A stretch of 64,000 nt of DNA from Streptomyces sp. Lineage in GTDB: Bacteria > Actinomycetota > Actinomycetes > Streptomycetales > Streptomycetaceae. Where the stretch lies: contig JABFVM010000198.1 of the NCBI GenBank assembly GCA_013362785.1, positions 1 to 64,000 on the forward strand. The letters are read 5' to 3'. Made by a program: the position numbers and the translations under genes. The notes beneath the pieces were generated by a model, which ran no database searches, was not told the origin of the DNA, and worked only from the letters and a program-made list of their open reading frames with translations. Shown piece after piece: positions 1 to 64,000 of the stretch (its first letter is position 1; the number at the start of each line of letters is the position of its first letter).

Positions 1-492
1 GGTCATGGAGCCGACCCGGTCCGGGAACCAGCGCTTGACGATGACCGGCATCAGGACGTTGCTGACCGCGATGCCCATGAGGGCGAGGGCGGTGGCGGCC
101 AGGAAGCCGGCCGTGCTTCCCGCGTACGGCCGTATGAGCAGGCCGGCGCTGATGGCGACCATGCCCGCGCACACCACCGCGCCCGGGCCGAAGCGACGGG
201 CCAGGCGGGGGGCCGCGACGCCGAAGACGGCGAAGCAGAGCGGGGGCACCGAGGTGAGGAGCCCGGCGACGCTGCCGCTCATGCCGAGCGCGTCGCGGAC
301 CTCTTCGAGGAGGGCGCCGAGGCTGGTGATGGCGGGGCGGAGGTTCAGCGCGGTCAGCACGATGGCGAGCACGAGCAGCCGTATCGTCCACGCGCGCGTG
401 GCGGGCTCCGTGGTGGTGCGGGCCTCGGGGGTGTCTGCCTCGGAGGTGCGTATGCGTGTGGACGTCGCCGTCCGGGTTTCCTTGCTCGCCAT
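1..492 (-). CDS. CynX/NimT-family MFS transporter, 3' part cut by window edge
   Basis: This is the N-terminal 164 residues of a major-facilitator permease; the rest lies beyond the left edge. After a hydrophilic Thr/Glu/Arg-rich start of about 33 residues come four to five membrane segments. The first is followed by NLRPAITSLGALLEEVRDAL, a signature of the CynX/NimT (cyanate / 2-nitroimidazole) branch. The substrate cannot be told from sequence. It is divergent from the GntR-type regulator next door, with a perfect palindrome just upstream of its start, so control by that regulator is likely. The family call is good; transport of cyanate in particular is not supported. Confidence 0.85.
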   Translation of the reverse strand, partial: MASKETRTATSTRIRTSEADTPEARTTTEPATRAWTIRLLVLAIVLTALNLRPAITSLGALLEEVRDALGMSGSVAGLLTSVPPLCFAVFGVAAPRLARRFGPGAVVCAGMVAISAGLLIRPYAGSTAGFLAATALALMGIAVSNVLMPVIVKRWFPDRVGSMT

Positions 493-505
493 AAGGCCAT
501 CATAG

Positions 506-520
506 AATCATGGGATGATT
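506..520. promoter_or_regulatory. candidate operator for the adjacent GntR regulator
   Basis: AATCAT-GGG-ATGATT is a perfect 6-3-6 inverted repeat and conspicuously AT-rich for this genome. It lies 14 bases upstream of the MFS start and about 54 bases upstream of the regulator start. FadR-type GntR proteins bind short palindromes with a small central spacer, so auto- and cross-regulation from this site is the natural inference. Binding is not shown. Confidence 0.55.
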
Positions 521-573
521 GGCTGTCCACCCTCGGTCCGTTCATGCGGGCTCCTCCCGTGCGAAGGTGTGCC

Positions 574-1266
574 ATGCCCTTGAGCCACCCCCGCCGCTCG
601 GCGCTGTCCGAGCAGGTCATCGCGGCGTTGCGGAACCAGATCACCTCGGGCGAGTGGCCCGTCGGCTCCCGTATCCCGACCGAGCCCGAGCTGGTCGAGC
701 AGCTCGGCGTGGCCCGCAACACCGTGCGCGAGGCGGTCCGCGCGCTCGCGCACAACGGCCTGCTGGACATCCGCCAGGGCTCCGGCACCTATGTGGTGGC
801 GACCAGCGAGCTGGCCGGCGTGATGCACCGCCGCTTCGCCGACGCCGACCCCCGGCACATCGCCGAGCTGCGCGCCACGCTGGAGTCGTCCGCCGCCCAG
901 CTGGCCGCCGAGCGGCGCACGGAGAAGGACCTCAAGCAGCTGGACGCCCTTCTGGTGCGGCGCGAGGAGGCCTGGGAGTCGGGGGACGCGGAGGCCTTCG
1001 TGGCGGCCGATGCGACGTTCCATCTGGCGGTGGTGGCGGCCTCCCACAACGACGTGATGACCGCGATGTACGCCGACCTGGGCGAGGTGCTGCGGGACTG
1101 GCTGCGCGAGGACGTCGGCACCGAGCTGACGCCGGAGACGCACATGGACCACGCGCGCCTGGTCGACGCGATCCGCGCGGGCGACGCGACGGCGGCCGCG
1201 GCCGAGGCGGCGAGCTATCCGTTCCTGTGCCGTCCGGGACGCTTCAGCCCTCCCGGTCGTGGCTGA
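574..1266 (+). CDS. GntR-family (FadR/FCD) transcriptional regulator
   Basis: This 230-residue repressor-type regulator has an N-terminal winged helix of about residues 8-75. It includes the typical SRIPTEPELVEQLGVARNTV recognition region and the wing DIRQGSGTYV. The C-terminal all-helical FCD ligand domain contains the ADATFHLAVVAASHN stretch that supplies metal or ligand contacts in the family. An ATG ten codons upstream is in frame, but the chosen start fits the usual distance to the HTH. It is divergent from the MFS permease, which suggests a local regulator-transporter pair. The effector is unknown. The last eight codons overlap the convergent small secreted-protein gene. Confidence 0.9.
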   Translation: MPLSHPRRSALSEQVIAALRNQITSGEWPVGSRIPTEPELVEQLGVARNTVREAVRALAHNGLLDIRQGSGTYVVATSELAGVMHRRFADADPRHIAELRATLESSAAQLAAERRTEKDLKQLDALLVRREEAWESGDAEAFVAADATFHLAVVAASHNDVMTAMYADLGEVLRDWLREDVGTELTPETHMDHARLVDAIRAGDATAAAAEAASYPFLCRPGRFSPPGRG

Positions 1267-1594
1267 CCCACACCGAGCCGACCTCCTTCCAGCAGCGCCC
1301 GGTCAGCCGCACGGTCTGCGCGGGCCCGGCGTCCACCGGTGAGCCATCGGTGTCGATGTCCCACCAACGGGCGCACTCGACGTGCAGGCTCACCCGATCG
1401 GTACCTGGATAGGGGTTGTGGCAGTAAGCGGTCACCTGGGATCCGGTGACGCGTACGCGGCATGCGGAGCCGAACGGCTCCTCGGGCCGCACCTCGGCGG
1501 CGGGCACACGCGCGTGGGCTATCGCCTCGTACGACAGGGGCAGTACGAGAGCGACGGCGACGGACGTTGAGGCCAGGCGGCGGGACAAGCGCAC
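1244..1594 (-). CDS. small secreted protein of unknown function
   Basis: The protein has 116 residues. It starts at GTG behind a strong GAGGAGG ribosome site, which decides the start against longer in-frame readings. A basic RLSRR stretch and a hydrophobic core followed by AHA look like a Sec signal peptide cut near residue 29. The mature part has four cysteines (in ACRV, AYCHN, VECARWW, GRCWKE), suggesting two disulfides in an extracellular beta-rich fold. No family was recognised. It overlaps the 3' end of the regulator gene by 23 bases on the opposite strand. Confidence 0.7.
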   Translation of the reverse strand: MRLSRRLASTSVAVALVLPLSYEAIAHARVPAAEVRPEEPFGSACRVRVTGSQVTAYCHNPYPGTDRVSLHVECARWWDIDTDGSPVDAGPAQTVRLTGRCWKEVGSVWVSHDREG

Positions 1595-1700
1595 AACGGG
1601 ACCTCCTCGGCCGTACGGGAGAGGGGCTCGCGGGATGAACGCGTACTCCAGGGTGCGCAGTTGTCGGCCTCGGCCGCCTCGCCGGATAGGCCGAACGGGT

Positions 1701-1739
1701 GACGCCCCGCTCCCCGCGCGCTGCGGGAAACGGGGCGTC
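1701..1739 (-). terminator. terminator of the fabG-fabI operon
   Basis: GACGCCCCG and CGGGGCGTC are perfect 9-base arms. A nested CCCGC/GCGGG stem makes one long hairpin, starting 17 bases after the fabI stop. There is no clear U-tract, which is usual in Streptomyces. Confidence 0.75.
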
Positions 1740-1755
1740 GGCGACGCGGGTGGGA

Positions 1756-2523
1756 TCAGGCGCCGATGGCGTGCAGACCGCCGTCCACGTGGACGATCTC
1801 GCCGGTGGTCTTCGGGAACCAGTCGCTCAGCAGCGCGACGATGCCGCGGCCGGCCGGCTCCGGGTCCTGGAGATCCCACTCCAGCGGGGAACGGCTGTCC
1901 CAGACGGAGGCCAGGTCGCTGAAGCCCGGGATGGACTTGGCGGCCATGGAGCCGATCGGGCCGGCCGAGACGAGGTTGCAGCGGATGTTCTGCTTGCCCA
2001 GGTCACGGGCCATGTAGCGGCTGGTGGCCTCCAGGGCGGCCTTGGCCGGGCCCATCCAGTCGTACTGCGGCCAGGCGTACTGCGCGTCGAAGGTGAGGCC
2101 GACGACCGAGCCGCCGTTCTGCATCAGCGGCAGGCAGGCCATGGTCAGCGACTTCAGGGAGTACGCCGAGACGTGCATGGCGGTGGCGACCGACTCGAAC
2201 GGCGTGTTCAGGAAGTTGCCGCCGAGCGCGTCCTGCGGGGCGAAACCGATGGAGTGCACGACGCCGTCGAGGCCGCCGAGCTCCTCGCCGACGATGTCGG
2301 CCAGGCGGGCGAGGTGCTCGTCGTTGGTGACGTCGAGCTCGATGACCTTGGTGGGCTTCGGGAGCTTCTTGGCGATGCGCTCGGTCAGCGTGGGCCGCGG
2401 GAAGGCGGTCAGGATGACCTCGGCGCCCTGCTCCTGGGCCAGCTTGGCGGCGTGGAAGGCGATGGAGGCCTCCGTCAGCACACCGGTGATCAGGATGCGC
2501 TTGCCCTCGAGAATTCCGCTCAT
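1756..2523 (-). CDS. fabI: enoyl-[acyl-carrier-protein] reductase (NADH), FabI/InhA type
   Basis: This enzyme catalyses the last reductive step of each type II fatty-acid elongation cycle, reducing trans-2-enoyl-ACP with NADH. At 255 residues it has the normal length. The N-terminal GKRILITGVLTEASIAFHAA is the FabI/InhA variant of the Rossmann glycine motif. The spaced Tyr-x6-Lys active site appears as YDWMGPAK, and the AGPIGSMAAKSIPGF substrate loop is present. It starts 5 bases after fabG, so the two are co-transcribed and encode successive ketoreductase and enoyl-reductase steps. This is the family targeted by isoniazid and triclosan in other bacteria. Confidence 0.96.
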   Translation of the reverse strand: MSGILEGKRILITGVLTEASIAFHAAKLAQEQGAEVILTAFPRPTLTERIAKKLPKPTKVIELDVTNDEHLARLADIVGEELGGLDGVVHSIGFAPQDALGGNFLNTPFESVATAMHVSAYSLKSLTMACLPLMQNGGSVVGLTFDAQYAWPQYDWMGPAKAALEATSRYMARDLGKQNIRCNLVSAGPIGSMAAKSIPGFSDLASVWDSRSPLEWDLQDPEPAGRGIVALLSDWFPKTTGEIVHVDGGLHAIGA

Positions 2524-2528
2524 GGTGA

Positions 2529-3233
2529 TCAGTGACCCATTCCCAGTCCGCCGTCAACGGGGATGACGGCTCCAGTGATGTACGAGGCGTCGTCCGAGGC
2601 GAGGAACCGCACCGTCGCGGCGATCTCCTCCGGCTGCGCGTAACGACCGAGCGGCACCTGCTTCACGATGCCCTCACGCTGCTCGTCGGTGAGCACCTTG
2701 GTCATGTCGGTGTCGACGAAGCCGGGCGCGACGACGTTGAAGGTGATGTTGCGCGAGCCCAGCTCACGGGCGAGGGAGCGCGCGAAGCCGACCAGGCCGG
2801 CCTTGGAGGCCGCGTAGTTCGCCTGGCCCGGGCCGCCGTAGAGGCCGACGACGGAGGAGATCAGGACGACGCGGCCCTTCTTGGCGCGCAGCATGCCGCG
2901 GTTGGCACGCTTGACCACGCGGAAGGTGCCGGTGAGGTTGGTGTCGAGGACGGACGTGAAGTCCTCCTCGGACATGCGCATCAGGAGCTGGTCCTTGGTG
3001 ATGCCGGCGTTGGCGATCAGCACCTCGACCGGGCCGTGCTCGGCCTCGATCTCCTTGTAGGCCTGCTCCACCTGCTCGGTGTCGGTGATGTCGCACTTGA
3101 CGGCCAGGAAGCCGGCCGGCGGCTCACCCGAGCGGTACGTGATCGCGACCTTGTCGCCGGCGTCGGCGAATGCGCGGGCGATGGCGAGGCCGATGCCCCG
3201 GTTGCCTCCGGTGACGAGAACCGAGCGGCTCAA
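2529..3233 (-). CDS. fabG: 3-oxoacyl-[acyl-carrier-protein] reductase
   Basis: FabG reduces 3-ketoacyl-ACP with NADPH in fatty-acid elongation. The protein has 234 residues from a TTG start with AAAGGGTGATCCG upstream; the TTG is chosen because LSRSVLVTGGNRGIG places the TGxxxGIG cofactor motif at the expected distance. The catalytic Ser-Tyr-Lys set is present (ISSVVGLYGG, NYAASKAG), and it ends with the typical VIPVDGGLGMGH. It is the first gene of the fabG-fabI operon. Ten in-frame codons upstream exist but lack a better ribosome site. Confidence 0.95.
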   Translation of the reverse strand: MSRSVLVTGGNRGIGLAIARAFADAGDKVAITYRSGEPPAGFLAVKCDITDTEQVEQAYKEIEAEHGPVEVLIANAGITKDQLLMRMSEEDFTSVLDTNLTGTFRVVKRANRGMLRAKKGRVVLISSVVGLYGGPGQANYAASKAGLVGFARSLARELGSRNITFNVVAPGFVDTDMTKVLTDEQREGIVKQVPLGRYAQPEEIAATVRFLASDDASYITGAVIPVDGGLGMGH

Positions 3234-3473
3234 CGGATCACCCTTTCGATAGGGGTCTGACACACCCGCCCGAACAGCTGGATGACAGGCGGCTTCCCCG
3301 AAAACCTATCGGTCCGGTCCCGGCATCGGACATTCGGGCACCGACAGTGGCTTACCGGCGTCGCTGTCGGGTCCCTACAGAAAGTTGCCGACTCCAGCCG
3401 GAAACCTGTGGTCCACGGCCGTGCCCGCGCGAAATGATCGGTGCCCACAGGCCACGACAGCAGGGAGACCTCC

Positions 3474-4997
3474 GTGCCCCATACGATCGATGAAGCCTTT
3501 ACGGCGCTTCCGCTACGCGCGCTGGCCGACGCCGCGCTGGCACGCGCGCGTGCGCTGGGCGCCGAGCATGCGGACTTCCGGTTCGAGCGGGTGCGCAGCG
3601 CTTCCTGGCGGCTGCGGGACGCCAGGCTCGCCGGTTCGTCGGACACCACCGACCTCGGGTACGCGGTGCGGGTGGTGCACGGCGGGACCTGGGGGTTCGC
3701 GTCGGGTGTCGATCTGACGCTGGACGCCGCCGCCAAGGTCGCCTCGCAGGCGGTGGCGATGGCGAAGCTGTCCGCCCAGGTGATCAAGGCCGCCGGGTCG
3801 GACGAGCGGGTGGAGCTCGCCGACGAGCCCGTGCACAGCGAGAAGACGTGGATCTCGTCGTACGAGATCGATCCGTTCAGCGTGCCCGACGAGGAGAAGT
3901 CGGCGCTGCTGGCGGACTGGAGCGCGCGGCTGCTGGCGGCGGACGGGGTGAACCACGTCGACGCCTCGCTGCTCACCGTCCATGAGAACAAGTTCTACGC
4001 CGACACCGCCGGGACCGTGACCACCCAGCAGCGGGTCCGGCTGCACCCGCAGCTGACCGCCGTGTCGGTCGACGAGTCGAGCGGCGAGTTCGACTCCATG
4101 CGCACCATCGCACCGCCCGTCGGACGCGGCTGGGAGTACCTGACGGGCACCGGCTGGGACTGGGACGACGAGCTGGCGCGCATCCCCGAGCTGCTCGCCG
4201 AGAAGATGCGGGCGCCGAGCGTGCAGGCGGGGCCGTACGACCTCGTCGTGGACCCCTCCAACCTGTGGCTGACCATCCACGAGTCCATCGGCCACGCCAC
4301 CGAACTGGACCGCGCCCTCGGCTACGAGGCCGCCTACGCCGGCACCTCCTTCGCCACCTTCGACCAGCTCGGCAAGCTCCGGTACGGCTCCGACCTGATG
4401 AACGTCACCGGTGACCGCACCGCCGAGCACGGTCTGGCGACCATCGGGTACGACGACGAGGGCGTCGCGGGCCAGTCCTGGGACCTGGTGAGGAACGGCA
4501 CCCTCGTCGGCTACCAGCTGGACCGGCGGATCGCGAGGCTGACCGGGTTCGACCGGTCCAACGGGTGCGCGTTCGCCGACTCCCCCGGCCATGTGCCGGT
4601 GCAGCGCATGGCCAACGTGTCGCTGCAGCCGGACCCGGCCGGGATGTCGACGGAGGATCTGATCGGGAGCGTCGACCGCGGGATCTATGTCGTCGGCGAC
4701 CGGTCCTGGTCGATCGACATGCAGCGCTACAACTTCCAGTTCACCGGGCAGCGGTTCTTCAGGATCGAGAACGGGCGGATCACCGGGCAGCTGCGGGACG
4801 TCGCGTACCAGGCGACGACCACCGACTTCTGGGGCTCGATGGCCGCGGTGGGCGGCCCGCAGACGTATGTCCTGGGCGGTGCCTTCAACTGCGGCAAGGC
4901 CCAGCCGGGGCAGGTCGCGGCCGTGTCGCACGGCTGCCCCTCGGCCCTCTTCAAGGGAGTCAACATCCTCAACACCACGCAGGAGGCCGGTCGATGA
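3474..4997 (+). CDS. tldD: TldD-family metalloprotease subunit
   Basis: This is the catalytic half of the TldD/TldE heterodimeric zinc protease, which degrades unfolded peptides and matures some RiPPs such as microcin B17 in E. coli. The 507-residue protein contains the family HExxxH zinc motif as HESIGHATELD (about residues 272-282), and the C-terminal region carries GGAFNCGKAQPGQ typical of the family. The GTG start follows AGGGAGACC; an earlier in-frame GTG has no ribosome site. Its stop overlaps the TldE start (ATGA), so the subunits are translationally coupled. No RiPP precursor is evident nearby, so a housekeeping role is likely. Confidence 0.93.
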   Translation: MPHTIDEAFTALPLRALADAALARARALGAEHADFRFERVRSASWRLRDARLAGSSDTTDLGYAVRVVHGGTWGFASGVDLTLDAAAKVASQAVAMAKLSAQVIKAAGSDERVELADEPVHSEKTWISSYEIDPFSVPDEEKSALLADWSARLLAADGVNHVDASLLTVHENKFYADTAGTVTTQQRVRLHPQLTAVSVDESSGEFDSMRTIAPPVGRGWEYLTGTGWDWDDELARIPELLAEKMRAPSVQAGPYDLVVDPSNLWLTIHESIGHATELDRALGYEAAYAGTSFATFDQLGKLRYGSDLMNVTGDRTAEHGLATIGYDDEGVAGQSWDLVRNGTLVGYQLDRRIARLTGFDRSNGCAFADSPGHVPVQRMANVSLQPDPAGMSTEDLIGSVDRGIYVVGDRSWSIDMQRYNFQFTGQRFFRIENGRITGQLRDVAYQATTTDFWGSMAAVGGPQTYVLGGAFNCGKAQPGQVAAVSHGCPSALFKGVNILNTTQEAGR

Positions 4998-6388
4998 GCG
5001 CCCGTACCAACAAGCCGCACGAGATCGTCGAGCGGGCCCTGGAGCTGTCCCGGGCCGACGGGTGCGTCGTCATCGCCGACGAGCAGTCGACCGCCAATCT
5101 GCGCTGGGCGGGCAACGCGCTCACCACGAACGGCGTCACGCGCGGGCGGACGCTCACCGTCGTCGCGACCGTCGACGGCAAGGAGGGCACGGCCTCCGGG
5201 GTGGTGTCCCGCTCGGCCGTGACCGCGGACGAGCTGGAGCCGCTGGTGCGGGCCGCCGAGGCCGCCGCGCGCGGCGCCGGGCCCGCCGAGGACGCGCAGC
5301 CGCTGGTGACGGACGTATCGGCGTCGCCGGACTTCACGGACGGCCCGGCCGAGACCTCGTCCACCGTGTTCGCCGACTTCGCCCCGGCGCTCGGTGAGGC
5401 GTTCGCACGCGCGCGTGCGGGAGGACGGGAGTTGTACGGCTTCGCCAACCACGAGCTGGTGTCGACGTACGTGGGCACCTCCACGGGGCTGCGGCTGCGG
5501 CACGACCAGCCCAACGGGACGCTGGAGCTGAACGCCAAGTCGCCGGACCGCACCCGTTCGGCATGGGCGGGGCGCTCCACGCGGGACTTCAAGGACGTGG
5601 ACCCCACGGCGCTCGACGCCGAGCTGGCCGTACGCCTCGGCTGGGCCGAGCGGCGCCTGTCGCTGCCGGCAGGGCGGTACGAGACGCTGCTGCCGCCGAC
5701 CGCCGTGGCCGACCTGCTGATCTACCAGATGTGGTCGGCGTCGGGGCGGGACGCGGTCGAGGGCCGGACGGTGTTCTCCAAGCCCGGCGGCAAGACCCGT
5801 GTCGGCGAGAAGCTGAGCGAGCTGCCGCTGACGCTGCGCAGCGACCCGAACGAGCCGGGCCTTGAGTCCGCGCCGTTCGTGATCGCGCACTCCTCCGGCG
5901 GCGACCAGTCGGTGTTCGACAACGGGCTGCCGCTCGGGGCGACGGAGTGGCTGCGTGCGGGCGAGCTGAAGCACCTCATGACCAGCCGGCACAGTGCGGG
6001 GCTGACCGGTCTGCCGGTGGCGCCGGGCATCGACAACCTGATCCTGGACGGTGGCGAGGACCGCTCGATCGAGGAGATGGTCGCGAACACCGGGCGCGGA
6101 CTGCTGCTGACCTGCCTCTGGTACATCCGCGAGGTCGACCCGGCGACGCTGCTGCTCACCGGCCTGACCCGGGACGGCGTCTACCTCGTCGAGAACGGCG
6201 AGGTGACCGGCGAGGTCAACAACTTCCGGTTCAACGAGTCGCCGGTGGGCCTGCTCGGGCGGGCGACCGAGGCGGGGCGTACGGAGAAGACCCTGCCGCG
6301 GGAGTGGAGCGACTGGTTCACCAGGGCGGCGATGCCCGCGCTGCGCGTCCCCGATTTCAACATGAGCTCTGTCAGTCAGGGCGTATAA
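4994..6388 (+). CDS. pmbA: TldE/PmbA-family protease subunit
   Basis: This 464-residue partner of TldD lacks the HExxxH motif and forms the non-catalytic wall of the proteolytic chamber. It begins with a region common to the family (RWAGNALTTNGVTRG) and ends with the conserved C-terminal part around NNFRFNESPVGLLG. The start overlaps the tldD stop, with GGAGG six to ten bases upstream. The gene ends 65 bases before tyrS, in the same direction. Confidence 0.92.
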   Translation: MSARTNKPHEIVERALELSRADGCVVIADEQSTANLRWAGNALTTNGVTRGRTLTVVATVDGKEGTASGVVSRSAVTADELEPLVRAAEAAARGAGPAEDAQPLVTDVSASPDFTDGPAETSSTVFADFAPALGEAFARARAGGRELYGFANHELVSTYVGTSTGLRLRHDQPNGTLELNAKSPDRTRSAWAGRSTRDFKDVDPTALDAELAVRLGWAERRLSLPAGRYETLLPPTAVADLLIYQMWSASGRDAVEGRTVFSKPGGKTRVGEKLSELPLTLRSDPNEPGLESAPFVIAHSSGGDQSVFDNGLPLGATEWLRAGELKHLMTSRHSAGLTGLPVAPGIDNLILDGGEDRSIEEMVANTGRGLLLTCLWYIREVDPATLLLTGLTRDGVYLVENGEVTGEVNNFRFNESPVGLLGRATEAGRTEKTLPREWSDWFTRAAMPALRVPDFNMSSVSQGV

Positions 6389-6453
6389 CCTCGTAGGCGT
6401 TTGCATCGGCTGTCATCCGACCGGCCGAAGATCATCGAGGAGACACGAGAACC

Positions 6454-7722
6454 GTGACGGACATCGTCGACGAGCTGAAGTGGCGTGGCGTGATCGCCCT
6501 GTCCACTGACGAGGACGCATTGCGCAAGGCTCTCGCGGACGGTCCCGTCACGTTCTATTGCGGTTTCGACCCGACCGCGGCCAGCCTGCACGTCGGCCAC
6601 CTGGTCCAGGTCCTCACCATGCGCCGCCTCCAGCAGGCGGGCCTGCGCCCGCTGGCGCTGGTCGGCGGCGCCACGGGCCAGATCGGCGACCCGCGCCCGA
6701 CGGCCGAGCGCACGCTGAACGACCCGGAGACGGTCGCGAACTGGGTGAACCGTCTGCGCGCGCAGATCGAGCCCTTCCTCTCCTTCGAGGGCGACAACGC
6801 CGCGACGATGGTGAACAACCTGGACTGGACGGCCGGCATGTCGGCCATCGAGTTCCTGCGGGACATCGGCAAGCACTTCCGCGTCAACAAGATGCTCACC
6901 AAGGACTCGGTCGCCCGGCGCCTGCAGTCCGAAGAGGGCATCAGCTACACGGAGTTCAGCTACCAGCTGCTCCAGGGCATGGACTTCCTGGAGCTGTACC
7001 GGCGGCACGGCTGCACGCTCCAGCAGGGCGGCAGCGACCAGTGGGGCAACCTCACGGCGGGTCTGGACCTGATCCACCGGCTGGAGCCGCACGCGGCCGT
7101 GCACGCGCTGGCGACGCCGCTGATGACCAAGGCGGACGGCACCAAGTTCGGCAAGACCGAGGGCGGCGCCATCTGGCTCGACCCGGAGATGACGACGCCG
7201 TACGCGTTCTACCAGTTCTGGCTGAACGCGGACGACCGGGACATCTCGACCTACATGCGGATCCTGTCCTTCAAGTCCCGTGCGGAGCTGGAGGAGCTGG
7301 AGAAGCAGACGGAGGAGCGTCCGCAGGCGCGGGCCGCGCAGCGGGCGCTGGCCGAGGAGCTGACGACGCTGGTGCATGGCGCCGACCAGACGGCCGCGGT
7401 GATCGCCGCGTCCCGCGCCCTCTTCGGGCAGGGGGAGCTGGCGGATCTGGACGCGGCGACGTTGGCTGCCGCGCTGTCCGAGGTGCCGCATGTGAAGGTT
7501 GCCGAGCTCGGGCCGGTGGTGGACCTTTTCGCCGAGGTCGGGCTTGTCGCCAGTAAGTCTGCGGCTCGGCGGACCGTCAAGGAGGGCGGGGCTTACGTGA
7601 ACAACGTGAAGGTCGCCGGGGAGGATGCCGTGCCGGCGAAGGAGGACCTGTTGCACGAGCGGTGGCTGGTGCTGCGGCGGGGGAAGAAGAACCTTGCGGC
7701 TGTAGAGGTTACGGGCACGTAG
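6454..7722 (+). CDS. tyrS: tyrosyl-tRNA synthetase
   Basis: TyrS charges tRNA-Tyr with tyrosine, using ATP, in the cytoplasm. It is a class Ic synthetase of 422 residues. The HIGH-type motif is HVGH at 46-49, the KMSKS-type loop is KFGKT at 231-235, and the tyrosine-binding YQLLQGMDF is present. A C-terminal S4 RNA-binding domain covers roughly 355-420. GTG start with an AGGAGAC ribosome site. No T-box-like leader was seen in the short gap upstream. Confidence 0.97.
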
Positions 7723-7752
7723 GTTTTCGGGGTTCGCCGTAGGGGTGCGGTG

Positions 7753-7837
7753 GTCTGCGGGCTGCGGCTTCGTCGTGGTTGATCGCGCCCCGCGGCGGAG
7801 CCGCAAATCGATACAGTCCCGCGCCCCTGCAGGGCGC
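7753..7837. repeat. dispersed intergenic repeat, family A copy 1, ending in a hairpin
   Basis: It shares CGTCGTGGTTG-TCGCGC and CCCGCGCCCCT with copies near 9.25 and 23.9 kb. Here an extra segment (CGCGGCGGAGCCGC and following bases) splits the element. It ends in GCGCCC-CTGCA-GGGCGC, a 6-base stem between the convergent ends of tyrS and the next gene. This is a likely termination region. Such elements are common between Streptomyces genes. Confidence 0.6.
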
Positions 7838-7859
7838 TTCCACTGAGGGCGTTAAGCGC

Positions 7860-8138
7860 TCACGTCTGTTGTTTCTTCTTGCCCAGCGTTGCCATGTACA
7901 GCATGTCCCCCGCGTACACGATGATCACTGCTGCGACGATCTGGAAGATATGGCGGCTCCAGTCGATGCCGCGTGTCGAGTCGACGCCGAAAGCTCGGGC
8001 GATGGAGTTGCCGACGATGGCGCCGAGCATGCCGAAGATGGTGGTCAGCCAGAGGGGGCTGTGCTGCTTGCCCGGGATGAGCAGCTTGGCGAGCAGGCCC
8101 AGCACGAATCCCACGATGATCGCCCACAACCAGCCCAT
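7860..8138 (-). CDS. GlsB/YeaQ/YmgE-family stress-response membrane protein
   Basis: A 92-residue membrane protein with three hydrophobic segments, in the pattern of the transglycosylase-associated (GlsB/YeaQ/YmgE) family. It opens with a glycine-rich helix (WAIIVGFVLGLLAKLLIPG) and has the typical TTIFGMLGAIVGN in the second helix. Members are small inner-membrane proteins often induced by general stress; no biochemical activity is established. The lysine-rich tail GKKKQQT is cytoplasmic. It converges on tyrS. Confidence 0.85.
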   Translation of the reverse strand: MGWLWAIIVGFVLGLLAKLLIPGKQHSPLWLTTIFGMLGAIVGNSIARAFGVDSTRGIDWSRHIFQIVAAVIIVYAGDMLYMATLGKKKQQT

Positions 8139-8381
8139 CGCCGCCTCCTACGCCTCGGGGTGAGCAGTAGGGCCAGTCTTGGCGGGGCTCGGGTACGCCG
8201 CATGCCGGGTACCGCCGTACGCGTTACGGCTGACGGTGTTCCCCCAGGTGACAGGGGCCCCGGTCTCGTAGGCGACGCAGACGGGGCGTACCGTGGAAGG
8301 TGTCCTGGCCCGGGTCCCCGACCGGGGGCCGGACGGGTACGGACAGGGGGAGAGTCCGATGCGGGCGGATGGTGGAATCTG

Positions 8382-8780
8382 ATGCGGAAGCTGCACGCGG
8401 GCGGCCACTCCGAGGTGTTCCGGATCACCGGGGCGCGGGCGGGGCTGCAGGACGATGTGCGCGCCCGGCAGCGCCGGTACGTCATCTCGATGTCGATCCG
8501 TACGGTGTCGGTGATCCTGGCGGCCTCGCTGTGGAACGTCGAACGGCACGTCGCGATCGTGGCGTTGGTGCTCGGCGCGATCCTGCCGTACATCTCCGTG
8601 GTGATCGCCAACGCCGGGCGGGAGAATGCGCCGGGTCTGCCGTCGACGTTCGTGATGGCGCCGACACGTCCGATGATCGCGCCGCAGGGGACGAATGACG
8701 GTTCCGCGGAATCGTTCCCGGAAGATGTGGCGGGTGACTCCGCGCCGGGCGCACAAAGCAAACCGGACGACGGGACGTGA
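8382..8780 (+). CDS. DUF3099-type membrane protein
   Basis: This 132-residue protein matches the actinobacterial DUF3099 pattern. A soluble N-terminus (EVFRITGARAG, DDVRARQRRYVISMSIRT) is followed by two closely spaced membrane helices at about residues 38-80 (VSVILAASLW and VAIVALVLGAILPYISVVIA). The tail is hydrophilic and acidic. Function is unknown for the family. The ATG is preceded by GGTGGA; an upstream ATG at 8359 is out of frame. Confidence 0.75.
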   Translation: MRKLHAGGHSEVFRITGARAGLQDDVRARQRRYVISMSIRTVSVILAASLWNVERHVAIVALVLGAILPYISVVIANAGRENAPGLPSTFVMAPTRPMIAPQGTNDGSAESFPEDVAGDSAPGAQSKPDDGT

Positions 8781-8893
8781 TCCTGCGGAGCGGTGCGCTC
8801 CGCAGGCGACTCCGCGCCAAGCTCAGGAAAAGCTCAGATCAATAGTGTTGTTCCGGTGCCGGGGGACGGGTTACCCGTGACATACTTCGTGGA

Positions 8894-8961
8894 CGCTCCG
8901 CATCCCCCGTCGGAGCGATGGACCGACGCCGGGCAGCTCCCCCCGTGGCTGCTCGGCGTCG
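8894..8961 (+). terminator. two tandem hairpins upstream of a small gene
   Basis: CGCTCCG/CGGAGCG (7-base perfect stem, 10-base loop) is followed six bases later by CGACGCCGGGCAGC/GCTGCTCGGCGTCG. The second is a 14-base stem with a single G-U pair, and CCTTTTG comes right after it. The second hairpin has the form of an intrinsic terminator and lies 30 bases before the start of the next gene. It could end the DUF3099 transcript or act as an attenuator for the downstream gene. Confidence 0.55.
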
Positions 8962-8990
8962 CCTTTTGTGCGCATCTGTGAGACGAATCT

Positions 8991-9203
8991 GTGAGTGACA
9001 CGCCTATCTGTTCTGCCAAGGGATGCCGTGCCGATGCCGTGTGGGTGCTGGCGTGGAACAACCCGAAGATTCATACGCCGGAGCGGCGCAAGACATGGCT
9101 CGCTTGTGAGGAGCATCGCGAGCATTTGTCGCAGTTCCTCGGGGTGCGGGGGTTTTTGAAGGACGTTGTGCTGCTGGAGGAATGGGAAGCGCGGGGAGTT
9201 TGA
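8991..9203 (+). CDS. small conserved protein with a putative zinc site
   Basis: This 70-residue cytoplasmic protein has a C-x4-C pair near the N-terminus (CSAKGC) and a later CEEHREH segment, a spacing that could hold one zinc ion. It is rich in Trp, Glu and His. GTG start; the ribosome site is not strong. It converges on moaA, with a dispersed repeat between them. Similar short proteins are widespread in actinobacteria, but no role is known to me. Confidence 0.7.
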   Translation: MSDTPICSAKGCRADAVWVLAWNNPKIHTPERRKTWLACEEHREHLSQFLGVRGFLKDVVLLEEWEARGV

Positions 9204-9240
9204 CGGCGCGCCATCAGTTCCGGGGTGGCACACGTCTTTG

Positions 9241-9296
9241 CGCGTCTGCGGGTCCGTCGTGGTTGGTCGCGCAGTTCCCCGCGCCCCTTTGAGGCG
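9241..9296. repeat. dispersed intergenic repeat, family A copy 2
   Basis: It contains TCCGTCGTGGTTGGTCGCGC and GTTCCCCGCGCCCCTTTGAG, close to the copy at 23.9 kb and in part to the one at 7.75 kb. It fills the gap between two convergent genes. Confidence 0.6.
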
Positions 9297-9302
9297 TTGC
9301 AG

Positions 9303-10292
9303 CTAGCCGCCGATAGCGGACATCGGTCGGTCCGGCTGGACGAAGCTCGGGTCGTCCAGGCCCGCTCCCGCCTTCTTGCCCCACATCGCCAGGCGCCAGA
9401 TGCGGGCGATCTCCTCGTCGGGGGCGCCGGAGCGCAGGGCGGCGCGCAGGTCCGTCTCCTCCTGGGCGAACAGGCAGGTGCGGACCTGGCCGTCGGCCGT
9501 GAGGCGGGTGCGGTCGCAGGCCGCGCAGAACGGGCGGGTGACGGAGGCGATGACGCCCACCACATGGGGGCCGCCGTCCACCAGCCAGCGCTCCGCCGGG
9601 GCCGAGCCGCGCTTCTCCTCGCCCTCGGGGGTCAGCTCGAAGCGGGTGCGCAGGGAGGTCAGGATGTCGCCGGCGGTGATCATGCCGTCGCGCTTCCAGC
9701 CGTGCTGGGCGTCGAGGGGCATCTGCTCGATGAAGCGCAGTTCGTAGTCGTGCTCCACGGCCCAGGCGAGGAGGTCGGGGGCCTCGTCGTCGTTGAGGCC
9801 CGGCATCAGGACCGAGTTGACCTTGACCGGGGTCAGGCCGGCGTCGCGGGCGGCGTACAGGCCGTCGATGACGTCCTTGTGGCGGTCGCGGCGGGTGAGG
9901 GTCTTGAAGACGTCGGGGCGGAGGGTGTCCAGGGAGACGTTGACCCGGTCCAGGCCCGCCGTCTTCAGGGCCGACGCGGTCCGCTTGAGGCCGATGCCGT
10001 TCGTCGTCAGGGACATCTGGGGGCGGGGCGTGAGAGCGGCCACGCGCTCGACTATGCCCACCAGGCCGGGGCGCAGCAGGGGCTCGCCGCCGGTGAAGCG
10101 GACCTCCTCGATACCGAGGGAGGTGACGGCGATGTCGATCAGGCGGACGATCTCGTCGTCCGTGAGCAGGTCGGGCTTGGCCAGCCACTGCAGGCCCTCC
10201 TCGGGCATGCAGTAGGTGCACCGCAGGTTGCAGCGGTCGGTCAGCGAGACCCGCAGGTCGGTGGCCACTCGGCCGTAGGTGTCGATGAGCAC
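9303..10292 (-). CDS. moaA: GTP 3',8-cyclase MoaA (molybdenum cofactor synthesis)
   Basis: This radical-SAM enzyme converts GTP to 3',8-cyclo-GTP, the first step of molybdenum-cofactor synthesis with MoaC. It has 329 residues from a GTG preceded by GAGGGAGG; an in-frame ATG 11 codons upstream is less well placed. The SAM cluster motif CNLRCTYC has Cys at 21, 25 and 28. The second 4Fe-4S site is FCAACDRTRLTADGQVRTCLF-like near residues 255-277. It ends with the Gly-Gly tail required for activity in the family. No other moa gene is visible nearby. Confidence 0.95.
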   Translation of the reverse strand: MLIDTYGRVATDLRVSLTDRCNLRCTYCMPEEGLQWLAKPDLLTDDEIVRLIDIAVTSLGIEEVRFTGGEPLLRPGLVGIVERVAALTPRPQMSLTTNGIGLKRTASALKTAGLDRVNVSLDTLRPDVFKTLTRRDRHKDVIDGLYAARDAGLTPVKVNSVLMPGLNDDEAPDLLAWAVEHDYELRFIEQMPLDAQHGWKRDGMITAGDILTSLRTRFELTPEGEEKRGSAPAERWLVDGGPHVVGVIASVTRPFCAACDRTRLTADGQVRTCLFAQEETDLRAALRSGAPDEEIARIWRLAMWGKKAGAGLDDPSFVQPDRPMSAIGG

Positions 10293-10394
10293 GTGGGCCC
10301 CCTCCCTCGTCACGACCAGATTCAACTTCTGTCACCTGCGAGCCTACGTGACCGCACTGACAGTGACACCGGCCCGATCCCACGACGTACGACA

Positions 10395-10426
10395 CGGCCG
10401 CGTCGTAGGGATCTACGACGCGGCCG
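10395..10426 (-). terminator. strong hairpin terminator after the acetate symporter operon
   Basis: CGGCCGCGTCGTAG and CTACGACGCGGCCG form a perfect 14-base stem with a GGAT loop, 15 bases beyond the symporter stop. It lies between that stop and the moaA start, so it should keep symporter transcripts out of moaA. Confidence 0.85.
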
Positions 10427-10440
10427 CTCGGGATGCCTGC

Positions 10441-12069
10441 CTAGTGGGCGCCGGTGCCGGTCAGGGACCGGACCTCCAGTTCCGCGTACTTGCCGGCGTC
10501 GGGCTCTTCCTTGGACAGGACGGTGCCGAGCCAGCCCATGAGGAAGCCGAACGGGATGGAGATGATGCCCGGGTTCTTCAGCGGGAACCAGGCGAAGTCG
10601 ACGTCCGGGAACATCGCCTTCGGGTCGCCGGAGACGACCGGCGAGAACAGCACCAGGCCGACGGCGACGATCAGGCCGCCGTAGATCGACCACAGCGCGC
10701 CCTGGGTGGTGAACCGCTTCCAGAAGAGGCTGTAGAGGATCGTCGGCAGGTTGGCGGAGGCCGCGACCGCGAAGGCCAGGGCGACCAGGCCGGCGACGTT
10801 CAGGTCGCGGGCGAGGGCGCCGAGGAGGATGGAGACGGCGCCGATGCCGATGGTGGCGAGGCGGGCGGCCCGGATCTCCTCCTTCTCGGTGGCCTGGCCC
10901 TTCTTGATCACGTTCGCGTAGATGTCGTGGGCGAACGACGACGACGAGGCCAGGGTCAGGCCGGCGACCACGGCGAGGATCGTCGCGAAGGCCACCGCCG
11001 AGATCGTGGCGAGCAGGATCGCACCCCAGGCCGAGTCCACGCCGCCCAGGTGCAGGGCGAGGAGCGGGGCGGCTGTGTTGCCGGATGGGTTGGACGCGAT
11101 GATCTCGTCCTGCGAGATGAGCGCTGCGGCGCCGAAGCCGAGGGCGATGGTCATCAGGTAGAAGCCGCCGATGATGCCGATCGCCCAGTTCACGGACTTA
11201 CGGGCGGCCTTGGCGTTGGGCACCGTGTAGAAGCGGATCAGGATGTGCGGCAGACCGGCGGTGCCCAGGACCAGGGCGATGCCGAGGGAGATGAAGTCCA
11301 GCTTGGAGGTGCCGGTGGCGCCGTACTGGAGGCCGGGCTCCAGGAAGGCGGCGCCCTTGCCGCTGTTCTCGGCGGCCTTGCCGAGCAGGTCGGAGATGTT
11401 GAAGTTGAACTTCAGCAGCACCAGGAACGTAATGAGGATCGTGCCGCCGATGAGCAGGACCGCCTTGACCATCTGGACCCAGGTGGTGCCCTTCATGCCG
11501 CCGATCGACACGTACACGATCATCAGGACGCCGACGAGCGCGACGATGAGGATCTTGCCGGCGTCGGTGGTGATGCCGAGGAGCAGCGAGACCAGGACGC
11601 CGGCGCCCGCCATCTGGGCGAGCAGGTAGAAGATCGACACGACGATCGTGGAGGTGCCGGCCGCTGTGCGCACCGGGCGCTGGCGCATGCGGTACGCGAG
11701 CACGTCACCCATCGTGTAGCGGCCGGAGTTCCGCAGCGGTTCGGCCACCAGGAGCAGCGCGACCAGCCAGGCGACCAGGAATCCGATGGAGTAGAGGAAG
11801 CCGTCGTATCCGAAGAGGGCGATGGCGCCCGCGATGCCCAGGAAGGACGCCGCGGACATGTAGTCGCCGGAGACGGCGAGGCCGTTCTGGAAGGCGCTGA
11901 AGGAGCGGCCGCCCGCGTAGAAGTCGGCGGCGTCCTTGGTCTGGCGGCCGGCCCAGACGGTGATGAACAGGGTCGCGACCACGAAGCACGCGAAGAGCGT
12001 GATGATCAGCGGACGGTGCTCGCTGGCCTCGTTGGCGGCGAGCTGCACTTGGGTCATCGCGGGGCTCAT
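10441..12069 (-). CDS. ActP-type cation/acetate symporter (sodium:solute symporter family)
   Basis: This 542-residue permease has 13 or so membrane segments of the SSS family. Family marks include FYAGGRSFSAFQNGLAVSGD near residue 50, with SAASFLGI following. It has the SIGGMKGTTWVQMVKA loop and LASSSSFAHDIYANV, typical of ActP acetate/glycolate carriers. It is translationally coupled (ATGA) to the upstream DUF485 protein, the usual partner in acetate-permease operons. The likely substrate is acetate or another short monocarboxylate. A CRP-like palindrome lies upstream of the operon. Confidence 0.9.
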   Translation of the reverse strand: MSPAMTQVQLAANEASEHRPLIITLFACFVVATLFITVWAGRQTKDAADFYAGGRSFSAFQNGLAVSGDYMSAASFLGIAGAIALFGYDGFLYSIGFLVAWLVALLLVAEPLRNSGRYTMGDVLAYRMRQRPVRTAAGTSTIVVSIFYLLAQMAGAGVLVSLLLGITTDAGKILIVALVGVLMIVYVSIGGMKGTTWVQMVKAVLLIGGTILITFLVLLKFNFNISDLLGKAAENSGKGAAFLEPGLQYGATGTSKLDFISLGIALVLGTAGLPHILIRFYTVPNAKAARKSVNWAIGIIGGFYLMTIALGFGAAALISQDEIIASNPSGNTAAPLLALHLGGVDSAWGAILLATISAVAFATILAVVAGLTLASSSSFAHDIYANVIKKGQATEKEEIRAARLATIGIGAVSILLGALARDLNVAGLVALAFAVAASANLPTILYSLFWKRFTTQGALWSIYGGLIVAVGLVLFSPVVSGDPKAMFPDVDFAWFPLKNPGIISIPFGFLMGWLGTVLSKEEPDAGKYAELEVRSLTGTGAH

Positions 12070-12422
12070 GCGCCGCCCTCCATACGGGTCTTGATGGCCT
12101 CGGCCTTGGGGTCGAGCTTCGCGCCGGCGTGGCGCGAGTACCACCAGGCGATGAGGAACGTGGTGATGAACTGGGCGATACCGAGGACGAACGCGACGTT
12201 GATGTTGCCGAACAGCTTGGTGCCCATGAAGTCGCCCGCGTAGTTGGAGAGCAGGACGTACAGCAGGTACCAGGTGATGAAGGCGACGGTCAGCGGGAAG
12301 GCGAAGGAGCGGTAGGAGCGGCGCAGTTCACCGAACTCCGCGCTCTCCTGCACCTCGGCGAACTCCTCGGTGGAGGGGAGCTTGTGTTGCTCTTTCGAGG
12401 GGGGCGGTGCGTCGGTGGCCAC
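12066..12422 (-). CDS. DUF485 membrane protein, acetate-symporter partner
   Basis: A 118-residue protein with two membrane helices (FPLTVAFITWYLLYVLLS and VAFVLGIAQFITTFLIAWWY) behind a soluble N-terminus containing FGELRRSYRSF. This is the DUF485/YjcH family found directly upstream of ActP. Its role is probably in assembly or activity of the symporter. The GTG start is chosen for its AGGAGACTCC ribosome site; the longer proline-rich in-frame extension lacks one. Its stop overlaps the symporter start. Confidence 0.88.
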   Translation of the reverse strand: MATDAPPPSKEQHKLPSTEEFAEVQESAEFGELRRSYRSFAFPLTVAFITWYLLYVLLSNYAGDFMGTKLFGNINVAFVLGIAQFITTFLIAWWYSRHAGAKLDPKAEAIKTRMEGGA

Positions 12423-12807
12423 GGAGTCTCCTCGCGTTGCGGGCGCTGTTGCGACGGTGGACGGGGAAGAGGGAGGGGAAGGGTCGGGGGGTGGGGACGG
12501 GTTGGGTACGGGCATGCGGCTCTGTTCCTCATGGTGACGTGGATCACCTGAGCCGGGTGGCGATGTTAGGGCCCCGGCGCGTGATCCGACAGGGGGCTCG
12601 ATCCTGCTCGCGCCTCCTTCCCAAGGTCACGGCGCCACGCGAGAACCGGTTCAACTCCGAGTGCTTCTTTCCGAAGTCGCTCGGATCAGTGATTGCTGGC
12701 ACGGAAGATCAGGGATAGCTTCGCTCCAGCACAAATCGTCATGTACCTGCCCGGCCACCCATCCCTGCTTCGGGCGGGCCTTCCGTTCCGGATGATGTGG
12801 AGAACCC
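12423..12807. other. divergent intergenic region with a CRP-like site
   Basis: No gene is supported in these 385 bases between the DUF485-symporter operon (left) and the subtilase (right). They must hold both promoters. The one clear signal is the palindrome at 12533-12548. Proline-rich readings on the left are GC-driven. Confidence 0.5.
12533..12548. promoter_or_regulatory. candidate CRP-type binding site
   Basis: GGTGA-CGTGGA-TCACC is a perfect 5-6-5 inverted repeat whose core GTGA-N6-TCAC equals the classical CRP half-sites. It lies about 110 bases upstream of the DUF485 start. Acetate permease genes are CRP-controlled in E. coli, and Streptomyces has a CRP. Occupancy is inference. Confidence 0.45.
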
Positions 12808-14343
12808 ATGGCTCATCTGCGGTCCAGACGCCGACTCGGCCTCGCCGTGCCCCTCGCCCTGTCACTGACCGCCTCGCTCGGCTTCCTGCCGGCGGCGGCC
12901 TCGGCCGCACCGCTCGGGGAGCCGTCCGTGCAGGCCGCGGACGCGACCGCCCTGGCGTATGTCGTCAACACCCGACCGGACCATCGCACGATCGCGGCGG
13001 TGAAGAAGGCGATCGCGGCGGCCGACGGCACGGTCGTGACCTCGTACGACAAGATCGGCGTGATCGTCGCCCACTCGGCGAACCCCGACTTCGCCAAGGT
13101 CATGCGCACGGTGCGCGGGGTGGAGTCGGCGGGCGCGACGCGTACGACGCCGCTGACCGCCGCCGGCACCACGGACGAGGGTCCCGTCCAGCTCCTGACG
13201 AAGAAGCAGGCCACGAAGACCGCGCGGATGTCCGACGCGGCGGCCGACAGCGAGCCTCTTGAGGCCGACCAGTGGGACCTGCGGGCGATCGGCGCCGACA
13301 AGGCCGCCAAGATCAACCCGGGCAGTTCGAATGTCACCGTCGCCGTCATCGACACCGGCGTCGACGACACCCACCCGGACCTGGCTCCGAACTTCTCGGC
13401 GGCCCAGTCGGCGAACTGTGTCGGCGGTGTCCCGGACACCAGCGCGGGCGCCTGGCGTCCGTACAACCCGACCGAGGACTACCACGGCACGCATGTCGCG
13501 GGTGAGATAGCCGCGGCCCGCAACGGCATCGGCGTCGCGGGTGTGGCGCCGGGCGTCAAGGTCGCCGGCATCAAGGTGAGCGACCCCAAGAACGGCCTCT
13601 TCTACCCGGAGAACGTCGTCTGCGCCTTCGTGTTCGCCGCCGACCACGGCGTCGAGATCACGAACAACAGCTACTACGTTGACCCGTGGCTGTACAACTG
13701 CATGGACGACCCCGACCAGAAGGCCATCGTTGACGCGGTCAACAGGGCCCAGCTGTACGCCCAGAAGAAGGGCACGCTCAACCTGGCCTCGGCGGGCAAC
13801 TCCAACCACGACATGAACGCCGACTCCATCGTGGACGACACCAGCCCCGACGACTCCACGCCGGTCAGCCGCACCATCGACCCGCACACGTGCTTCGACG
13901 TGCCGACCCAGCTGCCGGGCGTGGTCACGGTGAGCGCGACGGGCGTCAAGAACGAGAAGTCGTACTACTCGTCCTACGGTTACGGCGTGGTCGACATCGC
14001 GGCGCCGGGCGGTGACCGGAAGTTCCAGATCCCGACGGACACCCCGTCGCAGAACGGCCGCATCCTGTCCACCATGCCGAACGGCGAGTACGGCTGGCTG
14101 CAGGGCACGTCGATGGCCTCGCCGCACGCCGCGGGTGTCGCCGCGCTGCTGAAGTCCAAGTACCCGAAGGCGACTCCGGCGATGCTGCAGGCGCTCCTGA
14201 AGGCCCAGGCGGACAACCCGGGTTGCCCGGAGTCGTACGACCAGGACGGCGACGGCAAGCAGGACGCGGTGTGCGAGGGCGGCAAGCGGTTCAACGGGTT
14301 CTACGGGTTCGGCGTCGTTGACGCGCTGGACGCCGTGGACTGA
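12808..14343 (+). CDS. secreted subtilisin-like serine protease (S8)
   Basis: A 511-residue extracellular protease. The basic N-terminus, hydrophobic core and AASA form a signal peptide cut near residue 33. An inhibitor-I9-like propeptide runs to about residue 150. The catalytic domain carries Asp182 (VIDTGVDDTHPD), His226 (HGTHVAGEIA) and Ser435 (GTSMASPHAAGVAA), with the oxyanion Asn in ASAGNSNHD. Cysteine pairs in the mature part suggest disulfides. An Asp-rich DQDGDGKQDA near the C-terminus looks like a calcium site. It has no cell-wall anchor or extra domain, so it is probably a free nutritional or developmental protease. Confidence 0.95.
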   Translation: MAHLRSRRRLGLAVPLALSLTASLGFLPAAASAAPLGEPSVQAADATALAYVVNTRPDHRTIAAVKKAIAAADGTVVTSYDKIGVIVAHSANPDFAKVMRTVRGVESAGATRTTPLTAAGTTDEGPVQLLTKKQATKTARMSDAAADSEPLEADQWDLRAIGADKAAKINPGSSNVTVAVIDTGVDDTHPDLAPNFSAAQSANCVGGVPDTSAGAWRPYNPTEDYHGTHVAGEIAAARNGIGVAGVAPGVKVAGIKVSDPKNGLFYPENVVCAFVFAADHGVEITNNSYYVDPWLYNCMDDPDQKAIVDAVNRAQLYAQKKGTLNLASAGNSNHDMNADSIVDDTSPDDSTPVSRTIDPHTCFDVPTQLPGVVTVSATGVKNEKSYYSSYGYGVVDIAAPGGDRKFQIPTDTPSQNGRILSTMPNGEYGWLQGTSMASPHAAGVAALLKSKYPKATPAMLQALLKAQADNPGCPESYDQDGDGKQDAVCEGGKRFNGFYGFGVVDALDAVD

Positions 14344-14357
14344 ACACCTTGACCCAT

Positions 14358-14387
14358 ATTGATCGAGTCAATACTGCATAGTGCAGT
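14358..14387. promoter_or_regulatory. two perfect inverted repeats before the CoA-transferase gene
   Basis: ATTGA-TCGAG-TCAAT (5-5-5) is followed directly by ACTGCA-TAG-TGCAGT (6-3-6), ending two bases before the ATG. Both are unusually AT-rich for the region. A TTGACC hexamer at 14349 could be a -35 element. The arrangement suggests one or two repressor sites covering the promoter and start. Confidence 0.5.
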
Positions 14388-14388
14388 C

Positions 14389-15756
14389 ATGACTGGAATC
14401 AGTACAGCCTGGTCCGCGGTGGGCGGCGATCCCGCCCTGCTCCCCCGGGTCTCGACCGTGGTGCGGGAGGGTGCGCTTCATGCGCGCCTTCCCGTACGGG
14501 AGTTGGCGCGCGCGTGCGTGGGCGCGTGCGCGCTGGCCGCGGCCGAACTGGGGGCGCGGCGGGCCGGGCTCACCGAGGTACCCGGGGTGCGGCTGGACGA
14601 CGGCGCCGTCGCCACGGCGTTCGTGAGTGAACGGCATCTGCTGGTCGACGGCCGCGCACCGGTCAACTTCGCGCCGCTGTCACGGTTCTGGCCCACGGCG
14701 GACGGTTGGGTGCGGACGCACGCGAACTATCCCCACCACCGGGCCCCGCTCCTGGCCGCGCTGGGAGTGACCGAGGAAGACCCGGACGCCGTGGGCGCGG
14801 CCCTGGCCGAGCGGTCCTCGCACGAGGTGGAGGAGGCCGTGTACGCGACCGGCGGGCTGGCCGTGGCACTGCGCACCCCGAAGGAGTGGGCGGCGCACGA
14901 GCAGACCGCCGAGGTGGTCCGGCGTCCGCTCGTCGAGCACGAGCGCCTGGACATGGCACACGCGCGTGCCCTCCCGTCGCTGGACGGCACTCCTCTGCTG
15001 CCCGCCGCCGGGATACGCGTGCTGGACCTGACCCGGGTCATCGCCGGCCCCGTCGCCACGCGCACGCTCGCCCTGCTCGGCGCCGACGTCCTGCGCGTGG
15101 ACGCGCCGCAGTTGCCCGAACTGGCCGACCAGCACGCCGACACGGGTTTCGGGAAGCGCTCGGCGACGCTGGACCTGGCGGCCGACCGGCGCGCCTTCGA
15201 GGAACTCCTCTCCGCTGCGGACGTCGTGGTCACCGGCTACCGGCCGGGCGCCCTGGACCGGTTCGGGCTGTCGGCACACGCACTGGCCGAGCGCCGGCCC
15301 GGGCTGGTCGTGGCGCAGCTCTCGGCATGGGGGGACTACGGGCCCTGGCGCGAGCGGCGCGGCTTCGACAGCCTCGTCCAGGTCGCCACCGGGATCGCCG
15401 CGATCGAGGGATCGGCCGAGCGCCCCGGCGCACTGCCCGCGCAGGCCCTCGACCACGGCACGGGGTATCTGCTGGCGGCGGCGGTACTGCGGGCACTGAC
15501 CGAGCGGCGGGAGCAGGGGTACGGCCGGTGCGTACGGCTGTCACTGGCGCGCACGGCGGAGTGGCTGGTGAACGGGCTCCGGCCGGGCCCTCGGGGAGAG
15601 CAGACGTACGAGGCTCCGGACGCCTGGCTCAGCGAGCGGGACAGCCCTCTCGGACGGCTGCGGTACGCCCTGCCGCCGGTGTCGTTCGCGGGCGGTCCCG
15701 TCGACTGGGGGCGACCGCCGGGGGTTTGGGGCGCGGATCCGGCGGGGTGGGTCTGA
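14389..15756 (+). CDS. CaiB/BaiF (class III) CoA-transferase family protein
   Basis: The protein has 455 residues. The second half (from about residue 205) shows class III CoA-transferase features: GIRVLDLTRVIAGPVATRTLALLGADVLRV, the KRSATLDLA segment and the ADVVVTGYRPGALDRFGLS stretch. The catalytic Asp region is not obvious to me. The first 200 residues are a second, degenerate transferase-like half. Substrates are unknown. The start is just behind two palindromes and has no good Shine-Dalgarno, so the transcript may have a very short leader. Its stop codon is the first base triplet of a downstream tandem array. Confidence 0.8.
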   Translation: MTGISTAWSAVGGDPALLPRVSTVVREGALHARLPVRELARACVGACALAAAELGARRAGLTEVPGVRLDDGAVATAFVSERHLLVDGRAPVNFAPLSRFWPTADGWVRTHANYPHHRAPLLAALGVTEEDPDAVGAALAERSSHEVEEAVYATGGLAVALRTPKEWAAHEQTAEVVRRPLVEHERLDMAHARALPSLDGTPLLPAAGIRVLDLTRVIAGPVATRTLALLGADVLRVDAPQLPELADQHADTGFGKRSATLDLAADRRAFEELLSAADVVVTGYRPGALDRFGLSAHALAERRPGLVVAQLSAWGDYGPWRERRGFDSLVQVATGIAAIEGSAERPGALPAQALDHGTGYLLAAAVLRALTERREQGYGRCVRLSLARTAEWLVNGLRPGPRGEQTYEAPDAWLSERDSPLGRLRYALPPVSFAGGPVDWGRPPGVWGADPAGWV

Positions 15757-15930
15757 GCGGCGAGCCCGCTTCCGTGAGGCGGGGCTGAGCGGCAGAGGCC
15801 CCGGTTCCGTGAGGCGAGGCGGAGCGGCGGCGAGCCCGCTTCCGTGAGGCGGGGCTGAGCGGCAGAGGTCCCGGTTCCGCAGGGATGGGCCCGCGCGGCA
15901 GATGCCCCGGTTTCCGCGCGATGGGCTGAG
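15754..15930. repeat. 70-bp tandem repeat array after a stop codon
   Basis: Two near-identical units of 70 bases begin at CGAGCCCGCTTCCGTGAGGC (15761 and 15831), followed by a decayed third. Each unit itself holds two related 35-base halves (GCTTCCGTGAGGCG and GGTTCCGTGAGGCG). The CTGAGCGGC that contains the CoA-transferase stop recurs in every unit. The rest of the gap to the next gene shows nothing else recognisable. Confidence 0.8.
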
Positions 15931-16029
15931 CGTCGGGGCCGTTGGAAGCGTACCCATCGGCGGAATGCCGTACCGCCACTTGTTTTCCGGCACTTGCCCG
16001 GCTCTGTGTTGCTTTGTGAAGATCCTGAG

Positions 16030-17037
16030 GTGACGTTGACCAGATCCTCCCCTGGTGTGTCCGCCGGGGGTGAGCCCGGAGGGCACCCCGGTGCGGGCCG
16101 GGCCGTCGCCGTGCTCGTCCTGGTCGGGCTCGCGGCGCTGATCCCGCTGCTCGGGCCGTCGGCCGCGCTGCACGGCACCGGGGAGGCCGCCGCGCCCGGC
16201 ACGGCCGGGATCGCGCTGCTGCGCACGGTGCTGTTCGCGGCGCTGTGCGTCCCGCTCGGGGAACTGTTCCTGCGTCGGCTGGCCCGCTCGGTGCCCGGCG
16301 CTCCCCCGGCCGTGCCCCGCAGTTGGGCGCCGTACGCGGCCGCCGCCGGTTTCGTCGCCGCCCTGGGCCTCGCCTCGGTCGTCTCCACGGGCAACCTCGT
16401 GCCGACCAGCCCGGCCGACCTCGACATCGGCGGCCTCTACGCGTCGCGCGACGGCAAGCTCGCCCTGCTGGAGGTCAACGCCTTCGCCGTGGCCGGTCTG
16501 TGCGCCCTGTCGCGACGGCCGGCGACCCAGGTGGGCCCGCTGGCCGCGGTGTTGGTCGCCGAGGCGCTGCGGGCGCACCCCACCACCGAGCACGGCCCGC
16601 TGCTGGGCTCCGGGCTGACGCTGGTGCACCTGATCTGCGCGTCGCTCTGGGCGGGCGGGCTGCTGTACGCCCTGCGGACCCTGCGCGGTGGGGACGACAG
16701 GGGGGCGGGTGCGGCGCTGCTGGGGCTCTACGCGCGCGTGGCGGCCGTACTGCTCGCCGCCGTCACGGCTACAGGGGTGTGGAGTTCGCTGCGCCGGATG
16801 CCGTCGGACACGATCCTGGAGCAGCTGACCGACACGGCGTACGGGCGGGCCCTGCTGGCCAAGGTGATCCTCATGGTGGCCGTCGCCGCGCTCGCCCTGT
16901 GGGCGCGGATCCGGCTGCGCCGGGCCGACGACCCGCTGACCGCCTGTACACCCGCGCGGGCGGAGGTCGTCGCCCTGGGTGCGGTGGTCGCGCTGTCGGG
17001 GCTGCTTACGGCGCTGCCGGTGCCGATCCGCTGGTGA
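16030..17037 (+). CDS. CopD-like copper-resistance membrane protein
   Basis: A polytopic membrane protein of about 335 residues with eight or so helices. The C-terminal half resembles the CopD domain: LTLVHLICASLWAGGLLYAL, with conserved His and Trp, then ATGVWSSLRRM and YGRALLAKVILM. CopD proteins take part in copper uptake or resistance. There is no CopC domain or neighbour here. The start is uncertain: a GTG giving VTLTRSS fits best, but TTG and GTG codons up to 12 triplets upstream are in frame. It ends 6 bases from the convergent alcohol dehydrogenase. Confidence 0.78.
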   Translation: MTLTRSSPGVSAGGEPGGHPGAGRAVAVLVLVGLAALIPLLGPSAALHGTGEAAAPGTAGIALLRTVLFAALCVPLGELFLRRLARSVPGAPPAVPRSWAPYAAAAGFVAALGLASVVSTGNLVPTSPADLDIGGLYASRDGKLALLEVNAFAVAGLCALSRRPATQVGPLAAVLVAEALRAHPTTEHGPLLGSGLTLVHLICASLWAGGLLYALRTLRGGDDRGAGAALLGLYARVAAVLLAAVTATGVWSSLRRMPSDTILEQLTDTAYGRALLAKVILMVAVAALALWARIRLRRADDPLTACTPARAEVVALGAVVALSGLLTALPVPIRW

Positions 17038-17043
17038 GCGGCC

Positions 17044-18087
17044 TCAGTTGGTGACCAGGACCTTGAGCGCGGTGCGCTCGTCCATCGCCTTGTAGCCGGC
17101 GGGGACGTCCTCCAGCCCGACCGTCAGGTCGAAGACGGGCGACGGGTCGATCGTGCCGTCCAGGACGTCCGGCAGCAGTTCGGGGATGTAGGTGCGGACC
17201 GGTGCGACGCCGCCGCGCAGCGCGATGTTCCCGTCGAACATGACGCTGAGGTCGAGCCCGGTGCCGCTGCCGTGCGGCACACCGACGAAGCCGATGGCGC
17301 CGCCGTCCCGGGTGATGTTGACCGCCGTACGCATGGACTGTTCCGTACCGACGGCCTCGACCACGGCGTGCGCGCCCTGCCCGCGCGTGAGTTCGCGTAC
17401 GGCCTCGACCGCCGCGTCCCCGCGCTCGGCGACGACGTCGGTGGCGCCGAAGCGGCGTGCGATGTCGGTGCGGACCTGGTGCCGGCCGAGCGCGATGATC
17501 CGCTCGGCGCCGAGCCGCTTGGCGGCGAGCACCGCGCACAGCCCGACGGCACCGTCACCGACGACCGCGACCGTGGCACCGGGGCGGGCCCCGGCGCCGA
17601 GGGCGGCGTGATGACCGGTGCCCAGGACGTCGGAGAGGGTCAGCAGGCCGGACAGCAGATGCTCGTCGGAGGCGGCGTCCTTGGGGAGCTGAACGAGGGT
17701 GGCGTCGGCGTAGGGGACGCGCACGGCCTCGCCCTGGCCGCCGTCGGAGCCGACGGAGCCCCAGAAGCCGCCGTGCTCGCAGGAGGTGGTGAGGCCCTCG
17801 CGGCAGTAGTCGCACGCGCCGTCGGACCACATGAAGGGCGCGACGACGAGGTCGCCCCGCTTGACCCCGGTCACCTCGGAACCCGCCTCCTCGACGACAC
17901 CGAGGAACTCATGGCCGATGCGCTGCCCCGGCTGCCGGGCCGCCTCGCCCCGGTACGCCCACAGGTCGCTGCCGCAGATACAGGCGCGCAGCACCCGGAC
18001 CACGGCGTCCGTGGACTCCTGGAGCACGGGGTCGGGCACGTCCTGCACACGCATGTCGAAGGGGGCGTGGATGGTGGTGGCGCGCAT
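17044..18087 (-). CDS. zinc-dependent alcohol dehydrogenase family protein
   Basis: A 347-residue medium-chain dehydrogenase/reductase. Catalytic-zinc ligands sit in CICGSD and GHEFLG. The structural-zinc loop is partly kept (CDYCREGLTTSC). The Rossmann fingerprint is VAVVGDGAVGLCAVLAAKRLG. It probably oxidises a short alcohol or polyol with NAD(P), but the substrate cannot be set. The start is the ATG giving MRATTIHAPFDMRVQDVPDP; longer readings have no ribosome site. It is divergent from an MFS exporter, with 250 bases between. Confidence 0.9.
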   Translation of the reverse strand: MRATTIHAPFDMRVQDVPDPVLQESTDAVVRVLRACICGSDLWAYRGEAARQPGQRIGHEFLGVVEEAGSEVTGVKRGDLVVAPFMWSDGACDYCREGLTTSCEHGGFWGSVGSDGGQGEAVRVPYADATLVQLPKDAASDEHLLSGLLTLSDVLGTGHHAALGAGARPGATVAVVGDGAVGLCAVLAAKRLGAERIIALGRHQVRTDIARRFGATDVVAERGDAAVEAVRELTRGQGAHAVVEAVGTEQSMRTAVNITRDGGAIGFVGVPHGSGTGLDLSVMFDGNIALRGGVAPVRTYIPELLPDVLDGTIDPSPVFDLTVGLEDVPAGYKAMDERTALKVLVTN

Positions 18088-18338
18088 GGCGAGGGTCCTT
18101 CTCGTCGCTGGTGGTGCGTGCGCCCGGGGGTGTTCGAGCACGCGTCTCACCGTACGTCCCGGTCGGCGCCCGGCGCGCTTCGAGGGGGCCGAGCGGGTCA
18201 CTGACCAGCGGAAATCGCCCGGATCTGGAGCCGGAGCGAGACGCCGGGGGATGCCGACGAGAACCGGGAGCACCGTGCCGGCGTGATGATGATCGGCGGC
18301 TCGGTCCGGGCCGTGGATCCGAGAGCGGAGTCGGTGCT

Positions 18339-19673
18339 GTGACGGAAGTGGCCAAGGAGTTACGGGACGCCGGGTCGGAGAGCGACGGTCAGAGCCTGTG
18401 GCGGCAGCGGGATTTCATGCTGCTGTGGAGTGGTCAGACGGTCAGTGAGATGGGGTCGGCGGTCACCCAGATCGCTCTGCCGCTGGTCGCGGTCGTCGCG
18501 CTCAAGGCGAGCACGTTCCAGGTCGGGCTGCTGACGGCCGCCACCACGGTGGCGTTCGCGCTGATCGCGCTGCCCGCGGGCGCGCTCGTGGACCGCGGCT
18601 CCAAGCGCTCCGTCATGCTCGTCTGCAACGTCCTCCGCCTGCTGATCATCGGCTCGGTACCGCTGGCGGCCGCCCTCGGCACCGTGACGATGGCTCAGCT
18701 CTACGTCGTCGCGGTCGCGGCCGGCGTGTGCACGGTGTTCTTCGACGTCGCGTACCTGAGTTATGTGCCGTCGCTGATCCGCGCCGATCTCCGGATGGAC
18801 GCCAACGGCAAGCTGGCGACCACTCAGGCGTTCGCGCAGCTCGGCGGACCCGGCCTGGGCGGGGGGCTGGTCGCGGCGTTCGGCGCGGCGGGGGCGATGG
18901 CGGCCGACGCGCTCTCGTACGCGGTCTCGGTCCTGTCGATGTCCGGGATCAGGACACGCGAGGAGCCGCCGCCCGCGCGGCGCGAGGGCGAGACGTTGCG
19001 GAGCCAGATCGCCGAGGGGCTGCGATTCGTCGTTCGGCACCCGATATTGCGGCGGCTCGTGGCGTGTACGGGTACGGCGAACCTGTTCTCCGGCATGGCC
19101 TCGGCGCTGGCGATGGTCTTCCTGGTCCGGGTGCTGCAGGTGGGTCCCGCGCTGACCGGGCTGGTCCTGGCGGGCTCGGCCGTCGGCGCGATCGCGGGCG
19201 GAGCGTTCGCCGGCCGGCTCGCCAAGAGGATCGGCTCGGCGCGGATCATCTGGGTGTCGATGCTGGTGTTCAGCGCACCGCAGGTCATCGCGGCGGCCGC
19301 CTGGCGCGGCTGGGGCGTGCTGCTGTTCCCGCTGGGCTGGGGCGTCACGGCCTTCTCCGTGACGGTGTACAACGTCGCGCAGCTCAGCTACCGGCAGTCG
19401 GTGACACCGCCGGAGCTGATGGGCCGGATGAACGCGGCCGTGCGCTGGGTCGTGTGGGGCACGCTGCCCGTCGGCGGCGTCCTCGGCGGGGCGCTGGGCA
19501 CCCTGATCGGGGTGCGGCCCACACTCTGGCTGGCCTTCGTCGGTACGTGGGCGGCCGGCTGGTTCGTCTTCTTCTCCCCGCTCCGCCACCTGCGCGATGT
19601 TCCGCAAGCCGCGCCCGCCGCTACGCCCCCTACACCCCCGCCACATCCAGCAGCGTCCCGGCCAGGTAGGTGA
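18339..19673 (+). CDS. MFS transporter (exporter type) with a TTA codon
   Basis: A 444-residue, 12-helix major-facilitator protein of the enterobactin-exporter/macrolide-efflux branch (WSGQTVSEMGSAVTQIALPL near the N-terminus, PAGALVDRGSKRSVML after helix 2). Its ligand is unknown. The GTG start follows GAGAGCGGAG. Codon 8 is TTA (18360-18362), a leucine codon read only by the bldA tRNA in Streptomyces, so expression may be tied to development. The proline-rich C-terminus overlaps the opposite-strand VIT gene by 44 bases. Confidence 0.88.
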   Translation: MTEVAKELRDAGSESDGQSLWRQRDFMLLWSGQTVSEMGSAVTQIALPLVAVVALKASTFQVGLLTAATTVAFALIALPAGALVDRGSKRSVMLVCNVLRLLIIGSVPLAAALGTVTMAQLYVVAVAAGVCTVFFDVAYLSYVPSLIRADLRMDANGKLATTQAFAQLGGPGLGGGLVAAFGAAGAMAADALSYAVSVLSMSGIRTREEPPPARREGETLRSQIAEGLRFVVRHPILRRLVACTGTANLFSGMASALAMVFLVRVLQVGPALTGLVLAGSAVGAIAGGAFAGRLAKRIGSARIIWVSMLVFSAPQVIAAAAWRGWGVLLFPLGWGVTAFSVTVYNVAQLSYRQSVTPPELMGRMNAAVRWVVWGTLPVGGVLGGALGTLIGVRPTLWLAFVGTWAAGWFVFFSPLRHLRDVPQAAPAATPPTPPPHPAASRPGR

Positions 19674-20340
19674 CCCCCATCGCCAGCGCCCCGCCCGCCG
19701 CATTGCGCAGCACCGCGCGTGGCGGGGCGGCGCCGCCCAGGCGGGCGCTGCTCCAGCCGGTGAGGGCGAGCGCGGCCAGGACGGAGGCGACGGTGACCGG
19801 CAGCCGCCAGTCCGCCGACGGCAGCACCATCGCGAGCAGCGGCAGCAGCGCCCCGGCCGTGAACGCCACGAAGCTCGCCCACGCCGCGTGCCACGGGTTG
19901 GTCAGCGCGTCCGGGTCGATACCGAGCTCCACGCGCGCGTGCGCCCTGAGCGCGTCCCGCTCCGTCAGCTGGACGGCCGCCTCCATGGCCACGTCCCGGG
20001 ACAGCCCACGGCGCCGGAGCAGTCCCGCCAGCTCCTCCAGCTCCGCCTCGGGCCGCTCCCGCAGCTCCCGCGTCTCCTGGGCCAACGCGGCCCTCTCCGA
20101 GTCGCGTTGGGTGGACACCGAGACGTACTCCCCCGCCGCCATCGACATCGACCCGGCGAGCAGCCCGGCGAGCCCGGCGGTGAGGAGGGCCGAGCGGTCG
20201 TCCGTCGCGCCGGCCACGCCGACGACGAGTCCCGCGGTCGACACGATGCCGTCGTTCGCCCCGAGAACGGCCGCCCGCAGCCAGTTCAGCCGCTCGCTCA
20301 GCGCGCCGCCGTGGGCCTCGTCATGCGTTGCTTCGGTCAC
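19630..20340 (-). CDS. VIT1/CCC1-family transporter (iron/manganese type)
   Basis: A 236-residue membrane protein of the VIT1/CCC1 family. The first helix region ALSERLNWLRAAVLGANDGI, then STAGLVVGVAGA and SMAAGEYVSVSTQRDSE, are strong family marks. The acidic-helical insert (residues 80-140, ELEELAGLLRRRGLSRD) corresponds to the cytoplasmic metal-binding region. Members move Fe2+ or Mn2+ out of the cytoplasm. The GTG start has no clear Shine-Dalgarno but no better codon exists. Confidence 0.9.
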   Translation of the reverse strand: MTEATHDEAHGGALSERLNWLRAAVLGANDGIVSTAGLVVGVAGATDDRSALLTAGLAGLLAGSMSMAAGEYVSVSTQRDSERAALAQETRELRERPEAELEELAGLLRRRGLSRDVAMEAAVQLTERDALRAHARVELGIDPDALTNPWHAAWASFVAFTAGALLPLLAMVLPSADWRLPVTVASVLAALALTGWSSARLGGAAPPRAVLRNAAGGALAMGVTYLAGTLLDVAGV

Positions 20341-20546
20341 ATGCGGAGGATCGCACCGCAGGGGACATCCGGGACGTACCGACGCTCCCGGGCGGTCACC
20401 GGGCTCGGCACGGTGCGGCACGGTGCGGCAACACCGGGTGCGCGCCGACCGGTTGACGCCCGTGCGTTCGCCGGGCTCGAACAGGCGGGCGCGGCAAGGC
20501 ACCTGACGGTCAGGGCTGTCAGTGGCGGCCCGTATCCTCAGTGACC

Positions 20547-21548
20547 ATGCTCGAAGACCGTACGACCGCAGCGCCCTCCCCCCATGCGTGGCCGACCGCG
20601 TATCCCCAGGGATACGCGGTCGTTGACGTGGAGACCACGGGCCTGGCCCGGGACGACCGGATAATCTCCGCGGCCGTCTACCGGCTGGACGCGCGCGGCG
20701 AGGTCGAGGACCACTGGTACACCCTGGTCAACCCGGAGCGGGACCCGGGCCCGGTCTGGATCCACGGTCTGACGAGCGACGTACTCGAAGCGGCGCCCCT
20801 CTTCACCGACATCGCCGAGGAGTTCTCGAACCGGCTCGACGGCCGGGTGCTCGTCGCGCACAACGCCGTCTTCGACTGGCAGATGATCGCGCGGGAGTAC
20901 GCGCGCGCGGAGCGCGAGGCCCCGGTACGGCAGCGGCTGTGCACCATCGCGCTGTCCAAGGAGCTGAGCCTGCCGCTGCCCAACCACAAGCTGGAGTCGC
21001 TGGCCGCGCACTTCGGCGTCGTACAGCAGCGCGCGCACCATGCGCTGGACGACGCGCGCGTGCTGGCGGAGGCGTTCCGGCCGAGCCTGCGGGCCGCGGC
21101 GGCGGGCAGTGTGCGGCTGCCGCTGCAGGAGTGCCGGCCGCTGACCGAGTGGCGGGACACCGCCACGCCCCGGATCGGACAGCAGGCGGGCGGGAACGGC
21201 GGTTACAGCGGGTACCGGCCGACCAGTTGGCGCCCGTCCCGGAAGAGGCCCGCCTGCCCCTACCCCAACCCCGGGCGCTACGAAGACGGCAAAAGGCTCA
21301 AACAGGGCATGCGGGTGGCCTTCTCCGGGGACACGTCGGTCGAGCGCGACCTGCTGGAGGACCGGGCGATCGAGGCCGGGCTGCATGTGTCGACGAGCCT
21401 GTCCCGGGTGACCAGCCTGCTCGTCACGAACGACCCGGACGCGAGCACCTCGAAGGTGGTCAAGGCCCGGCAGTACGGGACGCCGGTGGTGGACGAGGCC
21501 GCGTTCGGGCAGCTCCTCAGGGACGTGGAACCGGCGTCGGAGCCGTGA
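20547..21548 (+). CDS. DEDDh 3'-5' exonuclease with C-terminal BRCT domain
   Basis: A 333-residue protein. The exonuclease domain (about 25-200) has the metal-binding residues in VVDVETTG, the middle Asp in VAHNAVFDWQM and HHALDDARV, so it is a DnaQ-type DEDDh nuclease. After a proline/arginine linker comes a BRCT-like domain (about 250-330) with MRVAFSGDTSVERDLLEDRA and SLLVTNDPDASTSKVVKARQYGTPVVDEAAF. The combination suggests a role in DNA repair or proofreading. The start could also be a GTG two codons upstream. Confidence 0.9.
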   Translation: MLEDRTTAAPSPHAWPTAYPQGYAVVDVETTGLARDDRIISAAVYRLDARGEVEDHWYTLVNPERDPGPVWIHGLTSDVLEAAPLFTDIAEEFSNRLDGRVLVAHNAVFDWQMIAREYARAEREAPVRQRLCTIALSKELSLPLPNHKLESLAAHFGVVQQRAHHALDDARVLAEAFRPSLRAAAAGSVRLPLQECRPLTEWRDTATPRIGQQAGGNGGYSGYRPTSWRPSRKRPACPYPNPGRYEDGKRLKQGMRVAFSGDTSVERDLLEDRAIEAGLHVSTSLSRVTSLLVTNDPDASTSKVVKARQYGTPVVDEAAFGQLLRDVEPASEP

Positions 21549-21627
21549 CCGTACGGACGGGTGATTGCCGCGCGACTCGCCCCGAGCCCCCTCGCCCGGA
21601 CCGCGGTGACGGCTCACCCTGTGGCGC

Positions 21628-21861
21628 ATGGCGACATGTGAAGTATGCGGAAACGACTACGGCATGAGCTTCGAGGTGCACGCACAGGGCGCGGTGCACG
21701 TCTTCGACTGCTTCTCCTGTGCGATCCACCGTATGGCACCGGTCTGCGAGCACTGCCGCGTCCAGATCATCGGGCAGGGCGTCGAGGTCGAGGGCCACTG
21801 GTACTGCGGCGCCCACTGCGCCCGCGAGGAGGGGAAGGTGGGGATCGTCGACAAAGTGTGA
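21628..21861 (+). CDS. small zinc-ribbon-like protein
   Basis: A 77-residue protein with five Cys/His pairs: C4/C7, C28/C31 with H34, C40/C43 and C60/C64. The spacing fits two treble-clef or LIM-like zinc knuckles. It is hydrophilic and has no signal peptide. Related sequences are common in actinobacteria; the function is unknown, with protein-protein or nucleic-acid binding the usual role of such folds. A strong hairpin lies 50 bases after its stop. Confidence 0.8.
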   Translation: MATCEVCGNDYGMSFEVHAQGAVHVFDCFSCAIHRMAPVCEHCRVQIIGQGVEVEGHWYCGAHCAREEGKVGIVDKV

Positions 21862-21911
21862 CCCCGGCCGGGCCCCGACCGGCACCCGCCCGGACCGGCA
21901 CCCGCCTGAAG

Positions 21912-21946
21912 ACACCCCACGACCGAGTTGTACGGTCGTGGGGTGT
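21912..21946. terminator. 14-bp perfect hairpin covering the SURF1 start
   Basis: ACACCCCACGACCG and CGGTCGTGGGGTGT are perfect 14-base arms around a 7-base loop AGTTGTA. The position after the zinc-ribbon gene suggests a terminator. Yet the right arm contains the GTG that best fits the SURF1 start, so it would also hide the initiation site in RNA. Confidence 0.75.
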
Positions 21947-22734
21947 ACCGCTTCCTGTTGTCCCGGCAGTGGGTGATCCTCACGCTGGTCGCCCTGCTCC
22001 TCATCCCCACGATGATCAGGCTGGGCATCTGGCAGATGCACCGCTACGAGGAGCGCTCCGCCCGCAACCAGCTGGTCGACGACGCGCTGGGCGCCAAGGC
22101 GGCCCCCGTGGAGGAGCTGACGTCCCCGGGGCACACCGTCACCACGAAGGAGCGGTACCGCACCGTGACGGCCCAGGGCCGTTTCGACACCGACCGGGAA
22201 GTCGTGGTCCGGCGGCGTGTCAACGCCGACGAGGAGGTCGGCTTCCACGTCCTCACCCCCCTCGTCCTGACGGACGGCAAGGTCGTGCTGGTCAACCGCG
22301 GCTGGATCCCCGCCGACGGCCCCAGCCAGACGGCGTTCCCCAAGGTCCCCGCACCGCCGAGCGGCCGGGTCACCGTCACCGGGCGCCTGATGCCCGACGA
22401 GACGACCGAGGCGAGCGGCATCAAGAACCTCAAGGGCCTCCCCGACCGGCAGGTCATGCTGATCAACAGCGAGCAGGAGGCCCGGCGCCTCGACGCCCGG
22501 GTGCTCGGCGGCTATGTCGTGCAGACGACACCCGAGCCCAAGGGCGACACCCCGGAGCTGATCGGCAGGCCCGGCAACGAGAACGCCCCGCTGAACTACG
22601 CGTACGCCATCCAGTGGTGGCTGTTCGCGGCGGGCGTTCCCCTCGGCTGGTTCATCCTGGCCCGCCGCGAGGCCCGCGACCGGTCGACGCCGGCCGCAAC
22701 GGAGGAGTCGGAGACGACTCCGGCCCCGGTGTAG
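21943..22734 (+). CDS. SURF1-family cytochrome oxidase biogenesis protein
   Basis: A 263-residue membrane protein with the SURF1 layout: one N-terminal helix (WVILTLVALLLIPTMIRLGIWQ), an extracytoplasmic domain and a C-terminal helix (YAIQWWLFAAGVPLGWFIL). Family marks are LGIWQMHRYEER, VLVNRGWIPAD and NYAYAIQWW. SURF1 helps assemble the haem-a/copper centre of aa3-type cytochrome c oxidase. No Shine-Dalgarno is seen. The GTG lies inside a long hairpin, and a TTG five codons earlier is the only in-frame alternative nearby. Confidence 0.9.
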   Translation: MYRFLLSRQWVILTLVALLLIPTMIRLGIWQMHRYEERSARNQLVDDALGAKAAPVEELTSPGHTVTTKERYRTVTAQGRFDTDREVVVRRRVNADEEVGFHVLTPLVLTDGKVVLVNRGWIPADGPSQTAFPKVPAPPSGRVTVTGRLMPDETTEASGIKNLKGLPDRQVMLINSEQEARRLDARVLGGYVVQTTPEPKGDTPELIGRPGNENAPLNYAYAIQWWLFAAGVPLGWFILARREARDRSTPAATEESETTPAPV

Positions 22735-22850
22735 CGCGGGGCGCGGCCCGGTGTAGCGGGGCTACGCCCGGTGTAGCGCAGGACGCCACCCATGTAACGC
22801 GGGGCGCCGCCCTGTGTAGTGCGGGGCGCCGCCCGGTATGAGCGGCGCGA
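22723..22850. repeat. tandem repeat of about 20-24 bp carrying a stop codon in most units
   Basis: Six imperfect units run from the SURF1 stop: CCGGTGTAGCG, CCGGTGTAGCG, CCGGTGTAGCG, CCATGTAACG, CCTGTGTAGTG and CCGGTATGAGCG, each followed by a GGGGCGC-type segment. The TAG that ends SURF1 is part of unit 1 and is copied in later units. The remainder up to the next gene shows nothing else. Confidence 0.8.
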
Positions 22851-22898
22851 GCCCGTCGGCCTGGCGGCTCGGCCCTGGCGCCGGCCACGAGGACCCTG

Positions 22899-23867
22899 TC
22901 ATTTGCGGCGCCTCGTCGTCTGGTCCCGCCAGTAGCGGAAGGTGCGTTCCGGTGCGGGCAGCAGGTCCCACGGGTGGGCGGTCATATGGCGGCCGATGCG
23001 CCGGAAGACGAGGGCCGCCTCGTCCGGGCGGTGGGCGCGGGTCAGGGCGAAGGCGAGGACGTTGAGGTCGACGACGGCTTCGGCGTGGGGCGCGGCGGCG
23101 GCGTGGAACCATCGGGACAGGGCCGTGTCGAGCTCCTGCACCGATCTGGGTTCGCTCCAGTGGGCGTTCTCACCGAGCCCGTCGAGCGCCGACTGCTCCG
23201 TGCGCTCCGACCGCGCCTGGCGGTGGGCGGCGAGTTCCACCCGGGCCGTCACCGGCAGCAGGGCGACCGGGGAGCCGTGCGGTGCCTGGAAGGCGGCCTG
23301 CCAGGCGAAGTCCATCATGTCGGGGACCGTGCCCCGGCCGCGCGGGGACAGGTACCGCAGCATCAGGTGGTAGGCCGTCCGATGCCAGGGCGCGCGGGTC
23401 ACGGCCTGGGTCCACACCGGCACCGCGTCCTGCACCGGCATCGCGCAGGAGTGCATCAGGGTCAGCAGCGCCAGCCAGGGCGTCGGGTCCTCCGGGCAGG
23501 CCGCGGCGGCGTCCAGGCACGTCTGCTCGGCCCGGCGGACCGCGGAGTGCCCCTCGGCGGAGGCGCGGCCCGACTGGACGAAGGCCCGTAGGACCAGGGC
23601 GTCACCGTCGCCGGGCCGGTCAGCGGTCCATCGCTCGGAGACCACGGCGGGCAGGCCCTGGGCGAGGACGGAGACACGGTGGGCTCGGCGGTCCCAGTCG
23701 CGTCCGGTGGCGTGCAGCAGTTCGGCCACGGGTTCCCATGCGGGGCTTGTGCGGTCGACTCCGAGGCCGTGGAGCTGTTGGGTTGGACGGAGTTCGAGCA
23801 GGGTCCTGTGCAGGGGGTCGTCGTCCAGTTCCGGGCGGATCAGGAGGGATCGTGGGCGCCTCAGCAT
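22899..23867 (-). CDS. conserved protein of unknown function (helical-repeat-like)
   Basis: A 322-residue soluble protein, mostly helical, rich in Ala, Arg, His and Trp. Segments such as DPTPWLALLTLMHSCAMPVQ, TRAPWHRTAYHLMLRYLSPR and TRAHRPDEAALVFRRIGRHM resemble TPR-type helix pairs, but I assign no family. It has no signal peptide or membrane span. It lies downstream of the cstA-ybdD operon in the same direction, separated by a strong hairpin, so it probably has its own promoter. Confidence 0.65.
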   Translation of the reverse strand: MLRRPRSLLIRPELDDDPLHRTLLELRPTQQLHGLGVDRTSPAWEPVAELLHATGRDWDRRAHRVSVLAQGLPAVVSERWTADRPGDGDALVLRAFVQSGRASAEGHSAVRRAEQTCLDAAAACPEDPTPWLALLTLMHSCAMPVQDAVPVWTQAVTRAPWHRTAYHLMLRYLSPRGRGTVPDMMDFAWQAAFQAPHGSPVALLPVTARVELAAHRQARSERTEQSALDGLGENAHWSEPRSVQELDTALSRWFHAAAAPHAEAVVDLNVLAFALTRAHRPDEAALVFRRIGRHMTAHPWDLLPAPERTFRYWRDQTTRRRK

Positions 23868-23900
23868 CTGTGTCCATGTCTCGCCGTGAGGGTTCTGCTT

Positions 23901-23990
23901 TGTGGGCGGCTGCAGGTAGTCGGTGGCTGGTCGCGCAGTTCCCCGCGCCCCTTGAGGTACGTCCAGTGCACGTACTCAAGAGGCGCGGGG
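23901..23990 (-). repeat. dispersed repeat family A copy 3 with a 50-bp hairpin
   Basis: GGTCGCGCAGTTCCCCGCGC matches the copy at 9.25 kb. The last 50 bases (23941-23990) are almost fully self-complementary: CCCCGCGCC and GGCGCGGGG, then CTTGAG and CTCAAG, then TACGT and ACGTA, with small bulges around CCAGTGC. It stands 19 bases after the ybdD stop and should terminate that operon. Confidence 0.75.
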
Positions 23991-24008
23991 CTGTACCGAT
24001 GTGCGGCG

Positions 24009-24197
24009 TCAGCAGCAGCGGCTCTGCGGGTGCTCCTCCCGGTGCAGGGTCCGCAGTACGTCGTACTCCCGCCGGGTCGGGAGCGGGGCGTGCGGGTGGT
24101 GACGGCGGTGGCGTTCGCAGTAACGGTCGTACTCGGCCTCACCGGTCAGCTCCCGCAGATACCAGCGCACTGCCCCGGCCCACCGTCGGACATTCAC
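24009..24197 (-). CDS. YbdD/YjiX-family small protein, CstA partner
   Basis: A 62-residue protein of the YbdD/YjiX (DUF466) family: WAGAVRWYLRELTGEAEYDRY is the conserved N-terminal half, and HAPLPTRREYDVLRTLHREE the C-terminal half. These proteins always follow cstA-type genes and are needed for peptide or pyruvate uptake in enterobacteria. Its start overlaps the cstA stop by ATGA, so translation is coupled. The Cys-Cys end is unusual. Confidence 0.88.
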   Translation of the reverse strand: MNVRRWAGAVRWYLRELTGEAEYDRYCERHRRHHPHAPLPTRREYDVLRTLHREEHPQSRCC

Positions 24198-26347
24198 GAC
24201 CGGACGCCCACGAGCGGCTCACCGGACTGCTCGGGCACCTCGATACGGGACTCGACGTACGGTGCCTCGGTCGTCGCCAGCGGGTGACGCGCACGGACGG
24301 CGCGGACGCACACCACCGCGCAGTTGACCAGGACCGTGAGGACCAGCAGGAGGAAGACGGCCATGAGCACACCGTCGACCGTGTTGTTGAGGACGATGGT
24401 GTGCATGTCGTCCATGTCCGTGGCGCCCGGCAGCAGCTGACCGTCCTCGATGGCCCGCGCGTACTTGTCCCGCAGGGCGAAGAAGCCGATCGCGGGGTTG
24501 TCGGAGAAGATCTTCTGCCAGCCGGCGGTGAAGGTGACGGCCACGTCCCAGGCCAGCGGGATGCCGGTGACCCAGGCCCAGCGCAGCTTGCCGGACTTGA
24601 TCAGCACGGTGGTGGTGACGGCCAGGGCCACCGCGGCCAGCAGCTGGTTGGCGATGCCGAACAGCGGGAAGAGCTGCTTGATGCCGCCGAGCGGGTCGGT
24701 GACACCGGCGTAGAGGAAGTAGCCCCAGGCGCCGACGACCAGGGCGCTGGTGATCCAGATGCCGGGCTTCCAGGTGACCCGGCCGATCGGCTTCCAGACG
24801 TTGCCGAGCATGTCCTGGAGCATGAAGCGGCCGACGCGGGTGCCGGCATCCACCGTGGTGAGGATGAACAGCGCCTCGAACATGATCGCGAAGTGGTACC
24901 AGAAGGCCTTCATCCCGGCGCCGCCGATCACCCCGGCGAAGATCTCCGACATGCCCACGGCGAGGGTGGGCGCGCCGCCCGAGCGGCCGATCAGGGTCTC
25001 CTCCTCGACCGCCCGGGCCGCGTCCGTCAGCTGGTCCGGGGTGATGGTGAAGCCGAGGTTCTTCACCGCCTCGGCCGCGGTGTCCACGGTCGGGCCGAGC
25101 AGCGCGGCCGGGGCGTTCATGGCGTAGAACAGGCCGGGTTCGAGCACACAGGCGGCGATCAGCGCCATGACGGCGACGAAGGACTCGGTGAGCATGGAGC
25201 CGTAGCCGATCAGCCGGACCTGGGACTCCTTCTCGATCAGTTTCGGCGTGGTGCCGGAGGAGACCAGGGCGTGGAAGCCGGACAGGGCGCCGCAGGCGAT
25301 GGTGATGAACAGGAAGGGGAAGAGGGAACCGGCGAACACCGGTCCGGCGCCGGTCGAGGCGAACTCCGTCACCGGCTCGGTCCTCAGGTTCGGGGCGGCG
25401 ATCAGCACGCCGACGGCCATCAGGGCGATGGTGCCGACCTTCATGAAGGTGGAGAGGTAGTCGCGGGGCGCCAGCAGCATCCACACCGGGAGTACCGAGG
25501 CGACGAAGCCGTAGCCGACCAGGCAGAAGACGAGGGTCTCGGGGCTCCAGACGAAGTACTCGGCGAGCGAGGAGTCCTGGATCCAGCCGCCGCCGAGGAT
25601 GGCGAGCAGCAGCAGGGCCACACCGATGAAGCTGGTCTCCACGACCCGGCCGGGCCGCAGATAGCGCAGGTAGAAGCCCATGAAGAGGGCGATCGGGATG
25701 GTCATGGAGACCGAGAAGGTGCCCCAGGCCGACTCCGCCAGCGCGTTGACGACGACCATCGCGAGGACCGCGAGCAGGATGATCATGATGGCGAAGACGC
25801 CGATCAGCGCGGCGGCGCCGCCCACCTTGCCGATCTCGTCCCGGGCCATCTGGCCGAGGCTCTTGCCGTCCCGGCGCATGGAGAGGAACAGGACGATCAT
25901 GTCCTGCACCGCGCCGGCGAAGATCACGCCCGCGATGATCCAGATCGTGCCCGGCAGATAGCCCATCTGTGCGGCCAGGACCGGGCCCACCAGCGGACCG
26001 GCGCCGGCGATCGCCGCGAAGTGGTGGCCGAACAGCACCCGCTTGTCGGTGGGGTGGTAGTCGACACCGTCCTCAAGGCGTTCGGCCGGGGTGGCGCGGG
26101 TGTCGTCGACCTGGAGGACCTTCCGGGCGATGAACCGGGAGTAGAAGCGGTAGGCGATCGCGTACGAGCCGAGGGCCGCCACGACCAGCCAGACGGCCGA
26201 GATCTCCTCGCCCCGCGACAGGGCGAGCACGGCCCAGCCGAGAGCGCCTGCGAGGGCGACGGCGCTCCAGATCGCGACGGACTTCGGCGACATTCGTGAC
26301 TTTTCCGGCGCTGGACGACCGGATTCGGGCATGGCTGATACGGGCAT
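24194..26347 (-). CDS. cstA: CstA-type carbon-starvation / pyruvate transporter
   Basis: A 717-residue membrane protein with about 16-18 helices. Family marks include the DGVDYHPTDKRVLFGHHFAAIAG region, the GPLVGPVLAAQMGYLPG stretch and SGTTPKLIEKESQ. CstA/BtsT proteins import pyruvate or peptides during carbon limitation. The ATG is well placed behind CAGGAG. It sits in a three-gene unit: DUF3311, cstA, ybdD. The divergent symporter next door is also a candidate carboxylate carrier, so the whole locus may handle small organic acids. Confidence 0.95.
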   Translation of the reverse strand: MPVSAMPESGRPAPEKSRMSPKSVAIWSAVALAGALGWAVLALSRGEEISAVWLVVAALGSYAIAYRFYSRFIARKVLQVDDTRATPAERLEDGVDYHPTDKRVLFGHHFAAIAGAGPLVGPVLAAQMGYLPGTIWIIAGVIFAGAVQDMIVLFLSMRRDGKSLGQMARDEIGKVGGAAALIGVFAIMIILLAVLAMVVVNALAESAWGTFSVSMTIPIALFMGFYLRYLRPGRVVETSFIGVALLLLAILGGGWIQDSSLAEYFVWSPETLVFCLVGYGFVASVLPVWMLLAPRDYLSTFMKVGTIALMAVGVLIAAPNLRTEPVTEFASTGAGPVFAGSLFPFLFITIACGALSGFHALVSSGTTPKLIEKESQVRLIGYGSMLTESFVAVMALIAACVLEPGLFYAMNAPAALLGPTVDTAAEAVKNLGFTITPDQLTDAARAVEEETLIGRSGGAPTLAVGMSEIFAGVIGGAGMKAFWYHFAIMFEALFILTTVDAGTRVGRFMLQDMLGNVWKPIGRVTWKPGIWITSALVVGAWGYFLYAGVTDPLGGIKQLFPLFGIANQLLAAVALAVTTTVLIKSGKLRWAWVTGIPLAWDVAVTFTAGWQKIFSDNPAIGFFALRDKYARAIEDGQLLPGATDMDDMHTIVLNNTVDGVLMAVFLLLVLTVLVNCAVVCVRAVRARHPLATTEAPYVESRIEVPEQSGEPLVGVRS

Positions 26348-26398
26348 GGCGGCTCCTGACCTGAACAGGCGGCGGTGAAGCGGAAGGGAACGTACGGC

Positions 26399-26635
26399 TC
26401 AGTGCTGTCGATGTCGGTGTCGACGTCTGCTTCGGTCCGTCAGCGCGTACGCGGCGAGCAGGCAGAGGCCGCACCCCGGCACCCAGGCGAGCTGGTACCA
26501 GTAGAAGAACGGCGTCCCGGCCAGCCGCGGCTCGGCACCGGCGTACCAGGGGACCCACAGCAGTCCTGCCGCGGGCGCGAGAAGCAGTACGGCGATGGCG
26601 ACGCGCCGTAGCCGGTGATGACCGGTCCGTGCCAT
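26399..26635 (-). CDS. DUF3311-type small membrane protein
   Basis: A 78-residue protein with two membrane helices (VAIAVLLLAPAAGLLWVPWY and FYWYQLAWVPGCGLCLLAAYAL). The LLLAP-x-LLWVP and FFYWYQL-W patterns match DUF3311, which usually stands next to sodium/solute symporters. Here it heads the cstA-ybdD unit, while the symporter gene is divergent 167 bases away. The ATG follows GGAGCGCAGGTC. The tail is rich in Arg and His. Confidence 0.8.
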   Translation of the reverse strand: MARTGHHRLRRVAIAVLLLAPAAGLLWVPWYAGAEPRLAGTPFFYWYQLAWVPGCGLCLLAAYALTDRSRRRHRHRQH

Positions 26636-26671
26636 GACCTGCGCTCCTCTCCCGCTCGCTGTCGGTCTGTG

Positions 26672-26772
26672 CAAGAGTTGCCCACCGCCCGGAACAGGTT
26701 GACAGCGAATTTCCGGGAAATTTCCCGCCGGTCCCTGTCCTCCGTCCGGGTCGTCCGCGCAACTCTCGCGCA
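26672..26772. promoter_or_regulatory. symmetrical divergent control region
   Basis: GCAACTCT-x-GC-x-C occurs twice in mirror orientation, at 26670-26681 and 26759-26771. The copies stand about 38 bases from the starts of the two divergent genes. Between them is CGGGAAATTTCCCG (26714-26727), a perfect 14-base palindrome with an AT core. The pattern suggests one regulator or promoter type serving both operons. Confidence 0.5.
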
Positions 26773-26802
26773 AGGGCACAGGCACACCAAGGACGGTGAC
26801 CC

Positions 26803-28341
26803 ATGGCCGACGGCGCCATGACCGCGACGTTTCTCGCCGTGATCGGCGGGGCGTCGCTGCTCGCCGTCACGGCGCGGCGGCTGCGCCCCAGCGACCGGCT
26901 CCCGGCGCTGGAGGGCTGGGCGCTGGCCGACCGCAGCCTCGGCCCGGTGTGGACGTGGCTGCTGCTGGGCGGCACGATCTTCACCGCGTACACCTTCGCC
27001 GCCGTACCGGGCCTGGCGTACGGCAATGGGGCGCCCGCCTTCTTCGCGGTGCCGTACACGGTGATCGTCTGCCCGTTGGCCTTCGTGCTGCTGACCCGGC
27101 TGTGGACCGTGGCCCGTCGGCACGGCTATGTCACGGCGGCCGACTTCGTGCGCGGCCGGTACGGCTCGCCGCCGCTGGCCCTGGTGGTCGCGCTGACCGG
27201 GATCCTCGCGACGATGCCGTATCTCGCGCTGCAACTGCTCGGGATACGGGCGGTCCTGACGGCCGGCGGGGTGTATCCGCGCGGGGCGGCCGGTGATCTG
27301 GTGATGGTGGCGCTGTTCGCGGGGCTGGCCGTCGCCACCTACCGGCACGGGCTGCGCGCCCCCACCGTGATCTCGGCGCTCAAGGCCGTGGCCGTCTTCG
27401 TGTCACTGACCGCGGTGACCTGGCTGGTCCTCGCCCGGGTGGGCGGCCCGGGTGCCGTCTTCGACGGTGCGGCCGAGCGCCTCGGCGGCCCGGCGCTGCT
27501 CCTCACCCCCGAGCAGCAGCCCGCCTACGCCACCCTCGCCCTCGGCTCCGCGCTCGCCCTGCTGATGTACCCGCATGTGCTGACCGCCGGTTTCGCCGCC
27601 GACGGCCCCCGCACCCTGCGCAAGGCTGCCGTGGCGCTGCCCGCCTGGACCGGGCTGCTCGCCCTCTTCGGCTTCCTCGGCATCGCGGCGCTCGCGACGG
27701 GCGTGCGCGCTCCGGCGGGCGGCGCCGAGGCGGCCGTACCGATGCTGGTGGACCGGCTGATGCCGGCGCCGCTGGCCGGGCTGGTGTTCGGGGCGATCAC
27801 CGTGGGGGCGCTGGTCCCGGCGGCGGTGATGTCGATCGCGGCGGCCACCAGCTTCGTACGCAATGTGTATGTGGAGTACGTCCATCCGACGGCCACGCCC
27901 AAGCGGCAGGTGCGCATCGCCAAGGCGGTGTCGCTCACCGCGAAGGTGGGCGCGGTGGCGTTCGTGTTCGGGCTGCGCGACCAGGACGCCATCAACCTCC
28001 AGCTGCTCGGCGGGGTCTGGATCCTGCAGATCTTCCCGGCGGTCGCGGTGGGGCTGTTCACCGGGCGGCTGCATCCGCGGGCGCTGCTCGCCGGGTGGGC
28101 CGTGGGCATGGTCGCCGGGACCTGGATGGTCGTACGGGAGGGCTTCTCGTCGATCGTGGCGCTCGGCTCCGGACCGGAGATCTACGCCGGGCTCGCCGCC
28201 CTGCTGCTCAACCTGCTCGTCGCCGTGGCCGGGACCGCGGTACTCGAACGTCTGGGCGTCCCGCGCGGCGCCGATCTGACCGACCTGCCGGCGCGCCTGA
28301 GCGTCAGGCGGCGCCCCGAGACGGGAGCGAACAACCCGTGA
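26803..28341 (+). CDS. sodium:solute symporter family permease
   Basis: A 512-residue, roughly 13-helix SSS-family permease. Marks include GWALADRSLGPVWTWLLLGG, where ADRSLG replaces the usual GRSL region, then FTAYTFAAVPGLAYGNGAPA and the Na+-site-like segment VPAAVMSIAAATSFVRNVYVEY. It is most similar in layout to monocarboxylate/YhjB-type members that pair with DUF3311 proteins. The substrate is unknown. The ATG follows AAGGACGGTG. Its stop overlaps the sigma-factor start (GTGA), an unusual arrangement. Confidence 0.88.
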   Translation: MADGAMTATFLAVIGGASLLAVTARRLRPSDRLPALEGWALADRSLGPVWTWLLLGGTIFTAYTFAAVPGLAYGNGAPAFFAVPYTVIVCPLAFVLLTRLWTVARRHGYVTAADFVRGRYGSPPLALVVALTGILATMPYLALQLLGIRAVLTAGGVYPRGAAGDLVMVALFAGLAVATYRHGLRAPTVISALKAVAVFVSLTAVTWLVLARVGGPGAVFDGAAERLGGPALLLTPEQQPAYATLALGSALALLMYPHVLTAGFAADGPRTLRKAAVALPAWTGLLALFGFLGIAALATGVRAPAGGAEAAVPMLVDRLMPAPLAGLVFGAITVGALVPAAVMSIAAATSFVRNVYVEYVHPTATPKRQVRIAKAVSLTAKVGAVAFVFGLRDQDAINLQLLGGVWILQIFPAVAVGLFTGRLHPRALLAGWAVGMVAGTWMVVREGFSSIVALGSGPEIYAGLAALLLNLLVAVAGTAVLERLGVPRGADLTDLPARLSVRRRPETGANNP

Positions 28342-28910
28342 GACAGCACCTGAGACCCGAGGGCGCCGGCAGCCCCGTACCGGCCGTGCCGCTCGCCCCC
28401 GCGGTGAGCGACCCGGCGGACCTGGAGCGCGAGGCCGGTCTGGCCCGCCTGTTCGAGCTGAACTACGCGTCGATGCTGCGCCTCGCCGTCCTGCTCGGCG
28501 CCGACGACCCGGAGAACGTCGTCGCGGAGGCCTACTACCAGATCTACCGGAAGTGGCGGCGCCTGCGGGACACCGAGGCGGCGGAGGCGTATCTGCGCTC
28601 CACGGTGTGCAATCTGACGCGGATGCGGATACGGCATCTCCAAGTGGCCCGCAAGCATGTGGAGAAGCCGGCCGACGAGCTCGTCGCCTCGGCCGAGAGC
28701 ACCGCGCTGCTGCGGGACGACCAGCGCGTCCTGATCGACTCGCTGCAGCAGCTGCCGGCCCGCCAGCGCGAGGCGCTGGTGCTGCGGCACTGGCTCGGAC
28801 TGAAGGAGAGCGAGATCGCCGCGGCGATGGGGATCTCCTGTGGTTCCGTCAAGACCCATACGGCGCGCGGCCTCGCCGCCCTGACCCAGGCGATGGAGGC
28901 CCGGCGATGA
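28338..28910 (+). CDS. SigE-family ECF RNA polymerase sigma factor
   Basis: A 190-residue ECF sigma factor of the actinobacterial SigE branch. Region 2 is about 37-100 (FELNYASMLRLAVLLGADD, AYYQIYRKWRRLRD) and region 4 is 125-185, with LPARQREALVLRHWLGLKES and SCGSVKTHTARGLAAL forming the -35-recognition HTH. The GTG start overlaps the symporter stop and the gene end overlaps the next start, so three proteins are made from one coupled unit. Its target promoters are unknown; the divergent region upstream of the symporter is the first place to look. Confidence 0.9.
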   Translation: MRQHLRPEGAGSPVPAVPLAPAVSDPADLEREAGLARLFELNYASMLRLAVLLGADDPENVVAEAYYQIYRKWRRLRDTEAAEAYLRSTVCNLTRMRIRHLQVARKHVEKPADELVASAESTALLRDDQRVLIDSLQQLPARQREALVLRHWLGLKESEIAAAMGISCGSVKTHTARGLAALTQAMEARR

Positions 28911-29218
28911 CGCATCGAGACGCGACCGGGGCACGTGGCACCGGTCCGGACCGCACCGAGCGGGAGCTGCGGGAGGCGCTGGCCGCGCTCGCCGACGGGG
29001 TGCGGACCCCGCCCGACGCCTATCGCACGGCGCGCGGCGAGTGGCTGCGCCGGGAACGCCGGCGCCGGCTGGTGCTCGCCGTCCTGATCGCGGTCGTGTT
29101 CGCCCTCGCCACCTTGATCGGCCTGTGGGTCCTCAACCAGGCCCCGACGGACCCCGGCGTCATCTTCTCCGGCACCGGATCCACCGCCGCCCTGCCGCTC
29201 CCCCGCTCCCTGCCCTGA
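28907..29218 (+). CDS. small membrane protein, possible anti-sigma factor
   Basis: The protein has 103 residues: about 60 charged cytoplasmic ones (ERELREALAALADGVRTPPD, WLRRERRRR), then one membrane helix (LVLAVLIAVVFALATLIGLWVL) and a short outside tail. The size, topology and ATGA coupling to the ECF gene suggest an anti-sigma or accessory regulator. No zinc HxxxCxxC motif is present, and the similarity is to position and layout, not to a named family. Confidence 0.65.
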   Translation: MTHRDATGARGTGPDRTERELREALAALADGVRTPPDAYRTARGEWLRRERRRRLVLAVLIAVVFALATLIGLWVLNQAPTDPGVIFSGTGSTAALPLPRSLP

Positions 29219-29280
29219 CCCATCACTCCCCCGGCCCCCACCCTGATTGGCCCACCGGCCCTCGGGGAACCCGCACTTGC

Positions 29281-31068
29281 GTGCACCCCCGCATCGAGGA
29301 CTACGCCCTCATCGGCGACGAGCAGACGGCCGCCCTGATCAGCAGGGACGGCTCCGTCGACTGGCTGTGCCTGCCCCGCTTCGACTCGGGCGCCTGCTTC
29401 GCCAAGCTCCTCGGCGACAAGGACAACGGCCACTGGCGCATCGCCCCCAAGCACACCAAGGGCCCCTGCACCCGGCGCGCCTACCGCCAGGACACCCTGG
29501 TGCTGGACACCGAGTGGGAGACCGCCGACGGCGCGATCCGCGTCACCGACCTGATGCCCCAACGCGACCACGCCCCCGACCTCGTCCGTGTCGTGGAGGG
29601 CCTGCACGGCCGCGTCACGGTGCGCAGCACCCTGCGGATCCGCTTCGACTACGGCTCGATCGTGCCCTGGGTGCGCAAGTCCCACGGCAACCGGGTGGCC
29701 GTGGCCGGCCCGGACTCGGTCTGGCTGCGCAGCGAACCTGAAGTGCACACCTGGGGCGAGGACTTCGGTACCCACTCCGAGTTCACGGTGGAGAAGGGGG
29801 ACAAGGTCGCGTTCGTCCTCACCTGGCACCCCTCGCACGAGCCGCGCCCGCCTCTCGTCGACCCGCACAAGGCGCTGCGCGCCAGCGTCCGCGACTGGCA
29901 GAAGTGGGCGGGCCGCTGCCACTACTCGGGCCCGTACCGGGACGCCGTCATCCGCTCCCTGATCACTCTCAAGGCCCTCACCTACCGGCCGACCGGCGGC
30001 ATCGTCGCCGCCCCCACCACGTCCCTGCCCGAGGAACTGGGCGGCGTCCGCAACTGGGACTACCGCTACTGCTGGCTGCGCGACTCCACCCTCCTGCTGA
30101 ACGTGGGGCTGTCGGCGGGCTACCGGGAGGAGGCGGGGGCCTGGCGCGACTGGCTGCTGCGCGCGGTCGCGGGTGACCCGGCCGACCTGCAGATCATGTA
30201 CGGCCTGGCGGGCGAGCGGCGGCTGCCCGAGTTCGAGGTGCCGTGGCTGTCCGGGTTCGCCGGCTCCGCGCCCGTACGCGTCGGCAACGAGGCGGTGAAA
30301 CAGCTTCAGCTGGACGTGTACGGCGAGGTCATGGACACGCTGGCGCTGGCCCGGCACGCGGGCCTGCCCATCAAGCCGCACATGTGGGCGATCCAGTCCT
30401 CCCTGATGGAGTGGCTGCGCACGGAGTGGAGGCAGCCGGACGAGGGGCTGTGGGAGGTGCGCGGCGGCCGTCGGCACTTCGTGCACTCGAAGGTGATGGT
30501 GTGGGTGGCCGCGGACCGCGCGGTGCGCACCCTGGAGCGCAACCCCGAGCTGGAGGGCGACCTCGACGGCTGGCGCGAGTTCCGCGACGAGGTGCACCGC
30601 GAGGTGTGCGAGAAGGGCTACGACGCCGAGCGCGGCACCTTCACACAGTCCTACGGCTCCCAGGAACTCGACGCCGCCCTGCTGCTGATCCCCCGCGTGG
30701 GCTTTCTGCCGCCCGACGACCCGCGCGTGATCGGCACCATCGACGCGATCCGCGCCGAGCTCAGCCATGACGGCTTCCTGCGCCGCTACAGCGTGGACGG
30801 CACGACCGTCGACGGGCTGCCGGGCAGCGAGGGCACCTTCCTGGCCTGCTCGTTCTGGCTCGCGGAGGCGCTGCACATGACGGGCCGCGTCCAGGAGGCG
30901 CACGAACTCTTCGACCGGCTGGTGGGCCTCGCCAACGACGTGGGCCTGCTGTCCGAGGAGTACGACCCCGTCGCCGGCCGCCAGCTCGGCAACTTCCCGC
31001 AGGCCTTCAGCCACATCGGCCTGGTGCACACCGCCCTCGCCCTGTTCGGGGCCGACCGGGCAGGATAG
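29281..31068 (+). CDS. glycoside hydrolase family 15 protein (trehalase/glucoamylase-like)
   Basis: A 595-residue cytoplasmic enzyme. It has the GH15 layout with an N-terminal beta-sandwich (IEDYALIGDEQTAALISRDG) and an alpha/alpha barrel. GGVRNWDYRYCWLRDS is the strongly conserved barrel motif, GLWEVRGGRRHFVHSK carries the general acid near Glu392, and LLSEEYDP (Glu559/560) the base. Actinobacterial members of this form include trehalases (the mycobacterial enzyme is of this type) and glucoamylases, so trehalose is a reasonable substrate guess. GTG start, with no strong ribosome site. The SDR gene follows after 5 bases. Confidence 0.9.
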   Translation: MHPRIEDYALIGDEQTAALISRDGSVDWLCLPRFDSGACFAKLLGDKDNGHWRIAPKHTKGPCTRRAYRQDTLVLDTEWETADGAIRVTDLMPQRDHAPDLVRVVEGLHGRVTVRSTLRIRFDYGSIVPWVRKSHGNRVAVAGPDSVWLRSEPEVHTWGEDFGTHSEFTVEKGDKVAFVLTWHPSHEPRPPLVDPHKALRASVRDWQKWAGRCHYSGPYRDAVIRSLITLKALTYRPTGGIVAAPTTSLPEELGGVRNWDYRYCWLRDSTLLLNVGLSAGYREEAGAWRDWLLRAVAGDPADLQIMYGLAGERRLPEFEVPWLSGFAGSAPVRVGNEAVKQLQLDVYGEVMDTLALARHAGLPIKPHMWAIQSSLMEWLRTEWRQPDEGLWEVRGGRRHFVHSKVMVWVAADRAVRTLERNPELEGDLDGWREFRDEVHREVCEKGYDAERGTFTQSYGSQELDAALLLIPRVGFLPPDDPRVIGTIDAIRAELSHDGFLRRYSVDGTTVDGLPGSEGTFLACSFWLAEALHMTGRVQEAHELFDRLVGLANDVGLLSEEYDPVAGRQLGNFPQAFSHIGLVHTALALFGADRAG

Positions 31069-31073
31069 GGGCC

Positions 31074-31829
31074 ATGGATCTTGGACTGAAGGACCGGGTG
31101 TACGTCGTCACGGGGGCCACCCGCGGACTGGGCAACGCGGCGGCGCGTGAGCTCGTGGCCGACGGGGCGAAGGTCGTCCTGACCGGGCGGGACGAGGAGC
31201 GGGTCGCCGCCGCCGCGACCGAACTGGGGCCGAACGCCGTCGGACTGGCCGTCGACAATGCCGATCCCTCGGCGCCGGCCCGGCTGATCGCCGCCGCGCG
31301 GGACGCCTTCGGGGGATTCGACGGCATTCTCGTGAGTGTGGGCGGGCCGCCGGCGGGATTCGCCGCCGACAACACGGACGAACAGTGGCAGGCGGCTTTC
31401 GAGTCGGTCTTCCTGGGGGCCGTCCGGCTTGCCCGGGCGGCAGCGGCGGAACTTGACGACGGCGGCGTCATCGGGTTCGTGCTGTCGGCATCCGTGCATG
31501 AGCCAATTCCGGGGCTGACGATTTCGAATGGGCTGCGGCCGGGGCTCGCCGGATTCGCCAAGTCCCTTGCGGACGAATTGGGGCCGCGGGGAATTCGGGT
31601 CGTGGGGTTGCTTCCGGCGCGTATCGACACGGACCGGGTGCGGGAGCTGGACGGTATGTCCGCGGACCCGGAGGCCACCCGGGCCGCGCACGAGGCACGC
31701 ATTCCGCTGCGGCGGTACGGGGCTCCGGAGGAGTTCGGGCGGACGGCGGCGTTCTTCCTTTCTCCGGCGGCCTCTTATCTGACGGGAATCATGCTGCCGG
31801 TGGACGGTGGCAGCCGGCACGGGTTCTAA
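31074..31829 (+). CDS. atypical short-chain dehydrogenase/reductase lacking catalytic Tyr and Lys
   Basis: A 251-residue protein with a classical SDR Rossmann start (VYVVTGATRGLGNAAARELV) and the C-terminal GIMLPVDGGSRHGF. The catalytic Ser is kept (Ser138 in VLSAS). At the positions of the Tyr and Lys of YxxxK it has Ser151 and Arg155 (ISNGLRPG). Dehydrogenase activity is therefore doubtful; it may have another reaction or bind a cofactor only. It is closely linked to the GH15 gene and converges on amaP with a 4-base overlap. Confidence 0.85.
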   Translation: MDLGLKDRVYVVTGATRGLGNAAARELVADGAKVVLTGRDEERVAAAATELGPNAVGLAVDNADPSAPARLIAAARDAFGGFDGILVSVGGPPAGFAADNTDEQWQAAFESVFLGAVRLARAAAAELDDGGVIGFVLSASVHEPIPGLTISNGLRPGLAGFAKSLADELGPRGIRVVGLLPARIDTDRVRELDGMSADPEATRAAHEARIPLRRYGAPEEFGRTAAFFLSPAASYLTGIMLPVDGGSRHGF

Positions 31830-32413
31830 CTGACCCTTTCCGCACGGTGCTTGACGCCCTTCATGCGGACCTCGGTCGGCAATTGAGCCAGGCCCGCCGA
31901 ATTACGGGCGTGGGCCAGTGCCTCGGCGGTGAGGTCGTTCAGGGCCGTCCCGGGATCCACGTGCGGCTCCAGCAGGAGCCGCACCCGGGTCTCGGGCGTG
32001 CTGCGGCGGCCCGTCAGGTGGACGTGGGCGCGCTGGACGCCCTCCAGACCCGCCGCCTCGGTCGCCAGTACGCCCTCCAGGGCCCGGCCCCGCAGCAGCG
32101 CGCCCTCGCCGTCGCCCGTGTCGACCAGGACCTCGGCGAGTCGGCGCCGGCGCACGTTGGCGGTGATCCACCACAGGGCGAGCAGGACCAGGACGGCCAG
32201 CACGGCCAGGACCGTCGGCCACCACCAGCCGTCGCCCCGCCAGCGTGTCCGTTCGGCGTCGCTGAGCAGGACGTCGTGCCGGCTGTCGTGGATCCACCAG
32301 GACGGGGGGTCGAGGCCGAGTCCGACGGCCAGTACGGAACCGCCGATCACGAGCAGCACCAGTCCCACGATCCCGATCAGCACGCGGTTGACCACCCTGA
32401 GCACGGCCCTCAC
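31826..32413 (-). CDS. amaP: AmaP-type alkaline-shock membrane anchor protein
   Basis: A 195-residue protein: an N-terminal helix (VLIGIVGLVLLVIGGSVLAV), a second helix near 66-85 (TVLAVLAVLVLLALWWI), then a cytoplasmic Asp23-like domain with EGVQRAHVHLTGRRSTPETRV. This is the AmaP layout, which in Staphylococcus anchors Asp23 to the membrane. It is the last gene of the five-gene Asp23 unit and overlaps its neighbour by ATGA. Confidence 0.85.
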   Translation of the reverse strand: MRAVLRVVNRVLIGIVGLVLLVIGGSVLAVGLGLDPPSWWIHDSRHDVLLSDAERTRWRGDGWWWPTVLAVLAVLVLLALWWITANVRRRRLAEVLVDTGDGEGALLRGRALEGVLATEAAGLEGVQRAHVHLTGRRSTPETRVRLLLEPHVDPGTALNDLTAEALAHARNSAGLAQLPTEVRMKGVKHRAERVS

Positions 32414-33090
32414 CCCTTCCGTCCCGGCCGTCGTACATGCACCGACAGCGCGGGCGGGCGGGACAGGCCCAGGCCCCTGATGGCGTCGGCGAGCGTGCTG
32501 TCCAGGTCGGCGCGTACGTCGTCCAGCGCGCGGAAGTGGGCGACCGCGCGGACGTCGGCCCTGCGGCGGCCCATCCGTACCCGTACCGACTGGACGCCGG
32601 AGACCTCCATGGCCCGGTCGCGCAGGACGAGGGCGGCCAGGTCGCGGTGGAGGCCGGCGCGGACGTCGGGGTGGATGCGCCGCATCGGCAGTACGGAGCG
32701 CAGGCCCGGTGTGGTCGCCAGGACGAGCAGCCAGAGCCCGAGGACGGCGGCGACGCCCGCGCCGACGAGCACCCAGGTGTCGTCGAGGGGGCGTTCGGCG
32801 AGTTGCCGGGCCAGTTCCCGGCGCCAGCGCATGGCGGGCCGGTCGGCGCGCACGGAGGCGATGTCGTACAGGAAGAAGCCGGCGACGAGGAAGAGCAGGA
32901 GTGCCGTGATCGCGGCCGGGATCCGGCGCGCCGACCAGAAGCGGCCGTCGCCGCCGCCCTCGCCGTCGGCCGCGGGCGGGGGCCGGTAGTCCGTGGCCGA
33001 CGCCGACTGGTCCAGCGGGTCGGGTCCGGTGTCCTTCTCGATGACCGGCAGTTGTCGTGTGGTGCCCTCGGAGCCCTGGGACTCGCTCAT
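32410..33090 (-). CDS. DUF6286-type membrane protein of the Asp23 cluster
   Basis: A 226-residue protein with an acidic, proline-rich start, two membrane helices (about 57-76 and 104-126) and a C-terminal domain. The helices lie around PAAITALLLFLVAGFFLYD and WVLVGAGVAAVLGLWLLVLA. The C-terminal VSGVQSVRVRMGRRRADVRA is a further Asp23/AmaP-like module. It belongs to the DUF6286 type that accompanies AmaP in Streptomyces. It is translationally coupled on both sides. Confidence 0.8.
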   Translation of the reverse strand: MSESQGSEGTTRQLPVIEKDTGPDPLDQSASATDYRPPPAADGEGGGDGRFWSARRIPAAITALLLFLVAGFFLYDIASVRADRPAMRWRRELARQLAERPLDDTWVLVGAGVAAVLGLWLLVLATTPGLRSVLPMRRIHPDVRAGLHRDLAALVLRDRAMEVSGVQSVRVRMGRRRADVRAVAHFRALDDVRADLDSTLADAIRGLGLSRPPALSVHVRRPGRKG

Positions 33091-33470
33091 CGCGTCCTCC
33101 CCTGTGCCGTGCCCTGCACGGGCGCCGGGTGCAGCCGCTCCACGTGCACGACGACCTCCGGAACCTCCATGCCCACCAACGCGCCTACCCGCTCGGCGAC
33201 ATGCCGACGCACCGCCGCGCACCGGGCGCCGATGTCGGTGGGGTACTCCAGCTCGACATGGACACGGACCCGGGCGGTCTCATGGGCGACGACGACATTG
33301 GCGTACGGCCGGGTGGCGTCCTTCGCCGGTGTGCCCGCCGCCTCGCCCGCGGCCTGGGAGGCGATCTTCGCGACGACCCGGTCGGCGATCCGCGTCGCCC
33401 CGCGTTCACCGGGTGGGACGGCGGCCGGCGGCTTGCGGAGTTCCACGGCCCCGCCGCTCACGGATGTCAC
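33087..33470 (-). CDS. Asp23/Gls24-family envelope stress protein (1)
   Basis: A 127-residue cytoplasmic protein. GATRIADRVVAKIASQAAGE and YANVVVAHETARVRVHVELEY give the Asp23/Gls24 fold, followed by the conserved AAVRRHVAERVGALVGMEVPEVVVHVERL. A GTG overlapping the upstream stop (GTGA) is taken as the start; another in-frame GTG follows two codons later. It acts with AmaP at the membrane, probably in cell-envelope homeostasis. Confidence 0.85.
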   Translation of the reverse strand: MTSVSGGAVELRKPPAAVPPGERGATRIADRVVAKIASQAAGEAAGTPAKDATRPYANVVVAHETARVRVHVELEYPTDIGARCAAVRRHVAERVGALVGMEVPEVVVHVERLHPAPVQGTAQGRTR

Positions 33471-33658
33471 CGCCGTTCGCGCCGGCCGTCACGCGGGCGG
33501 AAGAAGTCGCCGAGCTCGTAGTCCCCCTCCACGAACCGTCCGACGACGAACCCGGCGGCGCCCAGCGCCGCCACCAGCAGGAAGGCGCCGAACCCGCCGA
33601 AGTACCCGGCGAAGCCCAGCGCCATGCCGGCGATCATGCCGACGACGGCCATGCTCAT
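33467..33658 (-). CDS. small glycine-rich membrane protein of the Asp23 cluster
   Basis: The protein has 63 residues: almost wholly two packed hydrophobic helices (VVGMIAGMALGFAGYFGGFG and FLLVAALGAAGFVVGRFVEG), then a charged tail DFFRPRDGRRERR. It is comparable in size and place to the DUF2273-type proteins found in Asp23 operons, though I do not make that assignment firmly. A GGAGGGCACC ribosome site supports the start. It is coupled to the next gene. Confidence 0.8.
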   Translation of the reverse strand: MSMAVVGMIAGMALGFAGYFGGFGAFLLVAALGAAGFVVGRFVEGDYELGDFFRPRDGRRERR

Positions 33659-33709
33659 GGTGCCCTCCGATCGGTTGTCGGTACCGCCGCTGCCGGACGG
33701 ATCCCGATG

Positions 33710-34189
33710 TCACTGGATCCGCGGTTCCGACTCCTCTTCCTCTTCCTCGGGCAGCTTCACATCACTCACCGCGATGTTGACCTCGACGACCTCAAGGCCG
33801 GTCATCCGCTCCACGGCGGCGATCACGTTCTCCCGTACGGCCCGTGCCACGTCGGCGATCGACACGCCGTACTCGACGACGATCTCCAGGTCGAGCGCGG
33901 TCTGCACCTCGCCGACCTCGGCCTTGACCCCGCGGGTCACGGACTTCGACGTGCCGGGCACGCGTTCCCGTACCGCCCCGAAGGTGCGGCTGATCCCGCT
34001 GCCCATCGCGTGCACGCCGACCACGTCACGCGCCGCCAGTCCGGCGATCTTCTCCACGACACCGTCGGCGATGGTCGTCCGCCCGCGGGTCGCGGGGTCC
34101 CCACCGCCGCGCTTGGTGGCCTTGCGAGTCGACGTCGGCGACATCTCTTCTTCAGGGTGCTGCGTCCGGTTCTGGTCCATGTCGGTCAT
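33710..34189 (-). CDS. Asp23/Gls24-family envelope stress protein (2)
   Basis: A 159-residue protein, first gene of the unit. The core RGRTTIADGVVEKIAGLAARD, VVGVHAMGSG and IVVEYGVSIADVARAVREN is a full Asp23 domain, closer to the family norm than the second copy downstream. The C-terminus is a very acidic EEEEEESEPR tail. A GAGGGACAT site precedes the ATG. A 51-base gap separates it from the next gene. Confidence 0.9.
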   Translation of the reverse strand: MTDMDQNRTQHPEEEMSPTSTRKATKRGGGDPATRGRTTIADGVVEKIAGLAARDVVGVHAMGSGISRTFGAVRERVPGTSKSVTRGVKAEVGEVQTALDLEIVVEYGVSIADVARAVRENVIAAVERMTGLEVVEVNIAVSDVKLPEEEEEESEPRIQ

Positions 34190-34278
34190 CGCCGTATGTC
34201 CCTCTCGGTTTGTGTCCCCTTCGACCACGGTAAGTGCGGTTACGTCCCCGCGCGCCAGGGATGCGGCAGGCTGGAGGA

Positions 34279-35013
34279 ATGACGACGACGGACCGGACGA
34301 CGGACCGGTGGACGCGGGCGGTCAGGAATCAAGTGGGGCTCGGCAGGCTGCTGCCGCTGGGCGGCGTGCGCGACGGCGCGTGGATCTCCGAGCAGGCGGC
34401 CGAGGCGGTACTGCGGCGCGCGGCCCAGGGCATGCGCGGCGTACGCCTGGACGCGCTCCGGATCGCCCTCACCGACCCCGATGACGTGCACGAGCCCGCC
34501 GTACCGCCCCCGCCGAGCGCCCTGCCGCCGGGCCCTCTCCGTGTGACGGCGGACTTCGCGGCGACGGCGACCGAGCCGCTGCCGGCGACGGCCGAACGGC
34601 TGCGCGGACTGCTGGCCACCACATCGACGGACCGCCTCGGCCTGACGGTGACCGAGGTGGACCTACGCGTGACGGCCCTGCTCGACGAGGACGCCGAACC
34701 CGATTCCGTACGGCAGCCGGAGCCTGCGCGGGCCGCGAAGCCGGGCGGCCCCGACGAGGAGCGCGTGGCGGACGCCGCCCTGGCGGTCCCGGGCGTCATC
34801 CGACTGACGGGCGCCCTGGGCGGGTTGGGGCATGCGGTGCACCTCGAACAACGGCAGAGCGGGACCGCCCTGCCGCACCGGCATGCGCGCGTGGAGATCG
34901 CGGTGAGCGCCGACCACCGGGCCGTGGATGTGGCCCGGGAGGTCCGCGAGAGGGTGCGCGAGGCCCTGGCGGATCATCCGACGGTGGCGGTACTGGTGAC
35001 GGCCGTCAGCTGA
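34279..35013 (+). CDS. Asp23-cluster-associated conserved protein
   Basis: A 244-residue soluble protein divergent from the Asp23 operon. It is rich in Ala, Asp and Arg, with two comparable halves (VRLDALRIALTDPDD ... LRVTADFAAT; AALAVPGVIRLTGALGGLGH ... HARVEIAVSADHRAVDVARE). The second half resembles the beta-alpha pattern of Asp23 domains. The GGAGGA ribosome site is strong. In databases such proteins are, as I recall, labelled nucleopolyhedrovirus P10-like, a name with no functional meaning here. Confidence 0.75.
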   Translation: MTTTDRTTDRWTRAVRNQVGLGRLLPLGGVRDGAWISEQAAEAVLRRAAQGMRGVRLDALRIALTDPDDVHEPAVPPPPSALPPGPLRVTADFAATATEPLPATAERLRGLLATTSTDRLGLTVTEVDLRVTALLDEDAEPDSVRQPEPARAAKPGGPDEERVADAALAVPGVIRLTGALGGLGHAVHLEQRQSGTALPHRHARVEIAVSADHRAVDVAREVRERVREALADHPTVAVLVTAVS

Positions 35014-35051
35014 TCGGCGCATGGTTCAGCGGCTCGTCCGGCTCATCCGGC

Positions 35052-35855
35052 TCACTCGCCGAGACCGGCCAGGTCCCGCAGCCGCCGCGCCTGCGCGGCC
35101 CGCTCGGCACCGCGCTGCTCGTCGTATGTGCGATCCACGGCACCACGAATCAGCGCCTTGGTCTCGATCACGGCATCCCGAGGCGCGGCCGCGATGGCAC
35201 CCGCCAGATCCCGTACGGCGTCGTCGAGCTGCTCGGCGGGCACCGCGAGGTTGGCGAGCCCGCTGCTCACGGCCTCCTCGGCCGACACGAACCGCCCGGT
35301 GACACAGATCTCCAGCGCACGGCCGTATCCGACCAGCCCGACCAGCGGATGCGTACCCGTCAGGTCCGGCACCAGCCCGAGGCTGGTCTCACGCATGGCG
35401 AACTGCACGTCGTCGGCGACGACGCGCACGTCACAGGCGAGCGCGAGCTGGAAGCCCGCCCCGATGGCATGGCCCTGCACGGCGGCGATGGACACGATGT
35501 CGTTGCGCCGCCACCAGGTGAAGCCCTCCTGGAACTCGGCGATGGCAGCGTCGAGTTCGCCGTCGCTGCTGCGCGCGAGTTCCACGAAGGAAGGCTCGCC
35601 CTCGATCCCCTCGGGGGTGAACATCTGCCGGTCGAGTCCGGCGGAGAAGGCCTGGCCCTCCCCGCGCAGCACCACGACCCGCACGTTGCCCGGCAGGACC
35701 TGCCCGGCCTCCGCGAGCGTCCGCCACATGGCGGGGCTCTGCGCATTGCGTTTGGCCGGGTTCGTCAGGGTCACCGTGGCGATCGCGCCGTCGACGGTGA
35801 GCCGTACGCCGTTCTTGTCGAGCAGGGGAGCGAGTTCCTGGTCGGGCGAAGCCAT
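35052..35855 (-). CDS. enoyl-CoA hydratase/isomerase family protein
   Basis: A 267-residue crotonase-fold protein. Oxyanion-hole segments are AFSAGLD and AVQGHAIGAGFQLALACDVR. Of the two glutamates used by true hydratases, the one in the GGGxE position is Gln here (GAGFQ), while MRETSLGLVPD keeps the second. Activity could therefore be isomerase, hydrolase or another crotonase reaction. The ATG follows CGGAGGCACC. It converges on the Asp23-associated gene. Confidence 0.87.
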   Translation of the reverse strand: MASPDQELAPLLDKNGVRLTVDGAIATVTLTNPAKRNAQSPAMWRTLAEAGQVLPGNVRVVVLRGEGQAFSAGLDRQMFTPEGIEGEPSFVELARSSDGELDAAIAEFQEGFTWWRRNDIVSIAAVQGHAIGAGFQLALACDVRVVADDVQFAMRETSLGLVPDLTGTHPLVGLVGYGRALEICVTGRFVSAEEAVSSGLANLAVPAEQLDDAVRDLAGAIAAAPRDAVIETKALIRGAVDRTYDEQRGAERAAQARRLRDLAGLGE

Positions 35856-35986
35856 GGGGTGCCTCCGATGCGTGCGGTCAGCCAGGGATGCCGGAGAGGC
35901 ACCCACTAAGTGACTGCACAGTAACCACCCGGCCAGTCAGCTGACCGACCGGGTGGCCACCATCGAAGCCGATGGGCCGCCCGGGC

Positions 35987-36208
35987 TCAGGACGATGCGG
36001 CCTTCTTGCCCCGCGTCGCCCCGCCACGCCCACGGAGCGTGACGCCCGATTCGCTGAGCATCCGGTGAACGAAGCCATACGAGCGACCGGTTTCCTCGGC
36101 CAGCGCCCGAATGCTCGCACCGGAGTCGTACTTCTTCTTCAGGTCTGCCGCGAGCTTGTCGCGCGCGGCGCCGGTTACCCGGCTGCCCTTCTTCAGAGTC
36201 TCGGCCAC
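35987..36208 (-). CDS. gbn: Gbn-type small nucleoid-associated HTH protein
   Basis: A 73-residue basic protein. KKGSRVTGAARDKLAADLKK is followed by a helix-turn-helix (SIRALAEETGRSYGFVHRML) and a Gly/Arg/Lys tail (GRGGATRGKKAASS). Size and sequence agree with what I recall of S. coelicolor SCO1839 (Gbn), a Streptomyces nucleoid-associated protein that prefers GATC sites. The GTG start is set by GAGGAGG upstream. The 335-base gap before it has a tight cluster of GATC sites. The identification is from memory, without a search. Confidence 0.78.
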   Translation of the reverse strand: MAETLKKGSRVTGAARDKLAADLKKKYDSGASIRALAEETGRSYGFVHRMLSESGVTLRGRGGATRGKKAASS

Positions 36209-36543
36209 CCGTGCCTCCTCATGGGAAGTGCGCTCTGGTCTCCTCATGATCACCCCTCCGGGCCTTCATGGCCACCCATTCGGCAAGGTCCGTGAGACAT
36301 GGTTTTGACGACAGGAGCACATCCCCACATGTGGAATCTGCAATTCCGCTGAGTGCCGTCCGTACGGCCGAACGGGTTCTTTCGCGAAGTGCCAGGTCAG
36401 GGACGCGGGACGGCCGAGCCCTTGTCGATAAAGGACTCGGCCGTGAAATTGATGTAGTACACACCTCGGTACGAGGAGATCTCACACAGATGATGGATCA
36501 CCGATGGGCCGAATGATCCATACGCCGGTGATCACGCATTCGA
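36209..36543. other. gbn upstream region with GATC cluster
   Basis: No gene is supported in these 335 bases between the ABC-F stop and gbn. Apart from GATC at 36248, five GATC tetramers lie within 68 bases at 36478, 36496, 36515, 36530 and 36542. The stretch GTCGATAAAGGACTCGGCCG near 36424 is relatively AT-rich and could be promoter DNA. Confidence 0.5.
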
Positions 36544-38142
<1,599 letters not shown>

Positions 38143-38498
38143 GGACAGACTCCAGGGCGGGGATGGGTGGCGGGATGGGCGGCTGAGGACGTTCCCGCCG
38201 TCTAATGCGCGAGGAGAATGGCCATGAGACCAAGTCTAACGGGGCCGTGCAACCACTTTTTCTGGGATCGGGTGTTCGGACTCCGGGTCCTCCAGGCCGA
38301 TGAGCTGGGCGGTCCAGGCCGCGTGGGGGCAGGGGCGGGCGGCGAGAGGCGCCCTGCCGTGATGTACGGCACGTTCGGGCCAGGCCCGGTAGCTCGTCTC
38401 GCGGGCCGTTGTCAGTGGCCGCTGCCAGACTGGGCGGCGGGTGGAAATCCCGGCCGGTGGCGGCGATCGGTCACATGGGTCACAAAGGAGTGATCGGC
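38143..38498. other. divergent intergenic region with a possible leader ORF
   Basis: These 356 bases separate the ABC-F gene from the VOC gene. On the minus strand, a seven-residue frame M-A-I-L-L-A-H-stop occupies 38225-38202, with TAGACT (a good -10 hexamer) seven bases before its ATG. A 91-codon frame on the plus strand from 38218 has a GAGGAG site but poor codon use. Nothing else is recognised. Confidence 0.4.
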
Positions 38499-38912
38499 AT
38501 GGCAGGCACGAGCGGTGGGCGTCCGAGCATCTACCCGACGCTGCTGTACGCGGACGCGAAGGCGGCGGTCAAGCAGCTCACGGAGGCCTTCGGGTTCACG
38601 GAGCTGGCGGTGTACGAGGGCGAGGACGGCAAGGTGGCGCACGCCGAGCTGGCGCAGGGCAACGGCGCGGTGATGCTCGGCTCGAAGGGCACCGGCAGCG
38701 CCTTCGACAAGGTGATGGAGGACGCGGGCACGACCGGGGTGTACGTCGTCGTGGACGACGTCGACGCACACCACCGGCGGGCCGTGGAGCACGGCGCGGA
38801 GATCCTGATGCCCCCGACGGACCAGGACTACGGCTCGCGGGACTACATGGCCCGGGACATCGAGGGCAATGTGTGGAGCTTCGGCACCTACGCCCCCGAG
38901 ATCAGAGGCTGA
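38499..38912 (+). CDS. VOC-superfamily (glyoxalase-like) protein
   Basis: A 137-residue protein with the betaalphabetabetabeta repeats of the vicinal-oxygen-chelate fold: IYPTLLYADAKAAVKQLTEA at the start and GVYVVVDDVDAHHRRAVEHG in the second half. DYMARDIEGNVWSFGTY closes it. The first metal ligand of glyoxalase I is not obvious, so a resistance-type or binding role is as likely as catalysis. AAAGGAG precedes the ATG. Confidence 0.88.
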   Translation: MAGTSGGRPSIYPTLLYADAKAAVKQLTEAFGFTELAVYEGEDGKVAHAELAQGNGAVMLGSKGTGSAFDKVMEDAGTTGVYVVVDDVDAHHRRAVEHGAEILMPPTDQDYGSRDYMARDIEGNVWSFGTYAPEIRG

Positions 38913-38925
38913 GCGCCGGTCCCGG

Positions 38926-40332
38926 TCAGCTCCCCCCGGTGTGCACCTGGAAGGCGGCTCGGCGCACGGCCTTCGCGAGGGCGGGGTCGGGGTGCGCGGC
39001 GGCGAGCGCGACCAGGACCTGCACGGTGCGGGGGTGACCGACGGCGCGCACCTCGTCGAGGAGCGCGGGCACGGTGGGCTGGAGCGCGGACGCCAGGTGT
39101 CGTACGAGCATCGGGGCCTCGCCGTGGTCGGCGACGGCGGCGGCGGTGTCGACCCACAGCCAGGTGGCCTCTTCGCGGGTGAGCACCTCGTGGGCGTCCT
39201 CAGGGTCGACGCCGTCGTGCTCGGCGAGCCACAGCAGGGCGTACGGCCGCAGGGTCGGCTCGTCCAGGACGGCGCGTACGTCGGGCTCTGCCGGGGCGCC
39301 GACGACACGCAGCGCCTCGAAGGCGAGGCCGCGCAGCAGGGCGTCATCGCCGCGGGCGGCGCCGAGGAGTTCGGTGACGGCGCTGCCGACGGGGCGGGCG
39401 GCGAGCCAGGCGCGGTACTCGTCGCGGGCGGCGTTGGGGCGCAGCTGGGCGCAGCCGCGGAGCATGTCCTCGGCCGCCTGCTCGATGTTCCCGGCGGGGC
39501 TCTGGGCGGCGACGCAGATCTGCTCCAGCTTGACCCAGACCGCCCAGCTGCCCAGCGGGGTGAGGGTGGCCTGTCCGTCGCCGCAGGTCAGGGCGCCGAC
39601 GGAGGCGAGGGCGTGCAGGGCCCAGTCGAGGAGCGGGGCGAGGGGGGTGTCCTCGGCGGCCGTCGCGGCGTCGGCGACCGGCTCGGGCTGCGGCCCGTAG
39701 GCGATCTCGCAGCGCTCGGTGCGCAGCTCGGTGACGCGCTGCTCCAGCAGGTCCAGGAGCTGCTCGACGGGGACGGGCCCGGCGGACAGCTGGAGGAAGG
39801 AGAGCACTTGCGGCAGGGCCGAGACGACGTCGGCGACGGCGCCGTGCTCAAGGTCGTCGGGCTCCGGGTGGGCGAGCGACCAGGCGTCGAAGAGCGCGAC
39901 CCAGCCGCGCAGTACGGCACTGTCGTCGCGGTCCCAAGCGCGCAGCCGCCAGCCGGGCCGGGCGGTGTCGCCGTGCACCTCGACGAGACCGGCGAGCCGG
40001 GCGGTGTCCCAGTCGGCGCGCACCTGAGCCACGGTCAGGCCCAGTTCGCCGGCCGCCCGTTCGGCGGTCGCGTCGGAGAGGGTGCCTTTGCCGTCGCCGC
40101 CGGCACCGTCGCGGCCGGGGCGCAGGGCGGCGTCGGCCCAGTGCGCGACGCGGGCCGCGGCGGCCAGACCGGAGCGAGCCATTCTGGCCAGCTCGGACCG
40201 GGCCGGTGTGCCCTCCGGAGGGCGGGGTACGGGGCGGCGCGGGCGCCGCTGGTTCACGGCTCTGGGGGCGGCGGCCAGGGGTCGCGGGCGGACGAGTCGA
40301 AGCCTGGAGTCGCGCGGGATACGGGACGTCAC
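38926..40332 (-). CDS. conserved protein of unknown function (winged-helix/HEAT-like)
   Basis: A soluble protein of about 468 residues, almost entirely helical. An Arg/Pro-rich first 60 residues are followed by helical units such as LSDATAERAAGELGLTVAQV and PALLDEVRAVGHPRTVQVLV. The C-terminal part suggests HEAT-type packing and the middle a winged-helix-like module. No catalytic motif is seen. The GTG start has GGAAGAC upstream but could lie further in. It converges on the VOC gene, 13 bases away. Confidence 0.65.
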   Translation of the reverse strand: MTSRIPRDSRLRLVRPRPLAAAPRAVNQRRPRRPVPRPPEGTPARSELARMARSGLAAAARVAHWADAALRPGRDGAGGDGKGTLSDATAERAAGELGLTVAQVRADWDTARLAGLVEVHGDTARPGWRLRAWDRDDSAVLRGWVALFDAWSLAHPEPDDLEHGAVADVVSALPQVLSFLQLSAGPVPVEQLLDLLEQRVTELRTERCEIAYGPQPEPVADAATAAEDTPLAPLLDWALHALASVGALTCGDGQATLTPLGSWAVWVKLEQICVAAQSPAGNIEQAAEDMLRGCAQLRPNAARDEYRAWLAARPVGSAVTELLGAARGDDALLRGLAFEALRVVGAPAEPDVRAVLDEPTLRPYALLWLAEHDGVDPEDAHEVLTREEATWLWVDTAAAVADHGEAPMLVRHLASALQPTVPALLDEVRAVGHPRTVQVLVALAAAHPDPALAKAVRRAAFQVHTGGS

Positions 40333-40555
40333 GGGTGCAGTCTTCCGGTTGACGGTCCGAAAACCCAAACGGAATGTCACGAGGGGCTACGGGGATGGCC
40401 AACGCACGGGGTCCCGCGAGCGGTGAGGCACCGATATCAGGCCAGTGGTACGGGCTTAAACGGAACCTGTGGGACCGGTGCGGAAGGGGCGTGGAACCGA
40501 GGGGGCGAAAGGGCCGAGGGGCGACGGCGCAACGGATACCGGAGGCCGACGGGCG

Positions 40556-41683
40556 TCACATGAGCGGGGTCATGAAACGACGCAGGGCCTCTTCGTACGC
40601 CTCGGGGTCGGCGTTCCACATGGCGGCGTGGGGGGCGTTCTTCACCGTGTTGAGGGCCACCAGGTTGGGGTGGGCCTCGGCCAGGCGGCGGGAGAGGCTC
40701 CAGGGGGCGACCCTGTCGTCGGGGCCGTGGAAGATGAGCGTCGGCACGGTGAGGGTGTCGGTGGCGCCGGTCCCGGTGACGCGGTCGGCGTCCAGGCCGG
40801 TGCGGCCCTGGGCCGCGCGGACCGCGAGCGGCAGCAGCGCGCTCGGGGTGTGCCGGGCCCGGGCGAGGGCGCGCAGGGTGGCCTCCCAGCTGAGCACCGG
40901 GGAGTCCAGGACGAGACCGGAGACCCGGTCACGCAGTCCCGAGTGCGCGGCGGCACGCAGGGCCATCGTCGCGCCGGTGGACCAGCCGAGCAGGACGAGC
41001 TGCTCGGCGCCGTACCGCACGGCGTAGCGCATCGCCGCGTCCAGGTCGCGCCACTCGGTCTCGCCGAGGTGGTTCAGGCCGTCCGGTGGGCGGGGTGCGC
41101 CGAGGTCGCCGCGGTAGGAGAGGGCGAGGACCGGGAAGTGGCGTCGGTTGAGGAACTCCATGACGTTCAGGGCGTGTTCGCGGGTGGTGCCGAGGCCGTG
41201 CGCCGCGATGACCCAGGTGTCCCGCGTGGCCGGCACGAACCAGGCGGGCAGGGCGCCGAGTTCGCCGGGGATGTCGATGTCGGCGTGGTCGAGTCCGAGG
41301 GCGGCACTCGGGTTGCCGACGTACACGTTCGGGGTGAGCCAGACGCTGTCGCCGGGCTTGAGGGTGCCGTGGGTGACGCGTTCCAGGCGGCGTACGACGG
41401 TGTCGGCGGAGTGGTTCGCCGTGGTGAGGACGGGGCCGATGACCGCGTGTGAGCCGTCGCCGGAGAGGCCGTAGGTGCCGGGGCGCAGGGATGCGAGGTC
41501 CCGGGTCAGCGCGATCTGGCCTGCGGCTGTGGCGTGCACGGTGAGGCGGGGTTCGGTGGGCAGGGGTTTTCCGGGCGCCGCCGAGAGCGCGGCGCCGCTG
41601 GCGAACCGGCCGGCGGCGACGCTTGCGGCGCCGGCGGCCAGCGCCACGGTGACGGCGGCGGCCGTCGCTTTGACAGTGCGCAC
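40556..41683 (-). CDS. alpha/beta hydrolase, membrane-anchored or secreted
   Basis: The protein has about 375 residues. An N-terminal hydrophobic helix (AAAVTVALAAGAASVAAG) acts as a signal or anchor. The hydrolase domain follows: VIAAHGLGTTREHALNVMEF, a nucleophile elbow GWSTGATMAL with Ser as nucleophile, then the acid in FHGPDDRVAPW and His in NAPHAAMW. The substrate is unknown. The start is not well fixed; two adjacent GTGs stand within a GGAG, and I took the inner one. Confidence 0.8.
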   Translation of the reverse strand: MRTVKATAAAVTVALAAGAASVAAGRFASGAALSAAPGKPLPTEPRLTVHATAAGQIALTRDLASLRPGTYGLSGDGSHAVIGPVLTTANHSADTVVRRLERVTHGTLKPGDSVWLTPNVYVGNPSAALGLDHADIDIPGELGALPAWFVPATRDTWVIAAHGLGTTREHALNVMEFLNRRHFPVLALSYRGDLGAPRPPDGLNHLGETEWRDLDAAMRYAVRYGAEQLVLLGWSTGATMALRAAAHSGLRDRVSGLVLDSPVLSWEATLRALARARHTPSALLPLAVRAAQGRTGLDADRVTGTGATDTLTVPTLIFHGPDDRVAPWSLSRRLAEAHPNLVALNTVKNAPHAAMWNADPEAYEEALRRFMTPLM

Positions 41684-41750
41684 CACTCCAGTGTCCGGGC
41701 GGAGAGGGGGAGCGGCCAGTGGGAGGACGACTTGGGGTGAGGGCCACTTT

Positions 41751-41884
41751 CTCGCCCCGCCGCCCCTACCCGTCCCATCCCCAGGGGCTCCGCCCCTTCG
41801 ACCCCGCCAGGGGGCTCCGCCCCCTGGGCCCCCGATCGGCCCTGAGGGCCTCGTCCTCAAACGCCGGACGGGCTGAAAGACACG
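41751..41884. repeat. dispersed repeat family B, intergenic copy
   Basis: It runs from CTCGCCCCGCCGCCCCT through two GGGGCTCCGCCCC-type hairpins to GGCCTCGTCCTCAAACGCCG and GACGGGCTGAAAGACACG. The last 36 bases are identical to a segment inside cobB (59.6 kb). Here it lies beyond the stop of the class II aldolase gene, as such elements usually do in Streptomyces. Confidence 0.75.
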
Positions 41885-41891
41885 CCCCGGC

Positions 41892-42662
41892 TCAACCGCC
41901 GGAGGCACCCCGCTGCCCATACCCCCGCAACCGCTCCCCCGCCTCTCCCACCTGCCCCTCCGACAGCAGTGTGGGCGCGAGGCCCGGCACCGACGATGCC
42001 GTGAGCCACAGGTGGCACATCCACTCCAGTTGGGCTGTGCGGTCGTAGGCCTGGTCCAGGGTCATGCCGTAGGTGATCGTGCCGTGGTTCTGGAGGAGGC
42101 AGGCGGTGCGGTCGGTGAGTGCATGGAGCATGTTCTCGGCCAACTCCCGCGTGCCGTACGTCGCATACGGGGCAACCCGGACGGCTCCGCCGAGGGCGCC
42201 GGCCATGTAGTGGATCAGTGGAAGCTCGGGAACCAGCGTCGAGACGGCCGTCGCGTGCACCGCGTGGGTGTGGACGACGGCGCCGGCGTCCGTGGCCCGG
42301 TACACGGCGAGATGCATCGGCAGTTCGCTGGTCGGTACCAACGACCCCAGGACCTGTCGGCCGTCGAGGTCGACCCCTGTCACGTCCTCCGGCGTCAGCC
42401 GGTCGTACGGCACTCCCGACGGCGTGACCAGCACGGTGTCGCCGACGCGCACGGAAACGTTCCCGGACGTGCCGACGACCAGCCCGTCGGACACGGTCCG
42501 CCGAGCCGTCGCCACAAGCGTCTCCCACGCATCCGCCTCCTCGGGCCGCACGCCCCTGCCCCACGACTCCCCGAGCTCCCCCACTTCCTGTGCCCCCTCC
42601 CGCGCATCCCGTACATCCCGAACGTCCCGCTCGTCCCGCTCGTCCCGCCGCTCGTCAGCCAT
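41892..42662 (-). CDS. class II aldolase/adducin-family protein
   Basis: A protein of about 256 residues with a low-complexity charged start (DERRDERDERDVRDVRD). The aldolase domain has GLVVGTSGNVSVRVGD (phosphate loop), PTSELPMHLAVYR and zinc ligands in VVHTHAVHATAV with a later QNHGTITYG. This is the L-fuculose-phosphate aldolase / ribulose-phosphate 4-epimerase family; the sugar substrate is not evident. The charged leader may not be translated in full, as other starts are possible. Confidence 0.85.
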   Translation of the reverse strand: MADERRDERDERDVRDVRDAREGAQEVGELGESWGRGVRPEEADAWETLVATARRTVSDGLVVGTSGNVSVRVGDTVLVTPSGVPYDRLTPEDVTGVDLDGRQVLGSLVPTSELPMHLAVYRATDAGAVVHTHAVHATAVSTLVPELPLIHYMAGALGGAVRVAPYATYGTRELAENMLHALTDRTACLLQNHGTITYGMTLDQAYDRTAQLEWMCHLWLTASSVPGLAPTLLSEGQVGEAGERLRGYGQRGASGG

Positions 42663-42832
42663 GCGGCGATCCTGCCAGCCACACCCGCCACACCCCCATC
42701 GCGCCCTCAAGTCGCCGACGAGCCGCCGCACTTTAGGGCGGAAGCCCGACGTCCGGAAGGTCGCATATCCGGATACATCACTCTCTCTTCACTCTTGGCC
42801 AGAGATCGACCGGCATTCAACGATCTTCCAGT

Positions 42833-42860
42833 AATCTCTGGGAGATTTGTCGTGCACGAC
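42833..42860. promoter_or_regulatory. two palindromes before the lysozyme gene
   Basis: AATCTC-TGG-GAGATT (perfect 6-3-6) and, one base later, GTCGTGCACGAC (perfect 12-base palindrome) lie 18-46 bases upstream of the ATG. Either could be a regulator site or part of a leader RNA structure. Confidence 0.45.
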
Positions 42861-42878
42861 GCCATTCCGGGGGGAAAT

Positions 42879-43625
42879 ATGGCCCGTGATCGCAAACCGT
42901 CCCGTCACCGCTCCCGCCTCATAGCGGCATCCGTGGCGGCACTCGCCCTGGGGGGAACCGCACTCGCCGAGATACCGGCGGCCGCGGCCGGCAAACCCAA
43001 GGGCCACGACGTCTCGTCGCACCAGAAGGACGTCAACTGGCAGAGCTCGAAGGCGAAAGGCGCCAGGTTCGTCTACGTCAAGGCGACCGAGTCCCACACC
43101 TACCGCAACCCGCACTTCAAGCAGCAGTACAACGGCTCCCGCAACGCGGGCCTGGTACGCGGCGCGTACCACTTCGCCCTGCCGGACAAGTCGTCCGGCA
43201 CGACACAGGCCCGGCACTTCGTGCGCAACGGCGGCGGCTGGACGTCGGACGGCTGGACCCTGCCGCCCGCGCTGGACATCGAGTACAACCCGTACAGCAA
43301 GCACAAGTGCTACGGACTGAGCAAGGCCAGGATGGTCAACTGGATCCAGTCCTTCAGCAACGAGGTGAAGCGGCTCACCGGCCGCCGCCCGGTGATCTAC
43401 ACGAACACGCACTGGTGGAACACCTGCACCGGCGCCAGCCGCGCCTTCGCCTCGAACCACGCTCTGTGGACAGCCCGCTACAACGCCTCGACCGCGGGAT
43501 CACTGCCGGCCGGATGGCAGTTCTGGACCTTCTGGCAGTACGACAACGGCGGCAGCCTGCCGGGTGATCAGAATCTCTTCAACGGCTCCATGGACCAGCT
43601 GAGGAAGTTCGCCCGAGGCTACTGA
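42879..43625 (+). CDS. secreted GH25 muramidase (lysozyme)
   Basis: A 248-residue cell-wall hydrolase. A basic start, hydrophobic core and AAAA-G cleavage near residue 38 form a signal peptide. The GH25 barrel begins GHDVSSHQKDVNW with Asp44 near the active site; LDIEYN holds the catalytic Asp/Glu pair (132/134). VIYTNTHWWNTC and WTFWQYDNGG are typical of the family. It lacks a wall-binding domain. A GGGGGG run and an AAAT just before the ATG form the ribosome site. Confidence 0.93.
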   Translation: MARDRKPSRHRSRLIAASVAALALGGTALAEIPAAAAGKPKGHDVSSHQKDVNWQSSKAKGARFVYVKATESHTYRNPHFKQQYNGSRNAGLVRGAYHFALPDKSSGTTQARHFVRNGGGWTSDGWTLPPALDIEYNPYSKHKCYGLSKARMVNWIQSFSNEVKRLTGRRPVIYTNTHWWNTCTGASRAFASNHALWTARYNASTAGSLPAGWQFWTFWQYDNGGSLPGDQNLFNGSMDQLRKFARGY

Positions 43626-43721
43626 ACGTTGCGGCGCCTGGGTCGCGCGGTGATCACCGGAACGGGAGCCCCCGATTCATAGGGGAAACCCTCCCTCCCG
43701 GACACCGTGCGGCCTGCCCCA

Positions 43722-43759
43722 GTTCACCTTCCGTTCATTCAGGTTACCTACGTTCGTCC
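43722..43759 (+). promoter_or_regulatory. PHO-box direct repeats upstream of the phosphate transporter
   Basis: GTTCACC (43722) and GTTCATT (43733) lie exactly 11 bases apart, followed by weaker units GTTACCT and GTTCGTC. This matches the Streptomyces PhoP-box consensus of 11-base direct repeats. It ends about 30 bases before the transporter start. Confidence 0.7.
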
Positions 43760-43790
43760 GGCCAATGACCTCGAACGATTGCCTGGGTAA

Positions 43791-45023
43791 ATGGAAAACT
43801 TCTCGCTGATCCTCGCGATTGTGGTGGTAACCGCACTCGCGTTCGATTTCACGAACGGTTTCCACGACACCGCCAACGCGATGGCCACCACCATCTCGAC
43901 CGGTGCGCTCAAGCCCAAGGTCGCGGTGGCCATGTCCGCCGTGCTGAACCTTGTAGGCGCCTTTCTCTCCGTGGAGGTCGCCAACACGATCTCCAAGGGT
44001 CTCGTCGACGAGACCGGCATCCGTCCCGAGGTCATCTTCGCCGCGCTGGTCGGCGCGATCCTCTGGAATCTGCTGACCTGGCTGGTGGGCCTGCCCTCCA
44101 GCTCCTCGCACGCCCTGATGGGCGGTCTGATCGGCGCCACCGTCGCCTCGGCCGGCATCGGCGCGGTCCACGGCGACGCGCTCGTCACCAAGGTGCTGAT
44201 CCCGGCGATCGCCGCCCCGCTGGTCGCGGGCATCGCCGCGCTGCTCGCCACGCGCCTGACCTACACCCTCGGCAAGAAGGCCGACGGCAAGGCCTCCGCG
44301 AAGGGCTACCGCGCCGGGCAGATAGCCTCCGCCGGCCTGGTCTCCCTGGCCCACGGCACCAACGACGCGCAGAAGACGATGGGCATCATCACCCTCGCCC
44401 TGGTCGCCGGCGGCGCCGTCGCCCCCGACTCCGACCCGCCCATGTGGGTCATCCTCTCCGCGGGCCTGGCCATCGCGCTCGGCACCTACCTCGGCGGCTG
44501 GCGCATCATCCGCACCATGGGCAAGGGCCTGACCGACCTCCAGCCGCAGCAGGGCTTCGCCGCCCAGACCAGCGCCGCGACGGTCATCCTGGCCTCGTCC
44601 CACCTCGGCTTCTCCCTCTCCACCACGCACTCCGTCTCCGGTTCGGTGATGGGCGCGGGCCTCGGCCGCAAGGGCGGCGTCGTCCGCTGGTCGACGGCCA
44701 CCCGGATGTTCGTCGCCTGGGGCCTGACCCTCCCGGCCGCCGCCCTGGTCGGCGCGCTCGCCGAGTACGTGACGGGCTTCGGCACCTGGGGCACGGCCGT
44801 GGTCGCCGTCTTCCTGATCGCCTCCAGCGCGGCCATCTGGAAGATCTCCCGCCGCGAGGTCGTCGACCACACGAACGTCAACGAGACCGACGAGGCGCCC
44901 GGCGTGGTCACCACCGCCATCGCCGCCGTGACCCCGCCCCCGGCGGGCACGACGAGCGAGGAGCTGTCGGCCACGATCCCGGCTCCGTCCACCGAGCAGA
45001 CGCCCTCGCAGGCCACCGTCTGA
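43791..45023 (+). CDS. pitH2: Pit-family inorganic phosphate transporter
   Basis: A 410-residue membrane permease with about ten helices. It carries the duplicated PiT signature: DFTNGFHDTANAMAT near residue 19 and AHGTNDAQKTMG in the second half. It imports phosphate with cations at low affinity. PhoP-type boxes upstream and the following small gene agree with the pitH2 locus that I recall from S. coelicolor. The Ala/Thr/Pro-rich tail is cytoplasmic. Confidence 0.93.
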   Translation: MENFSLILAIVVVTALAFDFTNGFHDTANAMATTISTGALKPKVAVAMSAVLNLVGAFLSVEVANTISKGLVDETGIRPEVIFAALVGAILWNLLTWLVGLPSSSSHALMGGLIGATVASAGIGAVHGDALVTKVLIPAIAAPLVAGIAALLATRLTYTLGKKADGKASAKGYRAGQIASAGLVSLAHGTNDAQKTMGIITLALVAGGAVAPDSDPPMWVILSAGLAIALGTYLGGWRIIRTMGKGLTDLQPQQGFAAQTSAATVILASSHLGFSLSTTHSVSGSVMGAGLGRKGGVVRWSTATRMFVAWGLTLPAAALVGALAEYVTGFGTWGTAVVAVFLIASSAAIWKISRREVVDHTNVNETDEAPGVVTTAIAAVTPPPAGTTSEELSATIPAPSTEQTPSQATV

Positions 45024-45066
45024 CCTCGCCCGGTTACTCCTCCCGGCTACTCAAGGAAGCAGCAAC

Positions 45067-45288
45067 ATGAAGATCGACTGGGCGGCCCTCGGCTCCGTCT
45101 TCGGCGTCAGCCTCGTGGTCACGGTGGCCCTGGTGGGCCTGTTCACCCTCGGCATCGCGGGCCTGTCCCGCCAGGAGAAGGCGTCGGCGCAGGGCGGGTC
45201 GGCCGCGTTCGCGGTGACCGGCGCGTACGCGTGCTTCGCGGCGTGTGCGGCGGCCGTGGCGTACGGGATCTATCTGATCGTGGCCTGA
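45067..45288 (+). CDS. small membrane protein downstream of the phosphate transporter
   Basis: A 73-residue protein with two membrane helices (FGVSLVVTVALVGLFTLGIAG and VTGAYACFAACAAAVAYGIY) joined by a short charged loop RQEKASAQG. It is 43 bases after pitH2, with AAGGAAG before the ATG, so it is in one operon. It may be an accessory subunit; no family role is known to me. Confidence 0.8.
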   Translation: MKIDWAALGSVFGVSLVVTVALVGLFTLGIAGLSRQEKASAQGGSAAFAVTGAYACFAACAAAVAYGIYLIVA

Positions 45289-45318
45289 CGCGCCGTCATG
45301 GTCTGACATACGGCACGC

Positions 45319-45359
45319 ACCGGGCGGGCGTGGGGACTACGGTCCTCACCCCGCCCGGT
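45319..45359. terminator. bidirectional hairpin between pit operon and STAND gene
   Basis: ACCGGGCGGG and CCCGCCCGGT form a 10-base stem, and inside it GTGGGGAC pairs with GTCCTCAC around a short loop. It lies between two convergent stop codons and can end transcription from both sides. Confidence 0.8.
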
Positions 45360-45375
45360 CGGCGTTTCCGGGCTG

Positions 45376-48300
45376 CTACGGGCACGGCGAGTCCATGACC
45401 GCTCCGGCGCGATCGAGGATGAGGCGCTCCTCCGGGGTGTACGGGGTCCAGTGCCGGCACAGGGCCTCGCGCCAGTCGTCAGGGTCCAGGGGGATGGTCA
45501 GCTCGGAGTTGCCCTGGCGGACGGCGAGGCGGTCGGCCGTCACACCGAGGTCACCGCCGGCGAAGGGAATCGTGACGTAAGGATCGTCCTCGTCCCCGAG
45601 TCGCCACAGCCCGAGGCTGCCGTCGTCCGCGTTGCCGGTCAGCAGGGTTCCGTCATCCGCCAGCGCCGCCGTCCGCGCTCCGTCGCCCGCCTCGACGGCC
45701 GGTCCCACGCGGTTGCCGGTCTCCACGTCCCACCGTTGGACAGTCACGCCGTCCAGTTTGGTGGCGACTGTCCGTCCCCGCGGGGCGAATACCAGCATCT
45801 CGGACCCCTCCGCCGCCGTGATGCCGGTGTTCCTGCGCACCTTCCCGGTGCCGACGTTCCAGATGACGACTTCGCCGCTGCCGTGCGCGATGGCCACTTC
45901 GTCGCGGTCTCCGGGACGTACGGCGATCCCCGTGCAGGGACCGCTGCGCGCGTCGCATGGATATTCGTCCAGGGCCGATCCCCCGCCCGACGCCACGTCG
46001 TACCGGATCACTCGGTCAGACGTATGGATGAGCACCTCGCTGCCCTGGGAGGGAACGACCTGGGCGATGCCCGGAAAGGGCCGCACCCACGCCTTCTGCG
46101 GACTGTCCGGATCACGGACAGAGATCTTGTCCGGGCCCCAGAGCACCAGTCGGCTGCCGTCCATGGTGAAGAACCCGGCGACAGGTCCGCCCAGCTCGGT
46201 TTCCTCTTCCTCCACCGTCACCGGCTCCGCGCGGCTCTCCTCACCTCGGCGTGCCACCACCAGTTTTACCGCCGTCCCGTCGCCGGCGTCCCCGAGCTGC
46301 GCGCGGTACGTGCCTCTCGGGCTTCTCATGTACGTGGCGTCCTGTCCGCCGAAATAGGGGACTTCGGGCAGCGGCATGCGGCGTTCCTCCTGTGTCCGCA
46401 CCACCAGCAGATCCGACCCGGCGGCAACCAGGATGCGCGGGGCGGGCCCGTCCTCCTTCCCGGGGAGAACGCCGACGGGCAGCGGATCCGGGGTTTGGGG
46501 CGAGGGAACACCCGGCACGCGATACCGCTTGCCCGTCCCCATGTCGACCACCTCGAACTGGCTCACCCGTGTGTTGGACCTCTCCACCGCATAGCGCCCG
46601 GTGAGGTCCGGATCCTCCGACCTGGTGGCCAGGAACCGCCGTCCCGCAGGACCCCTCGGCCGGACCACCTGATGCCATCCGTTGGCCCGGTCCACGACGA
46701 CACCGGCACCCCGGTGGACGAGCCACTTGGCGTCAGCGACCGGGAGCGGGTCCGCGCCGGTCGCGAGGTTCTGCACACGGGCTTCTCCGCCGCGCAGGTG
46801 CCGACTGAGATAGACCACGTCCCGGCCCTCCCCGACCAGTGCGGCATCGCTCGCCTCCGGACCGCTCGGCAGCCCCTGCTGCGACGCCTTCTCCGCCTCT
46901 CCCGTGCTGCTCTGCCAGACCTGAACGTGAGAGCTGTGCGCGGTGTCCTCGCCGGCGCGTGCGTCGACGAGGAGGCGGAGCAGCAGCCCGCCGCTGTCCG
47001 AGAAGTCGAGCGCCGCCGTGTGGGGAAGGTGCTCGGCGCCCAGTGCCGGCTGTGGATCGGTCCACAGGCGTTTGTGGGCGCGTACGTCGTAGCAGTGGAC
47101 CGATCCGTCGGCGGACACGATGGCCAGGAGCCCGCCGTCATCGCTGAGCTCGGCGTGTTCCAGCGCTCCGCCGGACAGGCCGGGCACCTTCCACCAGCTC
47201 GGATGCCCGTCGCCCAGGCCGGTCCACACCCGGGCGTGCCCGGTGCCGTCCTGGCCGACGGACGTGGTCACCGCCCTGGAGCCGTCCGGCGTCACGTCGA
47301 TGCTCCGGATGGGCTCGGCGCCCTCTCCCGTATGCCCGGAGACCACCGACATACCGCCGAGGTATGCCTGAAGCAGCGCCTGCCGGGCCTCCTTGCCGGG
47401 GTGGGTGTGCCACGCGGCCAAGGAGAGCCGTCCAGCCATGACCGGCTCGGTCGTCGCCAGCCGGAGTGCGTCCTCCACCAGTCGCCGGGACGCCATGGTC
47501 CGCCCCCGCTCCTCCAGGGCCCGTCCCCCAAGCCATGTCGTCACGGCCAGACAGCCCGCCACCAGCGCCAGCACAACCATCACCGCAGTCGCCAACCGCC
47601 ACCGCCGCAGCCCCCGTTGCTGGTGCCGACGGCTGAGCCGCACGAACTCACGCTCCGCCGGTGTGATGTCCGCGCAGCGCTCCTGATCCCCCAGTTTCTC
47701 GACGGACGTCGCCAGCATCGTCCCCCGCAGCAGTGCCCCCGACTCGCCGCCGGTCTCCTTCCAGTGCGCCAGTGCCTGCAACAGCCGTTCCTGCCAGGCG
47801 CGGAACTCCCGGGTGTCGCCGAGCCACTTCTCCAGGCGGCCCCAGGAGCGGACCAGTTCCTCGTGGGCGAGGTCGACGATGGGGTCGTCGTCGGGGCCGT
47901 GGGTGATGCGGACGAGGTGGGTACCGGTGGCCAGGGCCTCCGCGGCTGCCCGGAGTTCGGGCGACAGGAGGGCGAGGCGGGCCGGCTTGCGGGTGAAGCC
48001 GCCCGTGTCGTCGGGGCGGGCGAGCTGGGTGAACAGGCGGCGGACCGCGACGCCGTGCACTGCGATGACGTCGCCGACCCTCTTCTCCGCATGTCCGGAC
48101 AGTGCTCCGGCGACGCCGCCGAGAGCCTCGTAGCCCGCGTGCGTGAGGCGGATGCCCTTCTCGTGGGACCAGAGTTCGGTCAGGGCGAACTCCACCATGG
48201 GGAGGTGTCCCGGCTCGTCCTGCGCGTCGTCGACGATGCGTTCCGCGAGGCCGGGTTCGAGGGTGAGGCCGGGGACGGTGCCCGCCGGTCCCTCGACGGC

Positions 48301-49602
48301 GCGCAGGAGTCCGGCTCGGCCCAGCGGGGCCACGACCTGGGCGCAGTCGCTGAGGACCCGGGCGGTGGCGGGGTCCGCCAGGTCGTCGAGGGAGGCCGAG
48401 CGCAGGGTGGCCAGGACGCGCAGTCGTCTGCCGTCGGCCGGGGCCGAGACCAGTGAGACCACCAGGCCCAGCAGCGCGCGGGCGGTGACCGGTTCGGCGG
48501 CGACGATCTCCTCCAGCTGGTTGAGGAAGAGCACATGGCCGCTCGGGCCGCAGTGGTCGAGCAGGCGGAGGCCGAGGTCGGCCGGGCCGGGACCGTCCTC
48601 GGAGTCCAGCAGGTCCGCCAGGGCCAGGGCGCCGCGCTCCTGTTCGGCCGTGCCGAGGCCGGGCTCCAGGACGGGGATCAGGGCCCTGGCCAGGGTGAGG
48701 GAGGCGCGGGTGCCGGGCAGGGGGCGGATCTCCGAGACGGTGTGGCCCCGGGCCCGCAGGCGGGGCAGGACCCCGGCGCGCACGAGCGACGTCTTGCCGC
48801 TGCCGGACGGTCCGACGACCGGCACGACGATGTGCCGGTCCACCGCGTCGAGCAGGCGTTCCGTCTCCTCCTCCCGGCCGAAGAACTGCTCGGCGTCCTC
48901 CTCCCGGAAGGCGTCGAGTCCGCGGTACGGGCAGCGGCGCAGGCCCGGCTGGAGCGCGAGGAGGGCATCCGCGGGGATGAGGTAGGCGGTGACCGAGTCG
49001 GGGCCCCGGTCGGTGGCGACCGTCATCCCGACGACGGCGCCGGACTCCTCGTCCCAGACCGGCGCTCCGCTGCAGCCGGGGCTGATGCGGTACGCGGTGC
49101 CGTCGGCCTCCATCGAGATCCAGCCCTGTCCGACCGCGCCGCGCAGCCGTCCGCCGATCCAGGCTCCGTGTTCGGCGGTGGCGGGGAAGCCGAGGATGCG
49201 GAAGCGGTGGTCCCAGACATCGCCGACTCCGGCGAGCGGGACGGGAGATGCGCCGCCCGGCGCGGCCGGGGGGACGGGGTCCTCAATCGATTCGGGCGCC
49301 GGCTGTTCCGGGAGCCGCAGCAGCGCGATGTCGCCGGTGCCGTCGGGTGCCACCGGGCACCAGGCCGACACCGACGCCTCGTATGCCGCGGATCCGCGTT
49401 GCAGCGGGAACTCCACGGTGACCGGCCGGGTGGGGGCCGCCTCGTCCCGTGCGTCGGTGCGCAGGGCGTCCGCCACTACATGGGCGCAGGTGGCGACGGT
49501 GCCGGGAGCGAGCAGGAATCCCGTGCCGACGGTCCTGCCGTCCGGCCCCCGCAGCCGGGCCACCGCGAACCCAAGGGAATCCGGGAAAACCTCGTACGCC
49601 AA
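45376..49602 (-). CDS. trypsin-like protease - STAND NTPase - TM - beta-propeller protein
   Basis: A 1408-residue protein. Residues 1-215 are a trypsin-like protease with His41 (TCAHVV), Asp91 (GDIALLRL) and Ser178 (GCSGAPVWD). Residues 225-460 are a STAND-type NTPase opened by CPYRGLDAFREEDAEQFFGR, with Walker A GPSGSGKTS at 264-272. The Walker B position reads VLFLNQLEEI, Asn361 in place of the usual Asp. A winged-helix/helical part follows to 660. RRWRLATAVMVVLALVAGCL at 667-686 is a membrane helix behind a basic stretch, so the N-terminus is inside. The last 650 residues are beta-rich, WD40-like repeats. TTG start with GGGAGGG. Related STAND proteins sense a ligand and then activate an effector; the ligand is unknown here. 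Confidence 0.88.
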   Translation of the reverse strand: MAYEVFPDSLGFAVARLRGPDGRTVGTGFLLAPGTVATCAHVVADALRTDARDEAAPTRPVTVEFPLQRGSAAYEASVSAWCPVAPDGTGDIALLRLPEQPAPESIEDPVPPAAPGGASPVPLAGVGDVWDHRFRILGFPATAEHGAWIGGRLRGAVGQGWISMEADGTAYRISPGCSGAPVWDEESGAVVGMTVATDRGPDSVTAYLIPADALLALQPGLRRCPYRGLDAFREEDAEQFFGREEETERLLDAVDRHIVVPVVGPSGSGKTSLVRAGVLPRLRARGHTVSEIRPLPGTRASLTLARALIPVLEPGLGTAEQERGALALADLLDSEDGPGPADLGLRLLDHCGPSGHVLFLNQLEEIVAAEPVTARALLGLVVSLVSAPADGRRLRVLATLRSASLDDLADPATARVLSDCAQVVAPLGRAGLLRAVEGPAGTVPGLTLEPGLAERIVDDAQDEPGHLPMVEFALTELWSHEKGIRLTHAGYEALGGVAGALSGHAEKRVGDVIAVHGVAVRRLFTQLARPDDTGGFTRKPARLALLSPELRAAAEALATGTHLVRITHGPDDDPIVDLAHEELVRSWGRLEKWLGDTREFRAWQERLLQALAHWKETGGESGALLRGTMLATSVEKLGDQERCADITPAEREFVRLSRRHQQRGLRRWRLATAVMVVLALVAGCLAVTTWLGGRALEERGRTMASRRLVEDALRLATTEPVMAGRLSLAAWHTHPGKEARQALLQAYLGGMSVVSGHTGEGAEPIRSIDVTPDGSRAVTTSVGQDGTGHARVWTGLGDGHPSWWKVPGLSGGALEHAELSDDGGLLAIVSADGSVHCYDVRAHKRLWTDPQPALGAEHLPHTAALDFSDSGGLLLRLLVDARAGEDTAHSSHVQVWQSSTGEAEKASQQGLPSGPEASDAALVGEGRDVVYLSRHLRGGEARVQNLATGADPLPVADAKWLVHRGAGVVVDRANGWHQVVRPRGPAGRRFLATRSEDPDLTGRYAVERSNTRVSQFEVVDMGTGKRYRVPGVPSPQTPDPLPVGVLPGKEDGPAPRILVAAGSDLLVVRTQEERRMPLPEVPYFGGQDATYMRSPRGTYRAQLGDAGDGTAVKLVVARRGEESRAEPVTVEEEETELGGPVAGFFTMDGSRLVLWGPDKISVRDPDSPQKAWVRPFPGIAQVVPSQGSEVLIHTSDRVIRYDVASGGGSALDEYPCDARSGPCTGIAVRPGDRDEVAIAHGSGEVVIWNVGTGKVRRNTGITAAEGSEMLVFAPRGRTVATKLDGVTVQRWDVETGNRVGPAVEAGDGARTAALADDGTLLTGNADDGSLGLWRLGDEDDPYVTIPFAGGDLGVTADRLAVRQGNSELTIPLDPDDWREALCRHWTPYTPEERLILDRAGAVMDSPCP

Positions 49603-49780
49603 CTGGCTTGTCCCTCCCGCGCGTTTTATCCCCGTACGCGTTATTGCAGAGGGCCTTGACGCACCGCCGCAAGCGGGTTGCGGAAGGCCGCCCCGCACAG
49701 GGGAATTGCCTCTCAAGTCGGACACCGGGGGCAGGTCGGCGTGGTAGCGGTGTGGGGTTCTGCACACTCCCCCACCGCAG
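49603..49780. other. upstream region of the STAND gene
   Basis: The 178 bases between the STAND start and the cob promoter should hold the STAND promoter on the minus strand. The only visible structure is an imperfect inverted repeat GCGGTG...CACCGC at 49747-49778. No gene is supported. Confidence 0.4.
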
Positions 49781-49822
49781 GTCAACGGCAAGTTGACGCC
49801 CCTTCCAACCCCGTGGTGGACT
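49781..49822 (+). promoter_or_regulatory. candidate cob promoter with overlapping inverted repeat
   Basis: TTGACG (49793) and TGGACT (49817), with an 18-base spacer, form a plausible promoter; the start point would fall just before the riboswitch. GTCAAC-GGCAA-GTTGAC (49781-49797) is a perfect 6-5-6 repeat across the -35 box. This is position-based inference. Confidence 0.4.
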
Positions 49823-49824
49823 GC

Positions 49825-49940
49825 CGGAGCCATGTACGGCGGCAGAAGAGGAAGCCGGTGTGAATCCGGCGCGGTCCCGCCACTGTGACCGGGGTAGATA
49901 GCCCCGGGAGCCAGGAACTCTCGTCGTCGGTCTCGTCGAA
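49825..49940 (+). ncRNA. adenosylcobalamin riboswitch
   Basis: The conserved core is clear: GAAGCCGGTGTGAATCCGGC, then GCGGTCCCGCCACTGTGACC, the CCGGGG...CCCCGGG arm, and the B12 box AGCCAGGAACTC at about 49909-49920. It precedes cobD in the leader of the cobalamin operon and would lower expression when cobalamin is present. The exact ends are estimated. Confidence 0.92.
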
Positions 49941-49976
49941 CCAGGGCGTGGACACCCTGAGTGAGGACATAACGCG

Positions 49977-50048
49977 ATGCTCGCCTGCCGATCGAGATGC
50001 ACTGCCGGCCCCACGGCCGGCCCCTTTGCTGAACCGACGGTCGGCTGA
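49977..50048 (+). CDS. possible 23-residue leader peptide in the cob leader
   Basis: ATG to TGA directly after the riboswitch, ending five bases before the cobD start. It has GAGGA 13 bases upstream. It reads MLACRSRCTAGPTAGPFAEP and three more residues. A GCCGGCC-CCAC-GGCCGGC hairpin (50004-50021), followed by CCCTTT, lies inside it. It may be translated and couple to cobD, or the hairpin may be the riboswitch's termination element. Weakly supported. Confidence 0.3.
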   Translation: MLACRSRCTAGPTAGPFAEPTVG

Positions 50049-50053
50049 CCCCG

Positions 50054-50995
50054 ATGCGTGCCGATCGCGTCTTCGCGTACGGCGCCGCCGCCGGACTCCT
50101 CGGTGACCTGCTGCTCGGCGATCCCCGCCGGGGGCATCCGGTCGCCGCGTTCGGGCGGGCCGCCGGGGCCGTGGAGAGAGTGTTGTGGCGCGACGACCGC
50201 GCGCGGGGTGCGGTGCACACCGTCGTGTGCGCCGGTGGCGCCGTGGCCGTCGGTGCGCTCGCCGCACGTGCCGTACGTACGTCTCCCGCCACCTCTGTCG
50301 CCCTGACCGCCGCCGCCACCTGGGCCGTTGTCGGCGGGACGTCGCTCGCGCGCGAGGCGCGGGCCGTCGGGCGTGCCCTGGAGGCGGGGGACGTCGAGGG
50401 GGCTCGGGCGCGGCTGCCGCATCTGTGCGGGCGGGATCCGCAGGCGCTGGACGCGGACGGGATCGCACGGGCCGTGGTCGAGTCCGTTGCCGAGAACACC
50501 TCCGATGCCGTGGTGGGGGCGCTCGTGTGGGGGGCCGTCGGCGGGGTGCCGGGGCTGCTCGGGTTCCGGGCCGTGAACACGCTGGACGCGATGGTCGGGC
50601 ACAAGTCGCCCAAGTACCGGCGGTACGGGTGGGCTTCCGCGAGGCTCGACGACGTGGTCGGGTGGCCGGGTGCGCGGCTGACCGCCGTGCTGGCCGCCGT
50701 CGCGGGCGGCGATCCCCAGGGAGCCGTACGAGCCTGGCGTGACGATGCCGACGCGCACCCGAGCCCCAACGCCGGGCCCGTCGAGGCCTCGTTCGCGGGG
50801 GCGCTCGGCGTGCGGCTGGGCGGGACGCTGTCCTACGGCGGGCGGGTCGAGCACCGGCCCGTGCTCAATCAGACCGGGCGGGCCGTCGCTGTCCACGACA
50901 TCGACCGGGCCGTACGGCTGTCGAAGCGTGTCGGCTGGCTCGCGCTCGGCGTCTGTGTCGCCGCGCGCGGCATCACGAAGGGGCGTACGTCATGA
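50054..50995 (+). CDS. cobD: adenosylcobinamide-phosphate synthase CobD/CbiB
   Basis: A 313-residue membrane enzyme that joins an aminopropanol-type side arm to adenosylcobyric acid. Family marks: LLGDLLLGDPRRGHPVAAFG at the N-terminus, VESVAENTSDAVVGALVWGA and the FRAVNTLDAMVGHKSPKYRRYGW-type loop. Several helices lie between. It is the first gene after the riboswitch and overlaps cobQ by ATGA. Confidence 0.94.
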   Translation: MRADRVFAYGAAAGLLGDLLLGDPRRGHPVAAFGRAAGAVERVLWRDDRARGAVHTVVCAGGAVAVGALAARAVRTSPATSVALTAAATWAVVGGTSLAREARAVGRALEAGDVEGARARLPHLCGRDPQALDADGIARAVVESVAENTSDAVVGALVWGAVGGVPGLLGFRAVNTLDAMVGHKSPKYRRYGWASARLDDVVGWPGARLTAVLAAVAGGDPQGAVRAWRDDADAHPSPNAGPVEASFAGALGVRLGGTLSYGGRVEHRPVLNQTGRAVAVHDIDRAVRLSKRVGWLALGVCVAARGITKGRTS

Positions 50996-52523
50996 CGGGC
51001 GGTGGGCTTCTCGTCGCCGGAACCACCTCCGACGCCGGCAAGAGCGTCGTCACCGCCGGGATCTGCCGGTGGCTGGTGCGGCAGGGTGTGAAGGTCGCGC
51101 CGTTCAAGGCGCAGAACATGTCCCTCAATTCGTTCGTCACTCGGGAGGGCGCCGAGATCGGGCGGGCTCAGGCCATGCAGGCGCAGGCCTGTCGTGTCGA
51201 GCCGACCGCGCTCATGAATCCCGTGCTGCTCAAGCCCGGTGGTGAGCAGAGCAGTCAGGTCGTGCTGCTCGGCAAGCCGGTCGGTGAGATGAGCGCGCGG
51301 GGCTATCACGGCGGGCGGCAGCAGAAGCTTCTCGGGACGGTACTCGACTGTCTTGCCGAACTCCGGGGCACGTATGACGCGGTGATCTGTGAGGGGGCGG
51401 GGAGTCCGGCGGAGATCAATCTGCGGCGGACCGACATCGTGAACATGGGGATCGCCCGCAATGCCGGGCTGCCCGTGCTGGTCGTCGGCGACATCGACCG
51501 CGGTGGCGTCTTCGCCTCCTTCTTCGGCACCGTCGCGCTGCTGTCGGAGGAGGACCAGAAACTGATCGCCGGGTTCCTGGTCAACAAGTTCCGGGGTGAC
51601 GTCTCGCTCCTCGAACCCGGCCTCGAGATGCTCCACGGGCTCACCGGACGGCACACCTACGGCGTGCTGCCCTTCCGGCACGGGCTCGGCATCGACGAGG
51701 AGGACGGGCTGCGGGTCTCCCTGCGGGGGACCGTGCGGGAGTCGAACGTCGCTCCTCCCCTCGGCGAGGACGTGCTGCGGGTCGCCGTCTGTGCCGTCCC
51801 GCTCATGTCCAACTTCACCGATGTCGACGCGCTCGCAGCCGAACCCGGCGTCGTCGTGCGGTTCGTGGACCGGCCCGAGGAGCTCGCCGACGCCGACCTC
51901 GTCGTCGTGCCCGGCACCCGCGGGACCGTCCGCGCCCTGGAGTGGCTGCGGGAACGCGGGCTGGCCGACGCCCTGGTCCGCAGGGCCGCCGAGCAGCGGC
52001 CGATCCTCGGCATCTGCGGTGGCTTCCAGGTGCTCGGCGAGCACATCGAGGACGAGGTCGAGAGTCGGCAAGGGCATGTCGCCGGCCTCGGAGTCCTCCC
52101 CGTACGGGTGCGGTTCGCCCGCGAGAAGACCCTCACCCGGCCGACGGGACAAGCCCTCGGCGAGCACGTCGACGGCTACGAGATCCACCACGGGGTCGCC
52201 GACGTCACGGGAGGCGAGGCGTTCATCTCTGATGACAATGGACACAGCCTCGACGGCTGCCGGGTCGGCCAGACCTGGGGCACGCACTGGCACGGCTCAC
52301 TGGAGTCGGACGGTTTCCGACGGGCGTTCCTGCGCGAGGTGGCCGCCGCCGCGGGCCGCCGCTTCGTGCCGGCGCCGGACACCTCGTTCGCCGCGCTGCG
52401 CGAGGAGCAGCTCGACCGGCTCGGCGATCTGATCGAACAGCACGCGGACACGGACGCGCTCTGGCGGCTCATCGAGTCGGGCGCGCCGCAAGGACTGCCT
52501 TTCATTCCACCGGGAGCGCCCGC

Positions 52524-52527
<4 letters not shown>
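50992..52527 (+). CDS. cobQ: cobyric acid synthase CobQ/CbiP
   Basis: A 511-residue glutamine-dependent amidotransferase that amidates the b, d, e and g side chains of adenosylcobyrinic a,c-diamide. The N-terminal ATP domain starts GTTSDAGKSVVTAG, with FKAQNMSLNSFVT following. The C-terminal class I glutaminase has the Cys nucleophile in LGICGGFQVLG and the His in WGTHWHGSLES. It is coupled at both ends. Confidence 0.95.
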
Positions 52528-56176
<3,649 letters not shown>

Positions 56177-56180
<4 letters not shown>

Positions 56181-58189
56181 CCACCCCCTTCCCCTTTACG
56201 GCCGTTGTCGGCCAGGACGACCTGCGGCTCGCGCTGCTGCTGAACGCCGTGTCACCGGCGGTCGGCGGTGTGCTGGTGCGCGGCGAGAAGGGCACCGCCA
56301 AGTCGACGGCCGTACGCGCGCTGTCGGCCCTCATGCCCGAGGTGCCGGTCGTCCCCGGCTGCCGCTTCTCCTGCGACCCGGGCTCCCCCGACCCCGGGTG
56401 CCCGGACGGCCCGCACGAGGCGGGGGCCTTCCAGGCCAGGCCCGCCCGCATGGTCGAGCTGCCCGTCGGCGCCTCCGAGGACCGGCTGGTCGGAGCCCTG
56501 GACATCGAGCGCGCGCTCGCCGAGGGCGTCAAGGCCTTCGAGCCGGGCCTCCTCGCCGACGCCCACCGCGGCATCCTGTACGTCGACGAGGTCAACCTCC
56601 TCCACGACCACCTGGTCGACCTGCTCCTTGACGCGGCGGCGATGGGCGCGTCGTACGTCGAGCGCGAGGGCGTGTCGGTCCGGCACGCCGCCCGTTTCCT
56701 CCTCGTCGGCACCATGAACCCCGAAGAGGGCGAGCTGCGGCCGCAGTTGCTCGACCGGTTCGGGCTGACCGTCGAGGTCGCGGCCTCGCGGGAGCCGGAC
56801 CAGCGGGTGGAGGTCGTACGGCGGCGGCTCGCGTACGACGACGACCCGGGCGCCTTCGCCGCGCGGTGGGCCGACGAGGAGAGTGCCGTACGTCAACGCA
56901 TCGTCGCCGCACGGGAGTTGCTGCCGTCGGTGCGGCTGGGCGACGGGGCGCTGCGGCAGATCGCGGCGACCTGTGCCGCCTTCGAGGTGGACGGCATGCG
57001 GGCCGACATCGTGATGGCCCGTACGGCCACCGCGCTCGCCGCCTGGGCCGGGCGGACCGATGTGCTCGCCGAGGACGTCCGGCAGGCGGCGCTGCTCGCG
57101 CTGCCGCACCGCAGGCGCCGTAATCCCTTCGACGCGCCCGGACTCGACGAGGACAAGCTGGACGAGACCCTTGAGGAGTTCGGGGGTTCCGAGGACGAGG
57201 ATCCGGATCCGGATCCCGATCCGGACGGGCCCGGTGGGGGCGGTGGCGGGCAGCCGCCGCAGTCCGGCGACGGCCCTCAAGGGGGTGACTCGGCCGCCCG
57301 TCCCGAGGCCGGTGAGGACGGGGAGCCGCAGGCTTCCGGGGCCGGCGAGCAGACTCCCGTACGGGCGTCGGAGCCCTTCCGTACCAAGGTGCTGAGCGTG
57401 CCGGGCGTCGGTGAGGGTGCCGCCGGGCGGCGTTCGCGGGCGCGGACCGAGCACGGCCGGACCACGGGTGCCCGGCGTCCCCGAGGGGCGCTGACCAAAC
57501 TGCATCTGGCGGCCACCGTGCAGGCGGCGGCGCCGCATCAGCGGGCCCGGGGACGGTCGGGGCGCGGTCTGGTGGTGCGCCGGGACGATCTGCGGCAGGC
57601 CGTGCGGGAAGGGCGCGAGGGCAATCTCGTGCTGTTCGTCGTGGACGCCTCCGGGTCGATGGCGGCCCGGCAGCGGATGAGTGCCGTGAAGGGCGCCGTG
57701 CTGTCGCTGCTCCTGGACGCGTATCAGCGGCGGGACAAGGTGGGCCTTGTGACGTTCCGGGGGTCGGCCGCCGATGTGGCGCTGCCGCCGACGTCATCCG
57801 TGGACGCCGCCGCCGTTCGGCTGGAGTCGTTGCCGACGGGCGGGCGTACGCCCCTCGCGGCGGGGTTGTTGAAGGCGCACGAGGTGCTGCGGGTCGAGCG
57901 GCTCAGGGATCCCGCCCGGCGCGCGCTGGTGGTCCTGGTGACCGACGGCAGGGCCACGGGTGGTCCCGAGCCGGTGGCGCTCGCGGGGCGGGCCGCCCGG
58001 TTGTTCGCGGCCGACGGGGTCGCGTCCGTGGTCGTGGACTGCGAGTCGGGGCCCGTGCGGCTGGGGCTCGCGGGGCAGCTCGCGGGTGAGCTGGGCGGTA
58101 CGGCGGTGACGCTGGACGAGTTGCGCGCGGAGTCCATCGCCGGGCTGGTGCGGGATGTGCAGGGCGGATCGAAGAGGAGGGCCGCGTAA
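56177..58189 (+). CDS. ChlI/ChlD-type chelatase ATPase, AAA+ and VWA domains fused
   Basis: The protein has 670 residues. The AAA+ domain (1-330) has Walker A GEKGTAKST at 36-44, ILYVDEVNLL (Walker B) and the RPQLLDRFGL sensor. A low-complexity DPDPDPDP-GGGGGG linker leads to a C-terminal VWA domain with a MIDAS motif FVVDASGSMAARQ and LVTDGRATGG. This is a BchI-BchD fusion. Directly after cobN, it is most likely the energising partner of cobaltochelatase rather than a magnesium chelatase. GTG start overlaps the cobN stop. Confidence 0.92.
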
Positions 58190-58788
58190 TGCCTCAGGGG
58201 CAGCCGAGTGTGGTGCCGGATGACGGCCTGACGACACGTCAGCGGCGTAATCGGCCGCTGGTGGTCGTGCACACGGGCATCGGCAAGGGCAAGTCGACGG
58301 CCGCGTTCGGGCTGGCGCTGCGGGCCTGGAACCAGGGGTGGCCCATCGGGGTGTTCCAGTTCGTCAAGTCGGCCAAGTGGAAGGTCGGCGAGGAGAACGC
58401 GCTGCGGGTGCTCGGCGCCTCCGGCGAGGGCGGGTCCGTCGACTGGCACAAGATGGGCGAGGGCTGGTCCTGGGTTCAGCGCGACGCCCAGATGGACAAC
58501 GAGGAGAAGGCCCGGGAGGGCTGGGAGCAGGTCAAGCGGGACCTGGCCGCCGAGACGTACAAGCTGTATGTGCTGGACGAGTTCGCCTACCCCATGCACT
58601 GGGGATGGGTCGACACCGATGAGGTCGTCGACGTGCTGCGCAATCGTCCGGGGACCCAGCATGTCGTGATCACCGGGCGGAACGCGCCCGAGAAGCTGGT
58701 CGACCTCGCCGATCTCGTGACCGACATGTCCAAGGTCAAGCACCCGATGGACGCGGGCCAGAAGGGCCAGAGAGGCATCGAGTGGTGA
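58189..58788 (+). CDS. cobO: cob(I)yrinic acid a,c-diamide adenosyltransferase
   Basis: A 199-residue CobO/BtuR-type corrinoid adenosyltransferase. The P-loop is HTGIGKGKST at 28-37, and the family hallmarks FQFVKSAKW, LYVLDEFAYPMHWGW and VVITGRNAPEKLVDLADLVT are all present. It attaches the 5'-deoxyadenosyl group to cobalt using ATP. TAATG overlap with the chelatase gene. Confidence 0.95.
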   Translation: MPQGQPSVVPDDGLTTRQRRNRPLVVVHTGIGKGKSTAAFGLALRAWNQGWPIGVFQFVKSAKWKVGEENALRVLGASGEGGSVDWHKMGEGWSWVQRDAQMDNEEKAREGWEQVKRDLAAETYKLYVLDEFAYPMHWGWVDTDEVVDVLRNRPGTQHVVITGRNAPEKLVDLADLVTDMSKVKHPMDAGQKGQRGIEW

Positions 58789-58795
58789 TGTCGAG

Positions 58796-60319
58796 ATGAG
58801 CTCCTCGTCCGTCCCTCGGCTGGTCATCGCCGCGCCTTCTTCCGGCAGCGGCAAGACCACCGTCGCCACGGGGTTGATGGCCGCGTTCGCCGCGCGGGGA
58901 CTTGCCGTGTCCCCGCACAAGGTGGGGCCGGACTACATCGATCCCGGGTATCACGCGCTCGCCACCGGGCGGGTGGGGCGGAATCTCGACGCGTATCTGT
59001 GCGGGCCGGAGCTGGTCGGGCCGTTGTTCCTGCACGGGGCGCGCGGCTGTGACGTCGCCGTGGTCGAGGGCGTCATGGGGCTGTACGACGGGGCCGCCGG
59101 GGAGGGGGAACTGGCGTCCACCGCCCATGTGGCGAAGCTGTTGCGGGCGCCGGTCGTGCTGGTGGTGGACGCGTCGTCGCAGTCCCGGTCGGTGGCGGCG
59201 CTCGTGCACGGGTTCGCGTCCTGGGATCCGCAGGTGCGGGTCGGGGGCGTGATCCTCAACAAGGTCGCGTCGGACCGGCACGAGGAGTTGCTGCGGGAGG
59301 CGTTGGAGTCGGCCGGGGTGCCTGTGCTGGGGGTGTTGCGGCGGGTGGCCCAGGTGGATACGCCGTCGCGGCATCTGGGGCTGGTGCCGGTCGCCGAGCG
59401 GGGCGCTGCCGCTGTGGAGGCCGTGGGGGCGATGGCCGAGCAGGTGCGTGCCGGGTGTGATCTGGAGGGGTTGCTGGCGCTGGCGCGGGGCGCGGGTGCG
59501 TTGTCTTGTGCGGCTTGGGATGCGGCTGAGGTCCTGGGTTCCTCGCCCCCGCCGCCCCTTCCCGTCCCGAACCTGGGGGCTGCCGCCCCCAGACCCCCGC
59601 TTCGGCCCGAAGGGCCTCGTCCTCAAACGCCGGACGGGCTGAAAGACACGAAGCAAACACCGGACGGGCTGAAAGACACGGCGCACACGCCGGACGGGTT
59701 GAGGGATGCGTATCGGCGGGTGAGGGTTGCCGTTGCCGGTGGTCCGGCCTTCACCTTCTCCTATGCCGAGCACGTCGAACTGCTCACCGCCGCCGGTGCC
59801 GAGGTCGTCACCTTTGATCCCCTGCGGGACGAGCGACTGCCGGACGGCGCGGACGGGTTGGTCATCGGGGGCGGATTCCCCGAGGTGTACGTGTCCGAGC
59901 TGTCCGCCAACGAACCCCTTCGTAAAGCCGTCGCCGCCCTGGTCGCGGCCGGCGCTCCGGTCGCCGCCGAGTGTGCCGGGCTGCTCTATCTGTGCCGTGA
60001 GCTGGACGGGCTGCCGATGTGCGGGGTGCTGGACGCCACCGCGCGGATGTCCGAGCGGCTCACCCTCGGGTACCGGGACGCGGTCGCCGTCAGCGACAGT
60101 GTTCTCGCCGTCGCCGGGACGCGGATGCGGGGGCACGAGTTTCACCGGACGGTCGTCGAGCCCGGCTCGGGCGAGGCTCCGGCCTGGGGGATGCGCAGCC
60201 CGCGACGGCGGGTCGAAGGTTTCGTACAGCAGGGCGTGCACGCGAGTTATCTGCATACGCACTGGGCCGCGCAGCCCGGTGTCGCCCATCGGTTCGTGGA
60301 GAGGTGCCGGACGTCATGA
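58796..60319 (+). CDS. cobB: cobyrinic acid a,c-diamide synthase with repeat-derived linker
   Basis: A 507-residue glutamine amidotransferase that amidates the a and c groups of (hydrogeno)cobyrinic acid. The N-terminal DTBS-like ATP domain (1-245) has APSSGSGKTTVATG and VGPDYIDPGYH. The C-terminal class I glutaminase (about 305-507) has Cys393 in AAECAGLLYL and the HTHWAA His. Residues 249-303 are a Pro-rich, non-conserved linker with three 10-residue repeats (TPDGLKDTKQ, TPDGLKDTAH, TPDGLRD). They are encoded by a dispersed repeat also found between genes. The enzyme domains look intact. Confidence 0.93.
   Translation: MSSSSVPRLVIAAPSSGSGKTTVATGLMAAFAARGLAVSPHKVGPDYIDPGYHALATGRVGRNLDAYLCGPELVGPLFLHGARGCDVAVVEGVMGLYDGAAGEGELASTAHVAKLLRAPVVLVVDASSQSRSVAALVHGFASWDPQVRVGGVILNKVASDRHEELLREALESAGVPVLGVLRRVAQVDTPSRHLGLVPVAERGAAAVEAVGAMAEQVRAGCDLEGLLALARGAGALSCAAWDAAEVLGSSPPPPLPVPNLGAAAPRPPLRPEGPRPQTPDGLKDTKQTPDGLKDTAHTPDGLRDAYRRVRVAVAGGPAFTFSYAEHVELLTAAGAEVVTFDPLRDERLPDGADGLVIGGGFPEVYVSELSANEPLRKAVAALVAAGAPVAAECAGLLYLCRELDGLPMCGVLDATARMSERLTLGYRDAVAVSDSVLAVAGTRMRGHEFHRTVVEPGSGEAPAWGMRSPRRRVEGFVQQGVHASYLHTHWAAQPGVAHRFVERCRTS
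59542..59706 (+). repeat. dispersed repeat family B inside cobB, with 30-bp triplication
   Basis: CTCGCCCCCGCCGCCCCTTC through GGCCTCGTCCTCAAACGCCG and GACGGGCTGAAAGACACG matches the intergenic copy at 41.75 kb, the last 36 bases exactly. The final part CCGGACGGGCTGAAAGACAC then recurs at 30-base steps (59630, 59660, 59690). All of it is read in the cobB frame without a stop. Confidence 0.9.
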
Positions 60320-61068
60320 GCAGCAGCAGGTTGATCGGAGTCGGGGTCGGTCCCGGTGATCCGGAGCTGGTGACCGTCAAGGGCGTCAACGCTCTGCGGG
60401 CCGCCGATGTCGTCGTCGTACCCGTGATGGCTGCATCTGATGGAAAAGATGGCGGGGAGCGGGGGCGTGCCGAGGCGACCGTGCTGCACTACGTGCCGGA
60501 GGAGAAGGTCGTACGGGTCGTGTTCGCCCTCAACGAGCGGACCGACCGGGCCAGGCGCGAGGCCGCCTGGGACGCCGCGGGCGAGCGGGTGGCCGAGCTG
60601 CTGCGCGGACATGCCGCCGTGGCCTTCGCGACCATCGGTGACCCCAACGTCTATTCCACCTTCACCTATCTCGCCCAGACCATCGGCGAGCTGGCACCCG
60701 GCACCGTCGTGGAGACCGTGCCCGGCATCACCGCCATGCAGGATCTCGCCGCGCGTTCGGGCGCGGTGCTCACGGAGGGGACCGAGCCTCTGACGCTCGT
60801 ACCCGTCACCGCCGGATCGGCCGTGCTCAAGGACGCGCTCGCCGGGCCCGGAACCGTCGTCGCCTACAAGTTCGGGCGGCAGGCGGCCGAAGTCGCCGAG
60901 GCGCTGCGGGAGACCGGGCGGGTCGAGGACGCGGTGTGGGGGTCGGCGCTGGGCCTTGAGGAGGAGTCGATCCGGTCGGCCGCCGACCTCGACGGCAGCC
61001 CCCTGCCCTACCTCTCGACGCTCATCGCCCCCGCTCGGCGCGACGCCGGTCGGGGCGGCAAGCTCTGA
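60316..61068 (+). CDS. cobI: precorrin-2 C20-methyltransferase
   Basis: A 250-residue SAM-dependent methyltransferase of the class III (tetrapyrrole methylase) fold: GVGVGPGDPELVTVKGVNAL at the N-terminus, IGDPNVYSTFTYL and VPGITAMQDLAA are CobI marks. It makes precorrin-3A. The ATG overlaps the cobB stop (ATGA). A 73-base gap follows before cobM. Confidence 0.94.
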   Translation: MSSSRLIGVGVGPGDPELVTVKGVNALRAADVVVVPVMAASDGKDGGERGRAEATVLHYVPEEKVVRVVFALNERTDRARREAAWDAAGERVAELLRGHAAVAFATIGDPNVYSTFTYLAQTIGELAPGTVVETVPGITAMQDLAARSGAVLTEGTEPLTLVPVTAGSAVLKDALAGPGTVVAYKFGRQAAEVAEALRETGRVEDAVWGSALGLEEESIRSAADLDGSPLPYLSTLIAPARRDAGRGGKL

Positions 61069-61141
61069 CGCCGGTACGACGCCCCGCACCCCGTACACCA
61101 ATCACACCCGCTCAACCCCTTTGCAGGAGAGGACCGTTCCC

Positions 61142-61960
61142 ATGGCCGATGCCCCCACCGGCAAGGTGACCTTCGTCGGTGCCGGCCCCGGCGCCGCCGA
61201 TCTGCTGACGTTCCGTGCCGCGCGTGCCATCGCCGAGGCCGACGTGGTGATCTGGGCGGCGAGCCTGGTCCAGGCGGAGGTCCTGCAGCACGCGCGTGAG
61301 GACGCCGAGGTCCTCGACTCGGCGGCCATGTCCCTGGAGGACGTCGTCGCCGTCTACGAGCGGGCCCACGAGACCGGGCTCAAGGTCGCGCGTATCCACT
61401 CCGGCGACCCCGCGCTGTGGGGCGGTACCCAGGAGCAGCTCGACCGGTGTGCCGACCTCGGTATCGCCACCGAGATCGTGCCCGGGGTCTCCGCCTTCTC
61501 CGCCGTCGCCGCGCTCGCCCGGCGGGAGCTGACGATCCCCGAGGTCGCGCAGTCCGTCGTGCTCACCCGGCTCGGCGGCGGCAAGACGCCGATGCCGCCC
61601 GGGGAGGAGGTCCGCGAGTTCGCCAAGCACGGGACCACCATGGCGATCTTCCTGTCGGCCGCCCGCAGCGGGCAGCTGGTGCGGGAGTTGCTGGAGGGCG
61701 GGTATCCGACGTCCACGCCGGTCGTCGTCGCATACCAGGCGACCTGGCCGGAGGAGCTCGTCGTGCGGTGCACCATCGGCACGCTGGAGGAGACCGTCAA
61801 GGAGCACAAGCTCTGGAAGCACACCCTGTTCCTGGTCGGCCCGGCCCTCGACGCCCAGGGCACCCGCTCGCACCTCTACCACCCCGGCCACTTCCACGGG
61901 TACCGCAAGGCCGACCCGGAGGCCCGCCGGGCGCTGCGTGAGCGGGGGGCCAGTACGTGA
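61142..61960 (+). CDS. cobM: precorrin-4 C11-methyltransferase
   Basis: A 272-residue tetrapyrrole methylase. VTFVGAGPGAADLLTFRAAR, RIHSGDPALWGGTQEQ, EIVPGVSAFSAVAA and LTRLGGGKTPMPPGEEV match CobM/CbiF. It methylates C11 in making precorrin-5. A CAGGAGAGGACC site precedes its ATG, which is the one unlinked start in the middle of the operon. Its stop overlaps cobL (GTGA). Confidence 0.94.
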   Translation: MADAPTGKVTFVGAGPGAADLLTFRAARAIAEADVVIWAASLVQAEVLQHAREDAEVLDSAAMSLEDVVAVYERAHETGLKVARIHSGDPALWGGTQEQLDRCADLGIATEIVPGVSAFSAVAALARRELTIPEVAQSVVLTRLGGGKTPMPPGEEVREFAKHGTTMAIFLSAARSGQLVRELLEGGYPTSTPVVVAYQATWPEELVVRCTIGTLEETVKEHKLWKHTLFLVGPALDAQGTRSHLYHPGHFHGYRKADPEARRALRERGAST

Positions 61961-63201
61961 TCACCGTGGTCGGTACGGGGACGGGGGCGCCGCCTCCCGA
62001 GGACGTCCTCGCCGATGCCGAGCTGGTCGTCGGCGGGCGGCGGCATCTGGACGCCGTACGGCTGCCGGACGGGGCGGAGCGGGTCGTGCTCGGGGCGCTC
62101 GCGCCCGCTCTGGACAGCATCGAGGAGTACGTCGCGAAGGACCGGGCGGTGGTGGTGCTGGCCTCCGGTGACCCCGGGTTCTTCGGGATCGTGCGGGCGC
62201 TCGCCGAGCGGTTCGGATCCGAGCGGCTGGCGGTGCGGCCCGGGGTGTCGTCCGTGGCCACCGCGTTCGCGCGGCTGGGGCTGACCTGGGACGACGCGGT
62301 CGTCGTCAGCGCGCACGGGCGGGATCCGCGGACGGCCGTCAACGTCTGCCGGGCCCATCCCAAGGTGGCCGTGCTGACCGGGCCGGGCGCCGGGCCCGCC
62401 GAGCTGGGCGAGGCGCTCGCCGCCAGCGCCCCGGGGCGGGTCCTGGTCGTCGCGTCGGCGCTGGGCGACCCGTCGCACGAGCGCGTGGAGCGGGTCTCCC
62501 CCGCCGAGGCGGCGGACCGCGACTGGGGTACGGCGGTGAGCGTGGTGCTGTGCCTGGACGAGACGCGGCTGCTCGGTCCGGTGCGGACGCTCGCGGGGCC
62601 GGACGTGGGTCCCGCCGGCTGGGCCCTGGAGGAGTCCGACTTCGCGCACCGCGACTCGATGATCACCAAGTTCGAGGTACGGGCGCTGGCGCTGGCCCGG
62701 CTGGGTCCGCGGCTCGGCGATCTGGTGTGGGACGTCGGCGCGGGTTCCGGCTCGGTGGCCGTGGAGTGCGCCCGGCTCGGGGCGGCGGCCGTCGCCGTCG
62801 AGAAGGCGCCCGACGGGGTGGAGCGGATCCGCGCCAACGCCGCCGCGCACGGCGTGGACGTGCACGTGGTGCACGGTACGGCGCCGGACGCGCTGGCGGA
62901 CCTCGCCGACGACCCCGACGCCGTGTTCGTGGGCGGCGGCGGGCGCGAACTGCCCGCCGTCGTCAGCGCCTGCGCGCGGCGCGCCCGGCGCACGGTGGTC
63001 GTCGCGATGGCCGCGCTCGACCGGGTGCCGGCCGCGCGGGAGGCCCTGACGAGTGCCGGGTTCTCCTGCGACGGGGTGCTGTTGCAGTCGTCCCGGCTCG
63101 CGCCGCTGCCCGGGGACGTGACCCGGCTCGCGGCGACCAATCCGGTTTTCCTGCTGTGGGGCGTGCGGCCTCAAGCCTGTTCTGAAGGAGTTGCCCAGTG
63201 A
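61957..63201 (+). CDS. cobL: precorrin-6B methyltransferase/decarboxylase CobL (CbiE-CbiT fusion)
   Basis: A 414-residue bifunctional enzyme. The N-terminal CbiE-type tetrapyrrole methylase has ITVVGTGTGAPPPEDVLADA and LASGDPGFFGIVRALAERFG. The C-terminal CbiT-type Rossmann methyltransferase (from about 225) has DSMITKFEVRALALARLGPR and LVWDVGAGSGSVAVE. It methylates C5 and C15 and removes the C12 acetate carboxyl. Confidence 0.94.
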   Translation: MITVVGTGTGAPPPEDVLADAELVVGGRRHLDAVRLPDGAERVVLGALAPALDSIEEYVAKDRAVVVLASGDPGFFGIVRALAERFGSERLAVRPGVSSVATAFARLGLTWDDAVVVSAHGRDPRTAVNVCRAHPKVAVLTGPGAGPAELGEALAASAPGRVLVVASALGDPSHERVERVSPAEAADRDWGTAVSVVLCLDETRLLGPVRTLAGPDVGPAGWALEESDFAHRDSMITKFEVRALALARLGPRLGDLVWDVGAGSGSVAVECARLGAAAVAVEKAPDGVERIRANAAAHGVDVHVVHGTAPDALADLADDPDAVFVGGGGRELPAVVSACARRARRTVVVAMAALDRVPAAREALTSAGFSCDGVLLQSSRLAPLPGDVTRLAATNPVFLLWGVRPQACSEGVAQ

Positions 63202-64000
63202 TCGGCCTCATTTCCGCCACCGCCGCGGGAACGGCGGCGCGGGACCGGCTGGCCGTGGCCTGGCCGGACCGCACGCGCGTGTACGACGGTCCCGTCAAGG
63301 ACGCCGTGCGGCGGGCGTTCGCCGAGTGCGAGCAGTTGGTGTGCTTCCTGGCCACGGGGGCGGTCGTCCGGCTGATCGCCCCGCTGCTCGGGGACAAGGC
63401 GAGCGACCCGGGTGTGGTGTGCGTCGACGAGAGCGGGCGGTTCGCCGTGTCGCTGGTCGGCGGGCACGGCGGCGGCGCCAATGAACTCGCCCGGGAGATC
63501 GGGGAGTTGCTCGGCGCCGAGCCCGTGGTGACGACCGCGACCGATGCCGTGGGGGTGCCCGGCCTCGACACGCTCGGCTTCCCGGTGGAGGGCGATGTCG
63601 CCGCCGTCTCGCGGGCCCTGCTCGACGGTGAGCCGGTGGCGCTGCGGGCCGAGCTCGACTGGCCCCTGCCGCCGCTGCGGGTCGGCGCGGAGGGCTCGTA
63701 CGCGATCCGGCTGACGGACCGGCTGGTCCAGCCCGCCGAGCGCGAGGTCGTGCTGCGTCCGCCGTCCCTCGTCGTCGGCGTCGGCGCCTCCAAGGGCGCC
63801 CCGGCGGACGAGGTGCTCGGGCTGGTCGAGAGCGCGCTGCGGGACGCCGGCCTCTCCCCCGCGTCCCTCGCCGAGCTCGCCACCGTCGACGCCAAGGCCG
63901 GCGAGCCCGGCATCGTCGAGGCAGCCGCCCGACTCGGCGTCCCCCTCGTCACCCACTCCGCCGAGGAGCTGGCGGCCGTGGAGGTCCCCAACCCCTCCGA
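63198..64000 (+). CDS. cbiG: CbiG-type cobalamin biosynthesis protein, cut by window edge
   Basis: The first 267 residues of a longer protein. IGLISATAAGTAARDRLAVA, VCFLATGAVVRLIAPLLGDK, SLVGGHGGGANELAREI and VVTTATDAVGVPGLDTLGFP are CbiG marks. From about residue 200, VVGVGASKGAPADEV is the CbiG C-terminal (CobE-like) part. In actinomycetes CbiG is often fused to a CobJ/CbiH methyltransferase, but the rest is outside the window. AAGGAG and a GTGA overlap with cobL set the start. Confidence 0.88.
   Translation, partial: MIGLISATAAGTAARDRLAVAWPDRTRVYDGPVKDAVRRAFAECEQLVCFLATGAVVRLIAPLLGDKASDPGVVCVDESGRFAVSLVGGHGGGANELAREIGELLGAEPVVTTATDAVGVPGLDTLGFPVEGDVAAVSRALLDGEPVALRAELDWPLPPLRVGAEGSYAIRLTDRLVQPAEREVVLRPPSLVVGVGASKGAPADEVLGLVESALRDAGLSPASLAELATVDAKAGEPGIVEAAARLGVPLVTHSAEELAAVEVPNPS

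Follow-up and report, generated by a model that had tools for sequence, protein, structure and literature searches.

A predicted ECF sigma factor promoter pair between MctP-type and CstA-type carrier operons of Streptomyces

Locus and encoded proteins

Two transporter operons diverge from a short intergenic region in a 64,000-base stretch of a Streptomyces sp. genome (contig JABFVM010000198.1; the window), and one of them encodes a sigma factor. The DUF3311 ATG (26635, minus strand) and the ATG of an MctP-like symporter (26803, plus strand) are separated by 167 bases. The leftward gene order is DUF3311, cstA, ybdD and a gene for a 322-aa protein; rightward, mctP is followed by the ECF sigma factor and a 103-aa single-span membrane protein.

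22899 to 23867, minus strand: 322-aa protein encoded after ybdD; its detached homologues (G109, G176) have an element copy of their own
24009 to 24197, minus strand: YbdD-like small protein (Sel_put; PF04328, 68.4 bits)
24194 to 26347, minus strand: CstA-family transporter (PF02554, 875.7 bits)
26399 to 26635, minus strand: DUF3311 small membrane protein (PF11755, 53.8 bits, cut-off 30)
26803 to 28341, plus strand: MctP-like sodium/solute symporter (NF046076, 484.8 bits, below the cut-off of 625)
28338 to 28910, plus strand: ECF sigma factor (sigma70-ECF, TIGR02937, 56.3 bits, cut-off 42.9); the GTG start, which was checked, overlaps the mctP stop
28907 to 29218, plus strand: 103-aa single-span membrane protein, candidate anti-sigma factor, overlapping the sigma stop

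The assignment of the sigma factor is supported by Pfam region 4 models above cut-off, with region 4 ending about 8 residues before the C-terminus, and by ECF sigma factors in the PDB (E to 4e-6, residues 54-187). A Pfam region 2 match was not found at E 0.001. The best-scoring model was SigE-fam_strep (TIGR02983) with 122.2 bits, under the curated cut-off of 141.55 and obtained with a query carrying 20 extra N-terminal residues. The 103-aa membrane protein matched no Pfam or NCBIfam family. It follows the sigma gene in 79 of 80 related loci, and in the 80th the contig ends first. Position and shape make it a candidate anti-sigma factor. No sigma-70-type promoters or terminators were detected in 26400-27100. 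A long G+C-rich inverted repeat, seen by eye at 23941-23990 (minus strand) between ybdD and the 322-aa gene, is possibly a terminator.

A bipartite element facing both ways

The initial annotation had pointed to a motif occurring once per strand at nearly the same distance, about 38 bases, from both gene starts. This was borne out: the minus strand carries GCAACTCT-T-GC-A-C (26681-26669) and the plus strand GCAACTCT-C-GC-G-C (26759-26771). Counted from the end of GCAACTCT, the DUF3311 ATG is reached after 38 bases and the symporter ATG after 36. The outward-reading 11-mers are GCAACTCTTGC (26681-26671, minus) and GCAACTCTCGC (26759-26769, plus). Both matches of GCAACTCTYGC in the 8,017,133-base assembly are in this intergenic region; the reversed control pattern had 4. 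Although the 11-mer GCAACTCTNGC alone is widespread (198 of 199 genomes), GCAAGAGTTGC-N65-90-GCAACTCTNGC as a facing pair occurs in 7 of the family's 394 genomes, with 0 for the reversed control. Judged by the sequences listed, all 7 lie at this type of locus. The facing motif pair is more than chance.

When mctP upstream regions of 80 named, related Streptomyces loci were compared (81 sequences with the window added), GCAAC turned out to form the downstream part of TGTCNNCC-N15-GCAAC, a bipartite element that faces both ways. Comparison places the following putative elements in the window:

26664 to 26681, minus strand: -10 box GCAACT with conserved extension CTTGCACAGACC, leftward promoter
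26697 to 26704, minus strand: -35 box TGTCAACC, leftward (DUF3311-cstA) promoter
26709 to 26725, minus strand: direct repeat GGAAAT-N5-GGAAAT (units 26725-26720 and 26714-26709), upstream of the leftward -35 box
26736 to 26743, plus strand: -35 box TGTCCTCC, rightward (mctP-sigma) promoter
26759 to 26764, plus strand: -10 box GCAACT, rightward promoter

The spacing is nearly invariant. A pattern free in spacing matched 75 of 81 sequences rightward; the spacer was 15 bp in 74 of them and 14 bp in L076. Leftward it matched 70 of 81, all with 15 bp. With anchors at 15 bp and a looser -10 box, the element was present in 76/80 loci rightward (exceptions L069, L075, L076 and L077) and in 69/80 leftward. 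Including L076 at 14 bp, it precedes the sigma operon in 77/80 loci. The pair of predicted promoters is conserved in many Streptomyces species. Conservation of the anchor columns follows from the selection of matches; the CC columns at -17/-16 were unselected and are 97-100% conserved on both sides. The rightward upstream box is mostly TGTCCTCC or TGTCATCC. Across 69 unique leftward sequences, conservation of the extension CTTGCACAGACC after the -10 box is 94-100%. This near-invariant stretch (26664-26675, minus strand) exceeds the needs of a -10 box, and promoters of relocated genes described below share a part of it (CAGACC).

The GGAAAT repeat is conserved upstream of the cstA-side promoter, with two units 11 bp apart and A and T letters at 80-97% per column. 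It is possibly an UP-like or activator element. Among the 81 sequences, 26 bp (n=3), 30-33 bp (n=58), 41-42 bp (n=10) or 77 bp (n=1) separate the two -35 boxes, with the remaining 9 unmeasured. These lengths hint at 10-11-bp duplications. The intergenic centres of L063, L013-L015, L048 and L065 contain the GATTTCC/GGAAAT unit at least 3 times at about 10-11 bp, and extra units stretch the gap to 41-42 or 77 bp. In L040, the rightward -35 box is apparently duplicated in tandem 10 bp upstream (CTGTCCTCCT-CTGTCCTCC), and the downstream copy retains the 15-bp spacing; the duplication is less exact in L028, L032 and L046.

A loose TGTCNNCC-N15-GCAAC pattern gave 77 matches in 12 genomes versus 29 for the reversed control. 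The facing pair is located at the mctP/cstA locus in 10 of the 12; in the other two, G556 and G561, the rightward -35 box contains CGTC. A wider regulon drawn from this pattern was rejected. The 18 single sites whose loci were inspected overlap long open frames. A palindromic operator GCAA-CTC-TTGC was also discarded because many rightward copies retain GCAAC alone (GCAACTTA, GCAACCAA, GCAACTAC).

Co-occurrence with the sigma factor and cstA

Among 199 Streptomyces genomes, the strict element was present in 29 of 37 with the sigma factor (match with E up to 1e-40) versus 2 of 162 without it (G050 and G113). The association has a Fisher value of 2.7e-25 with kinship between genomes uncorrected; loci and genomes are related, and the counts are not independent events. 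The leftward element follows cstA. Where cstA is adjacent (alignment over 300 aa), the element was found in 68/68 loci; among loci without adjacent cstA it was found in 1/12 (L076). None of the 11/80 loci lacking it has an adjacent full cstA; L079 retains a 70-aa piece, and the left flank covered was 3.9 kb in L056, 3.6 kb in L071 and 1.8 kb in L075. The target seems to be cstA rather than DUF3311, because a DUF3311 match is missing in 14 of the 68 loci with leftward element and adjacent cstA.

Relocated genes have the element, too. TGTCAACC-N15-GCAAC precedes relocated CstA-family genes in L058, L061, L068, L076, L168, L183 and L184, several of which are closely related loci. The genes are 30-35% identical over the aligned part. 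The element is about 0.3-0.4 kb ahead, and the long leader of this size that the transcripts would have counts against a promoter. Upstream of 6 of these 7 genes, all except that of L076, GGAAATCTCC occurs in the same register. A strict element also precedes homologues (56% and 59%) of the window gene at 22899-23867 in G109 (5195748) and G176 (C40:17210). All 13 genomes with the best homologues of this gene (at least 58%) are sigma-positive, and in 11 of them the homologue lies within about 4 kb of the locus of the element pair.

More distant loci were included. L161 belongs to another family and matches the locus in gene order, with 63% (sigma), 61% (mctP) and 72% (cstA) identity; it carries TGTCAACC-N15-GCAACT rightward and CGTAAACC-N15-GCAACTCT leftward. 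Two sigma paralogues, about 50% identical and from G123 and G048, are encoded at L187 and L188, where a mctP or cstA match is absent. Here, TGTAAACC-N14/15-GCAACCAAG is located about 240-265 bases upstream (L187, ~3605, minus; L188, ~3217, plus), facing away from the sigma gene, and the downstream box reads GCAACC. A relaxed pattern had 19 matches in 299,813 bases of sigma-type loci and 0 for the reversed control. In the same genome as the window, a paralogous one-direction cstA-ybdD-DUF3311-mctP operon (G000:C531, L170) had neither a sigma match nor the element in the stretch searched.

Several cases do not fit. The strict element is missing from eight of the 37 sigma-positive genomes (G002, G026, G072, G085, G117, G130, G131 and G191). 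Among these, G026 and G131 have CGTCATCC-N15-GCAAC ahead of mctP, in G117 GGTAAACC-N15-GCAACT faces cstA, and G085 and G072 have remote TAAACC-type sites only. The search gave nothing convincing in G002 and G191, and the element was not found in G130, though its sigma and mctP are closely related. L069, L075 and L077 have lost both copies and retain the sigma gene. In L173, L174, L175 and L176 (sigma 57-79%), the element faces cstA and a mctP-facing copy was not detected; autoregulation is therefore less widely supported than control of cstA. The flanks searched of 25 loci with remoter sigma homologues (L123-L147) and of nine loci of the same genome as the window (L148-L156) had no match.

Alternative readings and predicted regulation

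The initial annotation had regarded GCAACTCT as a -35-type element. Such a reading, for example as a sigma-E type promoter with AAC at -35 and CGTC at a -10 nearer the start codon, is quite improbable. It has parallels in the same genus: several sigma-E promoters of S. coelicolor given in PMC6767563 have GCAACC or similar at -35, with GGCAACC for hrdD. In 58 of 76 loci, GCAAC precedes the mctP start codon by 43-45 bases, a position that would also suit a -35 box. However, this distance varies from 40 to 106 bases while the spacing to the upstream box is constant, and on both sides of the window the CGT-like box expected about 16 bp downstream (CGTC at 16-17 bp) is absent. Because the TGTCNNCC box sits at a conserved 15 bp upstream, the comparison assigns GCAAC to the -10 and not the -35 position, with TGTCNNCC as the predicted -35 box. 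The palindrome of the initial annotation is present, with CGGGAAATTTCCCG at 26714-26727 centred on 26720.5 and the motif dyad on 26720. A location at the centre of the promoter dyad would suit the operator of a repressor over both operons, yet this function is highly improbable. The palindrome is exact in 2/80 loci (L004 and L010) and so not conserved as an operator, and in 72/80 no perfect palindrome within the 170 bases upstream exceeds 10 bp. Perfect palindromes of at least 14 bp are not rare in the window, with 21 centres versus 9-15 in ten first-order Markov simulations. The conserved feature is the direct repeat of GGAAAT, which the palindrome overlaps.

The boxes could also be sites of another regulator, such as a response regulator on CAAC repeats 21 bp apart, which we consider unlikely. 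LytTR regulators bind CAAC repeats of this spacing for pyruvate carriers in enterobacteria. The leftward boxes (TGTCAACC, GCAACT) both contain CAAC, 21 bp apart, and MctP of Sinorhizobium is reported to be under two-component control through an imperfect direct repeat (PMC9100948). The CAAC repeat is not kept rightward, however, because the upstream box there is usually TGTCCTCC or TGTCATCC. The assembly of the window (79.9% complete) had 0 LytTR proteins, whereas the same search was positive in 5 of 14 control genomes. Moreover, the element tracks this sigma factor across genomes.

The reading as ECF promoters has to be compared with known systems. Early ECF hallmarks were AAC at -35 and CGT at -10, before the definition was narrowed to domain content (PMC8103513). 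Here, the -10 box is GCAAC, which counts against an ECF promoter, and AAC occurs in the -35 box leftward only. The S. coelicolor sigma-E regulon shares an ECF sigma factor of the same genus and AAC-containing boxes, but AAC is at -35 and CGTC at -10 in that regulon (PMC6767563), compared to GCAAC at the proposed -10 without a following CGTC. The ECF41 promoter tested in PMC3426412, TGTCACA-N16-CGTC, is similar in its TGTC-type -35 box and the 23-bp start-to-start spacing. ECF41 promoters also lie beside the sigma gene and have very few targets. ECF41 differs in CGTC rather than GCAAC at -10, in a long C-terminal extension that this sigma factor, ending shortly after region 4, lacks, and in its neighbours, which are carboxymuconolactone decarboxylases, oxidoreductases and epimerases instead of transporters (PMC3426412); the locus does not fall within ECF41. 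The same transporter families are regulated by RpuS/R (MctP in Sinorhizobium, PMC9100948) and CRP/Fis (cstA in E. coli, PMC7730263), a two-component system and global regulators, in contrast to the operon-encoded sigma factor proposed here.

The initial annotation had proposed a promoter element for the right-hand operon's ECF sigma factor, by which the operon would be autoregulated and cstA jointly controlled; the comparative evidence supports this proposal, autoregulation less widely than control of cstA. We give a probability of about 0.78 to the reading that this sigma factor drives its own mctP operon and DUF3311-cstA from back-to-back promoters, coupling both carriers. Two ECF-type promoters, with -35 TGTCNNCC, 15 bp and -10 GCAAC(T), would be recognised by the product of the second gene of the right-hand operon. 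The rightward promoter would drive mctP, sigma and membrane protein in a positive autoregulatory loop, and the leftward one DUF3311-cstA-ybdD. Once freed, probably from the co-encoded membrane protein, the sigma factor would induce both monocarboxylate/pyruvate-type carriers together. We infer the transcript starts, the substrate and the signal. A monocarboxylate or pyruvate substrate is suggested by the transporter families: CstA is described as a pyruvate transporter in E. coli (PMC7730263) and MctP as a pyruvate symporter in Sinorhizobium (PMC9100948). More speculatively, and with considerable doubt, symporter, single-span membrane protein and sigma factor may form a transporter-coupled switch, in which substrate at the MctP-like carrier releases the sigma factor to induce both carriers and a third protein via TGTMAACC-N15-GCAAC.

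In the literature searched, the promoter string and a sigma factor linked to CstA, DUF3311, the symporter or monocarboxylate are undescribed; the ECF re-classification tables, outside this search, may list the promoter. For a branch of Streptomyces ECF sigma factors that is uncharacterised so far, the analysis predicts a concrete promoter and a small regulon. The regulon would tie this branch to two monocarboxylate/pyruvate-type carriers, with promoter and signal directly testable. Natural variants, in which the element is lost with cstA or reappears ahead of relocated genes, serve as built-in controls.
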